A stretch of DNA of 64,000 nucleotides from Aestuariimicrobium kwangyangense DSM 21549 (GTDB taxonomy: Bacteria > Actinomycetota > Actinomycetes > Propionibacteriales > Propionibacteriaceae). The position numbers and the translations under genes are program-made. Below are positions 1-64,000 of the stretch, one piece after another (the stretch's first letter is position 1; each line of letters opens with the position of its first letter). The stretch lies in assembly GCF_000421525.1 (NCBI RefSeq), contig NZ_ATXE01000001.1:186001-250000 (forward strand), written 5' to 3'. The notes beneath the pieces are model-generated. The model saw only the letters and a program-made list of their open reading frames with translations. It was not told where the DNA came from and did no database searches.

Positions 1-600
1 GCCGCCCTCACCCTGATGAGCATCTTCGGGGTGCCGATGGGGCCACTGCTCACCTCGGCCGGTGTCGGAGGAGTGGCACTGGCGTTCGGGGCCCAGTCAC
101 TCGTCAAGGACTACCTGACCGGCATCTTCCTGATCGCCGAGGACCAGTTCGGCGTCGGTGACGTGGTCACTCTCGGCGCCGTCACCGGCACCGTCGAGGA
201 GGTGACGCTGCGGGTCACCCGCGTCCGTGACGGCAACGGGCAGGTCTGGTACGTGCGCAACGGCGAGATCGTCACCGTGGGCAACACCTCCCAGGGCTAC
301 TCCAACGCGCTGGTCGACGTCGCGGTGCACTACACCGCCCAGGCGGAGGCGGTGATCGCGATCGTCCAGTCAGTCGTCGACGAGTTCGACGCCGACGAGA
401 CCTGGTCGAAGCACCTGCTCGAGAAGCCCACGGTGCTGGGCGTGGAGTCGATCCAGGGCGAGACCATGACGATCAGGGTCGCCGCGAAGTGTCTGCCCAA
501 CGAGCAGTGGGGGGTGCAGCGAGAACTGCGTGAGCGGTCGAAGCGGGCGCTCGACGAGGCGGGGATCCGTGGCCCCGGACTCGCGTGGCCACGCCACTGA
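1..600 (+). CDS. MscS-family mechanosensitive channel, C-terminal part (5' end outside window)
   Basis: The frame is open from base 1 and ends with TGA, so only the last 199 residues are present. The fragment begins at the end of a hydrophobic pore helix and runs into the Gly/Ala-rich stretch VALAFGAQSLVKDYLTG, typical of the MscS pore helix and the start of its beta domain. Then comes FGVGDVVTLG with the beta-domain pattern GTVEEVTLR...GQVWYVRNGEI. The C-terminal alpha/beta part follows to the end. By family, it is an inner-membrane channel opened by membrane tension that releases solutes on osmotic downshift. An internal ATG at 16 is not the start, because the conserved region extends upstream of it. 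The family call is firm; the subclass is not determined. Confidence 0.9.
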   Translation, partial: AALTLMSIFGVPMGPLLTSAGVGGVALAFGAQSLVKDYLTGIFLIAEDQFGVGDVVTLGAVTGTVEEVTLRVTRVRDGNGQVWYVRNGEIVTVGNTSQGYSNALVDVAVHYTAQAEAVIAIVQSVVDEFDADETWSKHLLEKPTVLGVESIQGETMTIRVAAKCLPNEQWGVQRELRERSKRALDEAGIRGPGLAWPRH

Positions 601-662
601 GCTTTCGGGTCGAGCGGCGTTGGGTCGAGCAGGGAACGAACCGGACCTGACAGGATGGCGCC

Positions 663-1256
663 GTGAATCACAGTGCAGACGCCGACGACAGCGACGTGAC
701 CGGCTCGGACGAGGTCACCGAGCGCTCCCAGGGCATCTCGGCCGAGGAGGTGGCAGCCATCGTCGACCACCTGGAGTCGTCCGGGGTGACCTACCAGGTC
801 AACGGTGGCTGGGGCGTCGACGCCCTGGTCGGGCGCCAGACGCGGGAGCACTCCGATGTCGACGTGTTCGTCGACGGCCTCGCCTTCGAGCAGGTGGCCG
901 ACTGGCTGCTGGCCCGCGGTTACGTCGAGGAACAGGACTTCATGCCGGTGGCCACCTGGTTCGTGCAGGTGACCGAGGACCGCATCAACCGCGTCGACCT
1001 GCACCCGATGGTGCTGGACGACGACGGCAACGGATACCAGTCGGGCGAGCTCGACCGGTACTTCCACCACCGGGCGGACCAGCGCACGACCGGCACCATC
1101 GCCGGCAGGCCGGTCGTGGTGGGCAACCGGGAACATCTGGTCAGTCTGCGGAAGGGCTACCCGCCGCGTCCGGTCGACCTGCACGACCTGATCGAGCTCG
1201 AGAAGTTGCGCGGGCTCGAGGTCGGACGAGTCGACCTCCCGGGCCACACCGACTGA
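663..1256 (+). CDS. Nucleotidyltransferase of the aminoglycoside/lincosamide adenylyltransferase type
   Basis: A 197-residue protein with the nucleotidyltransferase core NGGWGVDALVGRQTREHSD followed by VDVFVD, giving the GG and D-x-D metal-binding signature of the ANT(2'')/LinA-like superfamily. By family such enzymes transfer AMP from ATP to a hydroxyl of an antibiotic or other small molecule. The substrate cannot be read from sequence, and many chromosomal members are not resistance genes. An acidic N-terminal 20 residues precede the domain. The GTG start is chosen because a -10-like hexamer CAGGAT (651-656) lies 6 nt upstream and no Shine-Dalgarno is seen, suggesting a leaderless mRNA. It stands alone between the channel gene and a convergent glycerate kinase. 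Confidence 0.8.
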   Translation: MNHSADADDSDVTGSDEVTERSQGISAEEVAAIVDHLESSGVTYQVNGGWGVDALVGRQTREHSDVDVFVDGLAFEQVADWLLARGYVEEQDFMPVATWFVQVTEDRINRVDLHPMVLDDDGNGYQSGELDRYFHHRADQRTTGTIAGRPVVVGNREHLVSLRKGYPPRPVDLHDLIELEKLRGLEVGRVDLPGHTD

Positions 1257-1290
1257 CGCCGGGCCGGGGCAGTCCACACCCAGACGGTGG

Positions 1291-2430
1291 TCAGCCGGGG
1301 GCCAACCCGAGGTCGCGGACGATGGTGGCGGCCGCCAGCTCGAGCAGCGGTCCGGCCTCGGTGAGGCAACGCTCGAGCGAGGGTTCGAGATCGGTGAGGG
1401 CCACGGCGCGCGCGAATCCGGCCGCGCGCAGTTGGCTGTCGCTCAGCGATCGGCGTCCACTGAGCACTCCCACGGGTACGCGGTGTCGGGCGGCGAGGTC
1501 GGCCACGCCCACCGGCGCCTTGCCTGCCAAGGACTGATCGTCGAGCGACCCCTCACCGGTCAGCACCAGGTCGGCGCCCTCCACGGCCGCGTCGGCACCC
1601 GACCAGTCGAGCACCACGTCGACCCCCCGACGCATCCGCCCACCGAGCACGAGCAGGGCCCACCCCGCACCGCCGGCCGCGCCAGCCCCCGCACGCTCAC
1701 GTGCGCCTCGCCCCTGCGCACCCTCCAGCAGGTCGGCCAGCCGCGCGAGCTCCTGGTCAGCGCGGTCGACGTCCTCGGTGGTCAGCCCCTTCTGCGGGCC
1801 GAACACGTGCGCCGCCCCCGAGGGGCCCAGCAGGGGGTTGTCCACGTCGCTGGCCACCACCACCTCGACCTGCCCGAGGCGCGGGTGGAGCCCGGTCGTG
1901 TCGACGCTGGCGAGCCGGGCCAATCCGTCCAGGCCAGGAGGCACCTGCCTGCCATCCTCGTCGAGGAGGTCGACTCCCAGCGCCTGCAACAAGCCCGCCC
2001 CACCATCGGTGGAGGCCGATCCACCCAGCCCGACCACGAGCTGGCTGCAGTGCGCGTCGAGGGCGGCGGCCATCACCTCGCCGAGCCCGCGGGTCGAGGA
2101 GCGTCCAGCGGCGAGAACCGTTCGCCCGTCGGGGCCCGGGGGCAGGCGCAGGAGACCGCACGCGTCGGCCAGTTCGGCGACGACCACCCCGTCACGCAGG
2201 GCGAAACCGGACTCGACCGGCTCGCCCGTGGGACCGGTGCAGGTCACGGGATGCCACTCGAAGCCGGCCGCCCGGGCGGCGTCGAGGGTGCCGTCACCCC
2301 CGTCGGCCACGGGGAGGGTCACCACGTCGGCACCCGGCAGCACCGACCGGGCACCCCGGGCCACCCGGGCATTCGCCTCGACCGCCGTCAGCGAGCCCTT
2401 GAACTTGTCCATGGCGACCACGACTCTCAT
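1291..2430 (-). CDS. Glycerate kinase (GarK/GlxK family)
   Basis: A 379-residue protein beginning VVVAMDKFKGSLTAVEAN, the characteristic N-terminus of the type-1 glycerate kinase family, followed by LPVADGGDGTLDA and later VVGLGGSASTDGGAGLLQALG and LVLTGEGSLDDQSL. It phosphorylates D-glycerate with ATP to 2- or 3-phosphoglycerate, feeding lower glycolysis. The length is usual for the family. The ATG start is supported by a hexamer GAGAAT (2442-2437 on the minus strand) exactly 6 nt upstream, the same leaderless layout as several neighbours. It is divergent from cca with only about 75 bp between the start codons, so the two promoters lie back to back. Confidence 0.93.
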   Translation of the reverse strand: MRVVVAMDKFKGSLTAVEANARVARGARSVLPGADVVTLPVADGGDGTLDAARAAGFEWHPVTCTGPTGEPVESGFALRDGVVVAELADACGLLRLPPGPDGRTVLAAGRSSTRGLGEVMAAALDAHCSQLVVGLGGSASTDGGAGLLQALGVDLLDEDGRQVPPGLDGLARLASVDTTGLHPRLGQVEVVVASDVDNPLLGPSGAAHVFGPQKGLTTEDVDRADQELARLADLLEGAQGRGARERAGAGAAGGAGWALLVLGGRMRRGVDVVLDWSGADAAVEGADLVLTGEGSLDDQSLAGKAPVGVADLAARHRVPVGVLSGRRSLSDSQLRAAGFARAVALTDLEPSLERCLTEAGPLLELAAATIVRDLGLAPG

Positions 2431-2505
2431 GAGGTCATTCTCCCGGTTCCACCCGCCACGGGGTGATTCAGCGCCGCCGGGACGGTCGAACTAGACTTGC
2501 CCCTC

Positions 2506-4026
2506 GTGTCCCTCGCTCCCGCCCAGCAAGCCGCCATCGACGACCTGATCTCGTCCACACCGGTGATCAGGCGGCTGGGTGACCTGTTCGCCGCCGCGGG
2601 CCACGAGCTGTACCTGGTCGGGGGTTCGGTGCGCGACGTGCTGCTCGGGCACCTGGTCAACGACCTCGACTTCACCACCTCGGCGCGCCCCGGGCAGACC
2701 GAGAAGCTGCTCAAGCAGGTGGCCGACCACGTGTGGGACGTCGGACGCGAGTTCGGCACCATCACCGCCAGGGTCAGCGACCCGGCGGCCCCCGCCACCG
2801 CAGATCCTGCCGACCAGCCCCACGAGGCCGAGGCCGGTGCGGACCGACACTGGCTCATCGAGGTGACCACCTTCCGAGCCGACGCCTATCGCTCGGACTC
2901 GCGCAAACCGGAGGTCAACTTCGGCGACTCGATCGACGACGACCTGGTCAGGCGCGATTTCACGGTCAATGCCATGGCCATCGAGGTCTCGGACGACCAC
3001 CCCACCTTCGTCGACCCGCACGGGGGACTGGCAGACCTGGCGGCGCGCCGCCTGATGACGCCGTTCGCCCCCGAGCGGTCGTTCTCGGACGACCCGCTGC
3101 GCATGATGCGCGCCGCGCGGTTCGCCAGCCAGCTGGACTTCCAGCCAGCAGGTCCGGTGATCGCGGCCATGACCAGCATGGCCGACCGCATCGAGATCAT
3201 CTCGGCCGAACGTGTGCGGGACGAACTGTCTCGGCTGCTGCTCACCGCCCAGCCCGCCCGCGGTCTCGACCTGCTCTGCACCACGGGCATCGCCGACCAC
3301 GTGCTGCCGGAGCTGCCGGCGCTGCGTCTGGAGGTGGACGAGCACCACCGCCACAAGGACGTCTACCAGCACTCCCTGATCGTGCTGCAACAGGCCATCG
3401 AGCTCGAGCAGGCCCGCGGCCACCGTCCCGACCTGGTCAACCGCCTGGCGGCCCTGCTGCACGACGTGGGCAAGCCGTCCACCCGGCGGTTCGAGGACGA
3501 CGGCCGCGTCTCGTTCCACCACCATGACGTGGTCGGGGCGAAGCTGGTCCGCAAGCGGCTGAAGGCGCTGCGATTCTCGTCCGAGGAGGTCAAGGCGGTC
3601 TCCAAACTGGTGGAGTTGCACCTGCGCTTCCACGGTTACTCCGATGGCCTGACCGGCGAGAACGCCGGCTGGACCGACTCCGCGGTCCGGCGCTACGTGC
3701 GCGATGCCGGCGACCAGCTCGAACACCTGCACATCCTCACCCGGGCCGACTGCACCACCCGGAACCAGCGCAAGGCGACCCGGTTGCGCCGTGCGTACGA
3801 CGACCTTGAGGCCCGCATCGACGACCTGTTCGCCCGCGAGGAGCTGAATGCGATGCGCCCCGACCTTGACGGCACCCAGATCATGGCGTTGCTCGACCTC
3901 GCTCCGGGCCCACAGGTCGGGCGGGCCTACCAGCACCTGCTCGACCTGCGGATCGAGAACGGTCCCCTCGGCGAGGAGCGCGCGACCGAGGAACTGCGCC
4001 GCTGGTGGGAGCAGCAGGAATCCTGA
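2506..4026 (+). CDS. cca: CCA tRNA nucleotidyltransferase
   Basis: This 506-residue enzyme adds or repairs the 3'-CCA end of tRNAs. The head motif LYLVGGSVRDVLLGH and the catalytic NDLDFTT (D-x-D) are near residues 40-60. The motif VRRDFTVNAMAIE follows, and a C-terminal HD-type domain carries AALLHDVGKPSTR. The TTG at 2497 is also in frame, but the GTG at 2506 is preferred: a perfect -10 hexamer TAGACT (2492-2497) overlaps that TTG and would place the transcript start at the GTG, giving a leaderless mRNA. In mycobacteria the homologue likewise opens the conserved origin-proximal block that continues with DUF6049 and sigM, as here. Confidence 0.94.
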   Translation: MSLAPAQQAAIDDLISSTPVIRRLGDLFAAAGHELYLVGGSVRDVLLGHLVNDLDFTTSARPGQTEKLLKQVADHVWDVGREFGTITARVSDPAAPATADPADQPHEAEAGADRHWLIEVTTFRADAYRSDSRKPEVNFGDSIDDDLVRRDFTVNAMAIEVSDDHPTFVDPHGGLADLAARRLMTPFAPERSFSDDPLRMMRAARFASQLDFQPAGPVIAAMTSMADRIEIISAERVRDELSRLLLTAQPARGLDLLCTTGIADHVLPELPALRLEVDEHHRHKDVYQHSLIVLQQAIELEQARGHRPDLVNRLAALLHDVGKPSTRRFEDDGRVSFHHHDVVGAKLVRKRLKALRFSSEEVKAVSKLVELHLRFHGYSDGLTGENAGWTDSAVRRYVRDAGDQLEHLHILTRADCTTRNQRKATRLRRAYDDLEARIDDLFAREELNAMRPDLDGTQIMALLDLAPGPQVGRAYQHLLDLRIENGPLGEERATEELRRWWEQQES

Positions 4027-4052
4027 CCGACCGCGGCAACTACGATGAGCGG

Positions 4053-6131
4053 GTGACCCGCCCCTCCAGCGCCGACGGCAGTGCCCGACGCTGGGTGAGC
4101 GCTGCTGTGGGGCTGCTGCTGGTGGTCCTCGCCACCCTCGCAGGCGCCCCGCCGGCCCATGCGGACGACCCGATCGAGGTGGCCATCACGTTGACCTCGG
4201 TCTCCCCGCAGGTGGTGCCGAAGGATCCTGCGGCCCGGATCACGATCTCCGGCGAGGTCGTGAACACCTCCAAGGTCGCGATGAAGGGGGTGCAGGTCTC
4301 GTTCTGGCGCTCCCGCGACCCCATCTCCACCACCGCGGAACTGCAGCAGGCCGCCGCCAGCCCCTGGGACGTCCCCTTCGGTGAGCGGATGGGCGTCGAC
4401 GGCACCGAACCCGACCTCAACCTGTTCAACATCACCACCGAGAACGAGCCGAGCTTCGGCCCCGGCGCGAAGGCGACCTTCACCGTCAGCGCCCGGGTCG
4501 ACCAACTCGACCTGGGATCAGTGAGCGCGGACGATCCCAGCGGTGGCGTGCGCCTGGTGGGGGTCCACGTGCGCGGTACGCCCGCCGGAGGCACCAACCA
4601 CACCGTGGGCAGGGCGCGCGTCTTCATGCCCATGTCGGCGCCCACCTCCGTCGACCGCGCGTCCATCGTGGTGTTGACCTCGGCCCCGTCGATGTTGCCC
4701 GACGGGACCTTCACCGACACCCACCTCGCCGGCGAACTGGGCGGCCGGTTGGGTCGACTGTTGGCCGAGGCGGCGCAACCGGGCGCCACCGTGCTGATCG
4801 ACCCCTCGCTGTACGACGAGTTGACGGCGATGACCTCGGAGGGCGGTTACCGCCTCTCCAGTGGGCAGGTGACCACCGAGGGGGCACAACAGGCCAGTGA
4901 CTTCCTGCTCGGGTTCGGGGCGTTGCAGTCGGTCAACACGGTCTACCGCCTGCCCTTCGGCAATCCCGACCTCGCCCTCGCGCACCAGTTCGACCAACCC
5001 GAGGTGGTCAGCCGGGCGGCGGCAGCCCTGCCCGCGAACCATCCCCTCAGTGGGTTGCCGGTCGCCGTCGTCCCTGACCGCAGCGTCGACTCGTCCATCG
5101 TGTCGTTCATCGCGCCCCTGCATCCCACGTTGCTGGTGCTCCGGAACAATCCGGGGCCGGAACGCCAGCAGGTGGGCGACCTGATGGTGGTGCGCACCGA
5201 CACCCGGCTGGGGTTGGGCGGACCCGGGCCAGCGCCCAGCTCCACCGATCCGCAGCGGGTGGGCCGGGCCCTGAGTGAGCTGCTGCTCGATCCCTCACCC
5301 CAGATCGTCACCCTCTCCGACCAGGTACTGCCCGCCGTCGATCGCGCCATTCGTCCGCTCTCGACGCTGGTACCCCTGACTGCCCTGGAGGAGAGCTCCG
5401 GTCGGGTCGTGTGGCCGAAGGCGGTCAAGGGCAATGTCGTCTCCGCCGACTGGTGGGCGCAGCTCGACACCACCGCACAACGGCTCACCGACGCCGGCGA
5501 CCTGCGTGGTGATCTGGCCACGGGCAAGCGGCAGGCAGCGGCCGCCACCTCGCGAGCGGCCGCCTCCAGGTTCACCGCCGAGTCACGGGTGGCCTACCTC
5601 AGCGCCGTGCGCGGACTCATTCCCAGCATCGACAGCCAGAACGTGCGCATCGTCAGCGCCGAGAAGTTCGTCGTCTCCGAGGCCACCACCCGGTTGCCGA
5701 TCACGGTCACCAACAACACCGACCAGCCGGTGGCGGTGCGCGTGGTCTTCATCTCCGAGAACCCACAGCGCATCTCGCTGCCTCCCACCGACGTGGTGAC
5801 GGTTCCTCCCCACGGTTCGCACGCCTTCACCTTCACCGTCGAGGCCCACACCAACGGCGCCCTCACGGTCCGCGCGCGGCTCGAGACCTCGACCGGGGTG
5901 CCGGTGGGCGTCGAGCACCGATTCATCCTGACCGCCAACTCCCTGGGCCGGATCGGCTGGATCCTGATGGTCAGCTCGGGACTGGTGGTGTTGGCCGCGA
6001 CCGCGCTGCGCATCCGTCAGGTGCGTGGCGAGCGCGGACGAGCCTCCCTCCCCGCAGTGGCCGGCGCACCGTCGGTGAGCGGCGAGGGGTTCGTGACCCC
6101 TCCTGACCTGGGAACACGCCCGCACCCGTGA
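4053..6131 (+). CDS. DUF6049 family secreted, membrane-anchored protein
   Basis: A 692-residue protein. Residues 1-35 form a signal peptide (basic start, hydrophobic VGLLLVVLATLAGAPP, cleavage after AHA). A long extracellular region with immunoglobulin-like beta segments follows, then a C-terminal membrane helix IGWILMVSSGLVVLAATAL and a short basic tail. Length, topology and position match the DUF6049 family found next to murJ/mviN in actinobacteria (Rv3909-like in Mycobacterium). The function is unknown; a cell-envelope role is inferred from its usual partner MurJ. The start is GTG at 4053, with TACGAT (4041-4046) 6 nt upstream and no ribosome site. Only 64 bp separate it from the pseudokinase gene, where murJ would be expected. 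Confidence 0.85.
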   Translation: MTRPSSADGSARRWVSAAVGLLLVVLATLAGAPPAHADDPIEVAITLTSVSPQVVPKDPAARITISGEVVNTSKVAMKGVQVSFWRSRDPISTTAELQQAAASPWDVPFGERMGVDGTEPDLNLFNITTENEPSFGPGAKATFTVSARVDQLDLGSVSADDPSGGVRLVGVHVRGTPAGGTNHTVGRARVFMPMSAPTSVDRASIVVLTSAPSMLPDGTFTDTHLAGELGGRLGRLLAEAAQPGATVLIDPSLYDELTAMTSEGGYRLSSGQVTTEGAQQASDFLLGFGALQSVNTVYRLPFGNPDLALAHQFDQPEVVSRAAAALPANHPLSGLPVAVVPDRSVDSSIVSFIAPLHPTLLVLRNNPGPERQQVGDLMVVRTDTRLGLGGPGPAPSSTDPQRVGRALSELLLDPSPQIVTLSDQVLPAVDRAIRPLSTLVPLTALEESSGRVVWPKAVKGNVVSADWWAQLDTTAQRLTDAGDLRGDLATGKRQAAAATSRAAASRFTAESRVAYLSAVRGLIPSIDSQNVRIVSAEKFVVSEATTRLPITVTNNTDQPVAVRVVFISENPQRISLPPTDVVTVPPHGSHAFTFTVEAHTNGALTVRARLETSTGVPVGVEHRFILTANSLGRIGWILMVSSGLVVLAATALRIRQVRGERGRASLPAVAGAPSVSGEGFVTPPDLGTRPHP

Positions 6132-6195
6132 CCACCCAAACAGACCGCCGTCCAGCCATACTGGGGACGACCACTGGCAACCCGAGGACGCACCC

Positions 6196-8226
6196 ATGAC
6201 CCCACCTGACAACGCCCCCGGGCGGAGCGGGGACGGCTCCGGTGACTCCTGGGTGAGTGGGGACCGCAGCGACCAGCAGGGCTACGTGCCACCGCAGTGG
6301 GACTCATGGTCCGACCCGCCCGAGGCCTTCCCCGAGTTCACCCATCGCCCGCCCCGGGAGGGGCGCGCGCCCGATGGGGGCACGGTTCCCCCGCAGCCGG
6401 AGTCGTCGGACGATGAGGCGACCGAGGTCTTCCATGCCTTTCCCTCCCACTCTGGTCAGGGGCATCCGGGCCAGTCGCGTCCGGGCCAGGACGCGAGCGT
6501 GTTCAGCGGCACTGCGGCCACCACCGGGTCACTCGCGCAGCCTGACCCCTCGGACGAACCCACCGATCATGACCTGCCCGTGGGACTGCCCAGCGTGCGC
6601 GTGAACCAGGTGATCGCCGACCGGTACCGGCTCGAGGAGGAGCTGACCCAGCGCCACCAGACCCTGACTTGGCGCGCCTTCGACACGAAACTGTCCCGGG
6701 CGGTGCTGGTGCACGCCATCGCGGCCACCGATCCGCGCCGCCATGCCGTGCTCGAGGCGGCCCGCCGGTCGGCGATCGCCACTGATTCGCGGTTCCTGCG
6801 CGTGCTCGACGCCGTCTCGGACGATGCCCAGGACGGCACCTACATCATCTGCGAGTACGTGCCGGGGGAATCCCTCGAACGGCTGCTGGCTCAGGGACCA
6901 CTGAGCGTGCTGGAGGCCGCGTGGGTCGTCCGCGAACTCGCCGATGCCCTGACCCCCATGCACGCGGCCGGTCTGTTCCACGGCATGCTCACCCCCGACA
7001 CCGTGCTGGTCACGGCAACCGGCAGCGTCAAGATCGTCGGATTCCTGATCGATGCTGCCCTCGCCCCGGACGGCCATCCGACCGCCGCATGGTCGGACCG
7101 CGAGGAGGCCGATGTCAGGGCTCTGGGGCAGCTGCTGTACGCCTGCCTCGTGACCCGCTGGCCCACCATGGACGAGTCCGACCGCACGTGGTGGGGCCTG
7201 CGCGCGGCCCCCTTCGATGCGAAGGGATGGCTCACCCCCCGACAGGTGCGCGCCGGCGTCTCGCCGGCCCTCGACCAGGTCTGCGACCAGATCCTGCACG
7301 AGCGACCCAGGCTCGGCGGCGCTCCGCTGCGTTCCGCGGCCCAGGTCGACCAGGCACTCTCCCGGGTTCTCGGAACCGCGGAGGCCTCCGCCGACCTGGA
7401 GCACCGGGTACGCCACCCGCAGGCGCGCTCCGGCATCGATGACACCCTCAGCGACCTCACCGGCACCGGGCGGGTGCCGGTCGCCGCGGTCGGGGCCGCA
7501 CCGACCCCGAGGTCCGCGGACACGCCCGACGAGTTGGAGGCCGGTCCGTCCACGCGTCTGCTCCCCGCCCATGACGGCGTCCACGGGCCGGACCACCCAC
7601 GGACTCGTCCGTCGACCTCGCGTCCATGGCTGCGAGTACTGCTGGTGCTGGTGCTGGTCAGCGTCGTCGTGGGACTGGTCGCCGTCGCGCTCCACCGGAC
7701 GGGCAAGCCGGGTGCAGGGCCGGTCACCACGCCTTCGCCCTCGGCCGCCAGGACACTGCCGATCTCCAAGGTGGACGACTTCGACCCGACCGCCGACGGC
7801 GGCAACGACGAGGAGAACCCCAACCAGGTGGCGCTGGCCTGGGACGGCAAGCCGACGACTGCGTGGACCACCCTCACCTATCGCGGGAACCCGAAGCTGG
7901 GCGGGCTCAAGCCCGGGGTCGGTCTCGTGGTCGACCTGGGACAGTCGGTCACCGTCGGCAGCGTCCGGGTCACCCTGCAGGGCAGCCCCACGGCCATCGC
8001 CGTCATGGTGCCGCAGGGCAATGCGGCCTCGGTCACCGAACCCGACATGTCGAGCGTGAAGAAGTGGCGGCAGGTGGCCGTCAACGGTGAGGCGGGAACC
8101 TCGGTGACGCTGAGCCCCAGCAAGCCGGTGACCACCCGCTTCGTGCTCGTCTACCTGACCTCCCTGCCCAAGGTGGACGCCGGGCGCTACCGGGCAGGCA
8201 TCTCGGAACTCCAGGTGACCACGTGA
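6196..8226 (+). CDS. Pseudokinase with one membrane helix and an extracellular discoidin-like domain (MviN C-terminal half)
   Basis: 676 residues. The order is a Pro/Gly/Asp-rich disordered N-terminus (1-135), a kinase-like domain (about 138-400), a linker, one membrane helix (LRVLLVLVLVSVVVGLVAVAL, about 478-497) and an outer beta domain with AWDGKPTTAWTT and GLVVDLGQ, resembling F5/8-type domains. The kinase fold is degenerate: the VAIK lysine is absent, the HRD loop reads FHGMLTPDTVLV and the DFG site reads IVGFLID, so it is a pseudokinase. In mycobacteria this whole arrangement is the C-terminal half of MviN, fused to the MurJ flippase and bound by an FHA protein. Here the flippase half is missing. 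Start ATG with GAGGA 7 nt upstream. Its stop overlaps the sigM start by 4 bp. Confidence 0.85.
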   Translation: MTPPDNAPGRSGDGSGDSWVSGDRSDQQGYVPPQWDSWSDPPEAFPEFTHRPPREGRAPDGGTVPPQPESSDDEATEVFHAFPSHSGQGHPGQSRPGQDASVFSGTAATTGSLAQPDPSDEPTDHDLPVGLPSVRVNQVIADRYRLEEELTQRHQTLTWRAFDTKLSRAVLVHAIAATDPRRHAVLEAARRSAIATDSRFLRVLDAVSDDAQDGTYIICEYVPGESLERLLAQGPLSVLEAAWVVRELADALTPMHAAGLFHGMLTPDTVLVTATGSVKIVGFLIDAALAPDGHPTAAWSDREEADVRALGQLLYACLVTRWPTMDESDRTWWGLRAAPFDAKGWLTPRQVRAGVSPALDQVCDQILHERPRLGGAPLRSAAQVDQALSRVLGTAEASADLEHRVRHPQARSGIDDTLSDLTGTGRVPVAAVGAAPTPRSADTPDELEAGPSTRLLPAHDGVHGPDHPRTRPSTSRPWLRVLLVLVLVSVVVGLVAVALHRTGKPGAGPVTTPSPSAARTLPISKVDDFDPTADGGNDEENPNQVALAWDGKPTTAWTTLTYRGNPKLGGLKPGVGLVVDLGQSVTVGSVRVTLQGSPTAIAVMVPQGNAASVTEPDMSSVKKWRQVAVNGEAGTSVTLSPSKPVTTRFVLVYLTSLPKVDAGRYRAGISELQVTT

Positions 8227-8807
8227 CCTCGCTGCTGCACGAACTGGCCGATGTCACCGACGCCGACCTGTTGGCCCGACACGTCGCAGGTGACGAGCAG
8301 GCCTTCGAGGTGCTGTTCACCCGACACCGTGATCGCCTCTGGGCGGTCGCGCTACGCACCATGCGCAACCCGGACGAGGCCGCCGACGCCCTGCAAGAGG
8401 CGATGATCTCGGCCTTCCGACGAGCCGACTCGTTCCGCGGACAGGCTGCGGTCACGACCTGGCTGCACCGGATCGTGGTGAATGCCTGCCTCGACCGCAT
8501 GCGCCGCAACAAGGTGCGCGCCACCCAACCGATGCCGGACAATCCCGACCACGATCCCACCCTGGCCGTGGCCGGCGACCTGCAGGAAGAGTTCAGTGAC
8601 AAGGAGACCGCGGCCGACGTGGCCCGAGCCCTGGCGTCGATCAATGCCGACCAACGGGCGGCGCTGGTCCTGGTCGACATGCAGGGCTACTCGGTGGACG
8701 AGGCAGCCGCCCTGCTCGGCTGCGCGCCCGGCACCGTCAAGAGTCGTTGTTCGAGGGGACGAGCCAGACTGGCTCCCCTGTTGGCGCACCTGCGCGAGGA
8801 TGGCTGA
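8223..8807 (+). CDS. sigM: ECF RNA polymerase sigma factor SigM
   Basis: A 194-residue extracytoplasmic-function sigma factor. Region 2 is clear (DLLARHVAGDEQAFEVLF, then NPDEAADALQEAMISAFRR for -10 recognition), and region 4 has the helix-turn-helix YSVDEAAALLGCAPGTVKSR that reads the -35 element. It starts with GTG in the 4-bp GTGA overlap with the pseudokinase stop, so translation is probably coupled. The SigM identity rests on synteny (cca - DUF6049 - pseudokinase - sigM - trxB) as well as on sequence. In mycobacteria SigM controls envelope-related genes and is held by the membrane anti-sigma factor RsmA, which I do not find downstream. Confidence 0.9.
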   Translation: MTSLLHELADVTDADLLARHVAGDEQAFEVLFTRHRDRLWAVALRTMRNPDEAADALQEAMISAFRRADSFRGQAAVTTWLHRIVVNACLDRMRRNKVRATQPMPDNPDHDPTLAVAGDLQEEFSDKETAADVARALASINADQRAALVLVDMQGYSVDEAAALLGCAPGTVKSRCSRGRARLAPLLAHLREDG

Positions 8808-8808
8808 G

Positions 8809-9420
8809 ATGACCCGCCCTGACCACGATCCTGCACCCGGTTCCGGTCCGATCCCCGACCGGGACGCCGGACCCGACCGCGACCCGAAGCTGCCTTCCGG
8901 GGCGGGTGATGCAGGGCTCGCGAGTCGTCCGATCCTGGTGACCCGCACCGACCTGCTCGAGGCCGAACCGCTCCCCCCGCTCAAGAGCCCACGAGAACGC
9001 ATGCTGCGGGCGCTGGTGATCGTGGTCGTCTTCGGGGTGCTCGGATTCCTCGGCGGACGTGACACCTGGTGGTTGATCTTCGCCGGGGTGGTCGTGTGGG
9101 GCATCTACTGTGCGAGCGTGTGGTGGGACGCACGAGCCTTCGTCCAGGCCAGGGGCCGCACCCTGGCCGTACGCAACCACCTACGGATGCATGAGATCGA
9201 CGCCGCGGACGTCGCCGGGGTGCGCTACCAGTTCAACGGACGACGACCCGACTTCACGGTGCAGACCCGGCAGGGGAGGTCGATCTGGGTGCCCTGCTCC
9301 CGTCTGGAACGGGGCCACTCGACCTTGTTCGCATGGGTGGGATGGTTCGCCCCGACCGCGGAACTCGACCAGAAGTCGCAGCGCTACTTCGACCACCTCG
9401 TCGCCGAGAAGCTGATCTGA
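8809..9420 (+). CDS. Membrane protein with two N-terminal helices and a C-terminal PH-like domain
   Basis: A 203-residue protein of unknown function. A Pro/Asp-rich tail (1-60) precedes two closely spaced membrane helices (RALVIVVVFGVLGFLGG and WWLIFAGVVVWGIYCASVWW). The remaining 95 residues are beta-rich, with the pattern RTLAVRNHLRMHEIDAADVA typical of bacterial PH-domain (bPH) proteins. The start ATG at 8809 lies one base after the sigM stop; an ATG at 8800 overlapping sigM is an alternative. It occupies the place right after sigM where an anti-sigma factor would be expected, but shows no zinc-finger anti-sigma motif. A role in SigM control is only a guess from position. Confidence 0.7.
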   Translation: MTRPDHDPAPGSGPIPDRDAGPDRDPKLPSGAGDAGLASRPILVTRTDLLEAEPLPPLKSPRERMLRALVIVVVFGVLGFLGGRDTWWLIFAGVVVWGIYCASVWWDARAFVQARGRTLAVRNHLRMHEIDAADVAGVRYQFNGRRPDFTVQTRQGRSIWVPCSRLERGHSTLFAWVGWFAPTAELDQKSQRYFDHLVAEKLI

Positions 9421-9558
9421 TGCCGCCGACAGCCGGGAACCAGATGTCGGTCCGTGCTCGTCCAACAGGGCGAGACGCTGCTCCGTCCGACCCCCGGCTG
9501 GTCACCGAGGCCTCGGTGCTGGGGGCCGGACGTGGCGACGCGAACCGTCAGGAGAATC

Positions 9559-9816
9559 ATGAGCACGAACGCTGACTGGGTCGGTGAGGTGCTGGGCGCC
9601 GAACCCACCCCGGCCATGCCGGACGAGGTGCAGGCCCGCATCGTCGCCGCCCTGCGCGACGAGGTTGCCCACCGCAACGCCGGCGAACTCGCAGCGGAGG
9701 CCAAGCAGGCCTTCGACGAGGTCGACCGCCGATCGTCCCTGGGGAGCTTCTCGCCCAATCCGCCCAGCCACTACGACAAGCCGGGGCTGGGGATGCGCGA
9801 GCTGAAGGACGCGTGA
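9559..9816 (+). CDS. Small soluble protein (85 aa) downstream of sigM, function unknown
   Basis: An 85-residue, charged, Ala-rich protein without membrane helix. The segment PAMPDEVQARIVAALRDEVA (residues about 17-36) resembles the short motif seen in actinobacterial sigM-linked anti-sigma-like proteins, but nothing else of such a protein is present. The start ATG has GGAG 5 nt upstream (AGGAGAATC). Being fourth after the pseudokinase and sigM suggests a link to SigM function; this is inference. It marks the last gene of the conserved block before the metabolic island. Confidence 0.6.
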   Translation: MSTNADWVGEVLGAEPTPAMPDEVQARIVAALRDEVAHRNAGELAAEAKQAFDEVDRRSSLGSFSPNPPSHYDKPGLGMRELKDA

Positions 9817-9892
9817 GCGCCCACTGGTTCGTCGTCCCTCCCTGCCGGGTTCGGTCCCAGTTGCCCGGGTTTCTTCCCAGGTGCCCACGAAC

Positions 9893-9980
9893 GGCGCACT
9901 TGCCCTGCCCTTGGACGGGGGCAGGTGCACCGCACGAGGGCAACGGGTGCGGTTCGGGGGCAAGTGGTCTGGTCCGGGGG
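9893..9980. repeat. Interspersed GC-rich repeat, copy R1
   Basis: These 88 bases align without gaps to 52998-53085 at the origin, at roughly 70% identity by eye. The copy is built of about 20-bp submotifs with the core GGGGGCAAGTGG. Its left third folds back on the next segment: GGCGCACTTGCCC pairs with GGGCAGGTGCACC across a short loop, with G-T wobbles. A third, shorter relative is seen near 31858-31908. Confidence 0.65.
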
Positions 9981-10062
9981 CATCAGTACGCGACCTGCAG
10001 CGGACGAGGCCACCCGCTCAATCGACCGCGCACCGAGCACTGAACACCGAGCACTGACACAG

Positions 10063-10102
10063 GGATCGGCCCCCGCCACCCGAAGGTGACGAGGGCCGAT
10101 CC
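10063..10102 (-). terminator. Terminator hairpin of glpF-glpK with UUCG loop
   Basis: Read on the minus strand, the RNA forms an 18-bp stem closed by a UUCG tetraloop. The outer arms GGATCGGCCC and GGGCCGATCC are perfect, and the inner 8 bp include two G-U pairs. It lies 43 bp past the glpK stop. No long U tract follows, as is usual in actinobacteria. Confidence 0.85.
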
Positions 10103-10144
10103 GGCTTGCCTGTCGTGCTCACCCGCTCCCGCGGGCAGCCGAGC

Positions 10145-11662
10145 TCACTTCACGTCGTCGTCGACCCAGTCGAAGGTGCGCGTGACGGCCTTCTTCCACA
10201 GGCGGTACTGACGGTCGCGGTCCTCGGAGTCCATGTTGGGCTCCCAGCGCTTGTCCTCGGCCCAGTTGTCGATGACGTCCTGCTCGCCCGACCAGTAACC
10301 GACGGCGATACCGGCGGCGTAGGCGGCGCCCAGCGCGGTCGTCTCGGCAACAACCGGACGAACCACCGGCACCCCGACCATGTCTGCCTGGAACTGCATG
10401 AGGGTCTCGTTGGCGGTCATGCCACCGTCAACCTTGAGCTCCTGCAGCTTGGCACCCGAGTCGGCCTCCATGGCGTCCAGCACCTCGCGGGTCTGGAAGG
10501 CGGTGGCCTCCAGCACGGCGCGGGCGATGTGGCCACGGTTGACGTAACGGGTCAGGCCCACGATGGCGCCACGGGCGTCCGACTTCCAGTAGGGAGCGAA
10601 CAGACCCGAGAAGGCGGGGACGAAGTACGCGCCGCCGTTGTCCTCGACGCTGGCCGCCAGTTCCTCGATCTCGGGGGCCGACGAGAACATCTTCAGGTTG
10701 TCGCGCAGCCACTGCACCAGGGACCCGGTCACCGCGATCGATCCCTCGAGGCCGTACACGGTCTCAGCGTCGCCGATCTTGTACACCGGAACCGTCAGCA
10801 GGCCGTTGGTCGAGGGGACGATCTCGTGCCCGGTGTTCATGATCATGAAGCAGCCGGTGCCGTAGGTGTTCTTCGCCATGCCCTTCTCGAAGCAGGCCTG
10901 ACCGAAGGTCGCCGCCTGCTGGTCACCGAGGATGCCGGCGATCGGCACACCCGGGAGCAGACCCTGGGATCGTCCCTCGCCGTAGACCTCGGAGCAGGAC
11001 TTGATCTCGGGGAGCATGCTCATCGGGATCGTCATGTCCTTGCAGATCTCCTCGTCCCAGCTGAGGGTCTTGAGGTCCATCAGCATGGTGCGGGAGGCGT
11101 TGGTGATGTCGGTGATGTGCAGGCCACCGTCGACGCCACCGGTCATGTTCCACACGACCCAGGAGTCGATGGTGCCCATCACGAGCTTGCCTGCCTCGGC
11201 ATCGGCGCGTGCGCCCTCGACGTTGTCGAGCACCCACTTCACCTTGGGGCCACAGAAGTAGGTGGCCAGGGGCAGACCGACACGATCGCGGTACTTGTCC
11301 TGGTTGCCGCCGCCGAGCTCCTCGACGATCTTCTGGGTGCGGGTGTCCTGCCAGACGATGGCGTTGTAGACGGGCTCGCCGGTCTCCTTGTTCCAGACAA
11401 CGGTGGTCTCACGCTGGTTGGTGATGCCGACCGCGGCGATGTCGTTGTGGTTGACCGAGGCCTTCGACAAGGCCATGCCGACGACCTCGCGGACGTTGTC
11501 CCAGATCTCCTTCGGGTTGTGCTCGACCCAGCCGGCGCGCGGGAAGATCTGCTCGTGCTCCTTCTGGCCCGAGGCCACGATCTGGCCGGAGTGGTCGAAG
11601 ACGATCGCTCGCGAGCTGGTGGTTCCCTGGTCGATGGCCAGGATGTACTTGGTGTCGCTCAT
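10145..11662 (-). CDS. glpK: Glycerol kinase
   Basis: A 505-residue FGGY-family kinase converting glycerol to sn-glycerol 3-phosphate with ATP. The N-terminus [18 protein letters not shown] is the family phosphate-binding motif. Also seen are [19 protein letters not shown] and, toward the C-terminus, [19 protein letters not shown], the adenosine motif. The length is normal. The ATG start (MSDTKY) has AAGAGGA 8 nt upstream. It lies 145 bp downstream of glpF on the same strand and the pair ends in a strong hairpin, so glpF-glpK is an operon, probably controlled by the divergent SorC-type regulator. Confidence 0.97.
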
Positions 11663-11807
11663 TGACTCTGTTCCTCTTCCTTGAGTGAGTGTCGTGCTGA
11701 GTGAGGGTTGTGGTTCGAGTTTCCGTGCCGTCTGCCCTCGGGTCGGCGGCTCGGAGGTGGTGCCGGTCGCTGCCGTCACAGGTCGACGGCAGCGGTTGGT
11801 CGTCCGG

Positions 11808-12542
11808 TCAGGGAAGCAGCACGTGGCTCAGGGCACCGGCGAGCAGACCACCGATGATCGGGCCGACGACCGGAACCCAGGAGTAACCCCAGTCGGAGTG
11901 GCCCTTGCCCTTGATGGGGAGCAGAGCGTGTGCGATGCGGGGTCCGAGGTCACGGGCGGGGTTGATGGCGTACCCGGTGGGGCCACCGAGGGAGGCGCCG
12001 ATGCCGACGATCAGCAGCGCGACTCCGAGCGCTCCGAGCCAGCCGAGGTTGGCAGGGCCGGTCTCACCGTTGGAGCTGAACTTGCCGGCGCCGATGACCA
12101 CGAAGACCAGGACGAAGGTGCCGATGGCCTCGGTGATGACGTTCCACATGTAGTTGCGGCTCTCGGGGCCGGTCGAGAAGACACCCAGCTTGAGGGCGGG
12201 GTCCTCAGCGGCATCGAACTGCTCCTTGTAGGCCAGCCAGCACAGCACGGCGCCGAGGAAGGCACCGACCATCTGGGCGGCGATGTAGGTGAGAACGGTG
12301 CCGACCGACATCTTCACCCCGGAGGCGAGCAGGCCCAGCGTGACGGCCGGGTTGAGGTGACCGCCGGACTTGTACGAGACGAGAACACCGGCGAAGACTG
12401 CAAGTCCCCACCCGAAGTTCACCATCAGGAAGCCGGTGCCCTTCCCCTTGTTGAGGGGAAGGATGTTGTTGGCGACGACGCCGCCACCGAGGAGGAGCAG
12501 CATCGCTGTGCCCACGACCTCGGAGAGGAAAATTGTTCCCAC
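11808..12542 (-). CDS. glpF: Glycerol uptake facilitator (aquaglyceroporin)
   Basis: A 244-residue MIP-family channel with six membrane helices. Both pore signatures are visible: [10 protein letters not shown] (first NPA box, residues about 60-70) and [12 protein letters not shown] (second NPA box). The Asp after the second box (NPARD) is typical of glycerol-conducting members. GTG at 12542 is chosen over an in-frame upstream ATG because GGGAG lies 6 nt before it and the protein then starts [12 protein letters not shown] as in homologues. It is the first gene of glpFK, divergent from the SorC-family regulator across 250 bp carrying inverted repeats. Confidence 0.95.
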
Positions 12543-12751
12543 GGGAATCTCCCTTCGGTGCCTCAGCACCTGTGAACGCGCCTGGGGCGCGGGTCAATGC
12601 GGATGATCGGAACGGATCGATCGGGGTGGGCTGCACATCGCTGTGGGGCCCGGGTGGCGAGTCAGGGAGATTGGCAGCGGTGCCCACCCCCATGGCGCGA
12701 CACCATGATGTTGCGCTCAGTCAATCGACTGTTGCACGATTGCGCCATGCT

Positions 12752-12769
12752 CCTGCACGAACGTGCAGG
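12752..12769. promoter_or_regulatory. 18-bp inverted repeat upstream of the SorC-type regulator (candidate operator)
   Basis: CCTGCACGAACGTGCAGG has perfect 8-bp arms around a 2-bp centre, in the divergent region between glpF and the regulator gene. Three bases further a second inverted repeat, CACCCCAAGGGGTG (12772-12785), runs into the regulator's ribosome site. Upstream half-site-like words TTGCGC and TTGCAC lie at 12714 and 12732. Which of these binds the regulator is not known. Confidence 0.5.
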
Positions 12770-12792
12770 TGCACCCCAAGGGGTGAGCGAAT

Positions 12793-13734
12793 TTGTCCGA
12801 CGAGCTCTATTCGGTGGCCCAGCTCTATTACGTGCAGGGCGAGACGATGGACTCCATCGCGCGCCAGTTCCGCACGTCCCGCTCCACCATCTCGCGACTG
12901 CTGAAGGAGGCCCGCGAAACCGGGGTGGTCGAGATCCAGGTGAGGGAGCACGACTCGTCCTCGGGAACGCTGGCATCGACCCTGCGCCAACTGTTCGGGG
13001 TCAAGGTGACCGTGGTCCCCGTCAAGGGCCAGGCGACCGAGGTGATGCGGCTCGACCGGGTGGCCCAGGTCGCCGCGCACCAACTGAACTCGATGGTGCT
13101 GGACGGCCACACGGTCGGTGTGGCCTGGGGGACGACCCTGGCCGCCATCGTCAGCCACCTCAACCCGCGGGAGCACTCGGGAGTGACCCTGGTGCAGTTG
13201 AACGGCGGTGCCAACGGCATGACCACCGGCATCCCCTACGTGAGCTCGATCATGGCCCGCATGGCCGAGCTGTGGGATGCCCAGATGCTGTTGTTCCCGG
13301 TGCCGGCCTTCTTCGACTACCCCGAGAGCCGGCAGGCCATGTGGCGCGAGCGCAGCGTCCAGAGCGTCCGCGCCGTCCAGCGCTCAGCCGACGTGGCCGT
13401 CTTCGGAGTCGGGAGCATGACCGCCGGGGTACCGAGCCACGTGTACTCCGCCGGTTACCTCAACGAGGACGACATGGTGAGCCTGCGCGCCGACAAGGTG
13501 GTCGGCGACATCTGCACGGTGCTGTTGCGCGAGGACGGCTCGTGGCGCGACGTCTCGCTCAACCAGCGGGCGTCGGGCCTCACCCCCGGTGAACTGCAGG
13601 CGATCCCGCGCAGGTTGTGCGTCGCGGCCGGGGCGGCCAAGGCGCTTCCCCTGCTGGCCGCGCTGCGGGCCCGGGCCGCGACGGAGGTCGTGGTGGACGA
13701 CGCGGCCGCCCGCGCACTGCTGGAGCGCCTCTGA
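12793..13734 (+). CDS. SorC/DeoR-type sugar-binding transcriptional regulator
   Basis: A 313-residue regulator. An N-terminal winged helix-turn-helix carries MDSIARQFRTSRSTISRLLK (residues about 18-37), followed by the SorC sugar-phosphate-binding domain (VGVAWGTTLAAI, VFGVGSMTAGVPS). Family members sense phosphorylated carbon sources and control the adjacent operon. It is divergent from glpF-glpK, so glycerol 3-phosphate or a related phosphate is a plausible effector (inference). A TTG start is inferred at 12793: AAGGGGTGA lies about 6 nt upstream, and no ATG or GTG in frame precedes the helix-turn-helix. The gene is followed by 275 bp of repeats before the debranching gene. Confidence 0.87.
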   Translation: MSDELYSVAQLYYVQGETMDSIARQFRTSRSTISRLLKEARETGVVEIQVREHDSSSGTLASTLRQLFGVKVTVVPVKGQATEVMRLDRVAQVAAHQLNSMVLDGHTVGVAWGTTLAAIVSHLNPREHSGVTLVQLNGGANGMTTGIPYVSSIMARMAELWDAQMLLFPVPAFFDYPESRQAMWRERSVQSVRAVQRSADVAVFGVGSMTAGVPSHVYSAGYLNEDDMVSLRADKVVGDICTVLLREDGSWRDVSLNQRASGLTPGELQAIPRRLCVAAGAAKALPLLAALRARAATEVVVDDAAARALLERL

Positions 13735-13788
13735 GAGTGGGCGCCGCCGCCGAACCCCCCTCAGGCGCGACCGGAGCGGAGCAGGACC

Positions 13789-13862
13789 TGCAGGATGTGC
13801 ATCTGAATGGTCGATCGCGTCCCGGATGGGCTGCGATGGGCGGTTCAGCTGCACGGGCTGCA
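13789..13862. repeat. 74-bp nested palindromic repeat, copy A
   Basis: This 74-bp block matches 33541-33614 base for base in length, with about 54 of 74 positions identical by eye. The outer arms pair (TGCAG...GTGCA...CTGAA with TTCAG.TGCAC...CTGCA), and an inner CGCGTCCCG arm pairs with TGGGCTGCG through G-T wobbles and one mismatch. Another perfect 9-bp hairpin, CCAGCCTCG / CGAGGCTGG (13863-13889), follows directly. Confidence 0.7.
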
Positions 13863-14009
13863 CCAGCCTCGCCGAGGGCACGAGGCTGGCTCGCCCGCTG
13901 GCCGCGCCCGGCTGGCGGGGCCGGCGGGGCCAGCGGTAGCGGGGGGATGGCTCGCCGGTCATCACCTGAACTGCCCGTGCGCCCCGTCACGATGTGGAAC
14001 GCTCGAACC

Positions 14010-15866
14010 ATGAACCAGCCGTACCTGCACGCCGACGTGTGCGTGCTCAATGCTCCCCTGCAGGCGTGGTCCCAGCGTGACGGCCAACTCACCGGTCAGG
14101 GAGCACAGGGTGTCTACGTCGGCGACGAGCGGGTCCTCTCACGGCTCCTGCTCGAGGTGGCCGAACGCACCGTCGAACCCACCTGCACCCACGTGCCGGG
14201 GGGGCCGACAGCCCGGTTCCACGCCATCGTCCGCACACCCGAGTACGGGGTCGACCCGGCGATGTGGCTGCAACGCACCCGTGAGGTGAGCAACGACACG
14301 CTCACCGAAACCATCAGCGTGCGCTCCTCGGCCACGGTCGAGACACCGCTGGGGCTGGTCATCCGGTTGGTGCCCGACACGAGCACCATGGAACAGATCA
14401 AGCAGGGTCTCGCCGGGGCACCGGTCGACCTCACCACGCTGGCCCGAGAGGGCGAGGGGTTGGTCTGGTCATGGCGCGACGACTCCACCAAGGCCTCACT
14501 GGCGGGCCCCTTCGAGGTCGAGGGCTCCGAGCTGGTGGCCCGGGTCACGGTGCTCGTCCCACCACGCGGTGAAGCAAGCTTCTCGTTCACCCTGTCGGTC
14601 ACCGACACCGGCGCACCCTTCGGCGCCACCACCGCCGCTCCCCTGGAACTGCCGGAGACCCGCTCCGAAACGGCACTCGACCGGCTGCTCACCACCAGCC
14701 TGCGTGACCTCAACGGGCTCCGGATGGCGGAGCCGGACCGTCCCGACGATGCCTTCTTCGCCGCCGGTTCGCCCTGGTACTTCACCCTGTTCGGCCGGGA
14801 CTCGCTGATCAGCGCGAGGTTGGTGCTCGACCACGACCCGTCGATCGCTGCCTCCACCCTGCGCGTGCTGTCGCGCCGTCAGGGCACCGCCACGAATGTC
14901 GACACCGCCGAACAGCCGGGCAAGATCCTGCACGAGGTGCGCCGGGTCACCCTGAACCTCGACCAGACCACGAGCCTTCCGCCGGAGTACTTCGGGACCA
15001 TCGACGCCACTCCCCTGTGGATCATGCTGCTGGTGGACCTCGCCGCCACAGGCGAGGACGTCCGCGAGTTCGAACCCGCCCTCAGGGCGGCGCTCACCTG
15101 GCTTCGTGACCACTCCGACGCCGATGGCGACGGCTTCCTGGAGTACCGTGACGAGTCCGGGCACGGCCTGGCAAACCAGGGGTGGAAGGACTCCGGTGAC
15201 TCGATCCGCTGGGCGGACGGATCGGAGGCGACGGCCCCGATCGCCCTCTGCGAGGTGCAGGGCTATGCCCATGCCGCCGCAGTCGGCGCCGCGGGACTGC
15301 TCGAGAACTGGGGCGATGACGATGCCGCCGTCGAGTGGCGCGAATGGGCCGAAGCGCTCAACCGCCGCTTCCGGGAACACTTCTGGGTCGCCGACGATCT
15401 GGGCGCCTACCCTGCCCTCGCGCTCGATGCCGACAAGAGGCCCGTCGACGGGGTGGCCTCGAACATGGGACATCTGCTCGGCACGGGCATCCTCACCAGC
15501 GACGAGGCCCGCACCGTCGTCGACCGGCTGCTGCACGAGTCGATGTCGTCCGGGTATGGCATTCGCACCCTGTCGACGACGAACGCCGGCTACTGGCCGA
15601 TGGGCTACCACGTCGGATCGGTCTGGACCCACGACACTGCCTTCATCATCGACGGTATGCTGCGCGAGGGGTTCACCGACGAGGCGGAGCAGGTGGCGGC
15701 CGAGTTGCTGCGCGCGGCCGAGGGCTTCGAGTTCCGGATGCCCGAGCTCTACGGCGGGCAGCCGTCGACGGAGATCTTCCCGCCCCACCCCTACCCGGCG
15801 AGTTGTCGTCCGCAGGCGTGGGCTGCGGCCTCGGCCATCGTGGTGGCCAGAGCCCTCGCCGACTGA
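14010..15866 (+). CDS. Glycogen debranching-type enzyme (amylo-alpha-1,6-glucosidase family, GDE N-terminal domain)
   Basis: A 618-residue protein. The first 260 residues are a beta-sandwich domain of the glycogen-debranching N-terminal type (GVYVGDERVLSRLLLEVAER), and the rest is an (alpha/alpha)6 barrel with WYFTLFGRDSLISARLVL and NQGWKDSGDSIRWADG, whose Asp residues are the expected catalytic acids. By family it hydrolyses alpha-1,6 branches of limit dextrins or a related glucoside; the true substrate is unproven. The ATG start is supported by AACGCT (13998-14003) 6 nt upstream and no ribosome site, like other leaderless genes here. A longer in-frame extension upstream runs through the repeat region and is rejected. 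It is convergent with mntH, 8 bp apart. Confidence 0.85.
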   Translation: MNQPYLHADVCVLNAPLQAWSQRDGQLTGQGAQGVYVGDERVLSRLLLEVAERTVEPTCTHVPGGPTARFHAIVRTPEYGVDPAMWLQRTREVSNDTLTETISVRSSATVETPLGLVIRLVPDTSTMEQIKQGLAGAPVDLTTLAREGEGLVWSWRDDSTKASLAGPFEVEGSELVARVTVLVPPRGEASFSFTLSVTDTGAPFGATTAAPLELPETRSETALDRLLTTSLRDLNGLRMAEPDRPDDAFFAAGSPWYFTLFGRDSLISARLVLDHDPSIAASTLRVLSRRQGTATNVDTAEQPGKILHEVRRVTLNLDQTTSLPPEYFGTIDATPLWIMLLVDLAATGEDVREFEPALRAALTWLRDHSDADGDGFLEYRDESGHGLANQGWKDSGDSIRWADGSEATAPIALCEVQGYAHAAAVGAAGLLENWGDDDAAVEWREWAEALNRRFREHFWVADDLGAYPALALDADKRPVDGVASNMGHLLGTGILTSDEARTVVDRLLHESMSSGYGIRTLSTTNAGYWPMGYHVGSVWTHDTAFIIDGMLREGFTDEAEQVAAELLRAAEGFEFRMPELYGGQPSTEIFPPHPYPASCRPQAWAAASAIVVARALAD

Positions 15867-15874
15867 CCCGACCC

Positions 15875-17110
15875 TCAGCCCAGCAGGGTCAGCACCAGCA
15901 GCGCCACGTTCAGGGTCACGATCGCGGCGGCCACCAGCCACGCGAGCCACGTGAGTGCACGAGGGTTGGCGAACCCTCCCATCACCCGACGGTCGCTGGT
16001 CAACCGCACCAGCGGTACGAGTGCGAACGGCACTCCGAGGCTCAGCACCACCTGCGAGAGCACCAGCGCCCGGGTCGGGTCGAACCCGGAACCGAGCACC
16101 AGCAGGGCCGGTACAAGGGTCACGAGCCGGCGCCAGACCAGCGGTACCCGCACCCGCAGCAGTCCAGCCATGATGGTCGCGCCGGCGTACGAACCCACCG
16201 ACGTCGAGGCCAGTCCCGAGGCCAGCAATCCGATGCCGAACATCAGCGCGATGACCGGACCCAGTGCCTCGCCGATGGCCGCGTGGGCGCCCGGGATGGT
16301 GTCGGTGCCGCCCACCCCCTGCAGGCTGGTGGCCGCCAGCACCAGCATGGCGATGTTGACCGTTCCCGCCACCACCAGCGCCGAGACGACATCGACCCGG
16401 GTGGCGTGCAGCAGCCGCGGCGTCTCGGCTGGGCTCGGAACCACCTGGAAGTGGTCGCGGGTGAGACCCGAGTGCAGATAGATGGCGTGCGGCATCACGG
16501 TGGCCCCGAGCATGCTGGCGGCGAGCAGCACCGAGTCGCGTCCGTCGAACCGGGGTACGACTCCCGCGGCGGCGCCCGGCCAGTCGATGGGTGTGATCAC
16601 CAGCCCGGCGGCGAAACCGACACCGATGATCGCCAGCAGACCCGCAACCACGAACTCGAAGCGGCGCTGCCCCCTGGACTGAACCAGCAACAGCACCATC
16701 GACACCGCCCCCACGACCAGACCCCCGACCAGCAGGGGGAGCCCGAACAGGATGTTCAGCGCGACCGCTCCGCCGACCACCTCGGCCAGGTCGGTGGCAG
16801 CCGCGACCAACTCGGCCTGGGCCCAGTAGGCCAGGCGGCCGCGCCGTGGCAGCCGGTGCCCGATCAGCGACGGCAGGGTCTCACCCGTGACGAGCCCGAG
16901 CTTGGCCGACAGGTACTGGATCAGCACCGCCATCAGGTTCGCCGCCACCAGCACCCACAACAGCAGGTAGCCGTGGTTGGCGCCGGCCGTCAGGTTGGCG
17001 GCCACGTTCCCGGGGTCGACATAGGCGATGGCCGCCACGAACGCGGGGCCCAGCGACCACCACAGCCCGCGCCGAGGGCGGGACGACGGGGTGGTCACGG
17101 TCGAGGTCAC
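15875..17110 (-). CDS. mntH: NRAMP-family divalent metal (Mn/Fe) transporter
   Basis: A 411-residue, eleven-helix proton-coupled importer of Mn2+ or Fe2+. The family metal-site motifs are present: VDPGNVAANL in helix 1 (about residue 40) and ATVMPHAIYLHSGLT in helix 6. A GTG at 17110 is preferred to an ATG six codons upstream because CAGACT (minus strand 17122-17117) sits exactly 6 nt before it, a leaderless layout. It lies 64 bp downstream of the GH35 gene on the same strand but has its own promoter, so it is probably independent. No MntR- or DtxR-type operator is obvious. Confidence 0.93.
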   Translation of the reverse strand: MTSTVTTPSSRPRRGLWWSLGPAFVAAIAYVDPGNVAANLTAGANHGYLLLWVLVAANLMAVLIQYLSAKLGLVTGETLPSLIGHRLPRRGRLAYWAQAELVAAATDLAEVVGGAVALNILFGLPLLVGGLVVGAVSMVLLLVQSRGQRRFEFVVAGLLAIIGVGFAAGLVITPIDWPGAAAGVVPRFDGRDSVLLAASMLGATVMPHAIYLHSGLTRDHFQVVPSPAETPRLLHATRVDVVSALVVAGTVNIAMLVLAATSLQGVGGTDTIPGAHAAIGEALGPVIALMFGIGLLASGLASTSVGSYAGATIMAGLLRVRVPLVWRRLVTLVPALLVLGSGFDPTRALVLSQVVLSLGVPFALVPLVRLTSDRRVMGGFANPRALTWLAWLVAAAIVTLNVALLVLTLLG

Positions 17111-17174
17111 AGGCGAAGTCTGCCCCACGGCCCGTGCCCGGGCGTTGACCTGCGCGGGCGACGACGCGAAGGGA

Positions 17175-19610
17175 TCAGCCCGGTGTGAGGGTCACCGTCA
17201 GCGAGTCCTCGTCCACCACGGCGCTCGCCCCGACGACCTGCAGCCACCAGCCAGGATGGGTCGCGGACCTCAGTGGCTCACCGAACTTCAGGCGCACCGT
17301 GCCGTCGTCCGCACGCGTTGACCCGATGACCTCGGCGTTCGCCGTGAGCCTCGCTCCCGGCAGGCCGAGCGGTGACAGTTCCAACCCGAGCGGCAGCATC
17401 CAGCCGGTGTAGGGCTTCAACCTCAGGTGCTCCCCGACCACGGCCCGGCCGTTGAGGGAGACCTCGGCGTCCATCTCGTAACCGGAGATGTTCCACAGGT
17501 GCAGGATCCGCGACTCCCGGTCCGAGAGGGTGGTGGTGCCGAACAGGCCGGGGAACTCGGAATCCAGAACCAGGCCGCGCGACACGCCCAGTCGATCGAG
17601 GGCTCGTCCGAACCAGGTGGGGAGACCCGGCAGCTCGGCGGTGAACAGTACGACCCGTCCGGCGCCGACGGCGACGTCGAGCGCGCACGCGTCGCCCGAA
17701 CCGGCCAACGTCAGCACCACCTCACCGCGGGTGACCTGCAAGGGCTGCGCCCAGGCGACCCGCACCTCGGCCTCGGGCGCCGCCCAGCCTTGGGAGACGA
17801 CCGAGGGATGGGACCGGTGGCCCTCGCTGACGGGCTCCCCCGGCCTCACTCCCAGGGCGTCGGCGAGGATCGTGCACGGACGACCGGCCAGGTCGAACTC
17901 GGGCATCCGTCCCAGCAGCAGCAATGACCCGCCGCGTTCGCAGTGGTCGACCAGCCAACGCTGGGTCGACTCCGCCAGGTGCTGCGAAACGGCGCACATC
18001 ACGGTCACCGGCCGTCCATCGACCTGGCGGGCGAGGTCGTGCTGCACGTCGACGGCGTCGAACCGGTGGCCGCGCATCATGGCCGGGCGAGCCAGGGCGC
18101 GCCGAGGACCCGCTCCGCGCCAGCGCGCCAGGTCGGCCACCACGCGGGTCATCACGGCCGAGTGGGGATGGGCGTACTCGGTGGCATAGGAGTCGAGGAC
18201 CAACCCCAGGGAGAGGTCGTCGAGTTCCTCGGTCGAGGTGGCCAGCCAGGGTTCCATCGTCCGGGCGAGGTGGGCCGCCCGCGCGGTGGGGGCGAACGTC
18301 GGTCCCCGCGTGCCCTCCGGTGTGATCGGCGCCGCGAAGCCGTGGCGTTCACCGGTGAAGGCGATCCGGTCGTTCCCGTCACCCACCGGGGTCTGCAGGG
18401 GCGGGTTGATGCCTCCGGCCATCAGGTAGTAGTTGAGCATCCGATTGCCCTGGGCGAGGAAGAGCCGGGTCTTCAACTCGACCGTGTGCGGGTCGTAGTT
18501 CTGGTCGAAGCCGCCCCCGTAGTCGCCTGTGCCCGCCTCGAACTCCAGCGAGGTGATCGGCTGGTCGGCGTCATGGACGGCCGCCTGGTAGGCGTTGAGC
18601 ACATACAGGTCGGGGGTCGTCTCGAGGGTGAGGTTGCCCACGTAGTGGTCGGAGCCCGAGAGGTATCCGGGGCGCCGCGCGTAGGTGTCGACCAGTTGTG
18701 AGATCCCGATGGGGAACGGCTGCCCCGAACCGTCGGCGGTGCCGTGGATGTTGACCAGGAAGGGGACGCCGACCACGCCCGCCTCCTCGGCCATCGCGCG
18801 CAGGGCGTCGACGTAGCGGGCGAATCGTCCCCGCATGAACTCGGCCAGATCGACCCGCAGGTCGCCGGCCCACCGCTCGTCCGGGGATCGGACGGCCTCG
18901 GTCCAGGCCGCGTGGTCGTCCGGATCATCGTCCAGCAGACCCGGGTACCTCTCGCTGACGTGCTCACCATGTCGATGGCGCACCCAGCCGCGGAAGTCGT
19001 CCAGCAGGTGCTCGGTGAGGTCTGGGGAGTTGGTGACCCAGGCCAACATGCCGATCTCGTTGTCGAGTTGCACGGCGATCACGGGGCCCCGTGGGGCTTC
19101 GGGAGCAGAGCCGCCACCGGCGGTGTCGACGTGCAGCCTCGCGGCCAGCACGGGCATCACCGCCTCGTACCACCGCCTGGTCTCGGCCAGGAAGGCCGGC
19201 GCCAGGTAGTCGACCGTCGCGGTCGTGGACGGTTTCGCGTCCCATCCCACCGGGACGATCTCGGGGTGCTCGCGGTACAGGCGGTACGGGAGCCCCTCGT
19301 TCTTCAGCTCCGCCATCTGGAAGGGACCGGGTCGGGCGATGAACCAGAGCCCGCGGTCAGCGCACAGGTCGATGAAGGCGCCGATGTCGAGTTGCGGGTC
19401 AGTGCGTCCGGTGACGTCGAGGGAGCCGTCGGCGAGTTCGTGCACCAGCCACGGGATGTAGCTGGCCACCGTGTTGCACCCCGACTCCACCAGCAGGTCG
19501 AGTCGTTGCTCCCACTGGTCGCGGGGGGTCCTGAAGTAATGGATCTCGCCGGCCACCACCACCCGCGGTTCACCGTCGACCAGCAGCCGACGCCCACGCG
19601 CCTCGATCAC
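17175..19610 (-). CDS. Glycoside hydrolase family 35-like enzyme (beta-glycosidase or beta-1,2-glucosyltransferase)
   Basis: 811 residues. The N-terminal TIM barrel starts VVAGEIHYFRTPRDQWEQRL, the GH35 opening. The acid/base site reads AVQLDNEIG (Glu about 184; ordinary beta-galactosidases have ENEYG), and the nucleophile is probably the Glu in SLEFEAGTG (about 355). C-terminal beta domains follow. No signal peptide is seen, so it is cytoplasmic. The GTG start overlaps the GH94 stop by 4 bp (GTGA), so the two are translated together. A GH35 member acting as a beta-1,2-glucosyltransferase is known, and the GH94 partner makes a beta-gluco-oligosaccharide role more likely than lactose hydrolysis (inference). 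Confidence 0.82.
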   Translation of the reverse strand: MIEARGRRLLVDGEPRVVVAGEIHYFRTPRDQWEQRLDLLVESGCNTVASYIPWLVHELADGSLDVTGRTDPQLDIGAFIDLCADRGLWFIARPGPFQMAELKNEGLPYRLYREHPEIVPVGWDAKPSTTATVDYLAPAFLAETRRWYEAVMPVLAARLHVDTAGGGSAPEAPRGPVIAVQLDNEIGMLAWVTNSPDLTEHLLDDFRGWVRHRHGEHVSERYPGLLDDDPDDHAAWTEAVRSPDERWAGDLRVDLAEFMRGRFARYVDALRAMAEEAGVVGVPFLVNIHGTADGSGQPFPIGISQLVDTYARRPGYLSGSDHYVGNLTLETTPDLYVLNAYQAAVHDADQPITSLEFEAGTGDYGGGFDQNYDPHTVELKTRLFLAQGNRMLNYYLMAGGINPPLQTPVGDGNDRIAFTGERHGFAAPITPEGTRGPTFAPTARAAHLARTMEPWLATSTEELDDLSLGLVLDSYATEYAHPHSAVMTRVVADLARWRGAGPRRALARPAMMRGHRFDAVDVQHDLARQVDGRPVTVMCAVSQHLAESTQRWLVDHCERGGSLLLLGRMPEFDLAGRPCTILADALGVRPGEPVSEGHRSHPSVVSQGWAAPEAEVRVAWAQPLQVTRGEVVLTLAGSGDACALDVAVGAGRVVLFTAELPGLPTWFGRALDRLGVSRGLVLDSEFPGLFGTTTLSDRESRILHLWNISGYEMDAEVSLNGRAVVGEHLRLKPYTGWMLPLGLELSPLGLPGARLTANAEVIGSTRADDGTVRLKFGEPLRSATHPGWWLQVVGASAVVDEDSLTVTLTPG

Positions 19611-22600
19611 GCACCCACCTCCACCACGACCGCAGCCCCGGCGCGGAACGGAGCCGCCTCGACCGACCATCCCGGTGTCCGGTAACGGTTGTCGAGAGGC
19701 TGACCGACCATGGGCTGGCCGTCGACGGTCACGGCTCTCACCCCCGCACCGGTGCCGCGGACGCGGTAGGTGATGGTGAGGTGCCCGTCGGTGACCGGCA
19801 CCCTCGCCACCAGACCGTCGAGGGCCGCCGGCAACACGGGGTCGAGCTCGACCCGGTCGCCCCGTCGGCGCACCCCGAACAGGTTCTCGGTGACCAGACG
19901 CAGGAACAGTCCTGGCCCCGAGGAGTAGATCCGCCATCCGCCCTCGAGCGGCACCTCACCGGCCATCAGGTCCGGGTAGCGACGCTCTGCCTCCCAGCGG
20001 TCGGCGAAGTCCGCGTCGGAACTGGAGTAGTAGCAGGTGGTCTGCCGCGGACGAGCCTGCGGCAGCCGGTCCGTCAACGCAGCCGGGCACACCAGCAGCA
20101 GGGCACGCCAGAACTCCTCGGCGCGCCCCATCGTGGCCAAGGCCTCGGCGTAGCGCAGGTGTGCATGGGTGTACATCAGTCCGATCTCCCGGCCCCAGAA
20201 GGTCGCCCCCTCGGCGCGCTGGAAGATCTCCATGGGCCCACCGCGGTATTGGGCCGGACGATCGAAGAGGCGGGCCCCATCGGGACCGAGCAGGTGGTCG
20301 GCGATCAACTGCAGGTGGTGATCGGCCTCGTCCGGGGTCAACTGCTGGCCCGAGATGGCGTGGATCCAGGGCAACACACCGTGGGTCAGTCCGGTGCGGC
20401 TGTCGCGGGGGTGCACCAGCAGTTCCACGGGCCCACCCGGGGTGTGCCCCGGTTCGGGGAAGACGCCGTAGCCGGCCAGTTCCCCGTCGACCAGCAGCAG
20501 TTCGCGCAGGTCGTGGAGGGTGGCACCGGCGAGGCTCGCGGAGCGCTCGGCCAGGCCGAGCAGCGCCCGGTCGTCGCCGGCGACCCCTCGCACACCCTCG
20601 GCGAGGTGCCGCAACGCCTCGGTCTGCAGCACCGAGGTCCATGTCGAGACCATCTGGTGGGCCAAGGCCGGGTCGGCCGGCTGGAGCGAGTCGTTCCAGT
20701 CACCGTGACCGTACGCCGGCAACGAGGAACCCGGCACCAGGTGTTCGCCGATGTGATCCAGGGCCCGTGACAGGTGCTCGGCCACGGGGCGCGGTGCGGT
20801 GGGCCCCGCCTCGCCCGAGAACGGTACGAGCACATCCAGGAAGTCGCGGTCACCGGTCAGTCTGAGGTAGTCGCCCACGGCCAGCACCGGCCAGAGGACC
20901 ACGTCGCCGTGGCTCTCGAACTGGGCCCAGCGCCCACCCGGGGGCAGGAAGTCGAAGGCCTGCGGCCAGTCGCCGCGCTCGTTCTGGGCGGCGAGGAGGT
21001 CGAGCAGGGTCGTGCGCTGGGCCTCGTCCGCGGCCAGGGCCGTGAGCAGCCCCACCGGGCCCTGGCTGACATCACGCGTGCCCCAGCCACCCCCGGAGAA
21101 CTGCTCCAGCCCGCGCGGGCTCAGGTGGTGGATCAGCGCGTTGTGGGCGAACCAGCGCAGCGTCGAGTCGAGCACACCGACCTCCCTGCCGGCAATCGCG
21201 TCCGGGCCCAGGGCCGGGGGCGTGACCCCCAGGCGCGTGGTCACGGTGCGCCAGGGGTCGGGCAGGTGATCGGCGGCCGCCCGGGCCAGTTCGGTAGCGA
21301 CCACGTCGAGGGTGAGCGACAGGTCGATCTCGGTGACCGCCCCGAACTCGGCCACCAGCCAGGGCTGGCGTCGGCTGACCCCGTCGTCGAAGAGCAGCTC
21401 GTCGCCCCCGAAGGCGGCGGCGCCGTCGGATCGCCAGTGGGAGGTGAACGACCGGTCACCGAGGGCCACGGTCACGCCGGTCCCGTCGGGGGACTCGGTC
21501 ACGTCCACCTCGAGCGGGGCCGGCACCTGACCCAGGTCGTCGCCCAGGGCGACGTGGCAGGCGACCAGCACGCGGCTGGGCGAGCCCTCGATCACCCGCA
21601 GCGTCAGCGGCAGGTGGTGCCGGTCGGTGGGCGCCTCGGCGATCACCTCGAGCAACAGGTCATCGGCCCGGTACAGCCAGCGGGCGCGGTCGGGACGCAG
21701 GGCCCACGCGCTGGGCTCGACCAGCAGTCGCGCGCCTTCGCCCCGGTCGATGAAGATCCGCAGTCCGTGCGCCTGCATCAATCCCAGGTAGGTGCGCCTG
21801 GCCGAGATGGCCACCCCTTGGTTGACGTGCCCCTGCGAGACCTGCGAGGCGAAGACCCCGGCCATCCACACCGTCGAGGTGAGCAGGTCGGTGTCGGGGG
21901 CCAGTGCGCTCCCGGTGCGCAGCATGTGACCGTGCGGACGAAGCACCGCCCGCTCCTTGGCGGCCAGGGTCACGACCTCCGCCTCGGCACCCTCACCGAT
22001 CTGGAAGGACCACAGCCCTCCCTTCGGGTCGGACTCGACCAACGCCCGATCAGCGCCGAACAGCCGGTGGACCTCGGGCTCGTCCAGGTCGTCGCAGACC
22101 AGCGGCGGATGGTCGAACAGGCTGGTCGCGGGTGCCTCGGGCTCGCCGGTGTCGGGGTCCCTGCGGTGGCGTCCGTCACCCACGAGATCGTCGGTCGCAC
22201 CCTGCGCCAGCCCCTCGGCGAACACGAACGCAGCCTCTGCCAGGGAGCGGTCGGCCGAACTGGTGGCGGCCGGGTGGTCGGGCACCAACACCCCGAAGAA
22301 GCCACTGGTGGTTTGCCGACCGGGCACCAGGGTCAGTGGGGCAGCACCGAGGGCGACGAGCGTGTGTTCCCCCTGCAGGCGACGCGAGGGCAAGCCGCCC
22401 GAGAGGTCGAGTCGTGCTCGTCCACTGGCGGTCGAGGTGAGCTGGCGGCCATCGGTGGCCCACTGTTCACCGACCCCCAGGGCTCCGATCAGGGCCCACG
22501 GCACCTGCTTGCCGGGCATGTTCTGGCGGACGGCGACCGCGGTCCCGTGGTCGGGCAGCTCGACGGGAGTGAGGTCGAGGTACTGGCTGACGTAGAACTC

Positions 22601-23056
22601 GTTGAGGCGCAGCACCTCGTAGGGAGCCAGTGCCACGTCCTGGGTGTGCAGCAGCGAGACCTCGACACTCTCGGCGCCCTCGACCGCCAGCCCGACGCGC
22701 CAGACCCAGGCCAGGACGTCTGGCGAGAAGTGCAGTGACACGCGGTACCGCACTCCCAGTGCGGTGCCGGTCACGACCGGCGGCTCACCCTGGACCCGGG
22801 CACCCGTTCCCGATCCGAGCAGCGGCACGACCAGGTCGTCGCGCCGCAACCAGAGGTTGCCCAACCCGGCCTCCAGTTCGCTGGCCGGGTGCTGCAGCAG
22901 GCTCAGGCCCGCGACGTCAAAACGGCTCAGGGCACCGGTGGAGGCGAATTGCGCAGACATGTCCTGACAGGTCAGGAAGTGCGGGACCCCACGGCCCTGC
23001 TGAGGTCGCACGGCGGGGGGTGGGCCGGCCTCACTGCCGGTGCTGTCGATGCTCAC
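19607..23056 (-). CDS. GH94-like oligosaccharide phosphorylase, resembling 1,2-beta-oligoglucan phosphorylase
   Basis: About 1149 residues. An N-terminal beta-sandwich region is followed by an (alpha/alpha)6 barrel with YGHGDWNDSLQ (about 785), the GH94 general-acid motif. Late motifs RAEGATFWGREIGLMYTHAH and KPRQTTCYYSS-like segments fit the family, as does DGLVARVPVTDGHLTITY at the end. The size fits the large 1,2-beta-oligoglucan phosphorylases (about 1100 residues) better than cellobiose phosphorylase (about 800). GH94 enzymes split beta-glucosides with phosphate to glucose 1-phosphate. Start: GTG 23056 with TTGCGA, 17 bp, TAGACA (23092-23064) just upstream. An ATG at 22960 (MSAQFAS) would give a more usual 1117 residues. 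It is divergent from the ABC transporter. Confidence 0.8.
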   Translation of the reverse strand: MSIDSTGSEAGPPPAVRPQQGRGVPHFLTCQDMSAQFASTGALSRFDVAGLSLLQHPASELEAGLGNLWLRRDDLVVPLLGSGTGARVQGEPPVVTGTALGVRYRVSLHFSPDVLAWVWRVGLAVEGAESVEVSLLHTQDVALAPYEVLRLNEFYVSQYLDLTPVELPDHGTAVAVRQNMPGKQVPWALIGALGVGEQWATDGRQLTSTASGRARLDLSGGLPSRRLQGEHTLVALGAAPLTLVPGRQTTSGFFGVLVPDHPAATSSADRSLAEAAFVFAEGLAQGATDDLVGDGRHRRDPDTGEPEAPATSLFDHPPLVCDDLDEPEVHRLFGADRALVESDPKGGLWSFQIGEGAEAEVVTLAAKERAVLRPHGHMLRTGSALAPDTDLLTSTVWMAGVFASQVSQGHVNQGVAISARRTYLGLMQAHGLRIFIDRGEGARLLVEPSAWALRPDRARWLYRADDLLLEVIAEAPTDRHHLPLTLRVIEGSPSRVLVACHVALGDDLGQVPAPLEVDVTESPDGTGVTVALGDRSFTSHWRSDGAAAFGGDELLFDDGVSRRQPWLVAEFGAVTEIDLSLTLDVVATELARAAADHLPDPWRTVTTRLGVTPPALGPDAIAGREVGVLDSTLRWFAHNALIHHLSPRGLEQFSGGGWGTRDVSQGPVGLLTALAADEAQRTTLLDLLAAQNERGDWPQAFDFLPPGGRWAQFESHGDVVLWPVLAVGDYLRLTGDRDFLDVLVPFSGEAGPTAPRPVAEHLSRALDHIGEHLVPGSSLPAYGHGDWNDSLQPADPALAHQMVSTWTSVLQTEALRHLAEGVRGVAGDDRALLGLAERSASLAGATLHDLRELLLVDGELAGYGVFPEPGHTPGGPVELLVHPRDSRTGLTHGVLPWIHAISGQQLTPDEADHHLQLIADHLLGPDGARLFDRPAQYRGGPMEIFQRAEGATFWGREIGLMYTHAHLRYAEALATMGRAEEFWRALLLVCPAALTDRLPQARPRQTTCYYSSSDADFADRWEAERRYPDLMAGEVPLEGGWRIYSSGPGLFLRLVTENLFGVRRRGDRVELDPVLPAALDGLVARVPVTDGHLTITYRVRGTGAGVRAVTVDGQPMVGQPLDNRYRTPGWSVEAAPFRAGAAVVVEVGA

Positions 23057-23063
23057 CCCGTCG

Positions 23064-23092
23064 TGTCTACCGACCATCTGGGCTTGTCGCAA
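23064..23092 (-). promoter_or_regulatory. Promoter of the GH94-GH35 operon
   Basis: Read on the minus strand: TTGCGA (23092-23087), 17-bp spacer, TAGACA (23069-23064), then 7 nt to the GTG at 23056. No ribosome site precedes that GTG, so a leaderless transcript is likely. Confidence 0.5.
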
Positions 23093-23134
23093 GCGATTCA
23101 GCGATGAATCCCCGCGAAAGTGACCTCGCTTGGA

Positions 23135-23193
23135 ATCACGATTCGTGATCTTTCATGAAAGTGTTTTCACGCCGACCGTGAAAGCCATTTACA
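23135..23193. promoter_or_regulatory. Cluster of LacI-type (cre-like) operators between GH94 and the ABC transporter
   Basis: Several dyads lie here: ATCACG-ATT-CGTGAT (23135-23149), CTTTCATGAAAG (23150-23161, perfect), TGAAAGTGTTTTCA (23156-23169, perfect 5-bp arms, cre-like spacing) and TGAAAGCCATTTACA (23179-23193, imperfect). The last two are centred 23 bp apart, about two helical turns. The likely binder is the LacI regulator at 29046, which sits at the end of the same transporter cluster (inference). The word CCGTGAAAGCC recurs near 31806, before the GH13 gene. Confidence 0.55.
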
Positions 23194-23263
23194 TGTGGAC
23201 GATCGCTGTCCCCGGGGGATTTCTCGTGGTTAGCTGACGCCACCGACCACTAGGAGACCCACA

Positions 23264-24964
23264 ATGAAGTCACGGTCAGCTCTAGCTGCGTTGTCGGTGA
23301 TGGTCACGACCACCCTCGCTGTTGCGGGATGTTCGGGACAGGTCAAGACGACGCAGAACGACCCAGCCGGATCGACCGGCCCGGTGAACTCCGCCGGCAC
23401 CGACAAGATGATCGACACCCTGACGCTTCCCGCCGAGGTGCCCGACAACGTCGCGGGCATCGAGAACTACAACCCCTGGGCGCCCAACGTCACCTCGAAG
23501 AACTACTTCTACGAGCCGCTGATGATCCGCAGCTCGGTGAACTGTGAGGTCGTGCCCTGGCTCGCCACCGACTACAAGTGGGACTCGGCCTCCCAGATCC
23601 ACTTCACCATCCGCGACGGCGTGAAGTGGTCCGACGGCCAGCCCCTCACGGCCGACGACGTGGCCTTCACCCTGAACCTGCGCAAGCAGTACGCCGCCCT
23701 GGACGACATCGGCCTGTGGAACGACACCTTCGGAGCCCACGCCGACCAGGTCACAGCTGAGGGGAACACGGTCACCATCAAGTTCTCGGGCAACGCCGCG
23801 GCCAAGTTCGACTCCCTGATCACCACCAAGATCATCCCCAAGCACGTCTGGGAGAAGGTGGGCGACCCGACCAAGTACGTGGAGAAGAAGCCCGTGGGGT
23901 CTGGTCCCTTCCAGGTGAAGTCGTACAACGGACGCAAGCTGGTGCTGGAGCGCCGCGCCGACTACTGGCAGGCCGACAGGGTCAAGGTCAAGAACCTCGT
24001 CCTCGAGGGCAACTACGACGCGACCAACGCCGCGCTGAAGCTGACCGCCGGCCAACTGGACGCCTACTGGGGTGAGATCCCCAACCCCAAGGTGTCGTTC
24101 CAGGACAAGAACCCCTCCCTGAACCACTTCTGGTACGCCCCGGCGGGCTCCACCGTGCTGACCCCCAACACCCAGAAGGCCCCGTTCAACGACGCGGCCT
24201 TCCGTGAGGCCTACTCCCAGGGCATGGACAAGGACCAGATGTCGGCCAAGGCCACCTACTCGGTGATGAAGCCGGCCAGCCAGACGGGCCTCAAGCTGCC
24301 CTACGCCGAGAACCTGATGCCCGATGCGCTGAAGAACCAGGACACGGTGCTGAAGTACGACCCGGCCAAGGCGAACCAGATGTTCGACGACGCCGGCTAC
24401 AAGGTGGGCAACGACGGCTTCCGCACCACCAAGGACGGCAAGCCGTTGACGATCCAGTTCTCGGTGCAGGCCGGCTGGATCGACTACCAGGCCGCGGCGG
24501 ACGTCATCGTCCGCGACCTGAAGGCGATGAAGCTCAACGCCAAGGTGGTCGCCTCGCCGCCCGATGCCGTCGACCTGAAGAAGAAGCAGGGCGACTTCGA
24601 CATGATGCTGGAGTACCTCAACGGTGCCTGCGAAGTGGCGCGCAACCTGGGCTCCAAGCTCGCCAGTGACCAGATCCCGACCAAGACGACGGTGATGTCG
24701 AACGTCGAGCGCTGGAAGGATCCCAAGACCGACGGGATCGTCAAGCAGTTGTCCGGCGCCACCGATCCGGCCGAGCAGAAGAAGCTGGTGGGTGAACTGG
24801 TCGACGTGATGATGACCCAGTACCCGGTCACCCCGCTGTTCTACGCCCCCGCCCGCATGATCTACCGCACCGACCATGCCGTCGGGTGGCCGTCGGAGCA
24901 GGACCCGTACGCCACCAACAGCGACATGCTGCTGATCATGACCCACCTGAAGAGCGCGAAGTAA
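23264..24964 (+). CDS. ABC transporter substrate-binding lipoprotein, Opp/Dpp type (SBP family 5)
   Basis: A 566-residue extracellular binding protein. The N-terminal signal ends in the lipobox LAVAGC (Cys about 23), so it is lipid-anchored outside the membrane. The body has the family-5 pattern: WLATDYKWDSASQIHFTIRD, VKWSDGQPLTADDVAFTLN and PVGSGPFQVKSYN. Family members bind peptides, nickel or oligosaccharides, and those next to glycosidases usually bind oligosaccharides. AGGAG lies 8 nt before the ATG. It is the first gene of an SBP-permease-permease-ATPase operon; a perfect 16-bp hairpin follows it, probably giving more binding protein than permease. It is divergent from the GH94-GH35 pair. 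Confidence 0.92.
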   Translation: MKSRSALAALSVMVTTTLAVAGCSGQVKTTQNDPAGSTGPVNSAGTDKMIDTLTLPAEVPDNVAGIENYNPWAPNVTSKNYFYEPLMIRSSVNCEVVPWLATDYKWDSASQIHFTIRDGVKWSDGQPLTADDVAFTLNLRKQYAALDDIGLWNDTFGAHADQVTAEGNTVTIKFSGNAAAKFDSLITTKIIPKHVWEKVGDPTKYVEKKPVGSGPFQVKSYNGRKLVLERRADYWQADRVKVKNLVLEGNYDATNAALKLTAGQLDAYWGEIPNPKVSFQDKNPSLNHFWYAPAGSTVLTPNTQKAPFNDAAFREAYSQGMDKDQMSAKATYSVMKPASQTGLKLPYAENLMPDALKNQDTVLKYDPAKANQMFDDAGYKVGNDGFRTTKDGKPLTIQFSVQAGWIDYQAAADVIVRDLKAMKLNAKVVASPPDAVDLKKKQGDFDMMLEYLNGACEVARNLGSKLASDQIPTKTTVMSNVERWKDPKTDGIVKQLSGATDPAEQKKLVGELVDVMMTQYPVTPLFYAPARMIYRTDHAVGWPSEQDPYATNSDMLLIMTHLKSAK

Positions 24965-24970
24965 CGCGCC

Positions 24971-25018
24971 GGCGGATGGTCGTCCGAGTCGCCCCCCAGA
25001 CCCGGACGACCATCCGCC
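24971..25018 (+). terminator. Intercistronic hairpin after the binding-protein gene (partial terminator / mRNA stabiliser)
   Basis: Perfect 16-bp arms GGCGGATGGTCGTCCG and CGGACGACCATCCGCC surround a 16-nt loop, 6 bases past the lipoprotein stop and 49 before the permease start. Such hairpins commonly lower distal expression or protect the upstream mRNA in ABC operons. Confidence 0.8.
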
Positions 25019-25067
25019 CCACCCTCCCGCGAGGACGCCGGAGGGGACACCGTGAAAGGGGGCGCAC

Positions 25068-26057
25068 GTGCGCTACTTCCTTCGACGCCTGGGGTACTTC
25101 TTCCTCACCCTGTGGGCCGCCGTGACGTTGAACTTCCTCATCCCGCGGCTGCAGCCGGGCGACCCGGCCGAGATCATGGTCAAGAAACTGGCCGGCAAGG
25201 ACGCCGAGCTCGATCCGGCCAAGGTCGCCGCCATGCGCGCCATGCTGGGCGCCCCCGACGGAAACCTGTTCCAGCAGTACCTCGCCTACCTCAAGCAACT
25301 GCTCAGCGGGAACCTGGGCGTCTCGTACACCTACTTCCCCTCACCGGCCACCGAGGTGATCGGCAAGGCGCTGCCGTGGACGCTCATCCTGGTCGGGGTC
25401 ACCCTGGTGCTGAGCTTCCTGATCGGTACCGTCCTGGGCGCCTTCGCCGCCTGGCGTCGCAACTCCACCTTCGACTCGGTGGCCACGCTCGGCTCGACCT
25501 TCCTGGGCAGCCTGCAGTCCTTCTGGGTGGCGCTGCTGCTGCTGTTCGTCTTCGGCTACATGCTGGGCTGGTTCCCGACCGCTGGCGGCTACGACGAGTC
25601 GACCCCCGGCGCCAACTGGGCGTTCGTGCAGGAGGCCGTGATGCACTCGGTGCTGCCCGCGGCCGTGCTGATGATCCTCGGCCCGATCGGCTGGATCATG
25701 CAGATGCGCGGCACCATGATCATGAACCTCGGCGAGGACTACATCCGCCTGGCCCGAGCCAAGGGTGTGCCCGACGGCCAGATCGCGATCCGCTACGCGG
25801 CCCGCAACGCCCTGCTCCCCTCGATCACGGGGCTGGCGATGGCAGTGGGCGGCATCCTCGGCGGTCAGATCCTGATCGAGCAGACCTTCGACTACCCCGG
25901 TCTCGGACGCCTGATGGGTCAGGCCGCCACGGCCAAGGACTACCCGCTGCTGCAGGCACTGCTGCTGTTGACGATCACGGCCACCCTGGTCGCCAACCTG
26001 ATCGCAGACCTCACCTACGGCATCCTGGATCCCCGCGCTCGAAAGGCCGGCGCATGA
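25068..26057 (+). CDS. ABC transporter permease, OppB/DppB type
   Basis: A 329-residue inner-membrane permease with six helices. The N-terminus RYFLRRLGYFFLTLWAAVTL and the first-loop signature NFLIPRLQPGDPAEIM are typical of the OppB branch. The EAA-type cytoplasmic loop that docks the ATPase is seen as YIRLARAKGVPDGQIAIRYA. GTG start with AAAGGGGG upstream. Its stop overlaps the next start by 4 bp (ATGA). It belongs to the transporter operon from 23264 to 28976. Confidence 0.93.
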   Translation: MRYFLRRLGYFFLTLWAAVTLNFLIPRLQPGDPAEIMVKKLAGKDAELDPAKVAAMRAMLGAPDGNLFQQYLAYLKQLLSGNLGVSYTYFPSPATEVIGKALPWTLILVGVTLVLSFLIGTVLGAFAAWRRNSTFDSVATLGSTFLGSLQSFWVALLLLFVFGYMLGWFPTAGGYDESTPGANWAFVQEAVMHSVLPAAVLMILGPIGWIMQMRGTMIMNLGEDYIRLARAKGVPDGQIAIRYAARNALLPSITGLAMAVGGILGGQILIEQTFDYPGLGRLMGQAATAKDYPLLQALLLLTITATLVANLIADLTYGILDPRARKAGA

Positions 26058-27022
26058 CCAACCCCACCCAGCCCACTGCTGACGCCACCTCGACCCTGCA
26101 CGAGCAGGCCGGTGAGGCCGACCTTGACGCCGTCGCCAACCCCTCCAGCGGTCGGCGTGCCCGCGGCGGGTCGAACGGCCCGTCGTGGTTCCAGATCATC
26201 TGGGCGTCGAAGAAGGCACGCGTCGGCATCGTCCTGCTCGGTCTCTACGTCCTGGTCGCCCTGCTGGCACCCGTGATTTCCCCTCATGACGCGGCCGACA
26301 CCACCTTCAACCCGGTCGAGCTGCCCAGCGGTGCCCACTGGATGGGCACCACCACCCAGGGCGCCGACATCTTCAGCCAGCTGATCTACGGCACCCGCAC
26401 CTCACTGATCGTCGGCCTGTTCGGTGGCCTGTTCGCCACCGCCCTGGCCCTGCTGATCGGCCTGATCTCGGGTTACCTCGAAGGCACCTGGATCGACGAC
26501 ATCCTGTCGTTCGTCACCAACGTCGCCCTGGTGGTGCCGGTGTTGCCCCTCATCATCACGCTGATGGCCTACTCCGAGGTGCGCAGCATCTGGTTCACCA
26601 TCTTCATCATCGGCATCATCAGCTGGGCCGGACCCGCCCGCGCCAAGCGGGCGCAGATCATCACCCTGCGCAACCGCGACTGGGTGACGGCGGCCAAGTT
26701 CGCCGGGGACGGCACGGGCACGATCGTCTTCCGCGAGATCCTGCCCCAGATGACCTCACTGGTCGCGGCCGGGTTCTTCGGGGCCGCCAACGGCGCCATC
26801 GGCGCCGAGGCTGGTCTGTCGTTCCTGGGTCTGGGCAACACCGAATCGGTCTCGTGGGGAACCATGCTGTACCAGGCCCAACTGCAGGGGGCACTCGCCC
26901 AGGGCCTGTGGATCTGGTTGATCGTTCCCGGCCTCGCGCTCGCCGGGCTGATCTTCTCCCTGACCCTGGTCAACTTCGGGATCGACCTGATCTCGAACCC
27001 GCACCTGCGAGAGGACGGCTGA
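26054..27022 (+). CDS. ABC transporter permease, OppC/DppC type
   Basis: A 322-residue permease. A variable cytoplasmic N-terminus of about 55 residues is followed by a helix and the OppC signature HWMGTTTQGADIFSQLIYGTRTS's first part (HWMGTTTQGADIFSQL). The ATPase-contact loop is RNRDWVTAAKFAGDGTGTIV. Start ATG overlaps the previous stop by 4 bp, and its own stop is one base from the ATPase start, so translation is coupled along the operon. It forms the pore together with the upstream permease. Confidence 0.93.
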   Translation: MTNPTQPTADATSTLHEQAGEADLDAVANPSSGRRARGGSNGPSWFQIIWASKKARVGIVLLGLYVLVALLAPVISPHDAADTTFNPVELPSGAHWMGTTTQGADIFSQLIYGTRTSLIVGLFGGLFATALALLIGLISGYLEGTWIDDILSFVTNVALVVPVLPLIITLMAYSEVRSIWFTIFIIGIISWAGPARAKRAQIITLRNRDWVTAAKFAGDGTGTIVFREILPQMTSLVAAGFFGAANGAIGAEAGLSFLGLGNTESVSWGTMLYQAQLQGALAQGLWIWLIVPGLALAGLIFSLTLVNFGIDLISNPHLREDG

Positions 27023-27023
27023 G

Positions 27024-28976
27024 ATGGCCCTGCTCGACGTGGACGACCTCGTCGTCCGGTACAGCCCCAAGCTGCACGCCCCCCTCAACGCCGTGGACGG
27101 TGTCACCTTCTCGATCGCCGAGGGCGAGTTCGTCGGCCTGATCGGTGAGTCCGGCTCGGGCAAGTCGACGCTGGCCAACGCGATCCTGCGTCTGACCGAG
27201 CGTCCCGGCCGGATCGCCTCGGGCACCATCACCTTCAACGGCACCGACATCACCACGAAGTCGGCGGACGAACTTCGTCCCGTGCGCTGGCGTGACCTGT
27301 CGACGGTCTTCCAGAGCTCGATGAATGCTCTCAACCCGGTGGTGCGGATCGAGCCCCAGTTCCGTGACGCCATCGAACTGCACTCCTCGCTGCGCGGCGG
27401 TGCCGTCGTCGAACGCATCAAGGAACTCTTCGACCTGGTGATGATCGACCACCGCTACATCCGGGCCTACCCGCACGAGTTGTCGGGAGGCATGAAGCAG
27501 CGCGTCAACCTGGCCCTGGCCCTGGTCAACGACCCGAAGTTCGTGCTGCTGGACGAGCCCACCACAGGTCTCGACGTGGTGGTGCAGCGCTCGATCCTCG
27601 AGAACATCCGCGAACTGCAGCGCAAGCAGGGATTCGCGGTGCTGTTCATCAGCCACGACATCGGCACGGTGATGGACCTGTCCGATCGCATCCTGGTGAT
27701 GTACGCGGGCAGGATCGTCGAGGAGCACACCACCGCTGACCTGCTGGAGCGTCCGTTGCACCCCTACACCAAGGGACTGTTGGGATCCTACGGCGACCCC
27801 CGAAGCGAAACCGTGCGCATCACCTACGTACCCGGTCGTCCGCCGGATCTCTCCCAACCCCACCAGGGGTGCCTGTTCGCGCCCCGATGCCCCGAACGGA
27901 TCGAGCGCTGTCTGAGCGTCGAACCGCCCCTCCTCCCCCTCGTCCCCGTCCTGCCCCTCAACCGCGGGCCGCTGGAGCCGGCGCCGGCCCAGCCGTTCGT
28001 GGGGTCGGTGATGACGCCGCGGGTGGCCTGCCACGTGGCGCAGTTGCAGGCCACCGCACCGGACACCCCCGGGCTGCCCGCCCCCACCCGTACCTTCCAG
28101 GGCCCCGAATTCGTCAAGACCATCGACGAGAGCGAGGGCGCCCTGGCCAGCGAGGTCTTCCTCGAGGTGAAGGGGGTCTCGAAGGTCTACACCAGTCGGC
28201 AGGGGTTCTCGACACGGGAGTTCACCGCCGTCGACGACGTCAGTTTCGAGTTGCGGCGGGGCATGGTGGCCGCCCTCGTCGGGCAGTCCGGGTCGGGCAA
28301 GTCGACCCTCGCCAAGCTGATCACAGGTGTAGAGAAGCCGACCTCGGGCGAGATCGTCTTCCATTCCTCCGAGGGCCCGATCGACGTCGCCGGGTTGTCG
28401 GGGTCACGGTTGTCGCGCTACCGAAAACTCGTGCAGATGGTCTTCCAGGACCCCTACTCGTCACTGAACCCGAACAAGACGCTGCAGTACATCCTCTCCC
28501 GTCCGCTGAAGAACCATCGTGGCCTGCGTGGCGCCGAGGCCAGGGCCGAGATCGACTCCCTGCTCGAACGGGTGGCGCTCACTCCTCCCGACCGGTACCG
28601 GGGTCGCTACGGCTACGAACTGTCCGGTGGCCAGCGGCAACGGGTGGTGATCGCGCGGGCCCTGGCGGCCAAGCCCGAGCTCGTGATCGCCGACGAGCCC
28701 ATCTCGAGTCTGGACGTGTCGATCCGGGCCGAGATCCTCGAGTTGTTGCACCAACTGGTGCAGGGATCCGATGTCGGCATCCTCTACATCACCCACGACC
28801 TGCTGTCGGCTCGCATGCTGGCCGATGAGGTGATCGTCCTGAACGGGGGAAAGGTGGTCGAGCAGGGCAAGGCGATCGACGTCATCCGCAACCCCACCGA
28901 TGCCTACACCCGCACCCTGCTCGAGGCCATCCCGAACCCGTTCGCCGCCCACCCCCCGGTGGAGGCAGCCGGCTGA
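27024..28976 (+). CDS. Fused ABC transporter ATPase (DppD-DppF type, two nucleotide-binding domains)
   Basis: A 650-residue protein carrying both ATPase domains of an Opp/Dpp transporter. First domain: Walker [10 protein letters not shown] (about 42), signature LSGGMKQRV and Walker [13 protein letters not shown]. Second domain: Walker [10 protein letters not shown] (about 420), signature LSGGQRQRV and Walker [13 protein letters not shown]. The C-terminal oligopeptide-transporter extension of the first domain has the cluster [14 protein letters not shown], a 4Fe-4S-like Cys motif common in this subfamily. ATG one base after the permease stop. It energises the permease pair upstream. Confidence 0.95.
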
Positions 28977-29045
28977 GTCAGACCCACCAACGCGCGTCGG
29001 CGCTCGGGTCGGCTCGTCGTCGGCGCCCGTCCCTATGCTGGGCAC

Positions 29046-30050
29046 ATGTCGCCCGATCCCGTGCAGTCCCCCGTCACCGTCTACACGGTGGCGCAGCGCG
29101 CCGGGGTGTCGATCGCGACGGTGTCACGCGTGCTGCAGGGATCGGTTCCGGTCACCCCCGACACCAGGCAGAAGGTGCTCGACGCCGTCGAGGACCTGGG
29201 TTACGTGAACCTCAGGACCGGACGAGCCGTTGGCCTCAAGCTCGAGACCCACGCCCTGGTGATGCCCTCGCTGGGCGGCACCTACTTCACCGACCTGGCG
29301 ATCGGTTTCGAGTCGACCGCCGACGAGTTCGGGCAGTCGGTGTCGGTCCTGTCGACCGATGCCGTCGAGGACCCCGCGAGCCGGGTGCTCGACCTGGCCA
29401 CGAAGGTCGACGGCATGGTGATCACCACGGGCACGGTCGGCGACGACGTGATCGAGCAGATCTCGCCGAAGGTGCCGCTGGTGCTGGTCGCCCGCAGCCA
29501 ACTCGAGGGCTGCGACGCGTTCACCAGCGAGAACATGGAGCCGATGGTCGAACTGGTGCGCCATGTCCTGGGGCACGGCCGTACGAAGCTCCGCTTCGTC
29601 GGTGACCACACCCGCAGCCGCGACGTCTCGCGTCGCTACGCCGGCTTCCTGCAGGCTGTCAGCGAGGCGGGTCTGGGTGACCCCCACGGGCCCTTCCCGG
29701 TGTGGATGAACGAGGAATCGGGACGCAGTGTCGCCCTCGACGTGCTGGAGCAGATCGGCGACATCGACGCCCTCGTCTGCGCCAATGACGAGTTGGCGCT
29801 GGCGTTGATGCAGTCCTTGGCCCAGCACGGCGTCCGTTGCCCCGACGACGTGGTCATCACCGGTTGGGACGACACCATGGCCTCCCGCTACATCGTGCCG
29901 GGGCTGACCACGGTGGCCCAACCGACCCGCGAACTGGGACGGGCCGTCTCGGTGCGGTTGCACGAGCGCATCGCGCAGCGGTCGCCGGCCCAGCCGATGG
30001 TCAGCCTGCCGAGCACCATCCGGGTGCGGCAGTCCTGCGGCTGCCTCTGA
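29046..30050 (+). CDS. LacI-family transcriptional regulator of the oligosaccharide locus
   Basis: 334 residues. The N-terminal helix-turn-helix and hinge (YTVAQRAGVSIATVSRVLQG and VLDAVEDLGYVN) precede a periplasmic-binding-protein-like effector domain. ALVCANDELALALMQSLAQH and ITGWDDTMASRYI are typical of this domain. The ATG start has TATGCT (29034-29039) 6 nt upstream, so the gene has its own leaderless promoter. Placed right after the transporter operon, it probably represses it and the divergent GH94-GH35 genes through the dyads at 23135-23193 (inference). Confidence 0.9.
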   Translation: MSPDPVQSPVTVYTVAQRAGVSIATVSRVLQGSVPVTPDTRQKVLDAVEDLGYVNLRTGRAVGLKLETHALVMPSLGGTYFTDLAIGFESTADEFGQSVSVLSTDAVEDPASRVLDLATKVDGMVITTGTVGDDVIEQISPKVPLVLVARSQLEGCDAFTSENMEPMVELVRHVLGHGRTKLRFVGDHTRSRDVSRRYAGFLQAVSEAGLGDPHGPFPVWMNEESGRSVALDVLEQIGDIDALVCANDELALALMQSLAQHGVRCPDDVVITGWDDTMASRYIVPGLTTVAQPTRELGRAVSVRLHERIAQRSPAQPMVSLPSTIRVRQSCGCL

Positions 30051-30084
30051 ACGTCCACGCTGCGGTGGTGCCCGCTGCGGGAGC

Positions 30085-31716
30085 TCACCCCTTGGTGGTG
30101 GGAACCCGGAGCCAGACGGTGGTCTCAGCCGGCAACTGGTCACCGTCGAGTTCACCGGATGCCAGCACCACCTGGGAGTCGGGCAGGTCGATCGAGGCCT
30201 CCGAGAAGTTGGCGAGGCACTCCCAGCCCCCGGGGCGAGCGAAGTGCAGCACCCCCGGCGCCGAGTCCTTGAAGACCAGTTCCTCGGAGGTCTGCAGTTC
30301 GTGGCGCAGGCTCACGGCTTCCACGTAGAAGTTGAGCACCGAGTCGGGGTCGGCCGTCTCGGCCTCCACCGAGAAGTCGCCCCAGCTCGGTGGTTGCGGC
30401 AGGTGGGACCCGTTCGTACCGAACCCGAAGGACGTGCCGTCGACGGTCCAGGGCAGCGGCACGCGGCACCCGTCCCGTCCGACATCGACACCGGGAGAGC
30501 GGAAGAAGGTGGGGTCCTGGCGCTGGTCGTCCGGGATCCCGACCACCTCGGGCAGACCCAACTCCTCACCCTGGTAGAGGTAGGCGGCGCCCGGCAACGC
30601 CAGCAGCGCCGCCGTCGCGGCACGGGCCCGACGCAGACCTCGTGGCAGGTCGACCACCGGGTCGTCCCCTCCCGAGAGCTTGTGGCGGGTTCCCTCGAGA
30701 TCGGAATCGGGCAGTCCGAACCGAGTGACGTGGCGCACCATGTCGTGGTTCGAGAGCACCCAGGTGGACGAGGAACCCGACCGCGCCGCCAGTTCGAGGT
30801 TGTCGGTGATGATCCGACGCCATGCCCCGGCCTCGAACGGCGCCTTCAGCAGGTCGAAGTTGAACGCCTGGCCCAACTCGGACGGCGAGGCGTAGGCCAC
30901 CCGTGATGCCGCCGGCACCCAGGCCTCGGCCACGGCCACGCGGGGAGGGCTGTACTCGTCGAACACCTTGCGCCAGCCGCGGTAGATCTCGTGCACGGAG
31001 GGGAGGTCGCTCAGTCTGGGGTGGGTCGCCCAACTGACGCCGTCCTCGTCGCGACCGCGGGGCAGGGGCTCGGAGAGGTCCTTCTTCAGCAGGTTGGCGA
31101 CGTCGATCCGGAACCCGTCGACCCCCCGGTCGGACCAGAACCTCAGGGTCTGCTCGAAATCTGCGATGACCTCGGGGTTGTCCCAGTTCCAGTCGGGCTG
31201 GGCGGGGTCGAACAGGTGCAGATACCACTGCCCGTCGGGTACCTGGGTCCACGCCGGACCTCCGAAGGAGGCTCCCCACGGGGTGGGCGGCTCGTCATCG
31301 GGCGAGTCCCGGAAGATGTAGCGATCCCGCTCCGGCGACCCGGGCCCGGCCGCCAGGGCAGCCTGGAACCACGCGTGACCCGAACCGGAGTGGTTCGGCA
31401 CGATGTCGACGATGATCCGGATGCCGTTGGTGTGCAGCGTGTCGACGAGGGTGTCGAAGTCGTCGAGGGTGCCCAACCGGGGGTCGACATTGCGGTAGTC
31501 GTCGACGTCGTAGCCACCGTCGGCCAGGGCTGAGGGATAGAAGGGGGACAGCCAGACGGCGTCGATACCGAGCCGGACGAGGTGGTCGACCCGTGAGGTG
31601 ATGCCGGCCAGGTCGCCCAGACCGTCGCCGTTCGCATCGGCGAAACTGCGGGGGTAGATCTGGTAGACCACCGCTTGGCGGTACCAGTCCGCGTCGGTGA
31701 CGGCGGCGGGATTCAT
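30085..31716 (-). CDS. Glycoside hydrolase family 13 alpha-glucosidase (oligo-1,6-glucosidase type)
   Basis: A 543-residue cytoplasmic alpha-amylase-family enzyme. AVVYQIYPRSFADANGDGLG opens the barrel, IIVDIVPNHSG is conserved region I, GFRIDVAN holds the nucleophile Asp (about 204), VAEAWVP the acid/base Glu (about 263), and LSNHDMVRH the stabilising Asp (about 324). It releases glucose from alpha-linked oligosaccharides; exact linkage preference is not readable. The ATG start has GGAGGG 9 nt upstream. It is divergent from an MFS transporter, which may supply its substrate. CCGTGAAAGCC about 90 bp upstream repeats a word of the 23.2-kb operator region, hinting at shared LacI control. Confidence 0.9.
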   Translation of the reverse strand: MNPAAVTDADWYRQAVVYQIYPRSFADANGDGLGDLAGITSRVDHLVRLGIDAVWLSPFYPSALADGGYDVDDYRNVDPRLGTLDDFDTLVDTLHTNGIRIIVDIVPNHSGSGHAWFQAALAAGPGSPERDRYIFRDSPDDEPPTPWGASFGGPAWTQVPDGQWYLHLFDPAQPDWNWDNPEVIADFEQTLRFWSDRGVDGFRIDVANLLKKDLSEPLPRGRDEDGVSWATHPRLSDLPSVHEIYRGWRKVFDEYSPPRVAVAEAWVPAASRVAYASPSELGQAFNFDLLKAPFEAGAWRRIITDNLELAARSGSSSTWVLSNHDMVRHVTRFGLPDSDLEGTRHKLSGGDDPVVDLPRGLRRARAATAALLALPGAAYLYQGEELGLPEVVGIPDDQRQDPTFFRSPGVDVGRDGCRVPLPWTVDGTSFGFGTNGSHLPQPPSWGDFSVEAETADPDSVLNFYVEAVSLRHELQTSEELVFKDSAPGVLHFARPGGWECLANFSEASIDLPDSQVVLASGELDGDQLPAETTVWLRVPTTKG

Positions 31717-31857
31717 GGCTCTGTGCCCTCCTCGATGACGGCTGACGCTTCCCCACGGGGGCTGCGGTGTCGCCCCAAGGTTATCGAATCGTGACCAAAC
31801 CGGGCCGTGAAAGCCGTCTCCTGCGATCCCTCCCCCGGGCGCGGCCGGGGCCCTCGG

Positions 31858-31908
31858 GGCAACAGTTGGCACGGCCGGAGCAACAAGTGGCACGGGGCCG
31901 GTGACCCA
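31858..31908. repeat. Short GC-rich repeat related to R1/R2
   Basis: Two successive units with the core GGGGCAACAGTTGGCAC and GGAGCAACAAGTGGCAC lie in the GH13-MFS divergent region. They resemble the 20-bp submotifs of the repeats at 9893 and 52998, but the match is loose. Confidence 0.4.
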
Positions 31909-31965
31909 CCGCGGCCGGGGTCAAGCTGATGCAAACACCTCCCGCTGAGGAGACAGAGGAGAATC

Positions 31966-33435
31966 ATGACCAACCCCACCACCCCGGCCGGGCACAACAC
32001 CCCCGGACTGGTCCAGGCACCTGACGGTGACCTGATGACCCTGGGCGAGGACGGCGTCCGTCTCGTCCGTGAAGGCGAGAACAGCCAGGACGACCCCACT
32101 TTCGTCGCGCCGAAGGGTCGCACCGCGGCGACCGTCACCCTGGGCATCTCGCAGTCGATCGACAACTCCGAGGGTGGAGTGTCGAAGACCTTCTTCCCGC
32201 AGATCATGACGGCCTTCAACGTCGGCACCACCGAGGCCGGCCTGCTGAACGCCCTGGCCTCGGCCGCCCGCATGGCCTTCGGCCCGGTCTGGGCGATCGC
32301 CGCCGACCGCTTCGGCCGCAAGAAGGTGCTGTTCATCGTCACCGGCCTGTGGGGCCTGTGGACCCTGGCCACGGGTTTCGCCGGTTCGTGGACCCAGTTG
32401 CTGGTGCTCTACGGCATCGCCCTGGTCGGCACCGTCGCGGGTGAGCCCATCCTCAACGGGCTGCTCGGTTCGATGTACAAGGCGTCCGAGCGAGGACGAG
32501 CCTTCGGCCTGGTGCGCTCGACGTCGTCCGCCCTGGGCATCGTGATCACCCCCATCCTGGGCCAGTTCGGTGACAACCCCGACGGCTGGCGCTATGCCAT
32601 GTACGCCATGGGTGGCCTGTCGGTGCTCTCCGGCATCCTGATCCTGATCTTCGTGAACGAGCCGAAGCGCATCTCGTCGTCCGAGATCGCCGAACTGCGC
32701 GAGGAGGCTGGGTTCTTCCGCCCCTCCGACGTGCCGAAGCTGTTCAAGATCCCCACCTTGGTGGGCATGGCGCTGATGCTGCCGCTGGTCACCTCGCTGG
32801 TGCTGTTCGGCTTCATGAACATCGTTTGGGCCCGCAATCTCGGCTACGGCGTCAAGAACGGTTCGTACCTCTACACCGCGTTCGCGATCGGCTCGACCCT
32901 GTCGGCGCTGCTCGGCGGCTTCCTGGCCGACCTGTTCACCAAGAAGTTCGGCAACAAGGGCCGCATCATGCTGTTCCAGCTCTACGCCGTGGCCTTCGCG
33001 ACCATCGTCGCCCTCACCATGTACTTCGCCCGCTGGTGGGACTCCGACGTCAGCCCCCTGCCCAAGGGTGCGGTGTCGACCAACAACCCCAGCGTCACCT
33101 ACTACCTGATGGTGTTCCTGATGGGTCTGATCTTCTCGATCGGCTTCTCGGGCTGTGTGTTGCCGATGGTCTCGTCGGTCGCCCCCCGGCAGCTGTCGGC
33201 GACCACCTTCGCCCTGCTGTTCTCACTGATCCAAGGTGCCCTGACCACGGTGTACAGCCTGGTCGTCGGCAAGGTGGCCGATGTCATCGGCGACCTGCAG
33301 CTGACGCTGTTGATCGGTGTCTCGGTGCCCTACCTGTTGAACGCCCTGGTCTGGTTCATCTTCTACAAGACCTATGACAAGGACGTGAAGCTGCAGGCCG
33401 AGCGCACCCGCCTGATCGAGGAGGGCGCCTTCTGA
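31966..33435 (+). CDS. Major facilitator superfamily transporter
   Basis: A 489-residue MFS permease with twelve predicted helices after a 55-residue hydrophilic N-terminus. The loop 2-3 motif appears as AADRFGRKKVLF, and a second copy of the pattern is ADLFTKKFGNKGRIML. The substrate is unknown; its position between a GH13 glucosidase and a carbohydrate-type operon suggests a sugar or sugar acid. GAGGAGAATC precedes the ATG. Transcription ends at two hairpins downstream (33444-33459 and 33483-33515). Confidence 0.88.
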   Translation: MTNPTTPAGHNTPGLVQAPDGDLMTLGEDGVRLVREGENSQDDPTFVAPKGRTAATVTLGISQSIDNSEGGVSKTFFPQIMTAFNVGTTEAGLLNALASAARMAFGPVWAIAADRFGRKKVLFIVTGLWGLWTLATGFAGSWTQLLVLYGIALVGTVAGEPILNGLLGSMYKASERGRAFGLVRSTSSALGIVITPILGQFGDNPDGWRYAMYAMGGLSVLSGILILIFVNEPKRISSSEIAELREEAGFFRPSDVPKLFKIPTLVGMALMLPLVTSLVLFGFMNIVWARNLGYGVKNGSYLYTAFAIGSTLSALLGGFLADLFTKKFGNKGRIMLFQLYAVAFATIVALTMYFARWWDSDVSPLPKGAVSTNNPSVTYYLMVFLMGLIFSIGFSGCVLPMVSSVAPRQLSATTFALLFSLIQGALTTVYSLVVGKVADVIGDLQLTLLIGVSVPYLLNALVWFIFYKTYDKDVKLQAERTRLIEEGAF

Positions 33436-33443
33436 TCGGCTGA

Positions 33444-33515
33444 GCCCTCCTGGGAGGGCGCGGCCTCACCGGCACCGTGAATGCGGGTGCCCCCGGATGG
33501 TTCGGGGGCACCCGC
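33444..33515 (+). terminator. Tandem terminator hairpins after the MFS gene
   Basis: The first hairpin is GCCCTCC-TG-GGAGGGC (33444-33459). The second and stronger one has perfect 13-bp arms GCGGGTGCCCCCG and CGGGGGCACCCGC around a 7-nt loop (33483-33515), followed by TCTGCTT. Confidence 0.85.
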
Positions 33516-33540
33516 TCTGCTTGGTGCGAGCCGCATGACC

Positions 33541-33614
33541 TGCAGCGAGTGCACCCGAGAGGGCTTTCGCGTCCCGTTCGGGACGCGATGGCCGTTTCAG
33601 ATGCACTCGCTGCA
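33541..33614. repeat. 74-bp nested palindromic repeat, copy B
   Basis: Gapless homologue of 13789-13862. Here the fold is nearly perfect: outer arms TGCAGCGAGTGCA / TGCACTCGCTGCA (13 bp) and an inner hairpin CGCGTCCCG-TT-CGGGACGCG (9 bp). Differences from copy A are largely G-T wobbles or lie in loops. Confidence 0.75.
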
Positions 33615-33663
33615 CATGCACCGCCCGGCGGTCCGCCGCGGTGCCACGGAGAACTTCGGCAAC

Positions 33664-34497
33664 TCAGCGGCCGGAGACCACCAGGTCGAGGTAGCGCCGC
33701 TTCATGGTGGCCACGACCTCGTCGGGATCGGAGGCCCAGACATCGGCATTGAAGATCTCGACCTCGATGTCGCCGCGGTAGCCCGCCTGCTCGACCAGGC
33801 GCCACTGGGCGGCGAAGTCGATGTGGCCGTCGCCCATCATCCCCCGGCTCAGCAGCGTGTCCGCGGCCAGGGGCAGCACCCAGTCGCAGACCTGGAAGCT
33901 GACGATCCGCTCACCCGCGCGGTTGACCTGCCGGGCCAGCTCCGGATCCCACCACACGTGGTAGCTGTCGACCACCACCCCCACCCGGTCGGCCGGGAAC
34001 TGCTCGGCCAGCTCGAGGGCCTGGCCCAAGGTCGAGAGCACCCCGCGATCGGCCGCGAAGATGGGGTGCATCGGCTCGAGCCCCAGGGTGACGCCGTGAT
34101 CGGCCGCAGCGGGAGCGAGCGCGGCGATCCCCTCGGCCATGCGATCGCGGGCACCGTCCAGGTCCTTCGAACCAGCCGGCAGGCCGCCCACCACCATCAC
34201 CAGGGTCGGGGCCCCGATGGCGGCCGCGTCGCGTATCGCGCTGAGGTTGTCGTCGAGGGCGCGGCGGCGCTCCTCCGGGTCGTCCGAGGTGAGGAAGCCA
34301 CCCCGGCACAGGGACGACACCCGTAGCCCGGCCCCCTCCAACAGCCTGCGGGCGCGGTCGACACCGATCTCGGCCAGCGGCTCACGCCAGACCCCGATCG
34401 ACCCCAGGCCCTGCCGGACGCACAGTTCGATCGCCTCGGGCAGGGTGAGCGTGTTGGTTGTCTTCTGGTTGAGCGAGAGCCGCTCGAGCCCGGTCAT
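33664..34497 (-). CDS. TIM-barrel sugar phosphate isomerase/epimerase family protein
   Basis: A 277-residue AP-endonuclease-2-like barrel (IolE/xylose-isomerase-like fold). Metal-ligand positions fit the family: Glu in GLEPMHP, Asp and His in VVVDSYHVWWDPE, and Glu in DIEVEIFN, with GHIDF between them. Family members isomerise or epimerise sugars, keto-sugars or inosose. Third gene of a minus-strand operon with the oxidoreductase and DUF993 genes; its ATG overlaps the DUF993 stop by 4 bp. The substrate is probably the product of those enzymes (inference). Confidence 0.85.
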   Translation of the reverse strand: MTGLERLSLNQKTTNTLTLPEAIELCVRQGLGSIGVWREPLAEIGVDRARRLLEGAGLRVSSLCRGGFLTSDDPEERRRALDDNLSAIRDAAAIGAPTLVMVVGGLPAGSKDLDGARDRMAEGIAALAPAAADHGVTLGLEPMHPIFAADRGVLSTLGQALELAEQFPADRVGVVVDSYHVWWDPELARQVNRAGERIVSFQVCDWVLPLAADTLLSRGMMGDGHIDFAAQWRLVEQAGYRGDIEVEIFNADVWASDPDEVVATMKRRYLDLVVSGR

Positions 34498-35684
34498 CGC
34501 GCCCCGCCGGCCGGCTGGATGTCGAGGTCGATGCCCTGCACGGCGGCGAGCCGGGCGAACCGGTGGGCCGCGAGGTCGGGGTCGGGGATGAGCCCGGCTG
34601 CGGCGGCCAACTCCAGCGTGATGGCGTAGTGCGGCAGGCTGCGAGCCGACTGCAGTCCCCCCACCATGGTGAACGAGGGCTGGTGGCCGGTGAGCCAACT
34701 GAGCAGGGCGATCCCCGCCTTGTAGTGGTAGGTCGGTGCCGAGAAGATGTGGCGCGACAGGGGCACGGTGGCCGCGAGCGCGTGGTCGTAGGCGTCCTCG
34801 TCCCCCTCGTCCAGGGCGGCCAGGGCCGTCGCCGCAGCGGGTGCGATGGCGGCGAAGATGCCGAGCAGGGCGTCGGAGTGGTGACCCCCCTCCCCCTTGA
34901 TCAGTTCCGGGTAGTTGAAGTCGTCACCGGTGTAGAGCCTGACGCCGGTCGGCAGCGCAGCGCGCAGCCCTCGTTCGTGGTCGGCGTCGAGCAGGGAGAC
35001 CTTGATGCCGTCGACCTTCTCGGGTCGGCTGCGGATCAGGTCGAGCACGGTCGCGGTGGCGTCACCGACCTCGGACGAACCCCAGTACCCCGCCAGCACC
35101 GGGTCGAACGCGGGCCCGAGCCAGTGCAGCACGACCGGCTGGTCGGCGCGGTCGAGCAGGTCGGAGTAGACGCGCAGGTAGTCGTCGGCGTCACGGGCCA
35201 CGGCGGCCAGCTGCCGTGAGGCCATGAGGATCGCCTGCGCCCCCGTGGACTCCACGAACTCGAGTTGCTCGAGGTAGGCGTCGCGCACCTGGCCGACCGA
35301 GCGGGCGGGGCCGGTGAGCTGGTCGGTACCCACCCCGGCTGCGATCCGCGCCCCGGCCAGCCTGGCCTCGTCCGACGACCGGCTGACGAGCTCCCGGGTG
35401 GTCGCCCAGTCGAGTCCCATGCCTCGTTGGGCGGTGTCCATCGCCTCGGCCACGCCCAGGCCGTGGCGGAACAGGTGCCGGCGGAAGCCCAGCGTCGACT
35501 CCCAGTCGACGACTGCCGGTGCACCCGGGGTGTTGTCACCGTAGGGGTCGGCCACCACATGGGCCGCGGCGAACGCGACCCTCGTCCGGAACGGTGCGGT
35601 GGGCACCACCCAGCCCCGCGGATCGCCGAGGGTGACCCGTTCCAGACTCCCGTCGGCCCGCGGGAGATTGAGCCGTACGCCCAT
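34494..35684 (-). CDS. DUF993 family protein (dihydrodipicolinate synthase-like aldolase fold)
   Basis: A 396-residue protein of the DUF993 family, placed in the DapA-like aldolase clan. VVLHWLGPAFDPVLAGYWG and VDGIKVSLLDAD are well placed for a TIM barrel with the Schiff-base Lys likely in GIKVS, as in class I aldolases. The reaction is unknown; cleavage of a keto-sugar or sugar-acid derivative is a reasonable guess. It starts 2 bp after the oxidoreductase stop and overlaps the next gene by 4 bp, so the three are one translational unit. Confidence 0.8.
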   Translation of the reverse strand: MGVRLNLPRADGSLERVTLGDPRGWVVPTAPFRTRVAFAAAHVVADPYGDNTPGAPAVVDWESTLGFRRHLFRHGLGVAEAMDTAQRGMGLDWATTRELVSRSSDEARLAGARIAAGVGTDQLTGPARSVGQVRDAYLEQLEFVESTGAQAILMASRQLAAVARDADDYLRVYSDLLDRADQPVVLHWLGPAFDPVLAGYWGSSEVGDATATVLDLIRSRPEKVDGIKVSLLDADHERGLRAALPTGVRLYTGDDFNYPELIKGEGGHHSDALLGIFAAIAPAAATALAALDEGDEDAYDHALAATVPLSRHIFSAPTYHYKAGIALLSWLTGHQPSFTMVGGLQSARSLPHYAITLELAAAAGLIPDPDLAAHRFARLAAVQGIDLDIQPAGGAR

Positions 35685-35686
35685 CG

Positions 35687-36871
35687 TCAGGCGCCGACTC
35701 GGTCGAGCAGGTCGTTCCCGGCATCGAGTCGCAGGTCACCCAGCTCGATCCGGCGACCCTCAGCGTGGGACTGCAGCGCGGCCTCGGCCAGACGGACCCC
35801 GCGGGCCCCGGCCATGAAGTCGTAGGGATGCTCACCCTCCCCCGCCCGGGACTTGAGGAACTGCTCCCACTGCGCCTTGAAGCCGTTGTCGAAGACCTCG
35901 TTGTCGGGCACCTGCGACCACTGCTCCCGGAAGGGCATGGGTTCGGCCACGTCGGGATTCCAGACGGGTTTGGGGGTGACCGAACGGTGCTGGACGACGC
36001 ACTGGTGCAGCCCCGCGACGGCCGAGCCCTCGGTGCCGTCGACCTGGAACTCGACCAGTTCGTCGCGGTGCACGCGCACCGCCCAGGAGGAGTTGAGGGA
36101 GACGACGACGCCTCCGGCCAACTCGATCAGGGCGTAGGCCGCGTCGTCGGCAGTGGCCTGGTAAGGGCACCCCTGCTCGTCGACACGTTCGGGGATGTGA
36201 GTGGCGACCCGTGCGGTGATGGCGGTGATGGGTCTACCGAACACGTTCTCGAGCACGTAGCTCCAGTGCGGCATCATGTCGACCGCGATCCCACCGCCCT
36301 GCTCGGACCGGTAGTTCCACGACGGACGCTGGGCGGTCTGCCAGTCGCCCTCCCAGACCCAGTAGCCGAATTCACCCCGCACCGAGAGAACGCGACCGAA
36401 GAACCCGCCCTCGACCAGGCGACGGAGCTTGCGCAGCCCGGGCAGGAACAGTTTGTCGTGCACCACGCCCACCCGCACCCCGGCCTGCTCGGCCGCGCGG
36501 GCGAGCCGGAGCGAGGCCTCGAGCGACTCGGCGATCGGCTTCTCGGTGTAGACGTCCTTGCCCGCGGCGATGGCGCGGAGCAGGGACTGCTCGCGCACGT
36601 TGGTCAGTTGCGCGTCGAAGTAGATCTCGTCGTCGGTGGCCAACGCCTCGTCGAGGTCGGTCGTCCACCGCTCGATCCCGTGCCTGCCGGCGATCTCGGC
36701 GAGCTTGTCGGCATTGCGCCCCACCAGGATCGGGTCGGGCATCAGACGGGTGCCGTCGGCGAGGGCGACGCCGCCCTGTTCACGGATGGCGAGGATCGAA
36801 CGGACGAGGTGTTGGCGGTACCCCATGCGTCCGGTGACGCCGTTCATGATGATGCCGACTCTGGTGACCAT
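35687..36871 (-). CDS. Gfo/Idh/MocA-family oxidoreductase
   Basis: A 394-residue NAD(P)-dependent dehydrogenase. The N-terminal Rossmann region VGIIMNGVTGRMGYRQHL is followed by the family motif YTEKPIAES (EKP; Lys about 111). The substrate domain includes GGGIAVDMMPHWSYVLENVFG, with the expected catalytic Asp/His pair. Such enzymes oxidise a hydroxyl of a sugar, cyclitol or glycoside. It is the first gene of the operon with DUF993 and the TIM-barrel isomerase, and a LacI-type operator lies 33 bp upstream. Confidence 0.88.
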   Translation of the reverse strand: MVTRVGIIMNGVTGRMGYRQHLVRSILAIREQGGVALADGTRLMPDPILVGRNADKLAEIAGRHGIERWTTDLDEALATDDEIYFDAQLTNVREQSLLRAIAAGKDVYTEKPIAESLEASLRLARAAEQAGVRVGVVHDKLFLPGLRKLRRLVEGGFFGRVLSVRGEFGYWVWEGDWQTAQRPSWNYRSEQGGGIAVDMMPHWSYVLENVFGRPITAITARVATHIPERVDEQGCPYQATADDAAYALIELAGGVVVSLNSSWAVRVHRDELVEFQVDGTEGSAVAGLHQCVVQHRSVTPKPVWNPDVAEPMPFREQWSQVPDNEVFDNGFKAQWEQFLKSRAGEGEHPYDFMAGARGVRLAEAALQSHAEGRRIELGDLRLDAGNDLLDRVGA

Positions 36872-36903
36872 GCTGCTCCCTGGTTCCGGTGGCCCTCCGC
36901 TGT

Positions 36904-36918
36904 GGGAAAGCGCTTACC
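36904..36918. promoter_or_regulatory. LacI-family operator before the oxidoreductase operon
   Basis: GGGAAAGCGCTTACC contains the symmetric core AAGCGCTT with a central CG, the classic LacI/GalR-type site. It lies between the oxidoreductase start (36871) and the end of the LacI gene (36987), in position to block the operon's promoter. Confidence 0.8.
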
Positions 36919-36986
36919 GACAGCCTAACGAGAAGCATCGCGTCGACACAACAGGTTCGGCCAAAGGTGTCCACCGGCCGTGCGGG

Positions 36987-38042
36987 TCAATCGCGGACGA
37001 GCGTCCGGGTGCTCTGTCGGAGGACGACCCGGCCGGTGATCGGCACCGTGCGCGGTGCCCCGATCGAGGGCTGCAGCGCGAGGGCGGCGGCTGCTCGTCC
37101 GGCCTCGAACATGGGCAACGCCACCGTCGACAGGTGCGGATGGATGTCACGCAGGGTGGGCACGTCGTCGAAACCGGCGAGCGAGATCTGGTCGGGCACC
37201 CCGACCCCGGCCTCACGGCAGGCCGTCAGGGCCCCCACGGCCAGCGCGTCCGCGGCGGCGAACACGCAGGTGACAGGATCGGACGTGGCCGAACCCGGCC
37301 CGTGCTCGGCCAGCAGGGTCTCCATCGCCGACGAGCCACCGTCACGGCTGAACGCCGAGTGCACCACCACAGGGGCGGGAGCCCCGGCAGCGACCACGGT
37401 GTCGACGAATCCCTGGGTGCGGTCGACCGGGGTGTGCAGGTTTTCGGGGCCCGCGAGGATCCCGAACCGTCGGTGCCCCAGGTTGAGCAGTGCGGCGGCG
37501 AGATCGGCGGCGCCCTCCCGGTTGGCGATCACCACGGCGTCACCACCCAGCATCGACTGGCCGAGACTGACGACCCGTCCCCCACTGGCCTCGACGGCCT
37601 GCACCTGCTCGATCAGGGCCTCGTTGAGCGAGGCGTCGATGGCCCTGGACCCCGCCAGCACCACACCCCGCACCTGCTGGGCACCGAACATGCGCAGGAA
37701 CTCCTGCTCGCGCTCGGGCAACCGGTCGGTGATGGCCAGGTTCACCAGGCATGACGACGCGGAGGCCTCGGCGATCACACCCGAGGCAATCGTGGCGAAG
37801 TAGGGATCGACGATGTCGGCCACCACCAGCCCCAGCACGTTCGTCCGCCCCCGCGCCATCGCCTGGGCCTGCACGTTGACGACGTAGTCGAGCTCGGCGG
37901 CGGCCTGCAGCACCCTCTCAGCCAGTTCCGGGTTCACCTGCCGGGTCCCTGAACCGTTGATGGCTCGCGACGCGGTGGCCAACGACACCCCCGCGCGCTC
38001 GGCCACCTGCTTGAGGGTGGCTCGTCCGGCCGATGTGGTCAT
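36987..38042 (-). CDS. LacI-family transcriptional regulator
   Basis: A 351-residue regulator. The helix-turn-helix and hinge ATLKQVAERAGVSLATASRA and LQAAAELDYVVN are followed by an effector-binding domain (VLGLVVADIVDPYFATIASG, FAAADALAVGALTACREAG and SLAGFDDVPTLRDI). The ATG start has CAGGAG 5 nt upstream. It lies directly upstream of the oxidoreductase-DUF993-isomerase operon on the same strand and probably binds the operator at 36904 (inference from position and site type). Confidence 0.9.
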   Translation of the reverse strand: MTTSAGRATLKQVAERAGVSLATASRAINGSGTRQVNPELAERVLQAAAELDYVVNVQAQAMARGRTNVLGLVVADIVDPYFATIASGVIAEASASSCLVNLAITDRLPEREQEFLRMFGAQQVRGVVLAGSRAIDASLNEALIEQVQAVEASGGRVVSLGQSMLGGDAVVIANREGAADLAAALLNLGHRRFGILAGPENLHTPVDRTQGFVDTVVAAGAPAPVVVHSAFSRDGGSSAMETLLAEHGPGSATSDPVTCVFAAADALAVGALTACREAGVGVPDQISLAGFDDVPTLRDIHPHLSTVALPMFEAGRAAAALALQPSIGAPRTVPITGRVVLRQSTRTLVRD

Positions 38043-38371
38043 CGGGCTCCTGTCAGAGGGCGGCACCCTGGATGGGTGGCATCGGGTGTGTGGGATCGGG
38101 TGTGTGGGATCGGGGCAACGGGGGGATCCGCGCCAGATGGGGCACGTGAGCCGCCTCGCCGTCACCTGGCGTGACGAGAAGGCCTCTGGTGTGCCCCGAT
38201 TGGCGCGGTTGGCAGCGCGAACATGCGCCAGCAGCGGGAACAATACGCGCTGTCGAGCGCCGGGGAATGAGGGGCCACGACAAGGTGTTGGCCTCAGTAG
38301 ACTGATGCGCGCATCCGCGCATCCACCGCGGCCCTCCGCCACGGCACCAACGACCCTGAGGGAACCTCCAC
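38043..38371. other. Non-coding region between the LacI gene and trxB
   Basis: This 329-bp stretch holds a 14-bp tandem repeat ATCGGGTGTGTGGG (two full copies, 38081-38108, plus six bases), GC-rich words similar to the R1/R2 repeat, and the trxB promoter region. No gene is supported. Confidence 0.65.
38263..38289 (+). promoter_or_regulatory. SigR/SigH-type promoter of trxB
   Basis: GGGAAT (38263-38268), exactly 18 bp, then GTT (38287-38289) matches the actinobacterial thiol-stress consensus GGAAT-N18-GTT used by SigR and SigH for thioredoxin genes. A second, housekeeping-like -10 TAGACT (38298-38303) lies just downstream. Confidence 0.65.
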
Positions 38372-39322
38372 ATGAGCGACGACATCCGCGACGTGATCAT
38401 CATCGGATCGGGACCAGCTGGCTGGACCGCTGCCGTGTACGCGGCCCGGGCGCAGTTGAAGCCGCTCGTGATCGAGGGCTCGACCGATGCCGGCGGCGCG
38501 CTCATGAACACCACCGAGGTCGAGAACTTCCCCGGCTTCACCGACGGCATCATGGGCCCGGAACTGATGGCGAACATGCGCGCCCAGGCCGAGCGGTTCG
38601 GCGCCGAGGTCATCACCGATGACGTCACCGAGGTCGACCTGACCGGCCCCGTCAAGCTGGTCACCGACGGTGAGGGCACCGTCCACCGCGCCCACGCCGT
38701 CATCCTCGCCACCGGCTCGGGCTACCGCCGACTCGGCATCCCAGCCGAGGACACCTTCTCGGGCCGAGGCGTCAGCTGGTGCGCCACCTGTGACGGCTTC
38801 TTCTTCAAGGACAAGGAGATAGCGGTCGTCGGCGGTGGTGACTCCGCCGCCGAGGAGGCCACCTTCCTCACCCGCTTCGCCAAGAACCTCACCCTGATCC
38901 ACCGTCGCGACGAACTCCGCGCCTCGAAGATCATGGCTGACCGGGTCGCGAACGACCCCAAGATCGACATGGCCTGGAACTCCGAGATCGTCGACCTGCA
39001 GGGAGAGGGCTCGCTCAAGTCGCTGACCCTGCGCGACACCAGGACAGGTGAGACACGACAGCTCGAGGTGCAAGGGCTCTTCGAGGCGATCGGCCACGAC
39101 CCCCGCTCCGAGCTCTTCGTGGGGCAGGTCGACCTCGACGACGCCGGCTACGTCAAGGTCGCGCACCCCAGTACCCGCACGAACCTCACCGGGGTCTTCG
39201 CGTGCGGTGACCTGGTCGACCACACCTACCGCCAGGCGATCACGGCTGCCGGTTCGGGCTGCCAGGCTGCCCTGGACGCCGAGAAGTTCCTCGCGGACCT
39301 GCACGACGCCGCCCTCGCCTGA
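38372..39322 (+). CDS. trxB: Thioredoxin-disulfide reductase
   Basis: A 316-residue low-molecular-weight flavoenzyme that passes electrons from NADPH via FAD to thioredoxin. The FAD motif [18 protein letters not shown] is at the N-terminus, the redox centre WCATCDG (Cys about 137 and 140) is central, [12 protein letters not shown] binds NADPH, and [19 protein letters not shown] closes the FAD site. The ATG follows GAGGGAACCTCC. It is separated from trxA by 137 bp. In other actinobacteria it directly follows sigM and rsmA; here a 28-kb island lies between. Confidence 0.97.
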
Positions 39323-39374
39323 GGGCTTCCGCCACGTCGGGCGGCTTCGGTCTTCGTCGAGGTCGCCCCCGGTT

Positions 39375-39402
39375 TTGACAGACTCACTTGACAGACTCAC
39401 TG
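39375..39402. repeat. 14-bp tandem duplication containing TTGACA before trxA
   Basis: TTGACAGACTCACT occurs at 39375 and again at 39389, each beginning with a consensus -35 word TTGACA. No clear -10 lies 17 bp downstream of either copy, so promoter function is uncertain. Confidence 0.6.
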
Positions 39403-39459
39403 GGCAGACTGGGACACACCACTCCCGGCTCCCCTCCCCCATCCTCCGGAAGGAATCCG

Positions 39460-39786
39460 ATGTCGAACATCACCGAGGTCACCGACCAGACCTTCGAGCA
39501 GACCGTGCTGAAGTCGGCCAAGCCCGTGCTGGTGGACTACTGGGCCGACTGGTGCTCCCCCTGCAAGCAGATGTCCCCCATCCTCGACGAGCTGTCGGCG
39601 GAGTTCGGTGACCGGGTGTCGTTCGTGAAGATGGACACCAACACCAACCCGGTGGTGCCGGCGTCGCAGGGCGTCATGAGCCTGCCCACCCTCCAGGTCT
39701 TCGTCGACGGCCAGGTCGTCAAGCAGGTCACCGGGGGCAAGACCAGGAATGCCCTCGTCAAGTTGTTGGACGAGTTCGTCAACTGA
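39460..39786 (+). CDS. trxA: Thioredoxin
   Basis: A 108-residue thioredoxin reduced by the upstream trxB product. The redox motif is DYWADWCSPCKQMSP, with Cys32 and Cys35; the usual Gly between Trp-Cys and Pro-Cys is replaced by Ser (CSPC instead of CGPC). The cis-Pro loop GVMSLPTLQVFVDGQ is intact. The ATG start has GGAAGGA 6 nt upstream; an in-frame upstream ATG at 39388 is rejected because it adds a Pro/Ser-rich stretch not found in thioredoxins. The next gene starts 2 bp after the stop. Confidence 0.96.
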   Translation: MSNITEVTDQTFEQTVLKSAKPVLVDYWADWCSPCKQMSPILDELSAEFGDRVSFVKMDTNTNPVVPASQGVMSLPTLQVFVDGQVVKQVTGGKTRNALVKLLDEFVN

Positions 39787-39788
39787 CG

Positions 39789-40427
39789 ATGGCCGAACCC
39801 GGTCACCGCTCCGGCGGTGGTGAGCCTCCCCTCGTCCGACCCGTGCCGTCGGTGCGTCCAGCGCCGCTGGGCGGACGGAGGCGGCGTCCCGCGCGTGCGC
39901 TGCGGGAGGAGGAGCCGAACCGCCGCCGCACACTGGCCGTGATGCTGGTCGCGACGGTCGTGCTCGCCCTGGTGGCAGCCGCCGGGGCCTATCTCGTCAA
40001 CCGGTGGACGCCGACGGCGACCCAGACGACCACGGTCACCCCTCCCCCACCCCGGGCAACCTGGGCGCTGGAGCTGCCGGTCACGGTCGGGGCCTATTCA
40101 CGTGATGCCTCCGAGGGGGCGACCCCCAGTCTGGGGACGGATGGCAAGACCACCATCTCGGCTCGCTACTCCAAGGAGGGGCGGCAGGCGGCTGTCGTAC
40201 TGATGAGCCGCCCGTACAAGAACCTCAAGGAATTCATGACCGTGGCGAACATGAACGCGGTCACCCCGCAGGGAGAGGCGTTGTGCGGCTTCTCCGGCGA
40301 CTTCAACACCGAGGGCTGCGCGATCCAGCGTGACGACACCGTAATCCTGACCGTCGCCGTGGGCGACACGACCCGCACCGAGTTGCTCGCACTCGCCGAC
40401 AACGTCGCCGCCCAGGTGGCCAGATGA
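39789..40427 (+). CDS. Single-pass membrane protein of unknown function, coupled to trxA
   Basis: A 212-residue protein. A basic, Pro/Arg-rich cytoplasmic tail (1-48) precedes one membrane helix (LAVMLVATVVLALVAAAGAYL). A Thr/Pro linker and an outer domain of about 125 residues follow, containing two Cys (LCGFSGDF and GCAIQRDD) that could form a disulfide. It resembles the small sensor-like outer domains of many actinobacterial membrane proteins, but I recognise no named family. ATG 2 bp after the trxA stop. It stands where cwlM lies in mycobacteria, but is not an amidase. Confidence 0.75.
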   Translation: MAEPGHRSGGGEPPLVRPVPSVRPAPLGGRRRRPARALREEEPNRRRTLAVMLVATVVLALVAAAGAYLVNRWTPTATQTTTVTPPPPRATWALELPVTVGAYSRDASEGATPSLGTDGKTTISARYSKEGRQAAVVLMSRPYKNLKEFMTVANMNAVTPQGEALCGFSGDFNTEGCAIQRDDTVILTVAVGDTTRTELLALADNVAAQVAR

Positions 40428-40446
40428 CCGACCGACAGGAGTCCCG

Positions 40447-40884
40447 ATGACCAACGACCAGACCGCCAGCAACCGGCGCAGCATCGACCTGACCCGGATC
40501 GAGAAGGGGCGATATCGCGCCACCAATTCCCGCGGCGGCAGCCTCGAGTTCGGTTCGGGTGGCACTGGGGAGTTCACGCCCGTCGAACTCCTGCTCGCGG
40601 CGATCGCCGGGTGCTCGTCGGTCGACGTCGACCTCGTCACGTCGCGCCGATCGGAGCCGACCACCTTCCAGGTGACCACCTCGGCCGAGAAGTCCAAGGA
40701 CGAGAACGGTGCGGCGATGCTGACCGACGTGCAGGTCTCGTTCACGGTTGACTTCCCCGATGACGAACAGGGACGCCGGGCGGCCGGCATGGTCGACCGC
40801 CTGATCCAGCTGAGTCACGAGAAGGACTGCACCGTCTCACGCACGGTCGAGCTGCCGACCGAGGTGACTTTCACCCGCGCCTGA
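40447..40884 (+). CDS. OsmC/Ohr-family peroxiredoxin-like protein
   Basis: 145 residues. The two conserved reactive Cys of the family are present in IAGCSSVDVDL (about 57) and EKDCTVSRTV (about 125), along with an N-terminal beta region and FTPVELLLAA. Family members reduce organic hydroperoxides using dihydrolipoyl or thiol partners. AGGAG lies 6 nt before the ATG. Its position after trxB-trxA fits a thiol-redox group. Its last 48 bp overlap the convergent GNAT gene. Confidence 0.88.
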   Translation: MTNDQTASNRRSIDLTRIEKGRYRATNSRGGSLEFGSGGTGEFTPVELLLAAIAGCSSVDVDLVTSRRSEPTTFQVTTSAEKSKDENGAAMLTDVQVSFTVDFPDDEQGRRAAGMVDRLIQLSHEKDCTVSRTVELPTEVTFTRA

Positions 40885-41430
40885 GGGCTCCGGACGAGGC
40901 TGCTGCACCCACTCGGCCACCCGCGTCATCGCCTTGCGCCACTGGGGCTCGACGGCCACGGTGCGGTTCAGGTCGATCCGATGCCGTCGCGGGAGGTCGG
41001 TGGGCACGAATCCGACCGCTCCGAGGAATTCTGCCGACGGTTCGCAACAGGTGGGCGCCGTGCGTGCCGCGGACGCCTCGATGCAACGCACCTGCCCGGT
41101 CAGGCGCGCGGTCAGCGCCTGCACCAGGTGCCGTCCCCAGCCCAGCCGCGCATAGGAGTCGTCCACCCACAGCGCCAACAACGCCGCCGCGTCGGCAGTG
41201 CGGGGCGGAGCCGCCAGGGGATGACCCTCGGGGACGGCGAAACTGGGAGCCACCAGGGCATACGCGACCACCTCACCCGACTGGTGGGCTGCCACCCCGC
41301 ACATGCCCAACCGATCCATCGCCAGCCGGGGCCAGCTGAGCTCCGCCACGGTCACGTCGAGGTGATCACCCGGGCACGAGGGGAGATCGGCCAGATCTGC
41401 GGGTGTGAGCGTGCTGATCCGCCTGACCAT
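40837..41430 (-). CDS. GNAT-family N-acetyltransferase
   Basis: A 197-residue acetyltransferase-like protein. The acetyl-CoA loop region is visible in ALWVDDSYARLGWGRHLVQA (about 110-130), followed by LGAVGFVPTDLPRRHRIDL, the usual C-terminal GNAT beta strand. The acceptor is unknown. The ATG at 41430 (MVRRISTL) has GGGAGG 3-4 nt upstream; longer in-frame starts are possible but lack a ribosome site. It is divergent from the aminotransferase gene and converges on osmC with a 48-bp overlap of coding ends. Confidence 0.75.
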   Translation of the reverse strand: MVRRISTLTPADLADLPSCPGDHLDVTVAELSWPRLAMDRLGMCGVAAHQSGEVVAYALVAPSFAVPEGHPLAAPPRTADAAALLALWVDDSYARLGWGRHLVQALTARLTGQVRCIEASAARTAPTCCEPSAEFLGAVGFVPTDLPRRHRIDLNRTVAVEPQWRKAMTRVAEWVQQPRPEPSGAGESHLGRQLDRA

Positions 41431-41539
41431 GTGCCTCCCGTTCCAACCATCTGCGGGCCCCTCCGACGGCGGGACGGTTCCTCGTCCCAAGCCCGCGAGG
41501 CCCATCGTATGTCGCTCACTCATGCGGCAGAGTGGACAT

Positions 41540-42901
41540 GTGACTGACGACGACCTGACGACCCTGCCCGCGTCGACCCCTCGTGGGGGCGCCGCCGCAG
41601 CCGCCGGGCGTCGCCAGGACACCCGTCTCGACAACTATGTCGACAAGTACGCCGACCGCACCCACAGCATGCAGGCCTCGGCCGTCAGGGCCCTGTTCGC
41701 CGTCGCCAACCGCCCCGAGGTGGTCTCGCTGGCCGGGGGGATGCCCAACATCGCAGACCTGCCCCTCGACGTGGTGGCACGCTCGATGTCGAACCTGGTC
41801 ATGACCAAGGGCGCCCAGGCCATGCAGTACGGCTCAGGGCAGGGTGAGCCCGTCATCCGTGAGGCGATCACCGAGGTGATGGCGCTGGAGGGAATCCGCG
41901 CCCATCCCGACGACGTGGTGGTGACCTGCGGCTCCCAGCAGGCCCTCGACCTGGTGACGAGGATCTTCTGCAACCCCGGAGACGTTGTCATCGTCGAGGC
42001 ACCCAGCTACGTGGGGGCACTGACCACCTTCCGCAGTTACCAGGTCGAGGTCGTGCATGTCGCGATGGACGACGACGGTCTGCAGCCCGACGCCCTCGAG
42101 GCGGCGGTCGCGAGTGTGCGGGCCGCGGGCAAGGAGCCGAAGTTCCTCTACACGATCCCCAACTACAACAACCCCTCGGGCATCACCCAGACCTGGGAGC
42201 GTCGCACGGAACTGGTCGACCTCGCCCGGCGACTCGACCTGCTGATCGTGGAGGACAACCCCTACGGCCTGCTGTCACTCGACGCGGAGCCGATCCCCGC
42301 CATCCGGTCCATCGAGGACGAGCGGGTGCTCTACCTCGGCTCGTTCTCCAAGACCTTCGCACCGGGCTTCCGCGTGGGCTGGGTGCTCGCTCCCCATGCG
42401 GTCCGCGAGAAGATCACCCTCGCCCAGGAGTCGGCGACGCTGTGCCCGCCGGTGTTCAGCCAGTTGGCCATCGCGGCCTACCTGAACGACCATGACTGGC
42501 AACAGCAGATCGTCAGCTTCAAGGACATGTACCGCGCCCGGCGGGACGCCCTGCTCGCTGCGCTGGAGGAGTACATGCCCGAGGGCACCTCGTGGACGCA
42601 CCCGGCCGGAGGGTTCTTCGTCTGGGTGACCCTGCCCGATGGTCTCGACTCGCAGGCGATGCTGCCGCGGGCGGTCACCGCGAGGGTGGCCTACACACCG
42701 GGAACCGCGTTCTACGCCGACGGGTTCGGGTCGGGTCACATGCGCCTGTCGTTCTGCTACCCGACCCCGGCCGACATCCGCGAGGGGGTGCGCCGCCTCG
42801 CCGAGGTGATGAACCGTGAACTCGACCTGCAGCGCACGTTCGGCGTCCATCGCCCGGCGCGGCACGGCATCGATCCCGGTCCGGCACCGGACCTCGCGTG
42901 A
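41540..42901 (+). CDS. PLP-dependent class I aminotransferase (2-aminoadipate/aromatic type)
   Basis: A 453-residue fold-type I aminotransferase. SLAGGMPN near residue 60, IPNYNNPSGITQ (PLP-contacting Asn/Tyr region), VEDNPYGLL, and the Schiff-base Lys in LGSFSKTFAPGFRVGW (about 270) are all typical. It resembles LysN/ARO8-like enzymes that use 2-oxoglutarate; no N-terminal helix-turn-helix is present, so it is not a MocR regulator. The GTG start has CAGAGT (41528-41533) 6 nt upstream, a leaderless layout. Its stop overlaps a possible GTG of the Ddl-like gene, so the two are probably co-transcribed. Confidence 0.88.
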   Translation: MTDDDLTTLPASTPRGGAAAAAGRRQDTRLDNYVDKYADRTHSMQASAVRALFAVANRPEVVSLAGGMPNIADLPLDVVARSMSNLVMTKGAQAMQYGSGQGEPVIREAITEVMALEGIRAHPDDVVVTCGSQQALDLVTRIFCNPGDVVIVEAPSYVGALTTFRSYQVEVVHVAMDDDGLQPDALEAAVASVRAAGKEPKFLYTIPNYNNPSGITQTWERRTELVDLARRLDLLIVEDNPYGLLSLDAEPIPAIRSIEDERVLYLGSFSKTFAPGFRVGWVLAPHAVREKITLAQESATLCPPVFSQLAIAAYLNDHDWQQQIVSFKDMYRARRDALLAALEEYMPEGTSWTHPAGGFFVWVTLPDGLDSQAMLPRAVTARVAYTPGTAFYADGFGSGHMRLSFCYPTPADIREGVRRLAEVMNRELDLQRTFGVHRPARHGIDPGPAPDLA

Positions 42902-42942
42902 GCGACCACCAACCGTCAGGAAGCACCATGAGTGGAGGAACC

Positions 42943-43893
42943 ATGACCGATCGTCCCGATGTGATCGTGTTGGCCGGCGGACTGAGCCACGAACGGGACG
43001 TCTCGCAGCGGTCGGGGCGTCGGGTCGCGATCGCGCTGCGCCAAGCCGGTCACACGGTGATCGAGTCCGACGTCAACGCCGGGGTGGTCGACCTGGTGCG
43101 CTCACACCCGGGCGCCGTGGTCTTCCCCCTGCTGCACGGCGGTGTCGGTGAGGACGGGGCCCTGCGCGAGGTCTTCCAGCTGCTGGGGGTGCCGTTCGTC
43201 GGAGCCACGGCCTCCTCATCCCGGGTGACGTTCGACAAGTCGATCGCCACCCCCGTGGTTGCAGCACACGGCGTTCGGACCCCGCGCCAGGTGGCCCTCC
43301 CCCACGAGATCTTCCGGGAACTCGGCGCCGCTGCCCTGGTCGACGCCATCGGCGAGACCTTGGGCCTCCCGGTGATGGTGAAGCCCGCTCGCAGCGGGTC
43401 CGCCCTGGGCGCTTCCAAGGTCGAGCTGATCGACGACCTGCCCTCGGCGATGGTGTCGGCCTATGCCTACGGCTCGGTCGCCGTCGTCGAGGAGTTCATC
43501 GAGGGAACCGAGGTGACCGTGACCGTGCTCGGAGAGGGCGACGAGGCGGAGGCGCTGCCTGCCGTCGAGATCCGTCCGGACTCGGGTGTCTATGACTACG
43601 CCTCGCGCTACACGGCCGGGTCGACCCGCTTCGTCACACCTGCCGAGGTGCCGGACGAGGTGGCAGCTGCCTGCGCGGAGCTCGCCCTGTCGGCGTACCG
43701 GGCCCTCGGGCTTCGTGATCTTGGTCGCATCGACATCATGATCAACTCCGCTGGCGAGCCCGTCTTCATCGAGGGCAATGTGGCTCCCGGCATGACCGAG
43801 ACCTCTGCCGTGCCACTGGCTCTGAGCGCCGCTGGACGAGACCTGGGCGAGGTGTGCAGCGCGCTCGTCCGAGGTGCGGCGGCGCGCGGATGA
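42943..43893 (+). CDS. D-alanine-D-alanine ligase-like ATP-grasp protein
   Basis: About 316 residues. The N-terminus VIVLAGGLSHERDVSQRSGR is Ddl-like, PLLHGGVGEDGALREVFQLL matches the Ddl HGxxGEDG motif, PVMVKPARSGSALG is the ATP-grasp lysine region, and IDIMINSAGEPVFIEGNVAP-type (IEGNVAPGMT) closes the site; Ddl usually has EvNt-PGMT. It may ligate D-Ala or another amino acid. In-frame starts at GTG 42898 and ATG 42928 are alternatives; ATG 42943 has GGAGGA just upstream. It is sandwiched between the aminotransferase and surf1, overlapping the latter by 4 bp. Confidence 0.78.
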   Translation: MTDRPDVIVLAGGLSHERDVSQRSGRRVAIALRQAGHTVIESDVNAGVVDLVRSHPGAVVFPLLHGGVGEDGALREVFQLLGVPFVGATASSSRVTFDKSIATPVVAAHGVRTPRQVALPHEIFRELGAAALVDAIGETLGLPVMVKPARSGSALGASKVELIDDLPSAMVSAYAYGSVAVVEEFIEGTEVTVTVLGEGDEAEALPAVEIRPDSGVYDYASRYTAGSTRFVTPAEVPDEVAAACAELALSAYRALGLRDLGRIDIMINSAGEPVFIEGNVAPGMTETSAVPLALSAAGRDLGEVCSALVRGAAARG

Positions 43894-44639
43894 GCGCGGT
43901 GGTCCCGTCAACCGGCGTGTCGACGCTCCTCAAGCGGACCATGATCATCCTGGTGGGGCTGGTGGTCGCCGGGGTGATGGTGGTGTTGGGGGTCTGGCAG
44001 ATGGACACTGCCCGGCTCCACGGCAAGCAGGCGCTCGAGGCCCGCGCCGCGCAACCGGCGGTACCCCTGGAGAGCGAGGCCACCGGCACCAACGTCGACG
44101 CGCTCTACGGACGGCAGGTCACCCTGACCGGCTCGTACGTGCCCTCGTTGCAGGTCTACGTCGGGACGAAGTACCCGCTGCGCGTCCTGACGGCCTTCAA
44201 GACCTCCGACGGCCGCATCGTGGCCGTGGCCCGGGGTTCCGTGGCCTCGCCCTCGATGGTCGTTCCTGCGCCCCCGACGGGGACCATCAAGCAGACGGGC
44301 CTCGTCCTTCCCTCCGAATCCGCGGTGAGAGGGTCGTTGCCCCTGCAGGACGCACGCCACTCCCCCATCGTCGCCGCCGTCCGTGTTCCAGACCTCGTGC
44401 AGACCTGGCCCACCCCGATGGTCAACGGCTTCGTGAGCCTCGGAGAAGCCGACGCACGCCTCAACGGCCTACCCACCCCCGCGGTCACGCTGCCGGATGG
44501 TGAGGAGTCGACCCGAAACGCCGGCTACGCGCTGCAGTGGTGGGTGTTCGCTGGAGTCGCTGTGATCGGCTCAGTGGTGATCGCACGTTCGGTCGATCGT
44601 GCCCCCGCGAAGGCCGGAGCCCGCCGTACGGGCCTCTGA
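43890..44639 (+). CDS. SURF1-family cytochrome oxidase biogenesis protein
   Basis: A 249-residue membrane protein with the SURF1 topology. An N-terminal helix (MIILVGLVVAGVMVVLGVWQ) ends in the conserved LGVWQ, followed by GRQVTLTGSY and an outer domain. A C-terminal NAGYALQWWVFAGVAVIGS helix carries the family YxxQWWxFA signature. SURF1 helps assemble haem-copper oxidase (haem a insertion), pointing to aerobic respiration. ATGA overlap with the Ddl-like stop. The gene ends 75 bp before the DUF3817 start. Confidence 0.88.
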   Translation: MSAVVPSTGVSTLLKRTMIILVGLVVAGVMVVLGVWQMDTARLHGKQALEARAAQPAVPLESEATGTNVDALYGRQVTLTGSYVPSLQVYVGTKYPLRVLTAFKTSDGRIVAVARGSVASPSMVVPAPPTGTIKQTGLVLPSESAVRGSLPLQDARHSPIVAAVRVPDLVQTWPTPMVNGFVSLGEADARLNGLPTPAVTLPDGEESTRNAGYALQWWVFAGVAVIGSVVIARSVDRAPAKAGARRTGL

Positions 44640-44714
44640 TCGGCGCGTCCCTCGCGTGTCGTGGCCACGGATGAGCCTCCAGCCCGCTTCGTCTGGCTGG
44701 GTACGCTGTCGGAC

Positions 44715-45215
44715 GTGAGCAATCCTTCGCACGAAGCCCCCGACCAGATCGAAGAGCAGTTGCAGACCCACACCGGTGACGAGGACTTCGTCCCCGGTTC
44801 GGCCTCCTCCGGGGGGCGGGCGGTCTACGTGGACGACCTGGACGACGACTCCATCCACCCGGACGACGTCTCGGCGATCAGGAAGTCGCTGCTCTTCTAC
44901 CGAGTGATGGCCTACGTCGTCGGTGTGTTGTTGGTCGTGCTCGTCTGTGTGGGTGTTCCGCTGAAGTACCTGGCCGACGACGCCCGCGTGGTGACCTGGA
45001 CCGGGGTGCCCCATGGGTGGCTGTACATGATCCTGATCATCTCCGCCGTGAATGTCGGCCGCCGCGTTCGTTGGTCGTGGACCCGTCTCATCCTGATCGC
45101 CCTGGCGGGCACGGTGCCGTTCCTGTCGTTCGTCGCAGAGCACTACGCGACCAAGAACGTTCGGGCAAAGCTGGCGCTGGTCCCACGGAGCGACGGGCTG
45201 AACGCGCTCGATTGA
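44715..45215 (+). CDS. DUF3817 integral membrane protein
   Basis: A 166-residue protein. An acidic N-terminal tail of about 55 residues precedes three membrane helices. VMAYVVGVLLVVLVCVGVPL with KYLADDARVV, followed by GVPHGWLYMILII, is the DUF3817 signature. The function is unknown. GTG 44715 is preferred: TACGCT (44702-44707) lies 7 nt upstream and the preceding in-frame codons lack similarity to a membrane protein start. It converges on parB with a 65-bp AT-richer gap and no convincing hairpin. Confidence 0.82.
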   Translation: MSNPSHEAPDQIEEQLQTHTGDEDFVPGSASSGGRAVYVDDLDDDSIHPDDVSAIRKSLLFYRVMAYVVGVLLVVLVCVGVPLKYLADDARVVTWTGVPHGWLYMILIISAVNVGRRVRWSWTRLILIALAGTVPFLSFVAEHYATKNVRAKLALVPRSDGLNALD

Positions 45216-45280
45216 TCGGCTTGTCATCCAACCGGTAAAGCACTAAGTGTTTTTGTCGACATGAAGACGAGTCGCTTCCC

Positions 45281-46210
45281 TCAGTCGCGTTCGATGATTC
45301 GCATGACCCGCTCCAAGTCATCCTCGCTCGCGAACTCGATGGTGATCTTCCCGCGGTTCTTGCCGATGTCGACCTTCACCCGGGTGTCGAAGTGATCGCT
45401 CAGCTCACGCGACAGCTCAAGCGCCTTCGCAGACGGTTCGCGTGATCCTCGCGGACGGCTCGACCTGGTGCCCTTGCCCTCCCCCACAGTCACCAATTCC
45501 TCGGTGCTGCGCACAGACAGCCCCTCCGAGACGATGCGCTGGGCCAGCCTCTCCTGGGTTGACGCGTCGTCCACCATCAGCAGAGCGCGGGCATGACCCG
45601 CGGAGAGCACACCCGCCGCCACTCGGCGCTGCACTCCTGACGGGAGCCTCAGCAAACGGATCGTGTTGGAGATCTGCGGGCGAGATCGTTTGATGCGGCG
45701 GGAGAGCTCATCCTGGGTGCAATTGAAGTCCTCCAGCATCTGCTGGTAGGCGGCAGCCTCTTCGAGCGGGTTCAGCTGTGCACGATGGAGGTTCTCCAGG
45801 AGAGCGTCTCGCAGCAGGTCCGTGTCGTCGGTCCCGCGAACGATGACCGGGATCGACTCCCGCCCGGCAAGCTTCGATGCCCGCAGGCGTCGCTCCCCCA
45901 TGATCAGCTCGTAGCCGTCTCCCACGTGGCGGACGACGACTGGCTGCAGCACGCCGACCTCTCCGATCGAGTCGGCCAACTCGCGCAACATCTCCTCGTC
46001 GAAGACGCTGCGCGGCTGCTTGGGATTGGGAACGATCGACTCGATCGGAACCTCCAGGTACCGCGAACCGTCCGCCAGCGCCGCGCTCTCGCCGTTCTCT
46101 CCGGTATCAGTGACCCTGTCGCCGCGCGTTTCACGTGAAACAGCGTCGTCAGTGGGGCGGAACAACTCCCCCAGGCCCCGTCCGAGGCCTGTCTGCTTGG
46201 GCTTCGCCAT
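45281..46210 (-). CDS. parB: Chromosome partitioning protein ParB
   Basis: A 309-residue CTPase/DNA-binding protein that loads at parS and spreads. KPKQTGLGRGLGELF is the N-terminal ParA-contact motif. The CTP-binding box reads IVPNPKQPRSVFDEE and VVRHVGDGYELIMGERRLRA. The helix-turn-helix is DELSRRIKRSRPQISNTIRL, and a C-terminal dimer domain ends the protein. The ATG start has GAGGAG upstream. A parS palindrome is embedded near its 5' end and encodes AVSRET. The gene sits 28 bp downstream of parA in the same operon. Confidence 0.97.
   Translation of the reverse strand: MAKPKQTGLGRGLGELFRPTDDAVSRETRGDRVTDTGENGESAALADGSRYLEVPIESIVPNPKQPRSVFDEEMLRELADSIGEVGVLQPVVVRHVGDGYELIMGERRLRASKLAGRESIPVIVRGTDDTDLLRDALLENLHRAQLNPLEEAAAYQQMLEDFNCTQDELSRRIKRSRPQISNTIRLLRLPSGVQRRVAAGVLSAGHARALLMVDDASTQERLAQRIVSEGLSVRSTEELVTVGEGKGTRSSRPRGSREPSAKALELSRELSDHFDTRVKVDIGKNRGKITIEFASEDDLERVMRIIERD
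46128..46141. promoter_or_regulatory. parS site inside parB
   Basis: GTTTCACGTGAAAC with 3' flank A (46142) matches 15 of 16 bases of the parS consensus TGTTTCACGTGAAACA. It lies in the parB coding sequence, where it encodes VSRET. Confidence 0.93.
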
Positions 46211-46238
46211 GGTGGTCTCCTCGTGTGGTTGGTCGCCG

Positions 46239-47096
46239 TCAGGCGGAAAGACGTTCTGCCAGCTCGCGCGCAGCGCGCTTGTACGCTTCCGCGCCCGCGG
46301 AGCTCGGATCATAGGTGAGCACCGAACTGCCGAAGCTCGGCGCCTCCGCGACCCGAACCGAGCGCGGAATCGGAGTGTGAATGATCTGCTCCCCGAAGTG
46401 CTTCATGACTTCATCCGCGACCTGCTGCGAGAGTTTCGTACGGGAGTCGTACATCGTGAGCAGCACGGCCCCCAGGCGGAGATGGTCGTTCAGACCCAAC
46501 TTGACCCGCTCGATGGTCCTCATCAACTGGGTCAGACCCTCGAGTGCGTAGTACTCCGTCTGGATGGGGACGATGATCTGGTCCGCTGCCACCAACGCGT
46601 TCAGCGTGAGCAGACCGAGCGACGGCGGGCAGTCGAAGAAGACCACATCGATCTCATGCGTCGCCAGGTAGGCATCGAGAGCGCGCTTCAGGCGGCGTTC
46701 CCGACCGTGCAGGTTGACCAGTTCCAGTTCGGCCGCGGCGAGGTCGATGGTGGCCGGGATGACCATGAGGTGGCCCTCCTCGGTCGAGGGGACCGCATGC
46801 GAGGCGATGTCGTCGCCGTCCAGCAGTACTTCGTATGTTCCCGGTGTCCCGGAGGAGTGCTCAACGCCCAGAGCCGTGGACGCGTTGCCCTGGGGGTCCA
46901 CGTCGATCACCAGGACGCGCAATCCGCCGGCCGCGAAGGCCGATGCGAGGTTCACCGTCGTGGTGGTCTTCCCGACTCCGCCCTTCTGGTTGGCGACCAC
47001 GAACCGCACGGTCTTGGTGGGGCGGGGGAGTGGTGCATGTTCAACCGGGAGGGCGCGGCGTGGGGTCGTGGTTTCACGTGAAACATCAGCGGACAC
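46239..47096 (-). CDS. parA: Chromosome partitioning ATPase ParA (Soj)
   Basis: A 285-residue deviant Walker-A ATPase that moves ParB-parS complexes. The P-loop reads ANQKGGVGKTTTTVNLASAF (about 38-48), Walker A' is VLVIDVDPQGNAS, and VFFDCPPSLGLLTLNAL completes the site. GTG 47096 is chosen: CAGGAG lies 7 nt upstream, and the product starts SADVSRETTTP, as in other actinobacterial ParA proteins. The start region is itself a parS site. It is transcribed leftward with parB, 273 bp after the rsmG stop, from which it is separated by a palindromic repeat. Confidence 0.97.
   Translation of the reverse strand: MSADVSRETTTPRRALPVEHAPLPRPTKTVRFVVANQKGGVGKTTTTVNLASAFAAGGLRVLVIDVDPQGNASTALGVEHSSGTPGTYEVLLDGDDIASHAVPSTEEGHLMVIPATIDLAAAELELVNLHGRERRLKRALDAYLATHEIDVVFFDCPPSLGLLTLNALVAADQIIVPIQTEYYALEGLTQLMRTIERVKLGLNDHLRLGAVLLTMYDSRTKLSQQVADEVMKHFGEQIIHTPIPRSVRVAEAPSFGSSVLTYDPSSAGAEAYKRAARELAERLSA
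47071..47084. promoter_or_regulatory. parS site at the parA 5' end
   Basis: GTTTCACGTGAAAC with 3' flank A (47085), 15 of 16 consensus bases. It starts four codons inside parA and encodes VSRET, 943 bp from the parB copy and about 6 kb from the origin. Confidence 0.93.
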
Positions 47097-47224
47097 GCGA
47101 CAACTCCTGCGATAGGGAAGGGGGCCCACCCAGACTAGCGTGATCGTGCAGAGGTTCCGTGGACCGCAACCCCGACAGGCGAAGGGCAACGCGCCTCAGG
47201 AAGTCGGCTTGCGCAATCCGCCAC

Positions 47225-47356
47225 GCTTGGTGGAGCGGACAGCCACGGAGTGGCTCGAGACCGAGGGTCTCGACACGCGCCCCGTTCCTCGCCACTACTC
47301 AACCCACGTGCAACAGCACGTCGCTGGAAGGGCGAGCGCGCGAGCGTGTCGAGACC
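47225..47356. repeat. Intergenic inverted repeat (GGTCTCGACACGC / GCGTGTCGAGACC) between parA and rsmG
   Basis: Perfect 13-bp arms at 47266-47278 and 47344-47356 enclose 65 bp carrying CTACTCAACCCACG and the small dyad CGTGC-AACA-GCACG. A second dyad TCGAGACC-GAG-GGTCTCGA overlaps the left arm (about 47255-47273). Repeats combining GGTTGAGTAG with TGTCGAGACC are widespread between genes of Propionibacteriales and related actinobacteria, as I know from family-level experience. Confidence 0.75.
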
Positions 47357-47369
47357 ACGCCGCGTGACG

Positions 47370-48026
47370 TCAGCGGTGGACGACCAGCGCCGTCGTTGAT
47401 TCGGCTGCGGGATGGGCCCGCACATCCAGCACCTCTGCTGTCAGGTGCAGGCGCTCGAGCAGTCGGCTGGCCTCATCCACCTCGTCTGCGACCGAGGATC
47501 CCTTGAGCGCGACCAGGCGGCCCTGGGGGAGCCAGAGATGTTTCGTCCAGGCCAACAGCTTCGGTAGGGGAGCGACGGCCCTGCAGGTGACGACGTCGAC
47601 GGTCACCTTCCAGTCCTCGGCCCGGCTGCGCACAACCGTGACCCTGTCGCGAAGGCCCAGTTCGTCCACGGCCAGTTCGAGGAAGTTCGCTCGTCTCAGG
47701 AGCGACTCCACGAGGACGACCTCAAGGTCGGGGCGCAAGATGGCCAAGGGGATGCCGGGCAGCCCAGCCCCGGACCCGACATCCGCCATGGACACACCTT
47801 GGGCGATCACCGAACTCAGCGCCGCAGAATTGAGCACATGCCGGTCCCAGAGGCGGTCGACCTCACGCGGACCCAGCAGCCCCCACTCGATTCCACGACT
47901 TCTCAATATGTCTACATAAAGCTTTATGTATTTGTATCGATCTCCGAACACGGACTGCGCCACTTGCTCAGCAGACAGCCCCGACGCTGACGCATCGGGG
48001 CTGCTGCCATCGAACTGCTCGCTCAT
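47370..48026 (-). CDS. rsmG: 16S rRNA (guanine-N7) methyltransferase RsmG (GidB)
   Basis: A 218-residue SAM-dependent enzyme methylating G527 of 16S rRNA. LLGPREVDRLWDRHVLNSAA is the family signature, ADVGSGAGLPGIPLAI binds SAM, and TCRAVAPLPKLLAW is motif-like near the end. Loss of rsmG confers low-level streptomycin resistance in bacteria. An unusual AT-rich stretch with rare codons (ATA twice, AGA, CTT, GTA) encodes residues about 32-44 and contains an 18-bp palindrome. The gene lies between khpB and parA in the leftward operon. Confidence 0.95.
   Translation of the reverse strand: MSEQFDGSSPDASASGLSAEQVAQSVFGDRYKYIKLYVDILRSRGIEWGLLGPREVDRLWDRHVLNSAALSSVIAQGVSMADVGSGAGLPGIPLAILRPDLEVVLVESLLRRANFLELAVDELGLRDRVTVVRSRAEDWKVTVDVVTCRAVAPLPKLLAWTKHLWLPQGRLVALKGSSVADEVDEASRLLERLHLTAEVLDVRAHPAAESTTALVVHR
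47913..47930. repeat. Perfect 18-bp AT-rich palindrome inside rsmG
   Basis: TACATAAAGCTTTATGTA is fully self-complementary and sits in a 40-bp AT-rich run that stands out from the surrounding high-GC coding sequence. It codes for part of YKYIKLYVD in RsmG. Confidence 0.95.
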
Positions 48027-48063
48027 CGCAGGCTGGTCCGGGAACGCTGCACGAGGGTCCGTC

Positions 48064-48852
48064 TCACGCTGGCTGGATGACGACGCAGCGCTTGGGCTCG
48101 ACGCCCTCGGACTCGCTGGTCAGACCGGCGGCCGCCACGGCGTCGTGCACCACCTTGCGTTCGAACGGGTTCATCGGCTGGAGACGCACCTTCTCACCGC
48201 TCTGCTTCACCTCGGCGATGGCGTCCTGGGCAATGTCATTGAGCTGCTTGACTCGCTTCTCGCGGTGCCCCGCAATGTCGAGCATCAGGCGTGAACGGTG
48301 ACCGGTCTCGGTCATGACCGCCAAGCGTGAGAGCTCCTGGAGAGCCGCCAGCACCTCTCCGTCCTTGCCGACCAGCACCTCGGCCTCGGTCACGATCGAC
48401 ACGTGGGCGCGACCGCCCTCGGTGTAGGTGTCGATGTCACCGTCCAGATCGGCGATGTCGAGCAGCTCCTCGAGGTAATCGGCGGCGATGTCGCCCTCCT
48501 GGTCGAGTTCATCGCCCGACTCCTCGTCGTCCTCGTCCTCGTCCCCGTCCCCGTCCTTGTCCCCAGGAGCGGCCACTGCGGCTTCCTGGCCGACAACGGC
48601 CTCGTCCGCTTGGTCATCCCCTTGGGCACGGTCAGCGGCGTCCGGGTCGGCGTCGGTGGTCTGGGCGACAGCGTCCTCGTCCGGGACTGGGGCAGAGTCA
48701 GGGGACGCGGGCGAGTCAGGGGACGCGGGCGAGTCAGGGGACGCGGGCGAGTCAGGGGACGCGGGCGAAGCCGGCGACTCCACCGGCTCGGCGGACCCCG
48801 CCTCGACGGGCTCGACCCGATCACTCTCGAACGGGCTCGGCTGCTCTGTCAT
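48064..48852 (-). CDS. khpB: KH/R3H-domain RNA-binding protein KhpB (Jag/EloR)
   Basis: 262 residues. The first 130 are acidic and low-complexity, including a SPASPD repeat array encoded by four identical 18-bp units. A KH-like domain (HVSIVTEAEVLVGKDGEVLA) and an R3H-type segment (NPFERKVVHDAVAAAGLTSE) follow. KhpB binds RNA with KhpA and affects cell elongation and division. The ATG has AGGAG 7 nt upstream; an in-frame ATG 20 codons earlier is less likely. It lies 37 bp after the rsmG start region in the yidC-khpB-rsmG order typical of actinobacteria. Confidence 0.92.
   Translation of the reverse strand: MTEQPSPFESDRVEPVEAGSAEPVESPASPASPDSPASPDSPASPDSPASPDSAPVPDEDAVAQTTDADPDAADRAQGDDQADEAVVGQEAAVAAPGDKDGDGDEDEDDEESGDELDQEGDIAADYLEELLDIADLDGDIDTYTEGGRAHVSIVTEAEVLVGKDGEVLAALQELSRLAVMTETGHRSRLMLDIAGHREKRVKQLNDIAQDAIAEVKQSGEKVRLQPMNPFERKVVHDAVAAAGLTSESEGVEPKRCVVIQPA
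48695..48766. repeat. 18-bp tandem repeat (four identical copies) in khpB
   Basis: GAGTCAGGGGACGCGGGC is repeated four times without change, in frame, giving the SPASPD array of the disordered N-terminus. Perfect identity suggests recent expansion and likely length variation between strains. Confidence 0.95.
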
Positions 48853-48940
48853 GTGGTTCTCCTGTTCAGCACCTCGGCCGACTGTCCGTGGCCTCGGAAG
48901 GATCCTCGACACGGACGGCCCGTGTCGGTGGGGGAGTGGT

Positions 48941-50044
48941 TCAGTTCTTGCGCTTCGAGCGCGAAGCGCGGTTCGGCTGCTGGCGGGTGACGACGGTTCG
49001 TCCCTGACCGTCGGTGCGGGTCGTCTGACGCACAGTCTGACGCGTCACACCCTGGCGTGCCACCGCTGCCGTCTCGGTTCCGTCCTCGCCGACCTTGATG
49101 GCCATGTCGGCCACCTTGGGCTTGCCGAGACGCTTCTCACGGCGCTCACGCTCGATCTGGTCGGGGTCGAGCCCCTTGGCGCGCATGCGCTCCTGCCAGT
49201 CGACGTAGGCGGGCGTGTTCGGGGAGGGGTTGCGGTGGATCAGCAGCCACTGCTGCACGTAGGTCCACAGGTTGCTCGTCAACCAGTAGATGAGCACGCC
49301 GATCGGGATGTAGACACCACCGAAGGCGTACATCACCGGGAACATGTAGAGCATCATTCGCTGCTGTTGCGCCATCGGACCGGTGAGGGCCTCGGGCGGC
49401 ATGTTCTTGCGCATGAGCTGCAGCTGGGTGAGGAAGAGCACGGCGGTCATCGCCACGATCAGCACCAGGCAGAGGATCTGGGTGGCGCCGAACCCGTTGC
49501 TGATCGGCCAGAACCGGCCAGCCAACTGGGCGCCAAAGATGTTGGCGTGCTGCAGCGAGTCCATCAGACCGGGGTTGTCGCGGAAGAACTGACCGCGAGG
49601 GACGCCGCGGGAGGCGCCGTCGAGCACGCGGAACAGTGCGAGGAAGATGGGCATCTGCAACAGCAGCGGCAGGCAGGAGGCGGCGGGGTTGATGCCCTCC
49701 TCCTTGTACAGCTTCATCATCTCCTGGCCGGCACGCTCGCGGTCGTTGCCGTACTTCTCCTGGAGCGCCTTCACCTTGGGCTGGATCAGCTGCATGTTGC
49801 GGGAGGAGTTGATCTGGCGCACGAACAGGGGGATCAGCGCCAGTCTGATCACCACGGTCAGGCTGATGATGGCGAGCGTCCAGGCCCAGCCCTCGTGCTG
49901 GCCGACGACCGGGAGCCACAGGCGATGGAACAGGGTCACCAGACCCGACACGGCCCAGTAGAGGGGCTGCATCATGGCGCTGATGATGTCGCGCAGGCTG
50001 CTCCAGATCGAGAGCAGAATCACCATGTTGATCAACGACGTCAC
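48941..50044 (-). CDS. yidC: Membrane protein insertase YidC (Oxa1 family)
   Basis: A 367-residue insertase of the short Gram-positive type, integrating proteins into the membrane alone or with SecYEG. Five helices are visible, with the conserved Arg in [18 protein letters not shown] (groove Arg), [20 protein letters not shown] and [20 protein letters not shown]. The C-terminal 75 residues are basic and Gln/Arg-rich and may contact ribosomes. GTG start in a 4-bp GTGA overlap with the yidD stop, so it is translationally coupled. The order rpmH-rnpA-yidD-yidC-khpB-rsmG is classic. Confidence 0.97.
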
Positions 50045-50460
50045 AGAGTCACCTCAGGTTGTGCAGTGGTGGTGGGGCGTGGTGCCCCTGATGGTTCGGT
50101 GGTGGGCTCGGCGTCCGAGTGCCCTGGGATCGTGGCTTCAGCGGGTTCGCGCGATGCTTCGGCGGGGTGCGGCGTCGGGCCGTGGTCGGCCTTCTGCTGC
50201 TGTTCAAGATTCCATTGTGCCGCCTCAGGAGTGCCCGGCACGGGGTCGTATCCCCCCGCCGACCACGGATTGCACCGCAGCAGGCGCCAGATGATGAGGC
50301 CTGACCCCTTCAGGACACCGTGCACCTCGACGGCCCTCAACCCGTAGGCCGAGCACGACGGGTGGTACTTGCAGACATTGCCGTAGAGCGGCGAGATGAG
50401 CAGCCGCCACAGCTTGATGAAGCCGAGCAGCAACCAGGTGATCGGCCGCACGCGCCTCAC
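50041..50460 (-). CDS. yidD: Membrane protein insertion efficiency factor YidD
   Basis: 139 residues. The conserved core [19 protein letters not shown] and [16 protein letters not shown] defines the family, and an N-terminal amphipathic helix associates with the membrane. The last 60 residues are a Pro/Glu/Thr-rich tail not found in the shortest family members. The GTG start at 50460 overlaps the rnpA stop by 4 bp, giving the [10 protein letters not shown]-terminus expected for the family; longer in-frame extensions run through rnpA and are rejected. Confidence 0.94.
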
Positions 50461-50837
50461 GGTGCCGTCCCCCGCGCGGGCGTTGAGGTGGAGAGTCGTC
50501 TCACGGTGGCCTGCCAGGCGCCGGCGAGGTCTGAGGCGAGAGTGTCGGACGAAGCGGATGCGGCTGCCGGGAGCGCCCGCACCACGACGTGCAGATCGCT
50601 CGACGACTCGACGAGAGGACGACTCAGGTGCCTCAGTCGGCGCTTGACGCGATTGCGGACCACGGCCCCGCCCACGGACTTGGACACAACAAAGCCCACC
50701 TGGGTCGAAGGAACTCCAGGAGGGCTGTGATGCGTGCGTGCATGCACGACAAGCGTGGGACGCGCGACCCGAACACCTTGGCGCACCGTGCGGCGGAAGT
50801 CGTCCGACGCCCGCAGGCGCGCGGCAACCGCCAACAC
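50457..50837 (-). CDS. rnpA: Ribonuclease P protein component
   Basis: 126 residues, the protein subunit of RNase P, which matures tRNA 5' ends with the RNA subunit (not in this window). The RNR motif reads [19 protein letters not shown] (about 58-72), and the N-terminal beta region [17 protein letters not shown] is typical. GTG start (VLAVAARL). It lies 8 bp downstream of rpmH and overlaps yidD by 4 bp. Confidence 0.96.
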
Positions 50838-50845
50838 CGGACGAC

Positions 50846-50983
50846 TCAGGCGGACAGTTCGGCGCGGCCCTTGCGGCGGCGAGCGGCCAGGATGGCGCGG
50901 CCGGCACGAGTCCGCATCCGGGTGCGGAAGCCGTGGGTGCGGCTGCGGCGACGGTTGCTGGGCTGGAAGGTGCGCTTGCTCAC
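50846..50983 (-). CDS. rpmH: 50S ribosomal protein L34
   Basis: 45 residues, [19 protein letters not shown] followed by a conserved Arg/Lys-rich tail, essentially the universal L34 sequence. GTG start; a GGAGCAAT ribosome site lies 6-9 nt upstream. It is the first gene of the leftward origin operon, with its promoter in the 492-bp rpmH-dnaA region. Confidence 0.96.
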
Positions 50984-51475
50984 GGGATTGCTCCGTAGGT
51001 GTGTCGTGGAACCTCGCCCGGACGGGCGCAGGGGGAAGAGGCCGCTGCTCGGCAGCGACTGGTCAACGATACGCAATCGGCTGGGCGCGGAGCAAACCGA
51101 CCGGACCACCTCGAACCACCAGCAAAGAATTACACGCATGTAGTCCAGTCGACACGCCGTGGAAACGGGAAATGTTCGCGTCTCGCCTTGCAGCCGGGCA
51201 GTCCAGTCACTAGCGTTCACGGAACCAGCCCGTGTCTGCCATGGGCTCAACCCCCAGGTGCGACCGAGTGTGTACTCGCCAGCGCCTTCAAGGGTCACAA
51301 CCACGGGTGTGACAGATCACCCCGCAGTTGTGGACAATGTCTGTGGACAACGTGTGGTGACCCCTCTGATCCGATGGGGTGACCGCGGGTCCCCAGTTGT
51401 TGTCCGCAGGCCGCGCACCCCCCGGGCGGTCGGTACGCAACGTGACAGCGGTCCGAACCGCGGAAGGAGTCACCC
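50984..51475. other. rpmH-dnaA divergent region
   Basis: This 492-bp gene-free region holds the rpmH promoter (a TATCGT word on the minus strand near 51075 is a candidate -10), an AT-rich patch at about 51120-51145, two DnaA boxes (51329-51350) and the dnaA leader with GGAAGGAG before the GTG. Confidence 0.7.
51329..51350 (-). promoter_or_regulatory. Two perfect DnaA boxes upstream of dnaA
   Basis: TGTGGACAA at 51329-51337 and 51342-51350 are the reverse complement of the actinobacterial DnaA box TTGTCCACA, 13 bp apart and about 130 bp before dnaA. Suited to dnaA autoregulation and/or to an origin subregion. Confidence 0.9.
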
Positions 51476-52942
51476 GTGTCAATGGAGGCGCGTTTCGGTC
51501 TGGACGACACGCCTCCGCAGGCACCGACTCTCGACAGTGCCTGGGCCGCCATCCTGGCCGGCTTCGACAAGGGTGGGCGGGCGTGGCTTCGCAGCGCGAA
51601 ACCCCTGACCATTCACGATTCAACTGTCGTCATCGCCGTCCCCAGCGAGTTCCTGCGCGAGCGGCTCGAGTCGAACTACCGCTCCCAACTGGAGGAGAAC
51701 CTCTCCGACCAGTTCCGGCGCGAGATGCGCATCGCCGTCACCATCGAACCCGACCTTGAGCTGAGCCTGGAGCCCGCCGAGGTCGACACCGGTGACGGTG
51801 ACGTCGAGGTGACTCCCGGGATCGATGCGGAGCCTCGTCCACAGGCAACCGAGGCTGGGGACAGCCTTGTGGACAAGCAGGTGTTCGGGCCCTCGTCCTC
51901 GGGGGAGGAACTGCGGCTGAATCCCAAGTACACCTTCGAGACCTTCGTGATCGGGCCCTCGAACCGATTCGCCCACGCCGCCGCCGCCGCCGTGGCCGAG
52001 GCGCCGGGCAAGTCGTACAACCCGCTGATGATCTACGGCGAGTCAGGGCTGGGCAAGACGCACCTGCTGCATGCGATCGGGCACTACGTCAGCAAGTACT
52101 ACCAACGCGTGCGGGTGAAGTACGTCAGCACCGAGGAGTTGACCAACGACTTCATCAACGCGATTGCCGAGAACCGCGGCTCACAGTTCCGCCGCACCTA
52201 CCGCGACGTCGACGTGTTGCTGATCGACGACATCCAGTTCCTGCAATCGAAGATCCAGACGCAGGAGGAGTTCTTCCACACGTTCAACACCCTGCACAAC
52301 GCGCAGAAGCAGATCGTGATGACCTCCGACCGTCCGCCGAAGCTGCTGGACGCCCTGGAGCCACGCCTGCGCAGCCGGTTCGAGTGGGGCCTGATCACCG
52401 ACATCCAGCCCCCGGACCTGGAGACCCGCTACGCCATCCTCAAGAAGAAGGCGGCGGCAGAGGGTTTGATGGCACCCGGCGAGGTGCTCGAACTGATCGC
52501 ATCCCGGGTCACTACCAACATCCGTGAACTCGAGGGTGCCCTGATCCGCGTCACCGCGTTCGCGAGCCTGAACCGGCAGAAGGTCGACCTGCCCTTGGCC
52601 GAGAAGGTCCTGTCTGACCTGATCCCCGAGGGAGGGGAGGGCCAGGTGACCCCGGATCTGATCATGTCGGAGTCCGCCGCGTACTTCGGTGTCAGCGTCG
52701 AGGAACTGATGGGCACCTCTCGCACCCAGGCGCTCGTGACCGCCCGCCAGATCGCCATGTACCTGTGCCGCGAGCTGACCGACCTGTCGTTGCCCAAGAT
52801 CGGGGCTCAGTTCGGTGGCAAGGACCACACCACCGTGATGCATGCGGAGCGCAAGATCCGCGAACTCCTCTCGGAGCGTCGCGCCGTGTACAACCAGGTG
52901 ACGGAGCTCACCAACCGCATCAAGTCCGCCGGGGCTCGCTGA
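51476..52942 (+). CDS. dnaA: Chromosomal replication initiator DnaA
   Basis: A 488-residue initiator that binds DnaA boxes and opens the origin. Domain I and an acidic domain II occupy about 1-140. The AAA+ domain has Walker A GESGLGKTHLLHA (about 188) and Walker B VLLIDDIQFL. Domain IV carries the signature CRELTDLSLPKIGAQFGGKD. The GTG start follows GGAAGGAG by 6 nt. Two DnaA-box-like words lie inside the domain II coding region, and a 20-bp tandem repeat begins right after the stop. Confidence 0.98.
   Translation: MSMEARFGLDDTPPQAPTLDSAWAAILAGFDKGGRAWLRSAKPLTIHDSTVVIAVPSEFLRERLESNYRSQLEENLSDQFRREMRIAVTIEPDLELSLEPAEVDTGDGDVEVTPGIDAEPRPQATEAGDSLVDKQVFGPSSSGEELRLNPKYTFETFVIGPSNRFAHAAAAAVAEAPGKSYNPLMIYGESGLGKTHLLHAIGHYVSKYYQRVRVKYVSTEELTNDFINAIAENRGSQFRRTYRDVDVLLIDDIQFLQSKIQTQEEFFHTFNTLHNAQKQIVMTSDRPPKLLDALEPRLRSRFEWGLITDIQPPDLETRYAILKKKAAAEGLMAPGEVLELIASRVTTNIRELEGALIRVTAFASLNRQKVDLPLAEKVLSDLIPEGGEGQVTPDLIMSESAAYFGVSVEELMGTSRTQALVTARQIAMYLCRELTDLSLPKIGAQFGGKDHTTVMHAERKIRELLSERRAVYNQVTELTNRIKSAGAR
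51835..51876. promoter_or_regulatory. DnaA-box-like sites inside dnaA
   Basis: TCGTCCACA (51835-51843, one mismatch, plus strand) and TGTGGACAA (51868-51876, perfect, minus strand) lie 24 bp apart in the low-conservation domain II coding region. Confidence 0.65.
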
Positions 52943-52943
52943 C

Positions 52944-53000
52944 TCCTGCCCTCGTCCCGCCCTTCCTGCCCTCGTCCCGCCCTTCCTGCCCTCGTCCCGC
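52944..53000. repeat. 20-bp tandem repeat directly after dnaA
   Basis: TCCTGCCCTCGTCCCGCCCT is present in two full copies and a 17-base third copy, starting two bases past the dnaA stop and running into repeat R2. Confidence 0.95.
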
Positions 53001-53085
53001 GCAGTTGCCCTGGGACTGGGGTGGGGCAGGTGCGCCCCATGCGGGCAACTGGTGCCGGACTGGGGCAACCGTGCTGCGTCGGGAC
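52998..53085. repeat. Interspersed GC-rich repeat, copy R2, at the origin
   Basis: Gapless homologue of 9893-9980 (about 70% identity by eye). CGCGCAGTTGCCC pairs imperfectly with GGGCAGGTGCGCC, keeping the fold-back seen in R1. Confidence 0.65.
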
Positions 53086-53089
53086 GAGC

Positions 53090-53340
53090 TTGCCGAGAGA
53101 TTCCAGTTGTCCACACCCTCGCGCACCCCAACTGTGGATGGCGGGGGACACGCGTCCCCATGCGGCCGCCCTCCACAGGTCAGGGCTCGTCGTCCCGTGC
53201 TCGTCCACAGGCCACCAACAGGACGAAACCCCGTCCGGTCACGCCGAACGGGGGTTGTCCACAGGTTCCACAGCAGAGAAGACGAAGACGACAACACATA
53301 CATCTCCATCTGGAGTAAAGGTCAGTGGGCGGGTGGATGT
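53090..53340. other. oriC: Probable chromosomal replication origin (oriC)
   Basis: The dnaA-recQ gap holds a DnaA-box cluster: TTGTCCACA at 53107-53115 and 53255-53263 (both perfect), TCGTCCACA at 53201-53209 (one mismatch), and weaker CCCTCCACA (53169) and reverse CCATCCACA (53133-53141). A relatively AT-rich stretch ACAACACATACATC (about 53291-53304) follows and could be the unwinding element. In most actinobacteria oriC lies between dnaA and dnaN; here it keeps its place next to dnaA, but recQ separates it from dnaN. Confidence 0.8.
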
Positions 53341-53363
53341 GGGAAACCGCAGCGATGCACCGA

Positions 53364-55703
53364 TCAGCCGACCGCAGCCAAGGCCAGGGGGAGCACCGCA
53401 TCTGCTCCGGCCCGCCGCAGCAGTCGTCCGGCGATGGTGAGCGTCCAGCGCGAGTCGACCAGGTCGTCCACCAACAACACCGGACCATCGAGCGTCGCCA
53501 ACTCCCGGGCCATCGCCTCAGGAACCGAGAACCGATCCCAGAGGTCCCGCACCCGGTAGGCGGAGTTGGTCGAGCCGCGCAACGCCTCGGCGTGCGGGGA
53601 CAGCTCCAGCGGCCCGAGCAGTCGGAGCCGTCCGGCCTGGGCCACACCCTCCGCCAGCGACTGCACCAGACGCGGACGAGTCACGCTGGGGACCCAGACC
53701 ACGGCGACGGGACGTTCGTCCCACTCCCATCCCGCCAGCACCCGGATGACCCCCTTGGCGAGTTCGGGCGGAACCTGGGCGTCCAGGGGTCGTCCGTCGG
53801 CGTCGGTCGCGAAGACCTCACGCAATCGAGCGCCCCAGCCGAGGTCGGACAGCCGGGCCACCACTCGTCCCGGTGCAACCTGGTCATCGGGGGAGAGCTT
53901 GCCCTTGACCGGCTTGCCCCCCTCCCTCACGCCCAGGCTGTCCAAGCCCGTCGGCCACAGGGCTCGGGGCGCCAGTTCGACCCCGACCCGGTCCAAGGAG
54001 TCCTGCGCCCGCTCGAGGGTCGGAACGGTGATTTCCGTGGGGTACCAGGGACCGGCGCACAGATCGCATCGTCCACACGGTTGGGTGTGGGGGTCATCCA
54101 GTTGGCCGGTGATGAACGCCATCCGACAACCAGGTTCCACGTCGGGACGAAGATCCTCGTAGGCCAGCATCGCGTCCTGCTCGGCGACCCTCGCTGCCGC
54201 GATCCGGTCGTAGCGTTCGGCGTCATAGGTCCACGGGTGACCCGTCGTCGTCCACCCACCCGTGACGTTCTCGACGGCCCCGTCGACAGCCAGCACCTTG
54301 AGCAACAGTTCGAGGGGACCGCGTTTGAGGTCGACCCTTGCCTCGAGGGCAGCGACCGACAGCGGACGACCGGCGTCGGCGAGGGCCCCGACCACCGCGT
54401 CGGCCTTGGCCTGGGTGGGCATGGCGTTGGTGGCGAACCAGTGCCAGATCTCGCGATCCTCCACACCGGGTAGGAGCAGCACGTCGGCGCTCTCGGTGGC
54501 GCGGCCGGCTCGTCCGACCTGCTGGTAGTAGGCGACCGGCGAACTCGGGGCTCCGAGGTGGACGACGAAACCGAGGTCAGGCTTGTCGAAACCCATCCCG
54601 AGTGCCGACGTGGCCACGAGCGCCTTCACCTCGTTGGCCTTGAGCGCCGCTTCGGCGGCCTCCCGTTCGGCCCCGTCGGTGCGGCCGGTGTAGGCGAGTA
54701 CCCGGTGACCGCGTTCAGCCAGGAACTGCGCGGTCTCCTCTGCGGCAGCGACAGTGAGGCAGTACACGATCCCGCTACCGGGCAGTGCCTCGAGGTGCTC
54801 GGCCAGCCACGCCAGGCGTCGAGCCGGCAGACCCACATCGAGCACCCCGAGCCGCAGTGACTGGCGAGCCAGGGCGCCGCGCAGGGTGAAGACCTCGTGC
54901 CCACCCGCCGCCATCTGCTCGGCCACGTCGGCCACGACCCGTTCGTTGGCGGTCGCGGTCGTGGCCAGGATGGGAACCTCGGAGGGGAGCGCCGCGATCA
55001 GGTCTCGGATGCGCCGGTAGTCGGGACGGAAATCGTGTCCCCAGTCGCTGATGCAGTGGGCCTCGTCGATGACGAGCAGTCCGCAGCCGGCCACCAGACG
55101 GGGGAGTTGCTCGTCCCGGAAACGTGGGTTGACCAGCCGCTCGGGGGAGACGAAGAGCACGTCGACCTCGTCGGCGTCGAGCGCCCGCTCGACCTGGGAC
55201 CACTCGGTGGTGTTGGCCGAGTTGATCATCGCCGCCCGCACACCTGCGCGCTCGGCCGCTGCCACCTGGTCGCGCATGAGGGCCAACAGGGGCGACACGA
55301 TCAGCGCCGGGCCGGCACCTGCCCGCCTCTGCAGCAGGGCCGAGATGAAGTACACCGCCGACTTCCCCCAGCCGGTGCGCTGCACCACCAGGGCCCTGCG
55401 GTGGTCGGCAACCAATGCCTCGATCGCCTCGAACTGCCCGGGGTGGAAGTGGGCATCCGCGCGGCCGGTGAGTGCAGCGAGCGCCGCTCGGGCCTCGTCG
55501 GCGAGACCCTGCCTCCCGCGCTGGGCGACCCGCGGTGATGGTGTCGCCCTGTTCGTCGAACGGGAGCGTCCCGGTGCGGGTACGGCCAGTTGCCAGTCCT
55601 CCGGCGGCGTGGTGTCGCCGAATTCGTCCGGTGGGGCGTCGAAGGGTTCGTCCGGTGGCGTCGGGAAGTCCAGGGGCTGGTCGTTCCCGTTCGTCGGAGT
55701 CAT
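53364..55703 (-). CDS. RecQ-family ATP-dependent DNA helicase with C-terminal phosphoribosyltransferase-like domain
   Basis: 779 residues. A Pro/Asp-rich tail (1-70) precedes the helicase: Walker A QRTGWGKSAVYF (about 112), DEAH box VIDEAHCISDWGHDFRPDYR, and motif VI YYQQVGRAGRA. A zinc-binding segment CRMAF...CGRCDLC follows. The C-terminal 150 residues end with GPVLLVDDLVDSRWTLTIAG, the PRPP-loop motif of phosphoribosyltransferases, so the protein is a helicase-PRTase fusion. No HRDC domain is seen. ATG 55703; a longer in-frame extension is rejected. It lies between dnaA and dnaN and runs against the replication direction. Confidence 0.88.
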   Translation of the reverse strand: MTPTNGNDQPLDFPTPPDEPFDAPPDEFGDTTPPEDWQLAVPAPGRSRSTNRATPSPRVAQRGRQGLADEARAALAALTGRADAHFHPGQFEAIEALVADHRRALVVQRTGWGKSAVYFISALLQRRAGAGPALIVSPLLALMRDQVAAAERAGVRAAMINSANTTEWSQVERALDADEVDVLFVSPERLVNPRFRDEQLPRLVAGCGLLVIDEAHCISDWGHDFRPDYRRIRDLIAALPSEVPILATTATANERVVADVAEQMAAGGHEVFTLRGALARQSLRLGVLDVGLPARRLAWLAEHLEALPGSGIVYCLTVAAAEETAQFLAERGHRVLAYTGRTDGAEREAAEAALKANEVKALVATSALGMGFDKPDLGFVVHLGAPSSPVAYYQQVGRAGRATESADVLLLPGVEDREIWHWFATNAMPTQAKADAVVGALADAGRPLSVAALEARVDLKRGPLELLLKVLAVDGAVENVTGGWTTTGHPWTYDAERYDRIAAARVAEQDAMLAYEDLRPDVEPGCRMAFITGQLDDPHTQPCGRCDLCAGPWYPTEITVPTLERAQDSLDRVGVELAPRALWPTGLDSLGVREGGKPVKGKLSPDDQVAPGRVVARLSDLGWGARLREVFATDADGRPLDAQVPPELAKGVIRVLAGWEWDERPVAVVWVPSVTRPRLVQSLAEGVAQAGRLRLLGPLELSPHAEALRGSTNSAYRVRDLWDRFSVPEAMARELATLDGPVLLVDDLVDSRWTLTIAGRLLRRAGADAVLPLALAAVG

Positions 55704-55936
55704 GGCCCCACTCTGACAGCCGACCCTGACATTTCCGGGCGAGCCTTCGGTCCGACCTGCCCGAGCACGTGCCGGAGCCTCCGTCTGCCACCAGAGCTCG
55801 ACCCTCAGGTACCACTGGAGCGGCGAGTCGTGCCCGACCCACCCGGCTCGATATGCTCGGACGGCGCCTCTGGGCGCTCTCCTCCGTGGCACGGCTCTCC
55901 ACAGCAGCAGGCCACTTCCACCGCTAAGGGGTTGCA

Positions 55937-57094
55937 GTGAAGATTCGACTGGATCGCGATGTCATGGCCGAGGCCGTCGCGTGGGCTGCGCGCAGCCTGC
56001 CGTCTCGTCCGTCCGCCCCGATTCTCGCCGGCCTGCTGATCAAGGCCGAGTCGTCCGGTGTGACCATGTCGAGCTTCGACACCGAGACCTCGGCGCAGAT
56101 CCAGGTGAAGGCCAACGTCGTCGAGGAGGGTGAGGCGCTCGTCTCGGGCAAGTTGCTCGCCGACATCGCCCGCTCGCTGCCCAACAAGCCGGTCGAGCTG
56201 ACCGCCGAGGGTTCCCGGATGGAACTCGTGTGCGGGTCTGCTCGGTTCACCCTGCAGACGCTGCCCGTGGCCGACTACCCCAATCTTCCCGAGATGCCCG
56301 CCGCCACCGGGAACGTCGAGTCGGACGTCTTCAGTCAGGCCGTCGGCCAGGTGGTCGTCGCTGCCGGCCGCGACGAACTGCTGCCCGTCTTCACGGGGGT
56401 GCGCGTCGAGATCGAGGGCGAGACCCTGTCGCTGCTCGCCACCGACCGCTACCGGATGGCGCTCAAGGAGCTGCCGTGGAGCCCGGTGGGGTCGACCGCC
56501 GACGGCGCCGCGCTGGTTCCTGCGAAGGTGCTGGCCGAGACCTCCAAGTCGATGACCTCCGGCGAGTCGGTGACCCTGTCCCTTGCGAACTCCGGAGTCG
56601 GCGACGGCATGATCGGGTTCGAGGGCGACGGAGCAGGCGGCACCCGCCAGATCACCACCCGCCTGCTGAACGGCGAGTTCCCCAAGGTGCGCCACCTGAT
56701 GAACGTCAACGCTGCGGTGAGCGTGCGTGCGACCACCGCCGACGTGATCGCCTCGGTCAAGCGCGTCGCCCTGGTGGCGGAGCGGAACACCCCGCTGCGG
56801 ATGATCATCGGCGACGGTCAGATCGCGCTGGATGCGGCCACTGGTGACCAGGCCCAAGCCACTGAGGCCATCGAGGCCGTCGTCGAGAACCATGCCGGCG
56901 GCGAGATGATGGCCGCGGTCGGGTTCAACCCGCAGTACCTGGCCGATGCCCTGGGCGCGCTCGACACCCCCTACGTGTACTTCGCCTTCACCGCCCCGGC
57001 GAAGCCCTGCCTCATCCAGGGCCTGGAGCAGTTGGACGGTGACCCCTTGGGCGACTACCGCCACGTCATCATGTTGATGCGCCTGCCCAACTGA
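55937..57094 (+). CDS. dnaN: DNA polymerase III beta subunit (sliding clamp)
   Basis: A 385-residue clamp that holds the replicative polymerase on DNA. The N-terminus KIRLDRDVMAEAVAWAARSL, the segment LLATDRYRMALKELPW in domain II, and the C-terminus DYRHVIMLMRLPN are typical. The GTG start has AAGGGG about 5 nt upstream. A TATGCT word at 55853 may be its -10. The dnaN-gnd-recF-dciA order is that of many actinobacteria. Confidence 0.97.
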   Translation: MKIRLDRDVMAEAVAWAARSLPSRPSAPILAGLLIKAESSGVTMSSFDTETSAQIQVKANVVEEGEALVSGKLLADIARSLPNKPVELTAEGSRMELVCGSARFTLQTLPVADYPNLPEMPAATGNVESDVFSQAVGQVVVAAGRDELLPVFTGVRVEIEGETLSLLATDRYRMALKELPWSPVGSTADGAALVPAKVLAETSKSMTSGESVTLSLANSGVGDGMIGFEGDGAGGTRQITTRLLNGEFPKVRHLMNVNAAVSVRATTADVIASVKRVALVAERNTPLRMIIGDGQIALDAATGDQAQATEAIEAVVENHAGGEMMAAVGFNPQYLADALGALDTPYVYFAFTAPAKPCLIQGLEQLDGDPLGDYRHVIMLMRLPN

Positions 57095-57248
57095 TCCTCG
57101 GCGTCCCCCGGTCAGGAACGATGCCCAGCGGGGCACCGACGCAACTCCGGTCGCCGTCCGGACCGTGTGGAACACTGAACAGGGCAGTGCAGCCCAGGGG
57201 CGCCAGCGCTCCTGAGTGCTCGACTCGTGACGACTGGAGGTCGTGGAC

Positions 57249-58160
57249 ATGCAACTCGGACTGATTGGCCTGGGCAAGATGGGCGGCAACATGCGCGACC
57301 GCCTGCGCGAGAAGGGTCACACGGTGGTCGGGTACGACCGCAACCAGGACCTGTCCGACTCCAAGGACCTCGCCGACCTGGTCGGTCAACTGACCGAGTC
57401 GCCCAAGGTGATCTGGGTGATGGTGCCCGAGCAGGTGGTGAAGTCGGTCGTCACCGAGCTGAAGCCGCTGCTGGGTGAGGGTGACATCGTCATCGACGGC
57501 GGCAACTCCAAGTGGCTCAACGACAAGGTGCACGGCGCCGACCTGGCCGAGTCCGGCATCCATTACCTCGACGTCGGTGTCTCCGGAGGTGTGTGGGGCA
57601 AGCAGAACGGCTACGCCCTGATGGTCGGCGGCGAGAAGGCCGATGTCGACCACGTGATGCCCATCTTCGAGGCCCTCAAGCCCGACGGGGAGTACGGCTT
57701 CGTCCATGCCGGAACGCTGGGTGCCGGCCACTTCACGAAGATGGTGCACAACGGCATCGAGTACGCCATCATGCAGGCCTACGCCGAGGGCTGGGAGGTG
57801 CTCCGCAAGGCCGAGGAGGTCACCGACGTCAACGCTGCCTTCGAGTCGTGGAAGGAGGGCACCGTCATCCGTTCGTGGCTGCTCGACCTGATGGTCAACG
57901 CGCTCAAGGCCGACCCCAACCTCGACGACATCGCCGGTGTCGCCCACGACTCGGGCGAGGGACGCTGGACCGTGCAGGCCGCCATCGACCTGGGGGTTCC
58001 CACGCCCGCCATCTCGGCCGCCCTCTACGCCCGTTTCGTCTCCCAGCAGGACGACTCGCCAGCCATGAAGGCTGTGGCCGCCATGCGCAACCAGTTCGGT
58101 GGCCACGCCGTCGAGCAGGGACGACCCACCCAGACCAAGCCGACCCCGCCGACCCAGTGA
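57249..58160 (+). CDS. gnd: 6-phosphogluconate dehydrogenase, decarboxylating (short GndA type)
   Basis: A 303-residue enzyme oxidising 6-phosphogluconate to ribulose 5-phosphate and CO2 in the pentose phosphate pathway. QLGLIGLGKMGGNM is the dinucleotide-binding motif, VIDGGNSKWLNDK and VSGGVWGKQNGYALMVGG the substrate region, and HNGIEYAIMQAYAEGW holds the catalytic Lys/Asn neighbourhood. At about 300 residues it is the short form, often NAD-preferring. ATG 57249 is preferred over GTG 57243 because GGAGGT ends 7 nt before it. Its position between dnaN and recF is common in actinobacteria. Confidence 0.95.
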   Translation: MQLGLIGLGKMGGNMRDRLREKGHTVVGYDRNQDLSDSKDLADLVGQLTESPKVIWVMVPEQVVKSVVTELKPLLGEGDIVIDGGNSKWLNDKVHGADLAESGIHYLDVGVSGGVWGKQNGYALMVGGEKADVDHVMPIFEALKPDGEYGFVHAGTLGAGHFTKMVHNGIEYAIMQAYAEGWEVLRKAEEVTDVNAAFESWKEGTVIRSWLLDLMVNALKADPNLDDIAGVAHDSGEGRWTVQAAIDLGVPTPAISAALYARFVSQQDDSPAMKAVAAMRNQFGGHAVEQGRPTQTKPTPPTQ

Positions 58161-58250
58161 ACGACCCGGTGGACGATCCGGCACTTGGGCCGTCCCCCGC
58201 ACCCGTCGTGGAGATCACGCGGTCGGCACAGTAGAGACCCGGGAGGGGAG

Positions 58251-59408
58251 ATGTACGTCGAGCACCTCTCCCTCGCCGACTTCCGCAGCTACACCTCCGC
58301 CGAGGTCCCGCTCGCTCCCGGTGTGACCGTCTTCGTCGGCGCGAACGGCCAGGGCAAGACCAATCTGGTCGAGGCCGTGGAGTACCTGAGCAGGCTGGGG
58401 TCGCACCGGGTTTCGTCCGACGCCCCGCTGGTCAGGCTGGATGCCGAACAGGCCATCGTCCGGGGGCGCGTGAAGGCCGGTCCTGCCGACGGACGCAGCC
58501 TGCTGCTCGAGGTCGAGATCAACCCCGGACGAGCCAACCGCGCCCGCATCAACAAGGCCCCCCTGGCCCGCACCCGGGAGTTGTTGGGGGTGCTGCGGAC
58601 CGTCGTCTTCTCACCCGAGGACCTGGCGATCGTCAAGGGGGACCCCAGTGATCGTCGGGCCTTCATCGATGCGGTGGTGACCACTCGTTGGCCGCGGATG
58701 GCGGGTGTACGGGCCGACTACGACCGGGTCGTGAAACAGCGCAACAGCCTGCTGAAGGCGATGTCGGGCAGGTCGTTGCACCAGGCGGACGCCGAGGCGG
58801 TGGCGACCCTTGAGATCTGGGACGACCAGGTCGCCACCATCGGTGCTGAGTTGCTGCTGGCCAGGCTCGACACCCTGGCCGAACTGATGCCCATCGCGAC
58901 CGAGGCCTACGCCGACATCGCGCCCCAGAACAACGTGGTCACGGCCGACTACAAGACCGCGCTCGACCTCAGCCGCCCCGAGGGGGTCGACGTGCTCACC
59001 CGGGACAACCTGGCCGACCGCCTGCGGCAGGCGATGGCCGAACGGCGCCGTGACGAGATCGCCCGCGGGGTCTCGTTGGTCGGACCGCACCGCGACGACG
59101 TCGTGTTCAACATCGGACGGCTGCCCGCCAAGGGGTACGCCAGCCACGGTGAGTCCTGGTCGCTGGCGCTGGCCCTTCGCCTGGGGACGTTCGGACTGCT
59201 GCAGGCCGATGGCATCGAACCCGTGCTGGTGCTCGATGACGTCTTCGCCGAACTGGATGCCACCCGCCGTGAGCGGTTGGCCGAGTCGGTGTTGCGCGCC
59301 GAACAGGTGCTGGTCACAGCTGCGGTCGGCGCCGACGTCCCGGAGGCCCTGGCCGGACGACGGTTCCGCGTCCGACACGGACTGGTAGAACCCGAGGACG
59401 AGTCATGA
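58251..59408 (+). CDS. recF: DNA replication and repair protein RecF
   Basis: A 385-residue SMC-like ATPase that helps load RecA at single-strand gaps. [20 protein letters not shown] is the family N-terminus, [18 protein letters not shown] the Walker A, and [16 protein letters not shown] the Walker B/D-loop; [15 protein letters not shown] is the signature. The ATG follows GGGAGGGGAG. The stop overlaps the dciA start by 4 bp (ATGA). Confidence 0.97.
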
Positions 59409-60016
59409 CCGACCTGCCCGATCCCGGCCTCGAACCGGACCTCGATCCCGACGTGGTGGCCGAACGCCGGGCCGAACAGGCAGCCGAGGACGAACAGGCG
59501 TGGCGTGAGCACGACGAGCTCGGAACCGACCTGGCCAGCCAGATCGCCCATCGGGTCGCCGCCGGGGGAGCGGTGAACCTGCCTCCCAGCCGCGGCATCC
59601 GCAAACGCCGCCGACGCGCCGACCCCGTCAACCTGCGCTCCGGCTCCCACCCGGACGACCGCGACCCCCAGGAGGTGGGAGCCCTGCTGGGCCACCTGGT
59701 GAAGCAGCGTGGGTGGGGCAAACAACTGAGCGTCCGCACGCTGCTGACCAGCTGGCCGGCCCTGGTGGGCGAGGTCAACGCGGCCCACTCCGCCCCCGAG
59801 GGCTATGACGCGGGGGTGCTCACGGTGCGGGCGGAGTCGTCCACCTGGGCCACGTCCCTGCGTTCGATCGCCCCCCAACTGGTGGCCGAACTGAACCGAC
59901 GACTCGGCGACGGGACCGTCGTCCGCATCACCGTCGTCGGCCCGACCGCGCCCAGCTGGAAGCACGGGCCCCGAGCCGTGCGCGACGGACGAGGGCCTCG
60001 CGACACCTACGGCTGA
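59405..60016 (+). CDS. dciA: DUF721/DciA-type helicase-loading protein
   Basis: 203 residues. The conserved core follows a variable, charged N-terminus: [20 protein letters not shown], then [12 protein letters not shown] and [20 protein letters not shown]. DciA (Rv0004 in Mycobacterium) interacts with the replicative helicase DnaB and assists initiation. Translationally coupled to recF by an ATGA overlap. In relatives gyrB usually follows at once; here four extra genes intervene. Confidence 0.9.
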
Positions 60017-60086
60017 GCCGCCGGGGGAGTGCGGGGGACTGGATCGTGGGCGAAGGGGTGGCACGCGCGCTGGCTACGATGCCCGC

Positions 60087-61499
60087 ATGAAGGACGTCGC
60101 CGCGTGGGGGAACCATGTCAGCGCGATGGTCTTCGGTGCCCTGCGGGTCTGGTGGACCCTGCTGCCCCAACTGTTGGCCGTCAACGCCCTGGGCTATCTC
60201 GGCCTCGAGGCGGCGCTGGTGGTGGCACCGTCCATCTCGAGCCAGCACGCCTGGTTGGCGGTGGTCGTGCTCGCGTTCGGTCTGGTGCTGCAGTTGTCGG
60301 CGGTGATCGTCTCGTTGCGGCTGATCGGTCGGGCCCTGAACGTCAGCGCCCTGCTGCCGGACGACGCGGTCACCGACGACAGGGACACGTCTGCGGCGCA
60401 CCTGCTGGCCATCACCCTGCTGCCCTTCCTCGGCATCTACTCGGTCTTCGGACGAGTGCAGGACGTCGTCAACTCGCTGATCGCCAATGAGGTGGTGATC
60501 CGAGGACTGGGCGAGCGCTCCGTGATGTCGACCCTCAGCCCGCGCACGGCCCACCAGTTGATGGTGGTCTCGATCGTGGTCGTGGTCGCCTACGTGGTAC
60601 GCCGCGGAGTCGACCTGCTGCACGAGAAGACGGACTTCCGCCCCCTGGGGCTGCTCGCGGCGATGATCGAGGCCTTCTTCATGCTGGTCTTCCTGCTGTC
60701 GGGCACGAGCCTGCTGCTGCGGCTGTGGTCGTGGTTGGGCGACCGGGTCTTCGCCGCGTGGTGGCGCACGGTGGCCGAGGGGTGGCGCACCTCCGCAGCC
60801 GAGGTCTCGCACCTGCTGCCCAGGGTTGTCTCGTGGCTGTGGCACCAACTGGTCGACCTGCTGTGGCCGCTGTTCAAGTCGGGGCTGGCCGAGCCGCTGC
60901 TGTGGCTGGCCGTGGCAGCCCTGGTCTACGGCAGTCACGTGCTCAGCCTCGCTGAGGTGTGGCGCCAAGGCGAGCCCCTGAGTGCCCATCTCGACCGGGA
61001 ACACCGCATCGACCTGCGCCGACGCGCCAAGCGGGAACACGTGCAGGGATCCAACCTGGCCCGCCGCACGTGGCTCGAGGTGCAGGAGGCGTTCTTCGGC
61101 GACGTCGACGACAAGTACCTGCCCACCTTCCAGTCACTGCGGCTGGTGCTCGGCACCGGCCTGCCCTTCCTGGGGGCCTACGTGCTCTGCTATGCCCTGT
61201 TCAACTCCGTGGAGGAATCGCTGCTCCGGCTGGTGCTGGGCTGGATCGGCACCCGCGACAGCGTGTTCTGGGTGGCCTGGCTGAGCCTGATCAACCTGTT
61301 CACCAGTGTGGTGGGCGACTCGCTCAAGTACGCGCTGCTGGGCGTTGCCTTCGTCCGCACGCTGCAGGCCTTCCGGACCCGCGCCGATCCCAGCGCCCTC
61401 TCGGGTGACCCCGAGGTGGGGGTCCCGGTCGAGCAGGAGCAGCGGCCGGTTGCTGCGGGCTCGGTGGGTGCGCCGGCTGCCGTCGGGGGCCGATCATGA
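60087..61499 (+). CDS. Polytopic membrane protein of unknown function (dciA-gyrB cluster)
   Basis: A 470-residue protein with about eight membrane helices, for example LAVVVLAFGLVLQLSAVIVS, LMVVSIVVVVAYVV and MLVFLLSGTSLLL. A soluble linker with charged residues (about 295-345) lies before the last pair of helices, and the C-terminal 40 residues are Pro/Ala/Gly-rich. No family was recognised. The ATG has TACGAT (60075-60080) 6 nt upstream and no ribosome site, so it begins a leaderless transcript. It overlaps the next gene by 4 bp (ATGA) and heads a three-gene operon. Confidence 0.8.
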   Translation: MKDVAAWGNHVSAMVFGALRVWWTLLPQLLAVNALGYLGLEAALVVAPSISSQHAWLAVVVLAFGLVLQLSAVIVSLRLIGRALNVSALLPDDAVTDDRDTSAAHLLAITLLPFLGIYSVFGRVQDVVNSLIANEVVIRGLGERSVMSTLSPRTAHQLMVVSIVVVVAYVVRRGVDLLHEKTDFRPLGLLAAMIEAFFMLVFLLSGTSLLLRLWSWLGDRVFAAWWRTVAEGWRTSAAEVSHLLPRVVSWLWHQLVDLLWPLFKSGLAEPLLWLAVAALVYGSHVLSLAEVWRQGEPLSAHLDREHRIDLRRRAKREHVQGSNLARRTWLEVQEAFFGDVDDKYLPTFQSLRLVLGTGLPFLGAYVLCYALFNSVEESLLRLVLGWIGTRDSVFWVAWLSLINLFTSVVGDSLKYALLGVAFVRTLQAFRTRADPSALSGDPEVGVPVEQEQRPVAAGSVGAPAAVGGRS

Positions 61500-62077
61500 G
61501 GACCGGACGACGTGTCTCCCTGCTGGGGCTGGTCGTGGTGTTGGCGGCACTCCTGGCCGCTGGCTGGATCACCCAGTGGACGAAGCAGGACCCGCCGGTG
61601 GAGCAGCTCACGGCTCGTCCCGACCAGGAGGTGGTGATCAACGCCGACGGTCAGTCGGTGCGTTTCATGGAACTCACCGTCGGCCAGCTCTACAGCGACG
61701 GACGACGGGCCCAGGCCACCGGGGCCCGCTACCTGCTCGTGACCGTGCGGCTGACCACGCCCAGGCAGCGCTCGATGATCTCGTTCGACTGTGAGGCCCA
61801 GCAGGGCGGCGACAAGTACCGGCCGATCGGGCTCGGCCGCACCAACTTCCCCGAACCGGGGCAGCGCACCTCGTCGGCGATTGCCTTCGAGTTCGACCCC
61901 GATCGTGCCGCCGAGCTGCGCATCGTCTGCAAGGAGAGCACCACGATCATCTTCCGCGACAGCACCGTCACCTTCGACCCCGGCCTGGGACGGGAGTCCG
62001 GACGAGCGCTGCTGCGGGCCTCGTCCGGGCGAGTCGTCGAAGAGGTCGACGCCACCACGGAGCCGATCCGCCCATGA
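61496..62077 (+). CDS. Membrane-anchored outer-domain protein (dciA-gyrB cluster, first)
   Basis: A 193-residue protein. One N-terminal helix (SLLGLVVVLAALLAAGWI) is followed by a beta-rich outer domain (YLLVTVRLTTPRQRSMISFD) with two Cys (FDCEAQ and RIVCKE) that may form a disulfide. The fold resembles DUF4352/immunoglobulin-like solute-domain proteins. The function is unknown. ATGA overlaps link it to both neighbours. Confidence 0.78.
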   Translation: MRTGRRVSLLGLVVVLAALLAAGWITQWTKQDPPVEQLTARPDQEVVINADGQSVRFMELTVGQLYSDGRRAQATGARYLLVTVRLTTPRQRSMISFDCEAQQGGDKYRPIGLGRTNFPEPGQRTSSAIAFEFDPDRAAELRIVCKESTTIIFRDSTVTFDPGLGRESGRALLRASSGRVVEEVDATTEPIRP

Positions 62078-62661
62078 GCCATTTCCCGCCCCCGGACCAG
62101 TTCCCGCCCCCCGAGCAGGTCTCGTCGTGGGCGCCGCCGGCCCCACTCCCCGCGGTGCGCCGGTTCCGGGACTGGTGCTTCGCCGTTGCCGTGCTGACCG
62201 TGGCTGCCGTGCTGTGCACCGGCTGGGCGGTCTGGGTCGAGACCCGCACGGGCACCTATCCGGTCGGCGTGCAGCAGGGCGGCACCTTCACCGACCAGAC
62301 CACAGGCATGGAGTTGTCGGTGCTGTCCTGGCGGGTCAGCCGATGGCTGCCGGACGGCGACAAGGTGCAGGTGGCACCGCAGGGCATGGTCTACCTGACG
62401 GTCGTGGCCCGGTGGCGTTCGGTGGGGGGCGAGGGTGGCTGTTCACTCGATGTGGTCGGTCGAGGGCAGGAGACCTGGGACGAGACCGAGTACGTCGACG
62501 ACCTTCCCTACTCGTGCACCAGCGAGGAACGGGCGCTCGGTTCGGGTGTCGTCTACCAGAACTTCGTGCTGCCCGAGGCGAAGCTGGGTGAGGTGCGCGG
62601 AGTGCGGGCGCCGCAGTCGATGCGCGGGAACCAGGGTCCGCTGCTTCGTCCCCCCGCCTGA
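62074..62661 (+). CDS. Membrane-anchored outer-domain protein (dciA-gyrB cluster, second)
   Basis: 195 residues with a Pro-rich cytoplasmic tail (1-30), one helix (CFAVAVLTVAAVLCTGWAVW) and an outer domain of about 130 residues containing two Cys (GGCSLDVVG and YSCTSEE). The design is like that of the preceding gene and of the opposite-strand gene at 62885, suggesting distant paralogues. ATG in the upstream overlap. Its stop runs into a degenerate tandem repeat. Confidence 0.78.
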   Translation: MSHFPPPDQFPPPEQVSSWAPPAPLPAVRRFRDWCFAVAVLTVAAVLCTGWAVWVETRTGTYPVGVQQGGTFTDQTTGMELSVLSWRVSRWLPDGDKVQVAPQGMVYLTVVARWRSVGGEGGCSLDVVGRGQETWDETEYVDDLPYSCTSEERALGSGVVYQNFVLPEAKLGEVRGVRAPQSMRGNQGPLLRPPA

Positions 62662-62735
62662 GATTCCTCCGGCTGAGATTCCCCCGCCTGGCAGTCCACC
62701 GAACTGAGAGTCCCCGGCCTGTAAGTCCCCTACAG
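62650..62735. repeat. Degenerate 15-bp tandem repeat between convergent genes
   Basis: About five units of the type CTGAGATTCCCCCGG follow each other from the end of the 62074 gene into the gap, drifting to CTGAGAGTCCCCGGC and CTGTAAGTCCCCTAC. The remaining bases to 62884 show nothing recognisable. Confidence 0.7.
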
Positions 62736-62884
62736 CGGCGCTTGCTGCAGTCGTCCGATCCGAAGCCGTGCGCTGGCGCAGGATCTGGCTCGCCACGGGC
62801 CACAATCGGCGTGGAGGAACGGTTCTGGATCGCGAGGGTCCCGCGACGACAGCCGTCGACCACGCGCGAGGTGGCCCGGACGGG

Positions 62885-63604
62885 TCAGGGGTCGGTCGTC
62901 TTCGGGTCGCGGACGACAGCGGGCACGCGCATGACGGTGGTGCGGGTGCCGAGCTTCCATCCGGACCCTCCCTGCTGGCTGAGGTCCTCGGCGCGGTAGC
63001 GCAGGTCGGCGACCAGCAGCACCACCTCCGACTCCACCGGTGTGCCGGGGTCGTCGAACTCGAAGCTCAGGAAGCACGGGACCGGCGGTGCTCCCGGGGT
63101 CAGCGAGGAGTACTGCGTGGACGAACCCAACTGCCTGGCCTCGCCGAAGTAGACCAGCGTCTGGGTACTGACCTGTCGGGTGTTGGGGCGTGCGGCGAGG
63201 ATCGCGTCGTCCAGTTCGTGGCCGGCGGTCTCGGGAGCGTTGACGACGGGGGAGTGGTGGCACGACCCCGAGATGGCCAGCTTCCACACCTTGCCGTACC
63301 TGTCGTTGCTCCACTCGGCGAAGCGTGGCGTGATGGCGACGGTGCCGGTGGTGATGGTGCTGCCGAAGGCCACGCGGGTCTGGGTGTCGCGTGCCTCGTC
63401 GAACCCGTGCAGCGACCACACGAGCGCCACGACGATCGTCAGGGCCAGCACCGGGGCGACCACCTTCACCCACCTGGGTGCCAGGCTCCACGATCGTGGA
63501 GGTCGCCAGTCGGGGTCGAGGTCGTCCGGATCGGCCCAGATGCTGCCGTCGACCACGGGGGACGAGGCGCCCGCTGCCGCCCGCGACCACTCGTCCTCGT
63601 CCAT
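62885..63604 (-). CDS. Membrane-anchored outer-domain protein, opposite strand (dciA-gyrB cluster, third)
   Basis: 239 residues. An acidic cytoplasmic tail (1-45), one helix ([18 protein letters not shown]) and a beta-rich outer domain with two Cys (ISGSCHHSP and [12 protein letters not shown]), the same plan as the two small proteins facing it. The function is unknown. The ATG at 63604 is chosen because TAGACT (minus strand 63617-63612) lies 7 nt upstream with no ribosome site; a start ten codons earlier is possible but would lie before that promoter. It is divergent from gyrB, sharing a 160-bp upstream region. Confidence 0.75.
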
Positions 63605-63764
63605 GCGCGGCAGTCTAGGTCGCGACCGTGCCATCGACCCCCTGCACGGGCCTCTGGCTTCGATGTTCGGGCGTGTGAGTGGGGTAGAATGGACGAGTTG
63701 TGCGATGCGCCGTCAGGCACTCCCTGAGCGGCGCTCGCTGTGCCAAGCAGAGGAGCACGTGCGC

Positions 63765-64000
63765 GTGAGCCAGAACCATCAGTTCGATGCCAACATCGAT
63801 GAGGCCGCACTCAAGGCCCAGCTCGACACTGACGAGCAGCCCATCGAACTCGACGACACCGAACGGATGGAGGGGCTCATCGAGCACGGTGACACCTCGG
63901 TCGCCGCGGGCTCCTACGACGCCTCGTCCATCCAGGTGCTGGAGGGTCTCGAGGCGGTGCGCAAGCGTCCGGGCATGTACATCGGATCCACCGGTGAGCG
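63765..64000 (+). CDS. gyrB: DNA gyrase subunit B, N-terminal part (3' end outside window)
   Basis: The first 78 codons of GyrB, the ATPase subunit of gyrase. After a variable acidic N-terminus of about 50 residues comes [20 protein letters not shown] and MYIGST, the universal start of the GHKL ATPase domain. A GTG at 63765 with AGGAG 9 nt upstream is chosen; a GTG at 63759 is too close to the ribosome site. The frame remains open to the window end. Confidence 0.96.

Follow-up and report, generated by a model that had tools for sequence, protein, structure and literature searches.

A free-standing MviN-type pseudokinase and a distant, foreign-type MurJ in Aestuariimicrobium kwangyangense and related Propionibacteriaceae

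In mycobacteria the gene for a DUF6049 protein lies next to mviN. One essential protein carries both the flippase and the MviN pseudokinase, and their roles have therefore been difficult to tell apart. According to PMC10166564 and PMC6180346, the mycobacterial MviN pseudokinase is phosphorylated by PknB and bound by FhaA, the pseudokinase is described as dispensable, and the linker preceding it binds CwlM; the cytoplasmic part of the Corynebacterium diphtheriae protein appears to be essential, and the adjoining locus tags dip2370 and DIP2371 suggest that a DUF6049 gene is next to mviN in that species. The literature covered, including passages of PMC10166564, PMC6180346, PMC12445094 and PMC10797013 but few subscription papers, contains no report of a MurJ that has moved or been replaced in the Propionibacteriaceae.

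The window is the whole 64,000-nucleotide stretch of the A. kwangyangense DSM 21549 genome analyzed here (G000:C1:186001-250000). The locus near its left end contains the following features.

2497..4026, +, CCA tRNA nucleotidyltransferase, the upstream anchor of the conserved locus (open reading frame; Pfam PolyA_pol 1.1e-30, PolyA_pol_RNAbd, HD)
4005..6131, +, DUF6049 gene; 4005 is the first start codon of the frame and the true start may be later (open reading frame; PF19516, E 2.5e-20)
6132..6195, no strand, 64-bp junction, the site of murJ in relatives (open reading frame ends; loci of relatives)
6196..8226, +, free-standing MviN-type pseudokinase, 676 aa, predicted (open reading frame, Pfam, phmmer, structure model, Foldseek)
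6598..7419, +, its kinase-fold domain, residues 135-408, lacking the catalytic HRD, DFG and VAIK residues (alignment, phmmer, model, Foldseek, VIA-align)
6196..6597, +, its low-confidence N-terminal tail, residues 1-134 (pLDDT <50 for residues 7-127)
7420..7620, +, its juxtamembrane linker with Thr, residues 409-475 (low pLDDT; linker motif count)
7624..7692, +, its predicted single membrane helix, residues 477-499 (model helix; hydrophobic stretch in the open reading frame)
7753..8223, +, its outer beta-rich domain, residues 520-676, with a weak F5/8 type C-like match (E 5e-4, below the Pfam cut-off; model)
8223..8807, +, SigM-like ECF sigma factor, with a 4-base overlap with the pseudokinase stop (open reading frame, Pfam)

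The DUF6049 frame ends at 6131, and the start codon (ATG) of the pseudokinase follows at 6196. The preliminary description had reported 64 bp and no murJ between the DUF6049 gene and a free-standing pseudokinase, and the open reading frame ends and Pfam agree with it; PF03023 has zero matches inside the 64-kb window. The overlap of the SigM start with the pseudokinase stop (window coordinates 8223-8226, 4 bases) suggests translational coupling.

Pfam yields only sub-threshold kinase matches for the 676-aa protein. In the alignment HGM replaces HRD, VGF replaces DFG, and the VAIK lysine is missing. Residues 142-344 match the solved Rv3910 pseudokinase (3otv/3oun/3uqc) in phmmer with E about 2e-7, although active PknA and PknB outscore the MviN pseudokinase, so that the match denotes relation and is not proof of orthology. 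The structure model (15 sequences, mean pLDDT 74, pTM 0.50) contains a kinase fold, a single helix at residues 477-499, and an outer beta domain with strands at 525-675. Foldseek with the kinase-fold model places the Rv3910/MviN pseudokinase (3uqc) at rank 1 by E-value with PknB next, whereas VIA-align ranks PknB first and Rv3910 is absent from its best 50 rows. With its degenerate kinase fold, relation to Rv3910, helix and outer domain, the window protein is predicted from the model to be an MviN-type pseudokinase. Like MviN/Rv3910 it has a non-catalytic kinase fold, a Thr-containing linker, one membrane helix and an outer domain, and FhaA is encoded in the genome (with FhaA_N and FHA domains); unlike MviN/Rv3910 it has no MurJ domain in itself or beside it, and the MurJ of the genome is of foreign type and 521 kb away. 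It also resembles, as a free-standing pseudokinase-like protein, the actinobacterial 'protein kinase family protein' downstream of mviN that is listed in the S6 Fig legend of PMC10166564, although mviN adjoins that protein and is gone from the window locus.

The wider arrangement was determined by searching 149 Propionibacteriaceae genomes for PF03023 and PF19516 and by reading the gene order of 80 stretches from relatives. Among the matches listed (so that an unlisted gene is not necessarily absent), MurJ and DUF6049 lie within 3 kb of each other in 92 of the 149 genomes, 84 of these with a MurJ frame of >1000 aa, and are apart in 31; 18 genomes have no DUF6049 and 8 no MurJ. Separation is uniform in ten genera (g1, g4, g8, g13, g14, g17, g21, g26, g27 and g35), with the two genes apart in 28/28 genomes in which both are listed, either on one contig at distances of 45-2720 kb (14 genomes) or on different contigs (14 genomes). 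The other three of the 31 are G160 and two members of genus g22 (G173 and G175). The separation in G160 (L107, L108) is probably a contig break, its MurJ contig having a pseudokinase match with DUF6049 on another contig.

Genomes with a resident MurJ, that is, one at the ancestral CCA-DUF6049 locus, have the order CCA-DUF6049-MurJ-pseudokinase, often followed by SigM. The pseudokinase profile was detected at 20 resident family loci, and at 15 of them it lies inside the MurJ frame (L078:4386-8084 and 14 others), in a family outside the mycolata. As judged from gene order, CCA-DUF6049-MurJ-pseudokinase is the ancestral order of the family, and its last two members usually share a frame. The window protein resembles these fused proteins (e.g. 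the 1233-aa frame of L078) in belonging to the same pseudokinase clade (support 99), and differs from them in that they have a native-type MurJ in cis. The Propionibacteriaceae are not known to contain arabinogalactan. The one-frame arrangement in 15/20 resident loci runs counter to the statement in PMC10166564 that the MviN pseudokinase extension occurs only in arabinogalactan organisms.

The window belongs to a clade, scored here with 19 genomes, that contains its own genus together with members of Propionibacterium, Cutibacterium, Acidipropionibacterium and others (G132 is Propionibacterium australiense, G106 Cutibacterium namnetense and G108 Acidipropionibacterium timonense). DUF6049 and pseudokinase are side by side, with MurJ absent there, in 19/19 of these genomes. 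The second genome of the window's genus (G001) has the same junction, with 63 bases to the first start codon, and the A. timonense locus (L271) has the window's CCA-DUF6049-pseudokinase-SigM order. The kinase domain lies 110-707 bases beyond the DUF6049 stop in 18 of the 19 genomes, the window included, which is too short for a MurJ gene and excludes a MurJ remnant in those junctions; in G027 the distance is 3307 bases, and neither of its two PF03023 matches is on the contig with that gap. In the module tree (CCA, DUF6049 and pseudokinase; 49 rows, CCA missing in 17) the 19 genomes and two of genus g8 form one clade (support 98) inside resident lineages, consistent with a single loss of MurJ from the locus after the family arose, which is the simplest count. 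The preliminary description left open whether the locus had lost or never gained the flippase: loss fits, and 'never gained' does not, given that relatives around the clade keep MurJ at the junction, mostly fused.

A MurJ is nevertheless encoded elsewhere. The 2.99-Mb genome (5 contigs) has a single PF03023 match (G000:C1:713357-714703; E about 1.1e-68 to 4.2e-68), 521 kb from the DUF6049 match, within a 579-aa gene (L002:9141-10880) that immediately follows lysC, the gene for aspartokinase. Its product matches six solved MurJs (7waw, 6cc4, 9ukv, 5t77, 9nu4 and 7wag; E 5e-15 to 2.4e-12) and, with only 58 residues following the Pfam MurJ match, has no pseudokinase; by the over-cut-off PF03023 match and the solved structures it is predicted to be the MurJ lipid II flippase. 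No substitute of the Amj type was found, PF10997 having no match in the genome while the B. subtilis control matched. The search for murJ or Amj proposed earlier thus ends with one MurJ behind lysC. This location is common to the clade: at 19/19 loci MurJ comes after lysC in the same orientation, with <=753 bases between the matches, and in contrast it adjoins lysC in 0/9 resident genomes in which lysC was located, lysC there being far from every listed MurJ. One PF03023 match over cut-off is present in 10 of the 11 window-clade genomes scored; G027 has a second, partial match of 29.6 bits.

The lysC-linked MurJ is of a type different from the residents. The window copy is 43-63% identical to 18 other lysC-linked copies and 29-40% to 21 resident family copies; its best 12 matches outside the family (393 genomes of the class) are 39-50% identical, residents of Phycicoccus, Tetrasphaera and Janibacter 42-46%, and those of family f31 of the class <=49%. 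A scan of named genomes (>=80 loci) reveals related MurJs in Phycicoccus, Nostocoides/Tetrasphaera, Terrabacter, Janibacter and Kineosporia among others, many at a CCA-MurJ-pseudokinase locus of their own. In the MurJ tree (98 rows) the native Propionibacteriales MurJs form one clade of 29 rows (support 100), comprising the 21 residents, three detached native copies and five of six rows from other families of the order. The lysC-linked copies fall instead in nested sets of 26, 29 and 40 rows (support 98, 97 and 97), with Intrasporangiaceae copies, an Ornithinimicrobium, family f31 and second copies of genus g12 as companions; stand-alone copies of Phycicoccus endophyticus and an Actinomycetales MAG fall among the lysC-linked ones. 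AU tests (36 rows, LG+G4, with groups named after the identities had been seen) reject a single Propionibacteriaceae MurJ clade (p 4.6e-83) and a clade of lysC-linked and resident copies (p 1.5e-79). One clade of lysC-linked copies is not rejected (p 0.606), so that they may be monophyletic.

The trees thus show the lysC-linked MurJ as foreign, of Micrococcales/Intrasporangiaceae type, arriving behind lysC in the ancestor of the window clade, with another actinobacterial family as the probable donor. The MurJ gene tree conflicts with the family and the native copy is gone, the pattern of xenologous displacement. By displacing the native flippase the foreign MurJ would have left the DUF6049 gene next to that of the pseudokinase.

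The pseudokinase did not come with it. In the pseudokinase tree (69 rows) 42 Propionibacteriaceae pseudokinases lie on one side of a branch (support 99), and a grouping of the window-clade pseudokinases with those of Micrococcales is rejected (p 4.7e-4). By these trees the window-clade pseudokinases are native to the family, and arrival of the foreign MurJ together with a pseudokinase partner is rejected. The pseudokinase profile is found in 47/49 module loci, with two truncated (G001, at a contig end, and G172). By the Nei-Gojobori method, with dS in some cases close to saturation and with no pseudokinase value from a fifth pair (g22, resident MurJ), four close window-clade pairs have dN/dS of 0.055, 0.116, 0.047 and 0.134 in the kinase-like domain, 0.153, 0.620, 0.077 and 0.137 in the outer domain, and 0.315, 0.372, 0.079 and 0.394 in DUF6049. 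By this measure the orphan pseudokinase is kept under purifying selection without sign of decay; that the module remains conserved, as the preliminary description stated, is borne out by the kinase-like domain (dN/dS 0.05-0.13) and by a pseudokinase at 19/19 clade loci. Relative to CCA, divergence in the clade (66 pairs) and among residents (55 pairs) is 2.03 and 1.84 respectively for the kinase-like domain, ~10% faster in the clade, 2.35 and 2.25 for the outer domain, and 3.29 and 3.02 for DUF6049, so that all three parts diverge a little faster in the clade and a slight relaxation may have occurred.

We consider it likely, taken as a whole, that a foreign MurJ settled behind lysC, that the native MurJ was lost, and that the pseudokinase persists as a membrane tether acting in trans. 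As the only MurJ of the genome, the foreign protein would have taken over lipid II flipping, and after this takeover the native flippase half could have been dispensed with. The remaining pseudokinase would retain its earlier topology, with the kinase-like domain and Thr linker inside, one membrane helix, and the outer domain outside. PknB may phosphorylate the linker and FhaA may then bind it, making the pseudokinase a phospho-switchable tether through which wall synthesis could be damped or localized, with putative action on MurJ and its neighbors in trans rather than in cis. FhaA_N is found in 143/149 family genomes. The linker motif [AP]T[EQ] occurs in 10/19 clade linkers compared with 3.4 in shuffled sequences, and in 7/23 resident linkers compared with 4.7; it is one of four patterns tried, was chosen post hoc, and the rows are not independent, so that the FHA-type motif is a lead only.

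Flippase and pseudokinase can be read as separable modules. The window clade constitutes a natural separation of native regulator and foreign flippase at different loci, and the pseudokinase should therefore be deletable or mutable in harmless members of the clade without touching MurJ. It shows, too, that the apparent sole lipid II flippase of a genome is open to replacement by that of another family.

A similar separation has occurred outside the Propionibacteriaceae. Six genomes contain a related stand-alone MurJ with neither CCA nor pseudokinase beside it: Phycicoccus endophyticus (L150), two Humibacillus, a Terrabacter, a Nostocoides and an Actinomycetales MAG (the other loci being L163, L153, L159, L155 and L152). 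As in the window clade, a pseudokinase lies near CCA without MurJ in 6/6 of these genomes, mostly Intrasporangiaceae (profile scores 172-279), and MurJ is elsewhere; unlike in the window clade, the MurJ site is not lysC in L150, L153 and L155. DUF6049 is beside the pseudokinase by Pfam in 3/3 genomes tested, those of Terrabacter, Nostocoides and the MAG; in P. endophyticus the space between CCA and pseudokinase is too small for a DUF6049 gene. Each genome has one PF03023 match >230 bits, the stand-alone copy. Four of the six have a second MurJ-like match of 116-146 bits at another locus, taken for another family (L266, L267, L268 and L269); its neighbors there are presumably recN, steA/steB and pyrG. 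By these gene orders, detachment of MurJ with survival of the pseudokinase is found in at least two families.

These loci bear on whether the DUF6049-pseudokinase module has a working link to MurJ at all, or has come to act elsewhere in wall synthesis or in division, a reading that we hold to be possible but would not favor. It draws on the retention of the pseudokinase without a cis MurJ at 19/19 clade loci and 6/6 stand-alone-MurJ loci, on purifying selection, and on the N-terminal domain of FhaA in 143/149 family genomes, FhaA acting through PbpA according to PMC10166564; it is weakened by the MurJ still present in the genomes searched, reachable in trans. The earlier suggestion that the role of the module is not only to control MurJ gains some weight from conservation without a cis MurJ in at least two families, and the same trans MurJ keeps it short of proof. 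Only tentatively, the pair might be a flippase-independent regulator of wall synthesis that has on several occasions persisted after losing its own flippase, with MurJ an exchangeable client, swappable between actinobacterial families and still governed, or ignored, by the old regulator.

The replacement by a foreign MurJ has to be weighed against an ancient duplication, by which two MurJ lineages in an actinobacterial ancestor were each kept by different Propionibacteriaceae genera without horizontal transfer. In favor of duplication, four genomes of genus g12 carry a resident MurJ-pseudokinase and a second, foreign-type MurJ (L077 with L095; L098; L099/L243; L100), and stand-alone copies of the foreign type are also present in Intrasporangiaceae. 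However, the lysC-linked copies nest in supported sets that hold Intrasporangiaceae residents, and 0/21 family residents are of that type. Moreover, a clade uniting the g12 copies with the lysC-linked ones is rejected (AU test, p 0.0038) and the two g12 copies that were read sit elsewhere, so that two imports fit better; with both copies present, the second g12 copy is probably a separate import. The MurJ tree was built without the second PF03023 matches of other families of the order, and duplication is thus only weakened; we judge it unlikely. In one g12 genome (G138) the second MurJ lies between two genes that we take to be rsmG and parA.

Simple relocation, in which a rearrangement carried the native murJ from the locus to lysC, is very improbable. 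Detached native-type MurJs do exist, near lysC in G008 and in G173 and G175 of g22, and relocation may be true of these few cases; for the window MurJ it is rejected by the AU test, the window copy and its lysC-linked kin being 29-40% identical to residents and their joint clade rejected at p 1.5e-79 or lower. Genus g8 (G008 and G032) falls inside the module clade, yet the G008 MurJ is native-type and ~45 kb from its DUF6049 gene, near lysC; either two MurJ copies coexisted for a time or, in the tree, a long branch is misplaced. In the reduced genome of G008 this MurJ (L052:5970-8361), close to lysC, overlaps the end of an upstream gene, presumably gatD.

An assembly error or very recent deletion in a single genome, to which a murJ adjoining the junction in close relatives would have pointed, can be dismissed with near certainty, since no supporting point was found and the short MurJ-less junction is common to the nearest relatives (G001, 16 of 17 further clade genomes with G027 and its 3.3-kb gap the exception, and A. 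timonense).

Two outgroup genomes depart from the family pattern in the opposite direction. In G034 and G052 (L109 and L094 between them) DUF6049 and MurJ are adjacent and the pseudokinase profile was not found at the locus; the pseudokinase can have been lost, or have diverged beyond the profile, while MurJ stays, and the module is therefore not kept everywhere. At the A. timonense locus, a nearby gene resembles, by eye, the glycerol kinase gene of the window.
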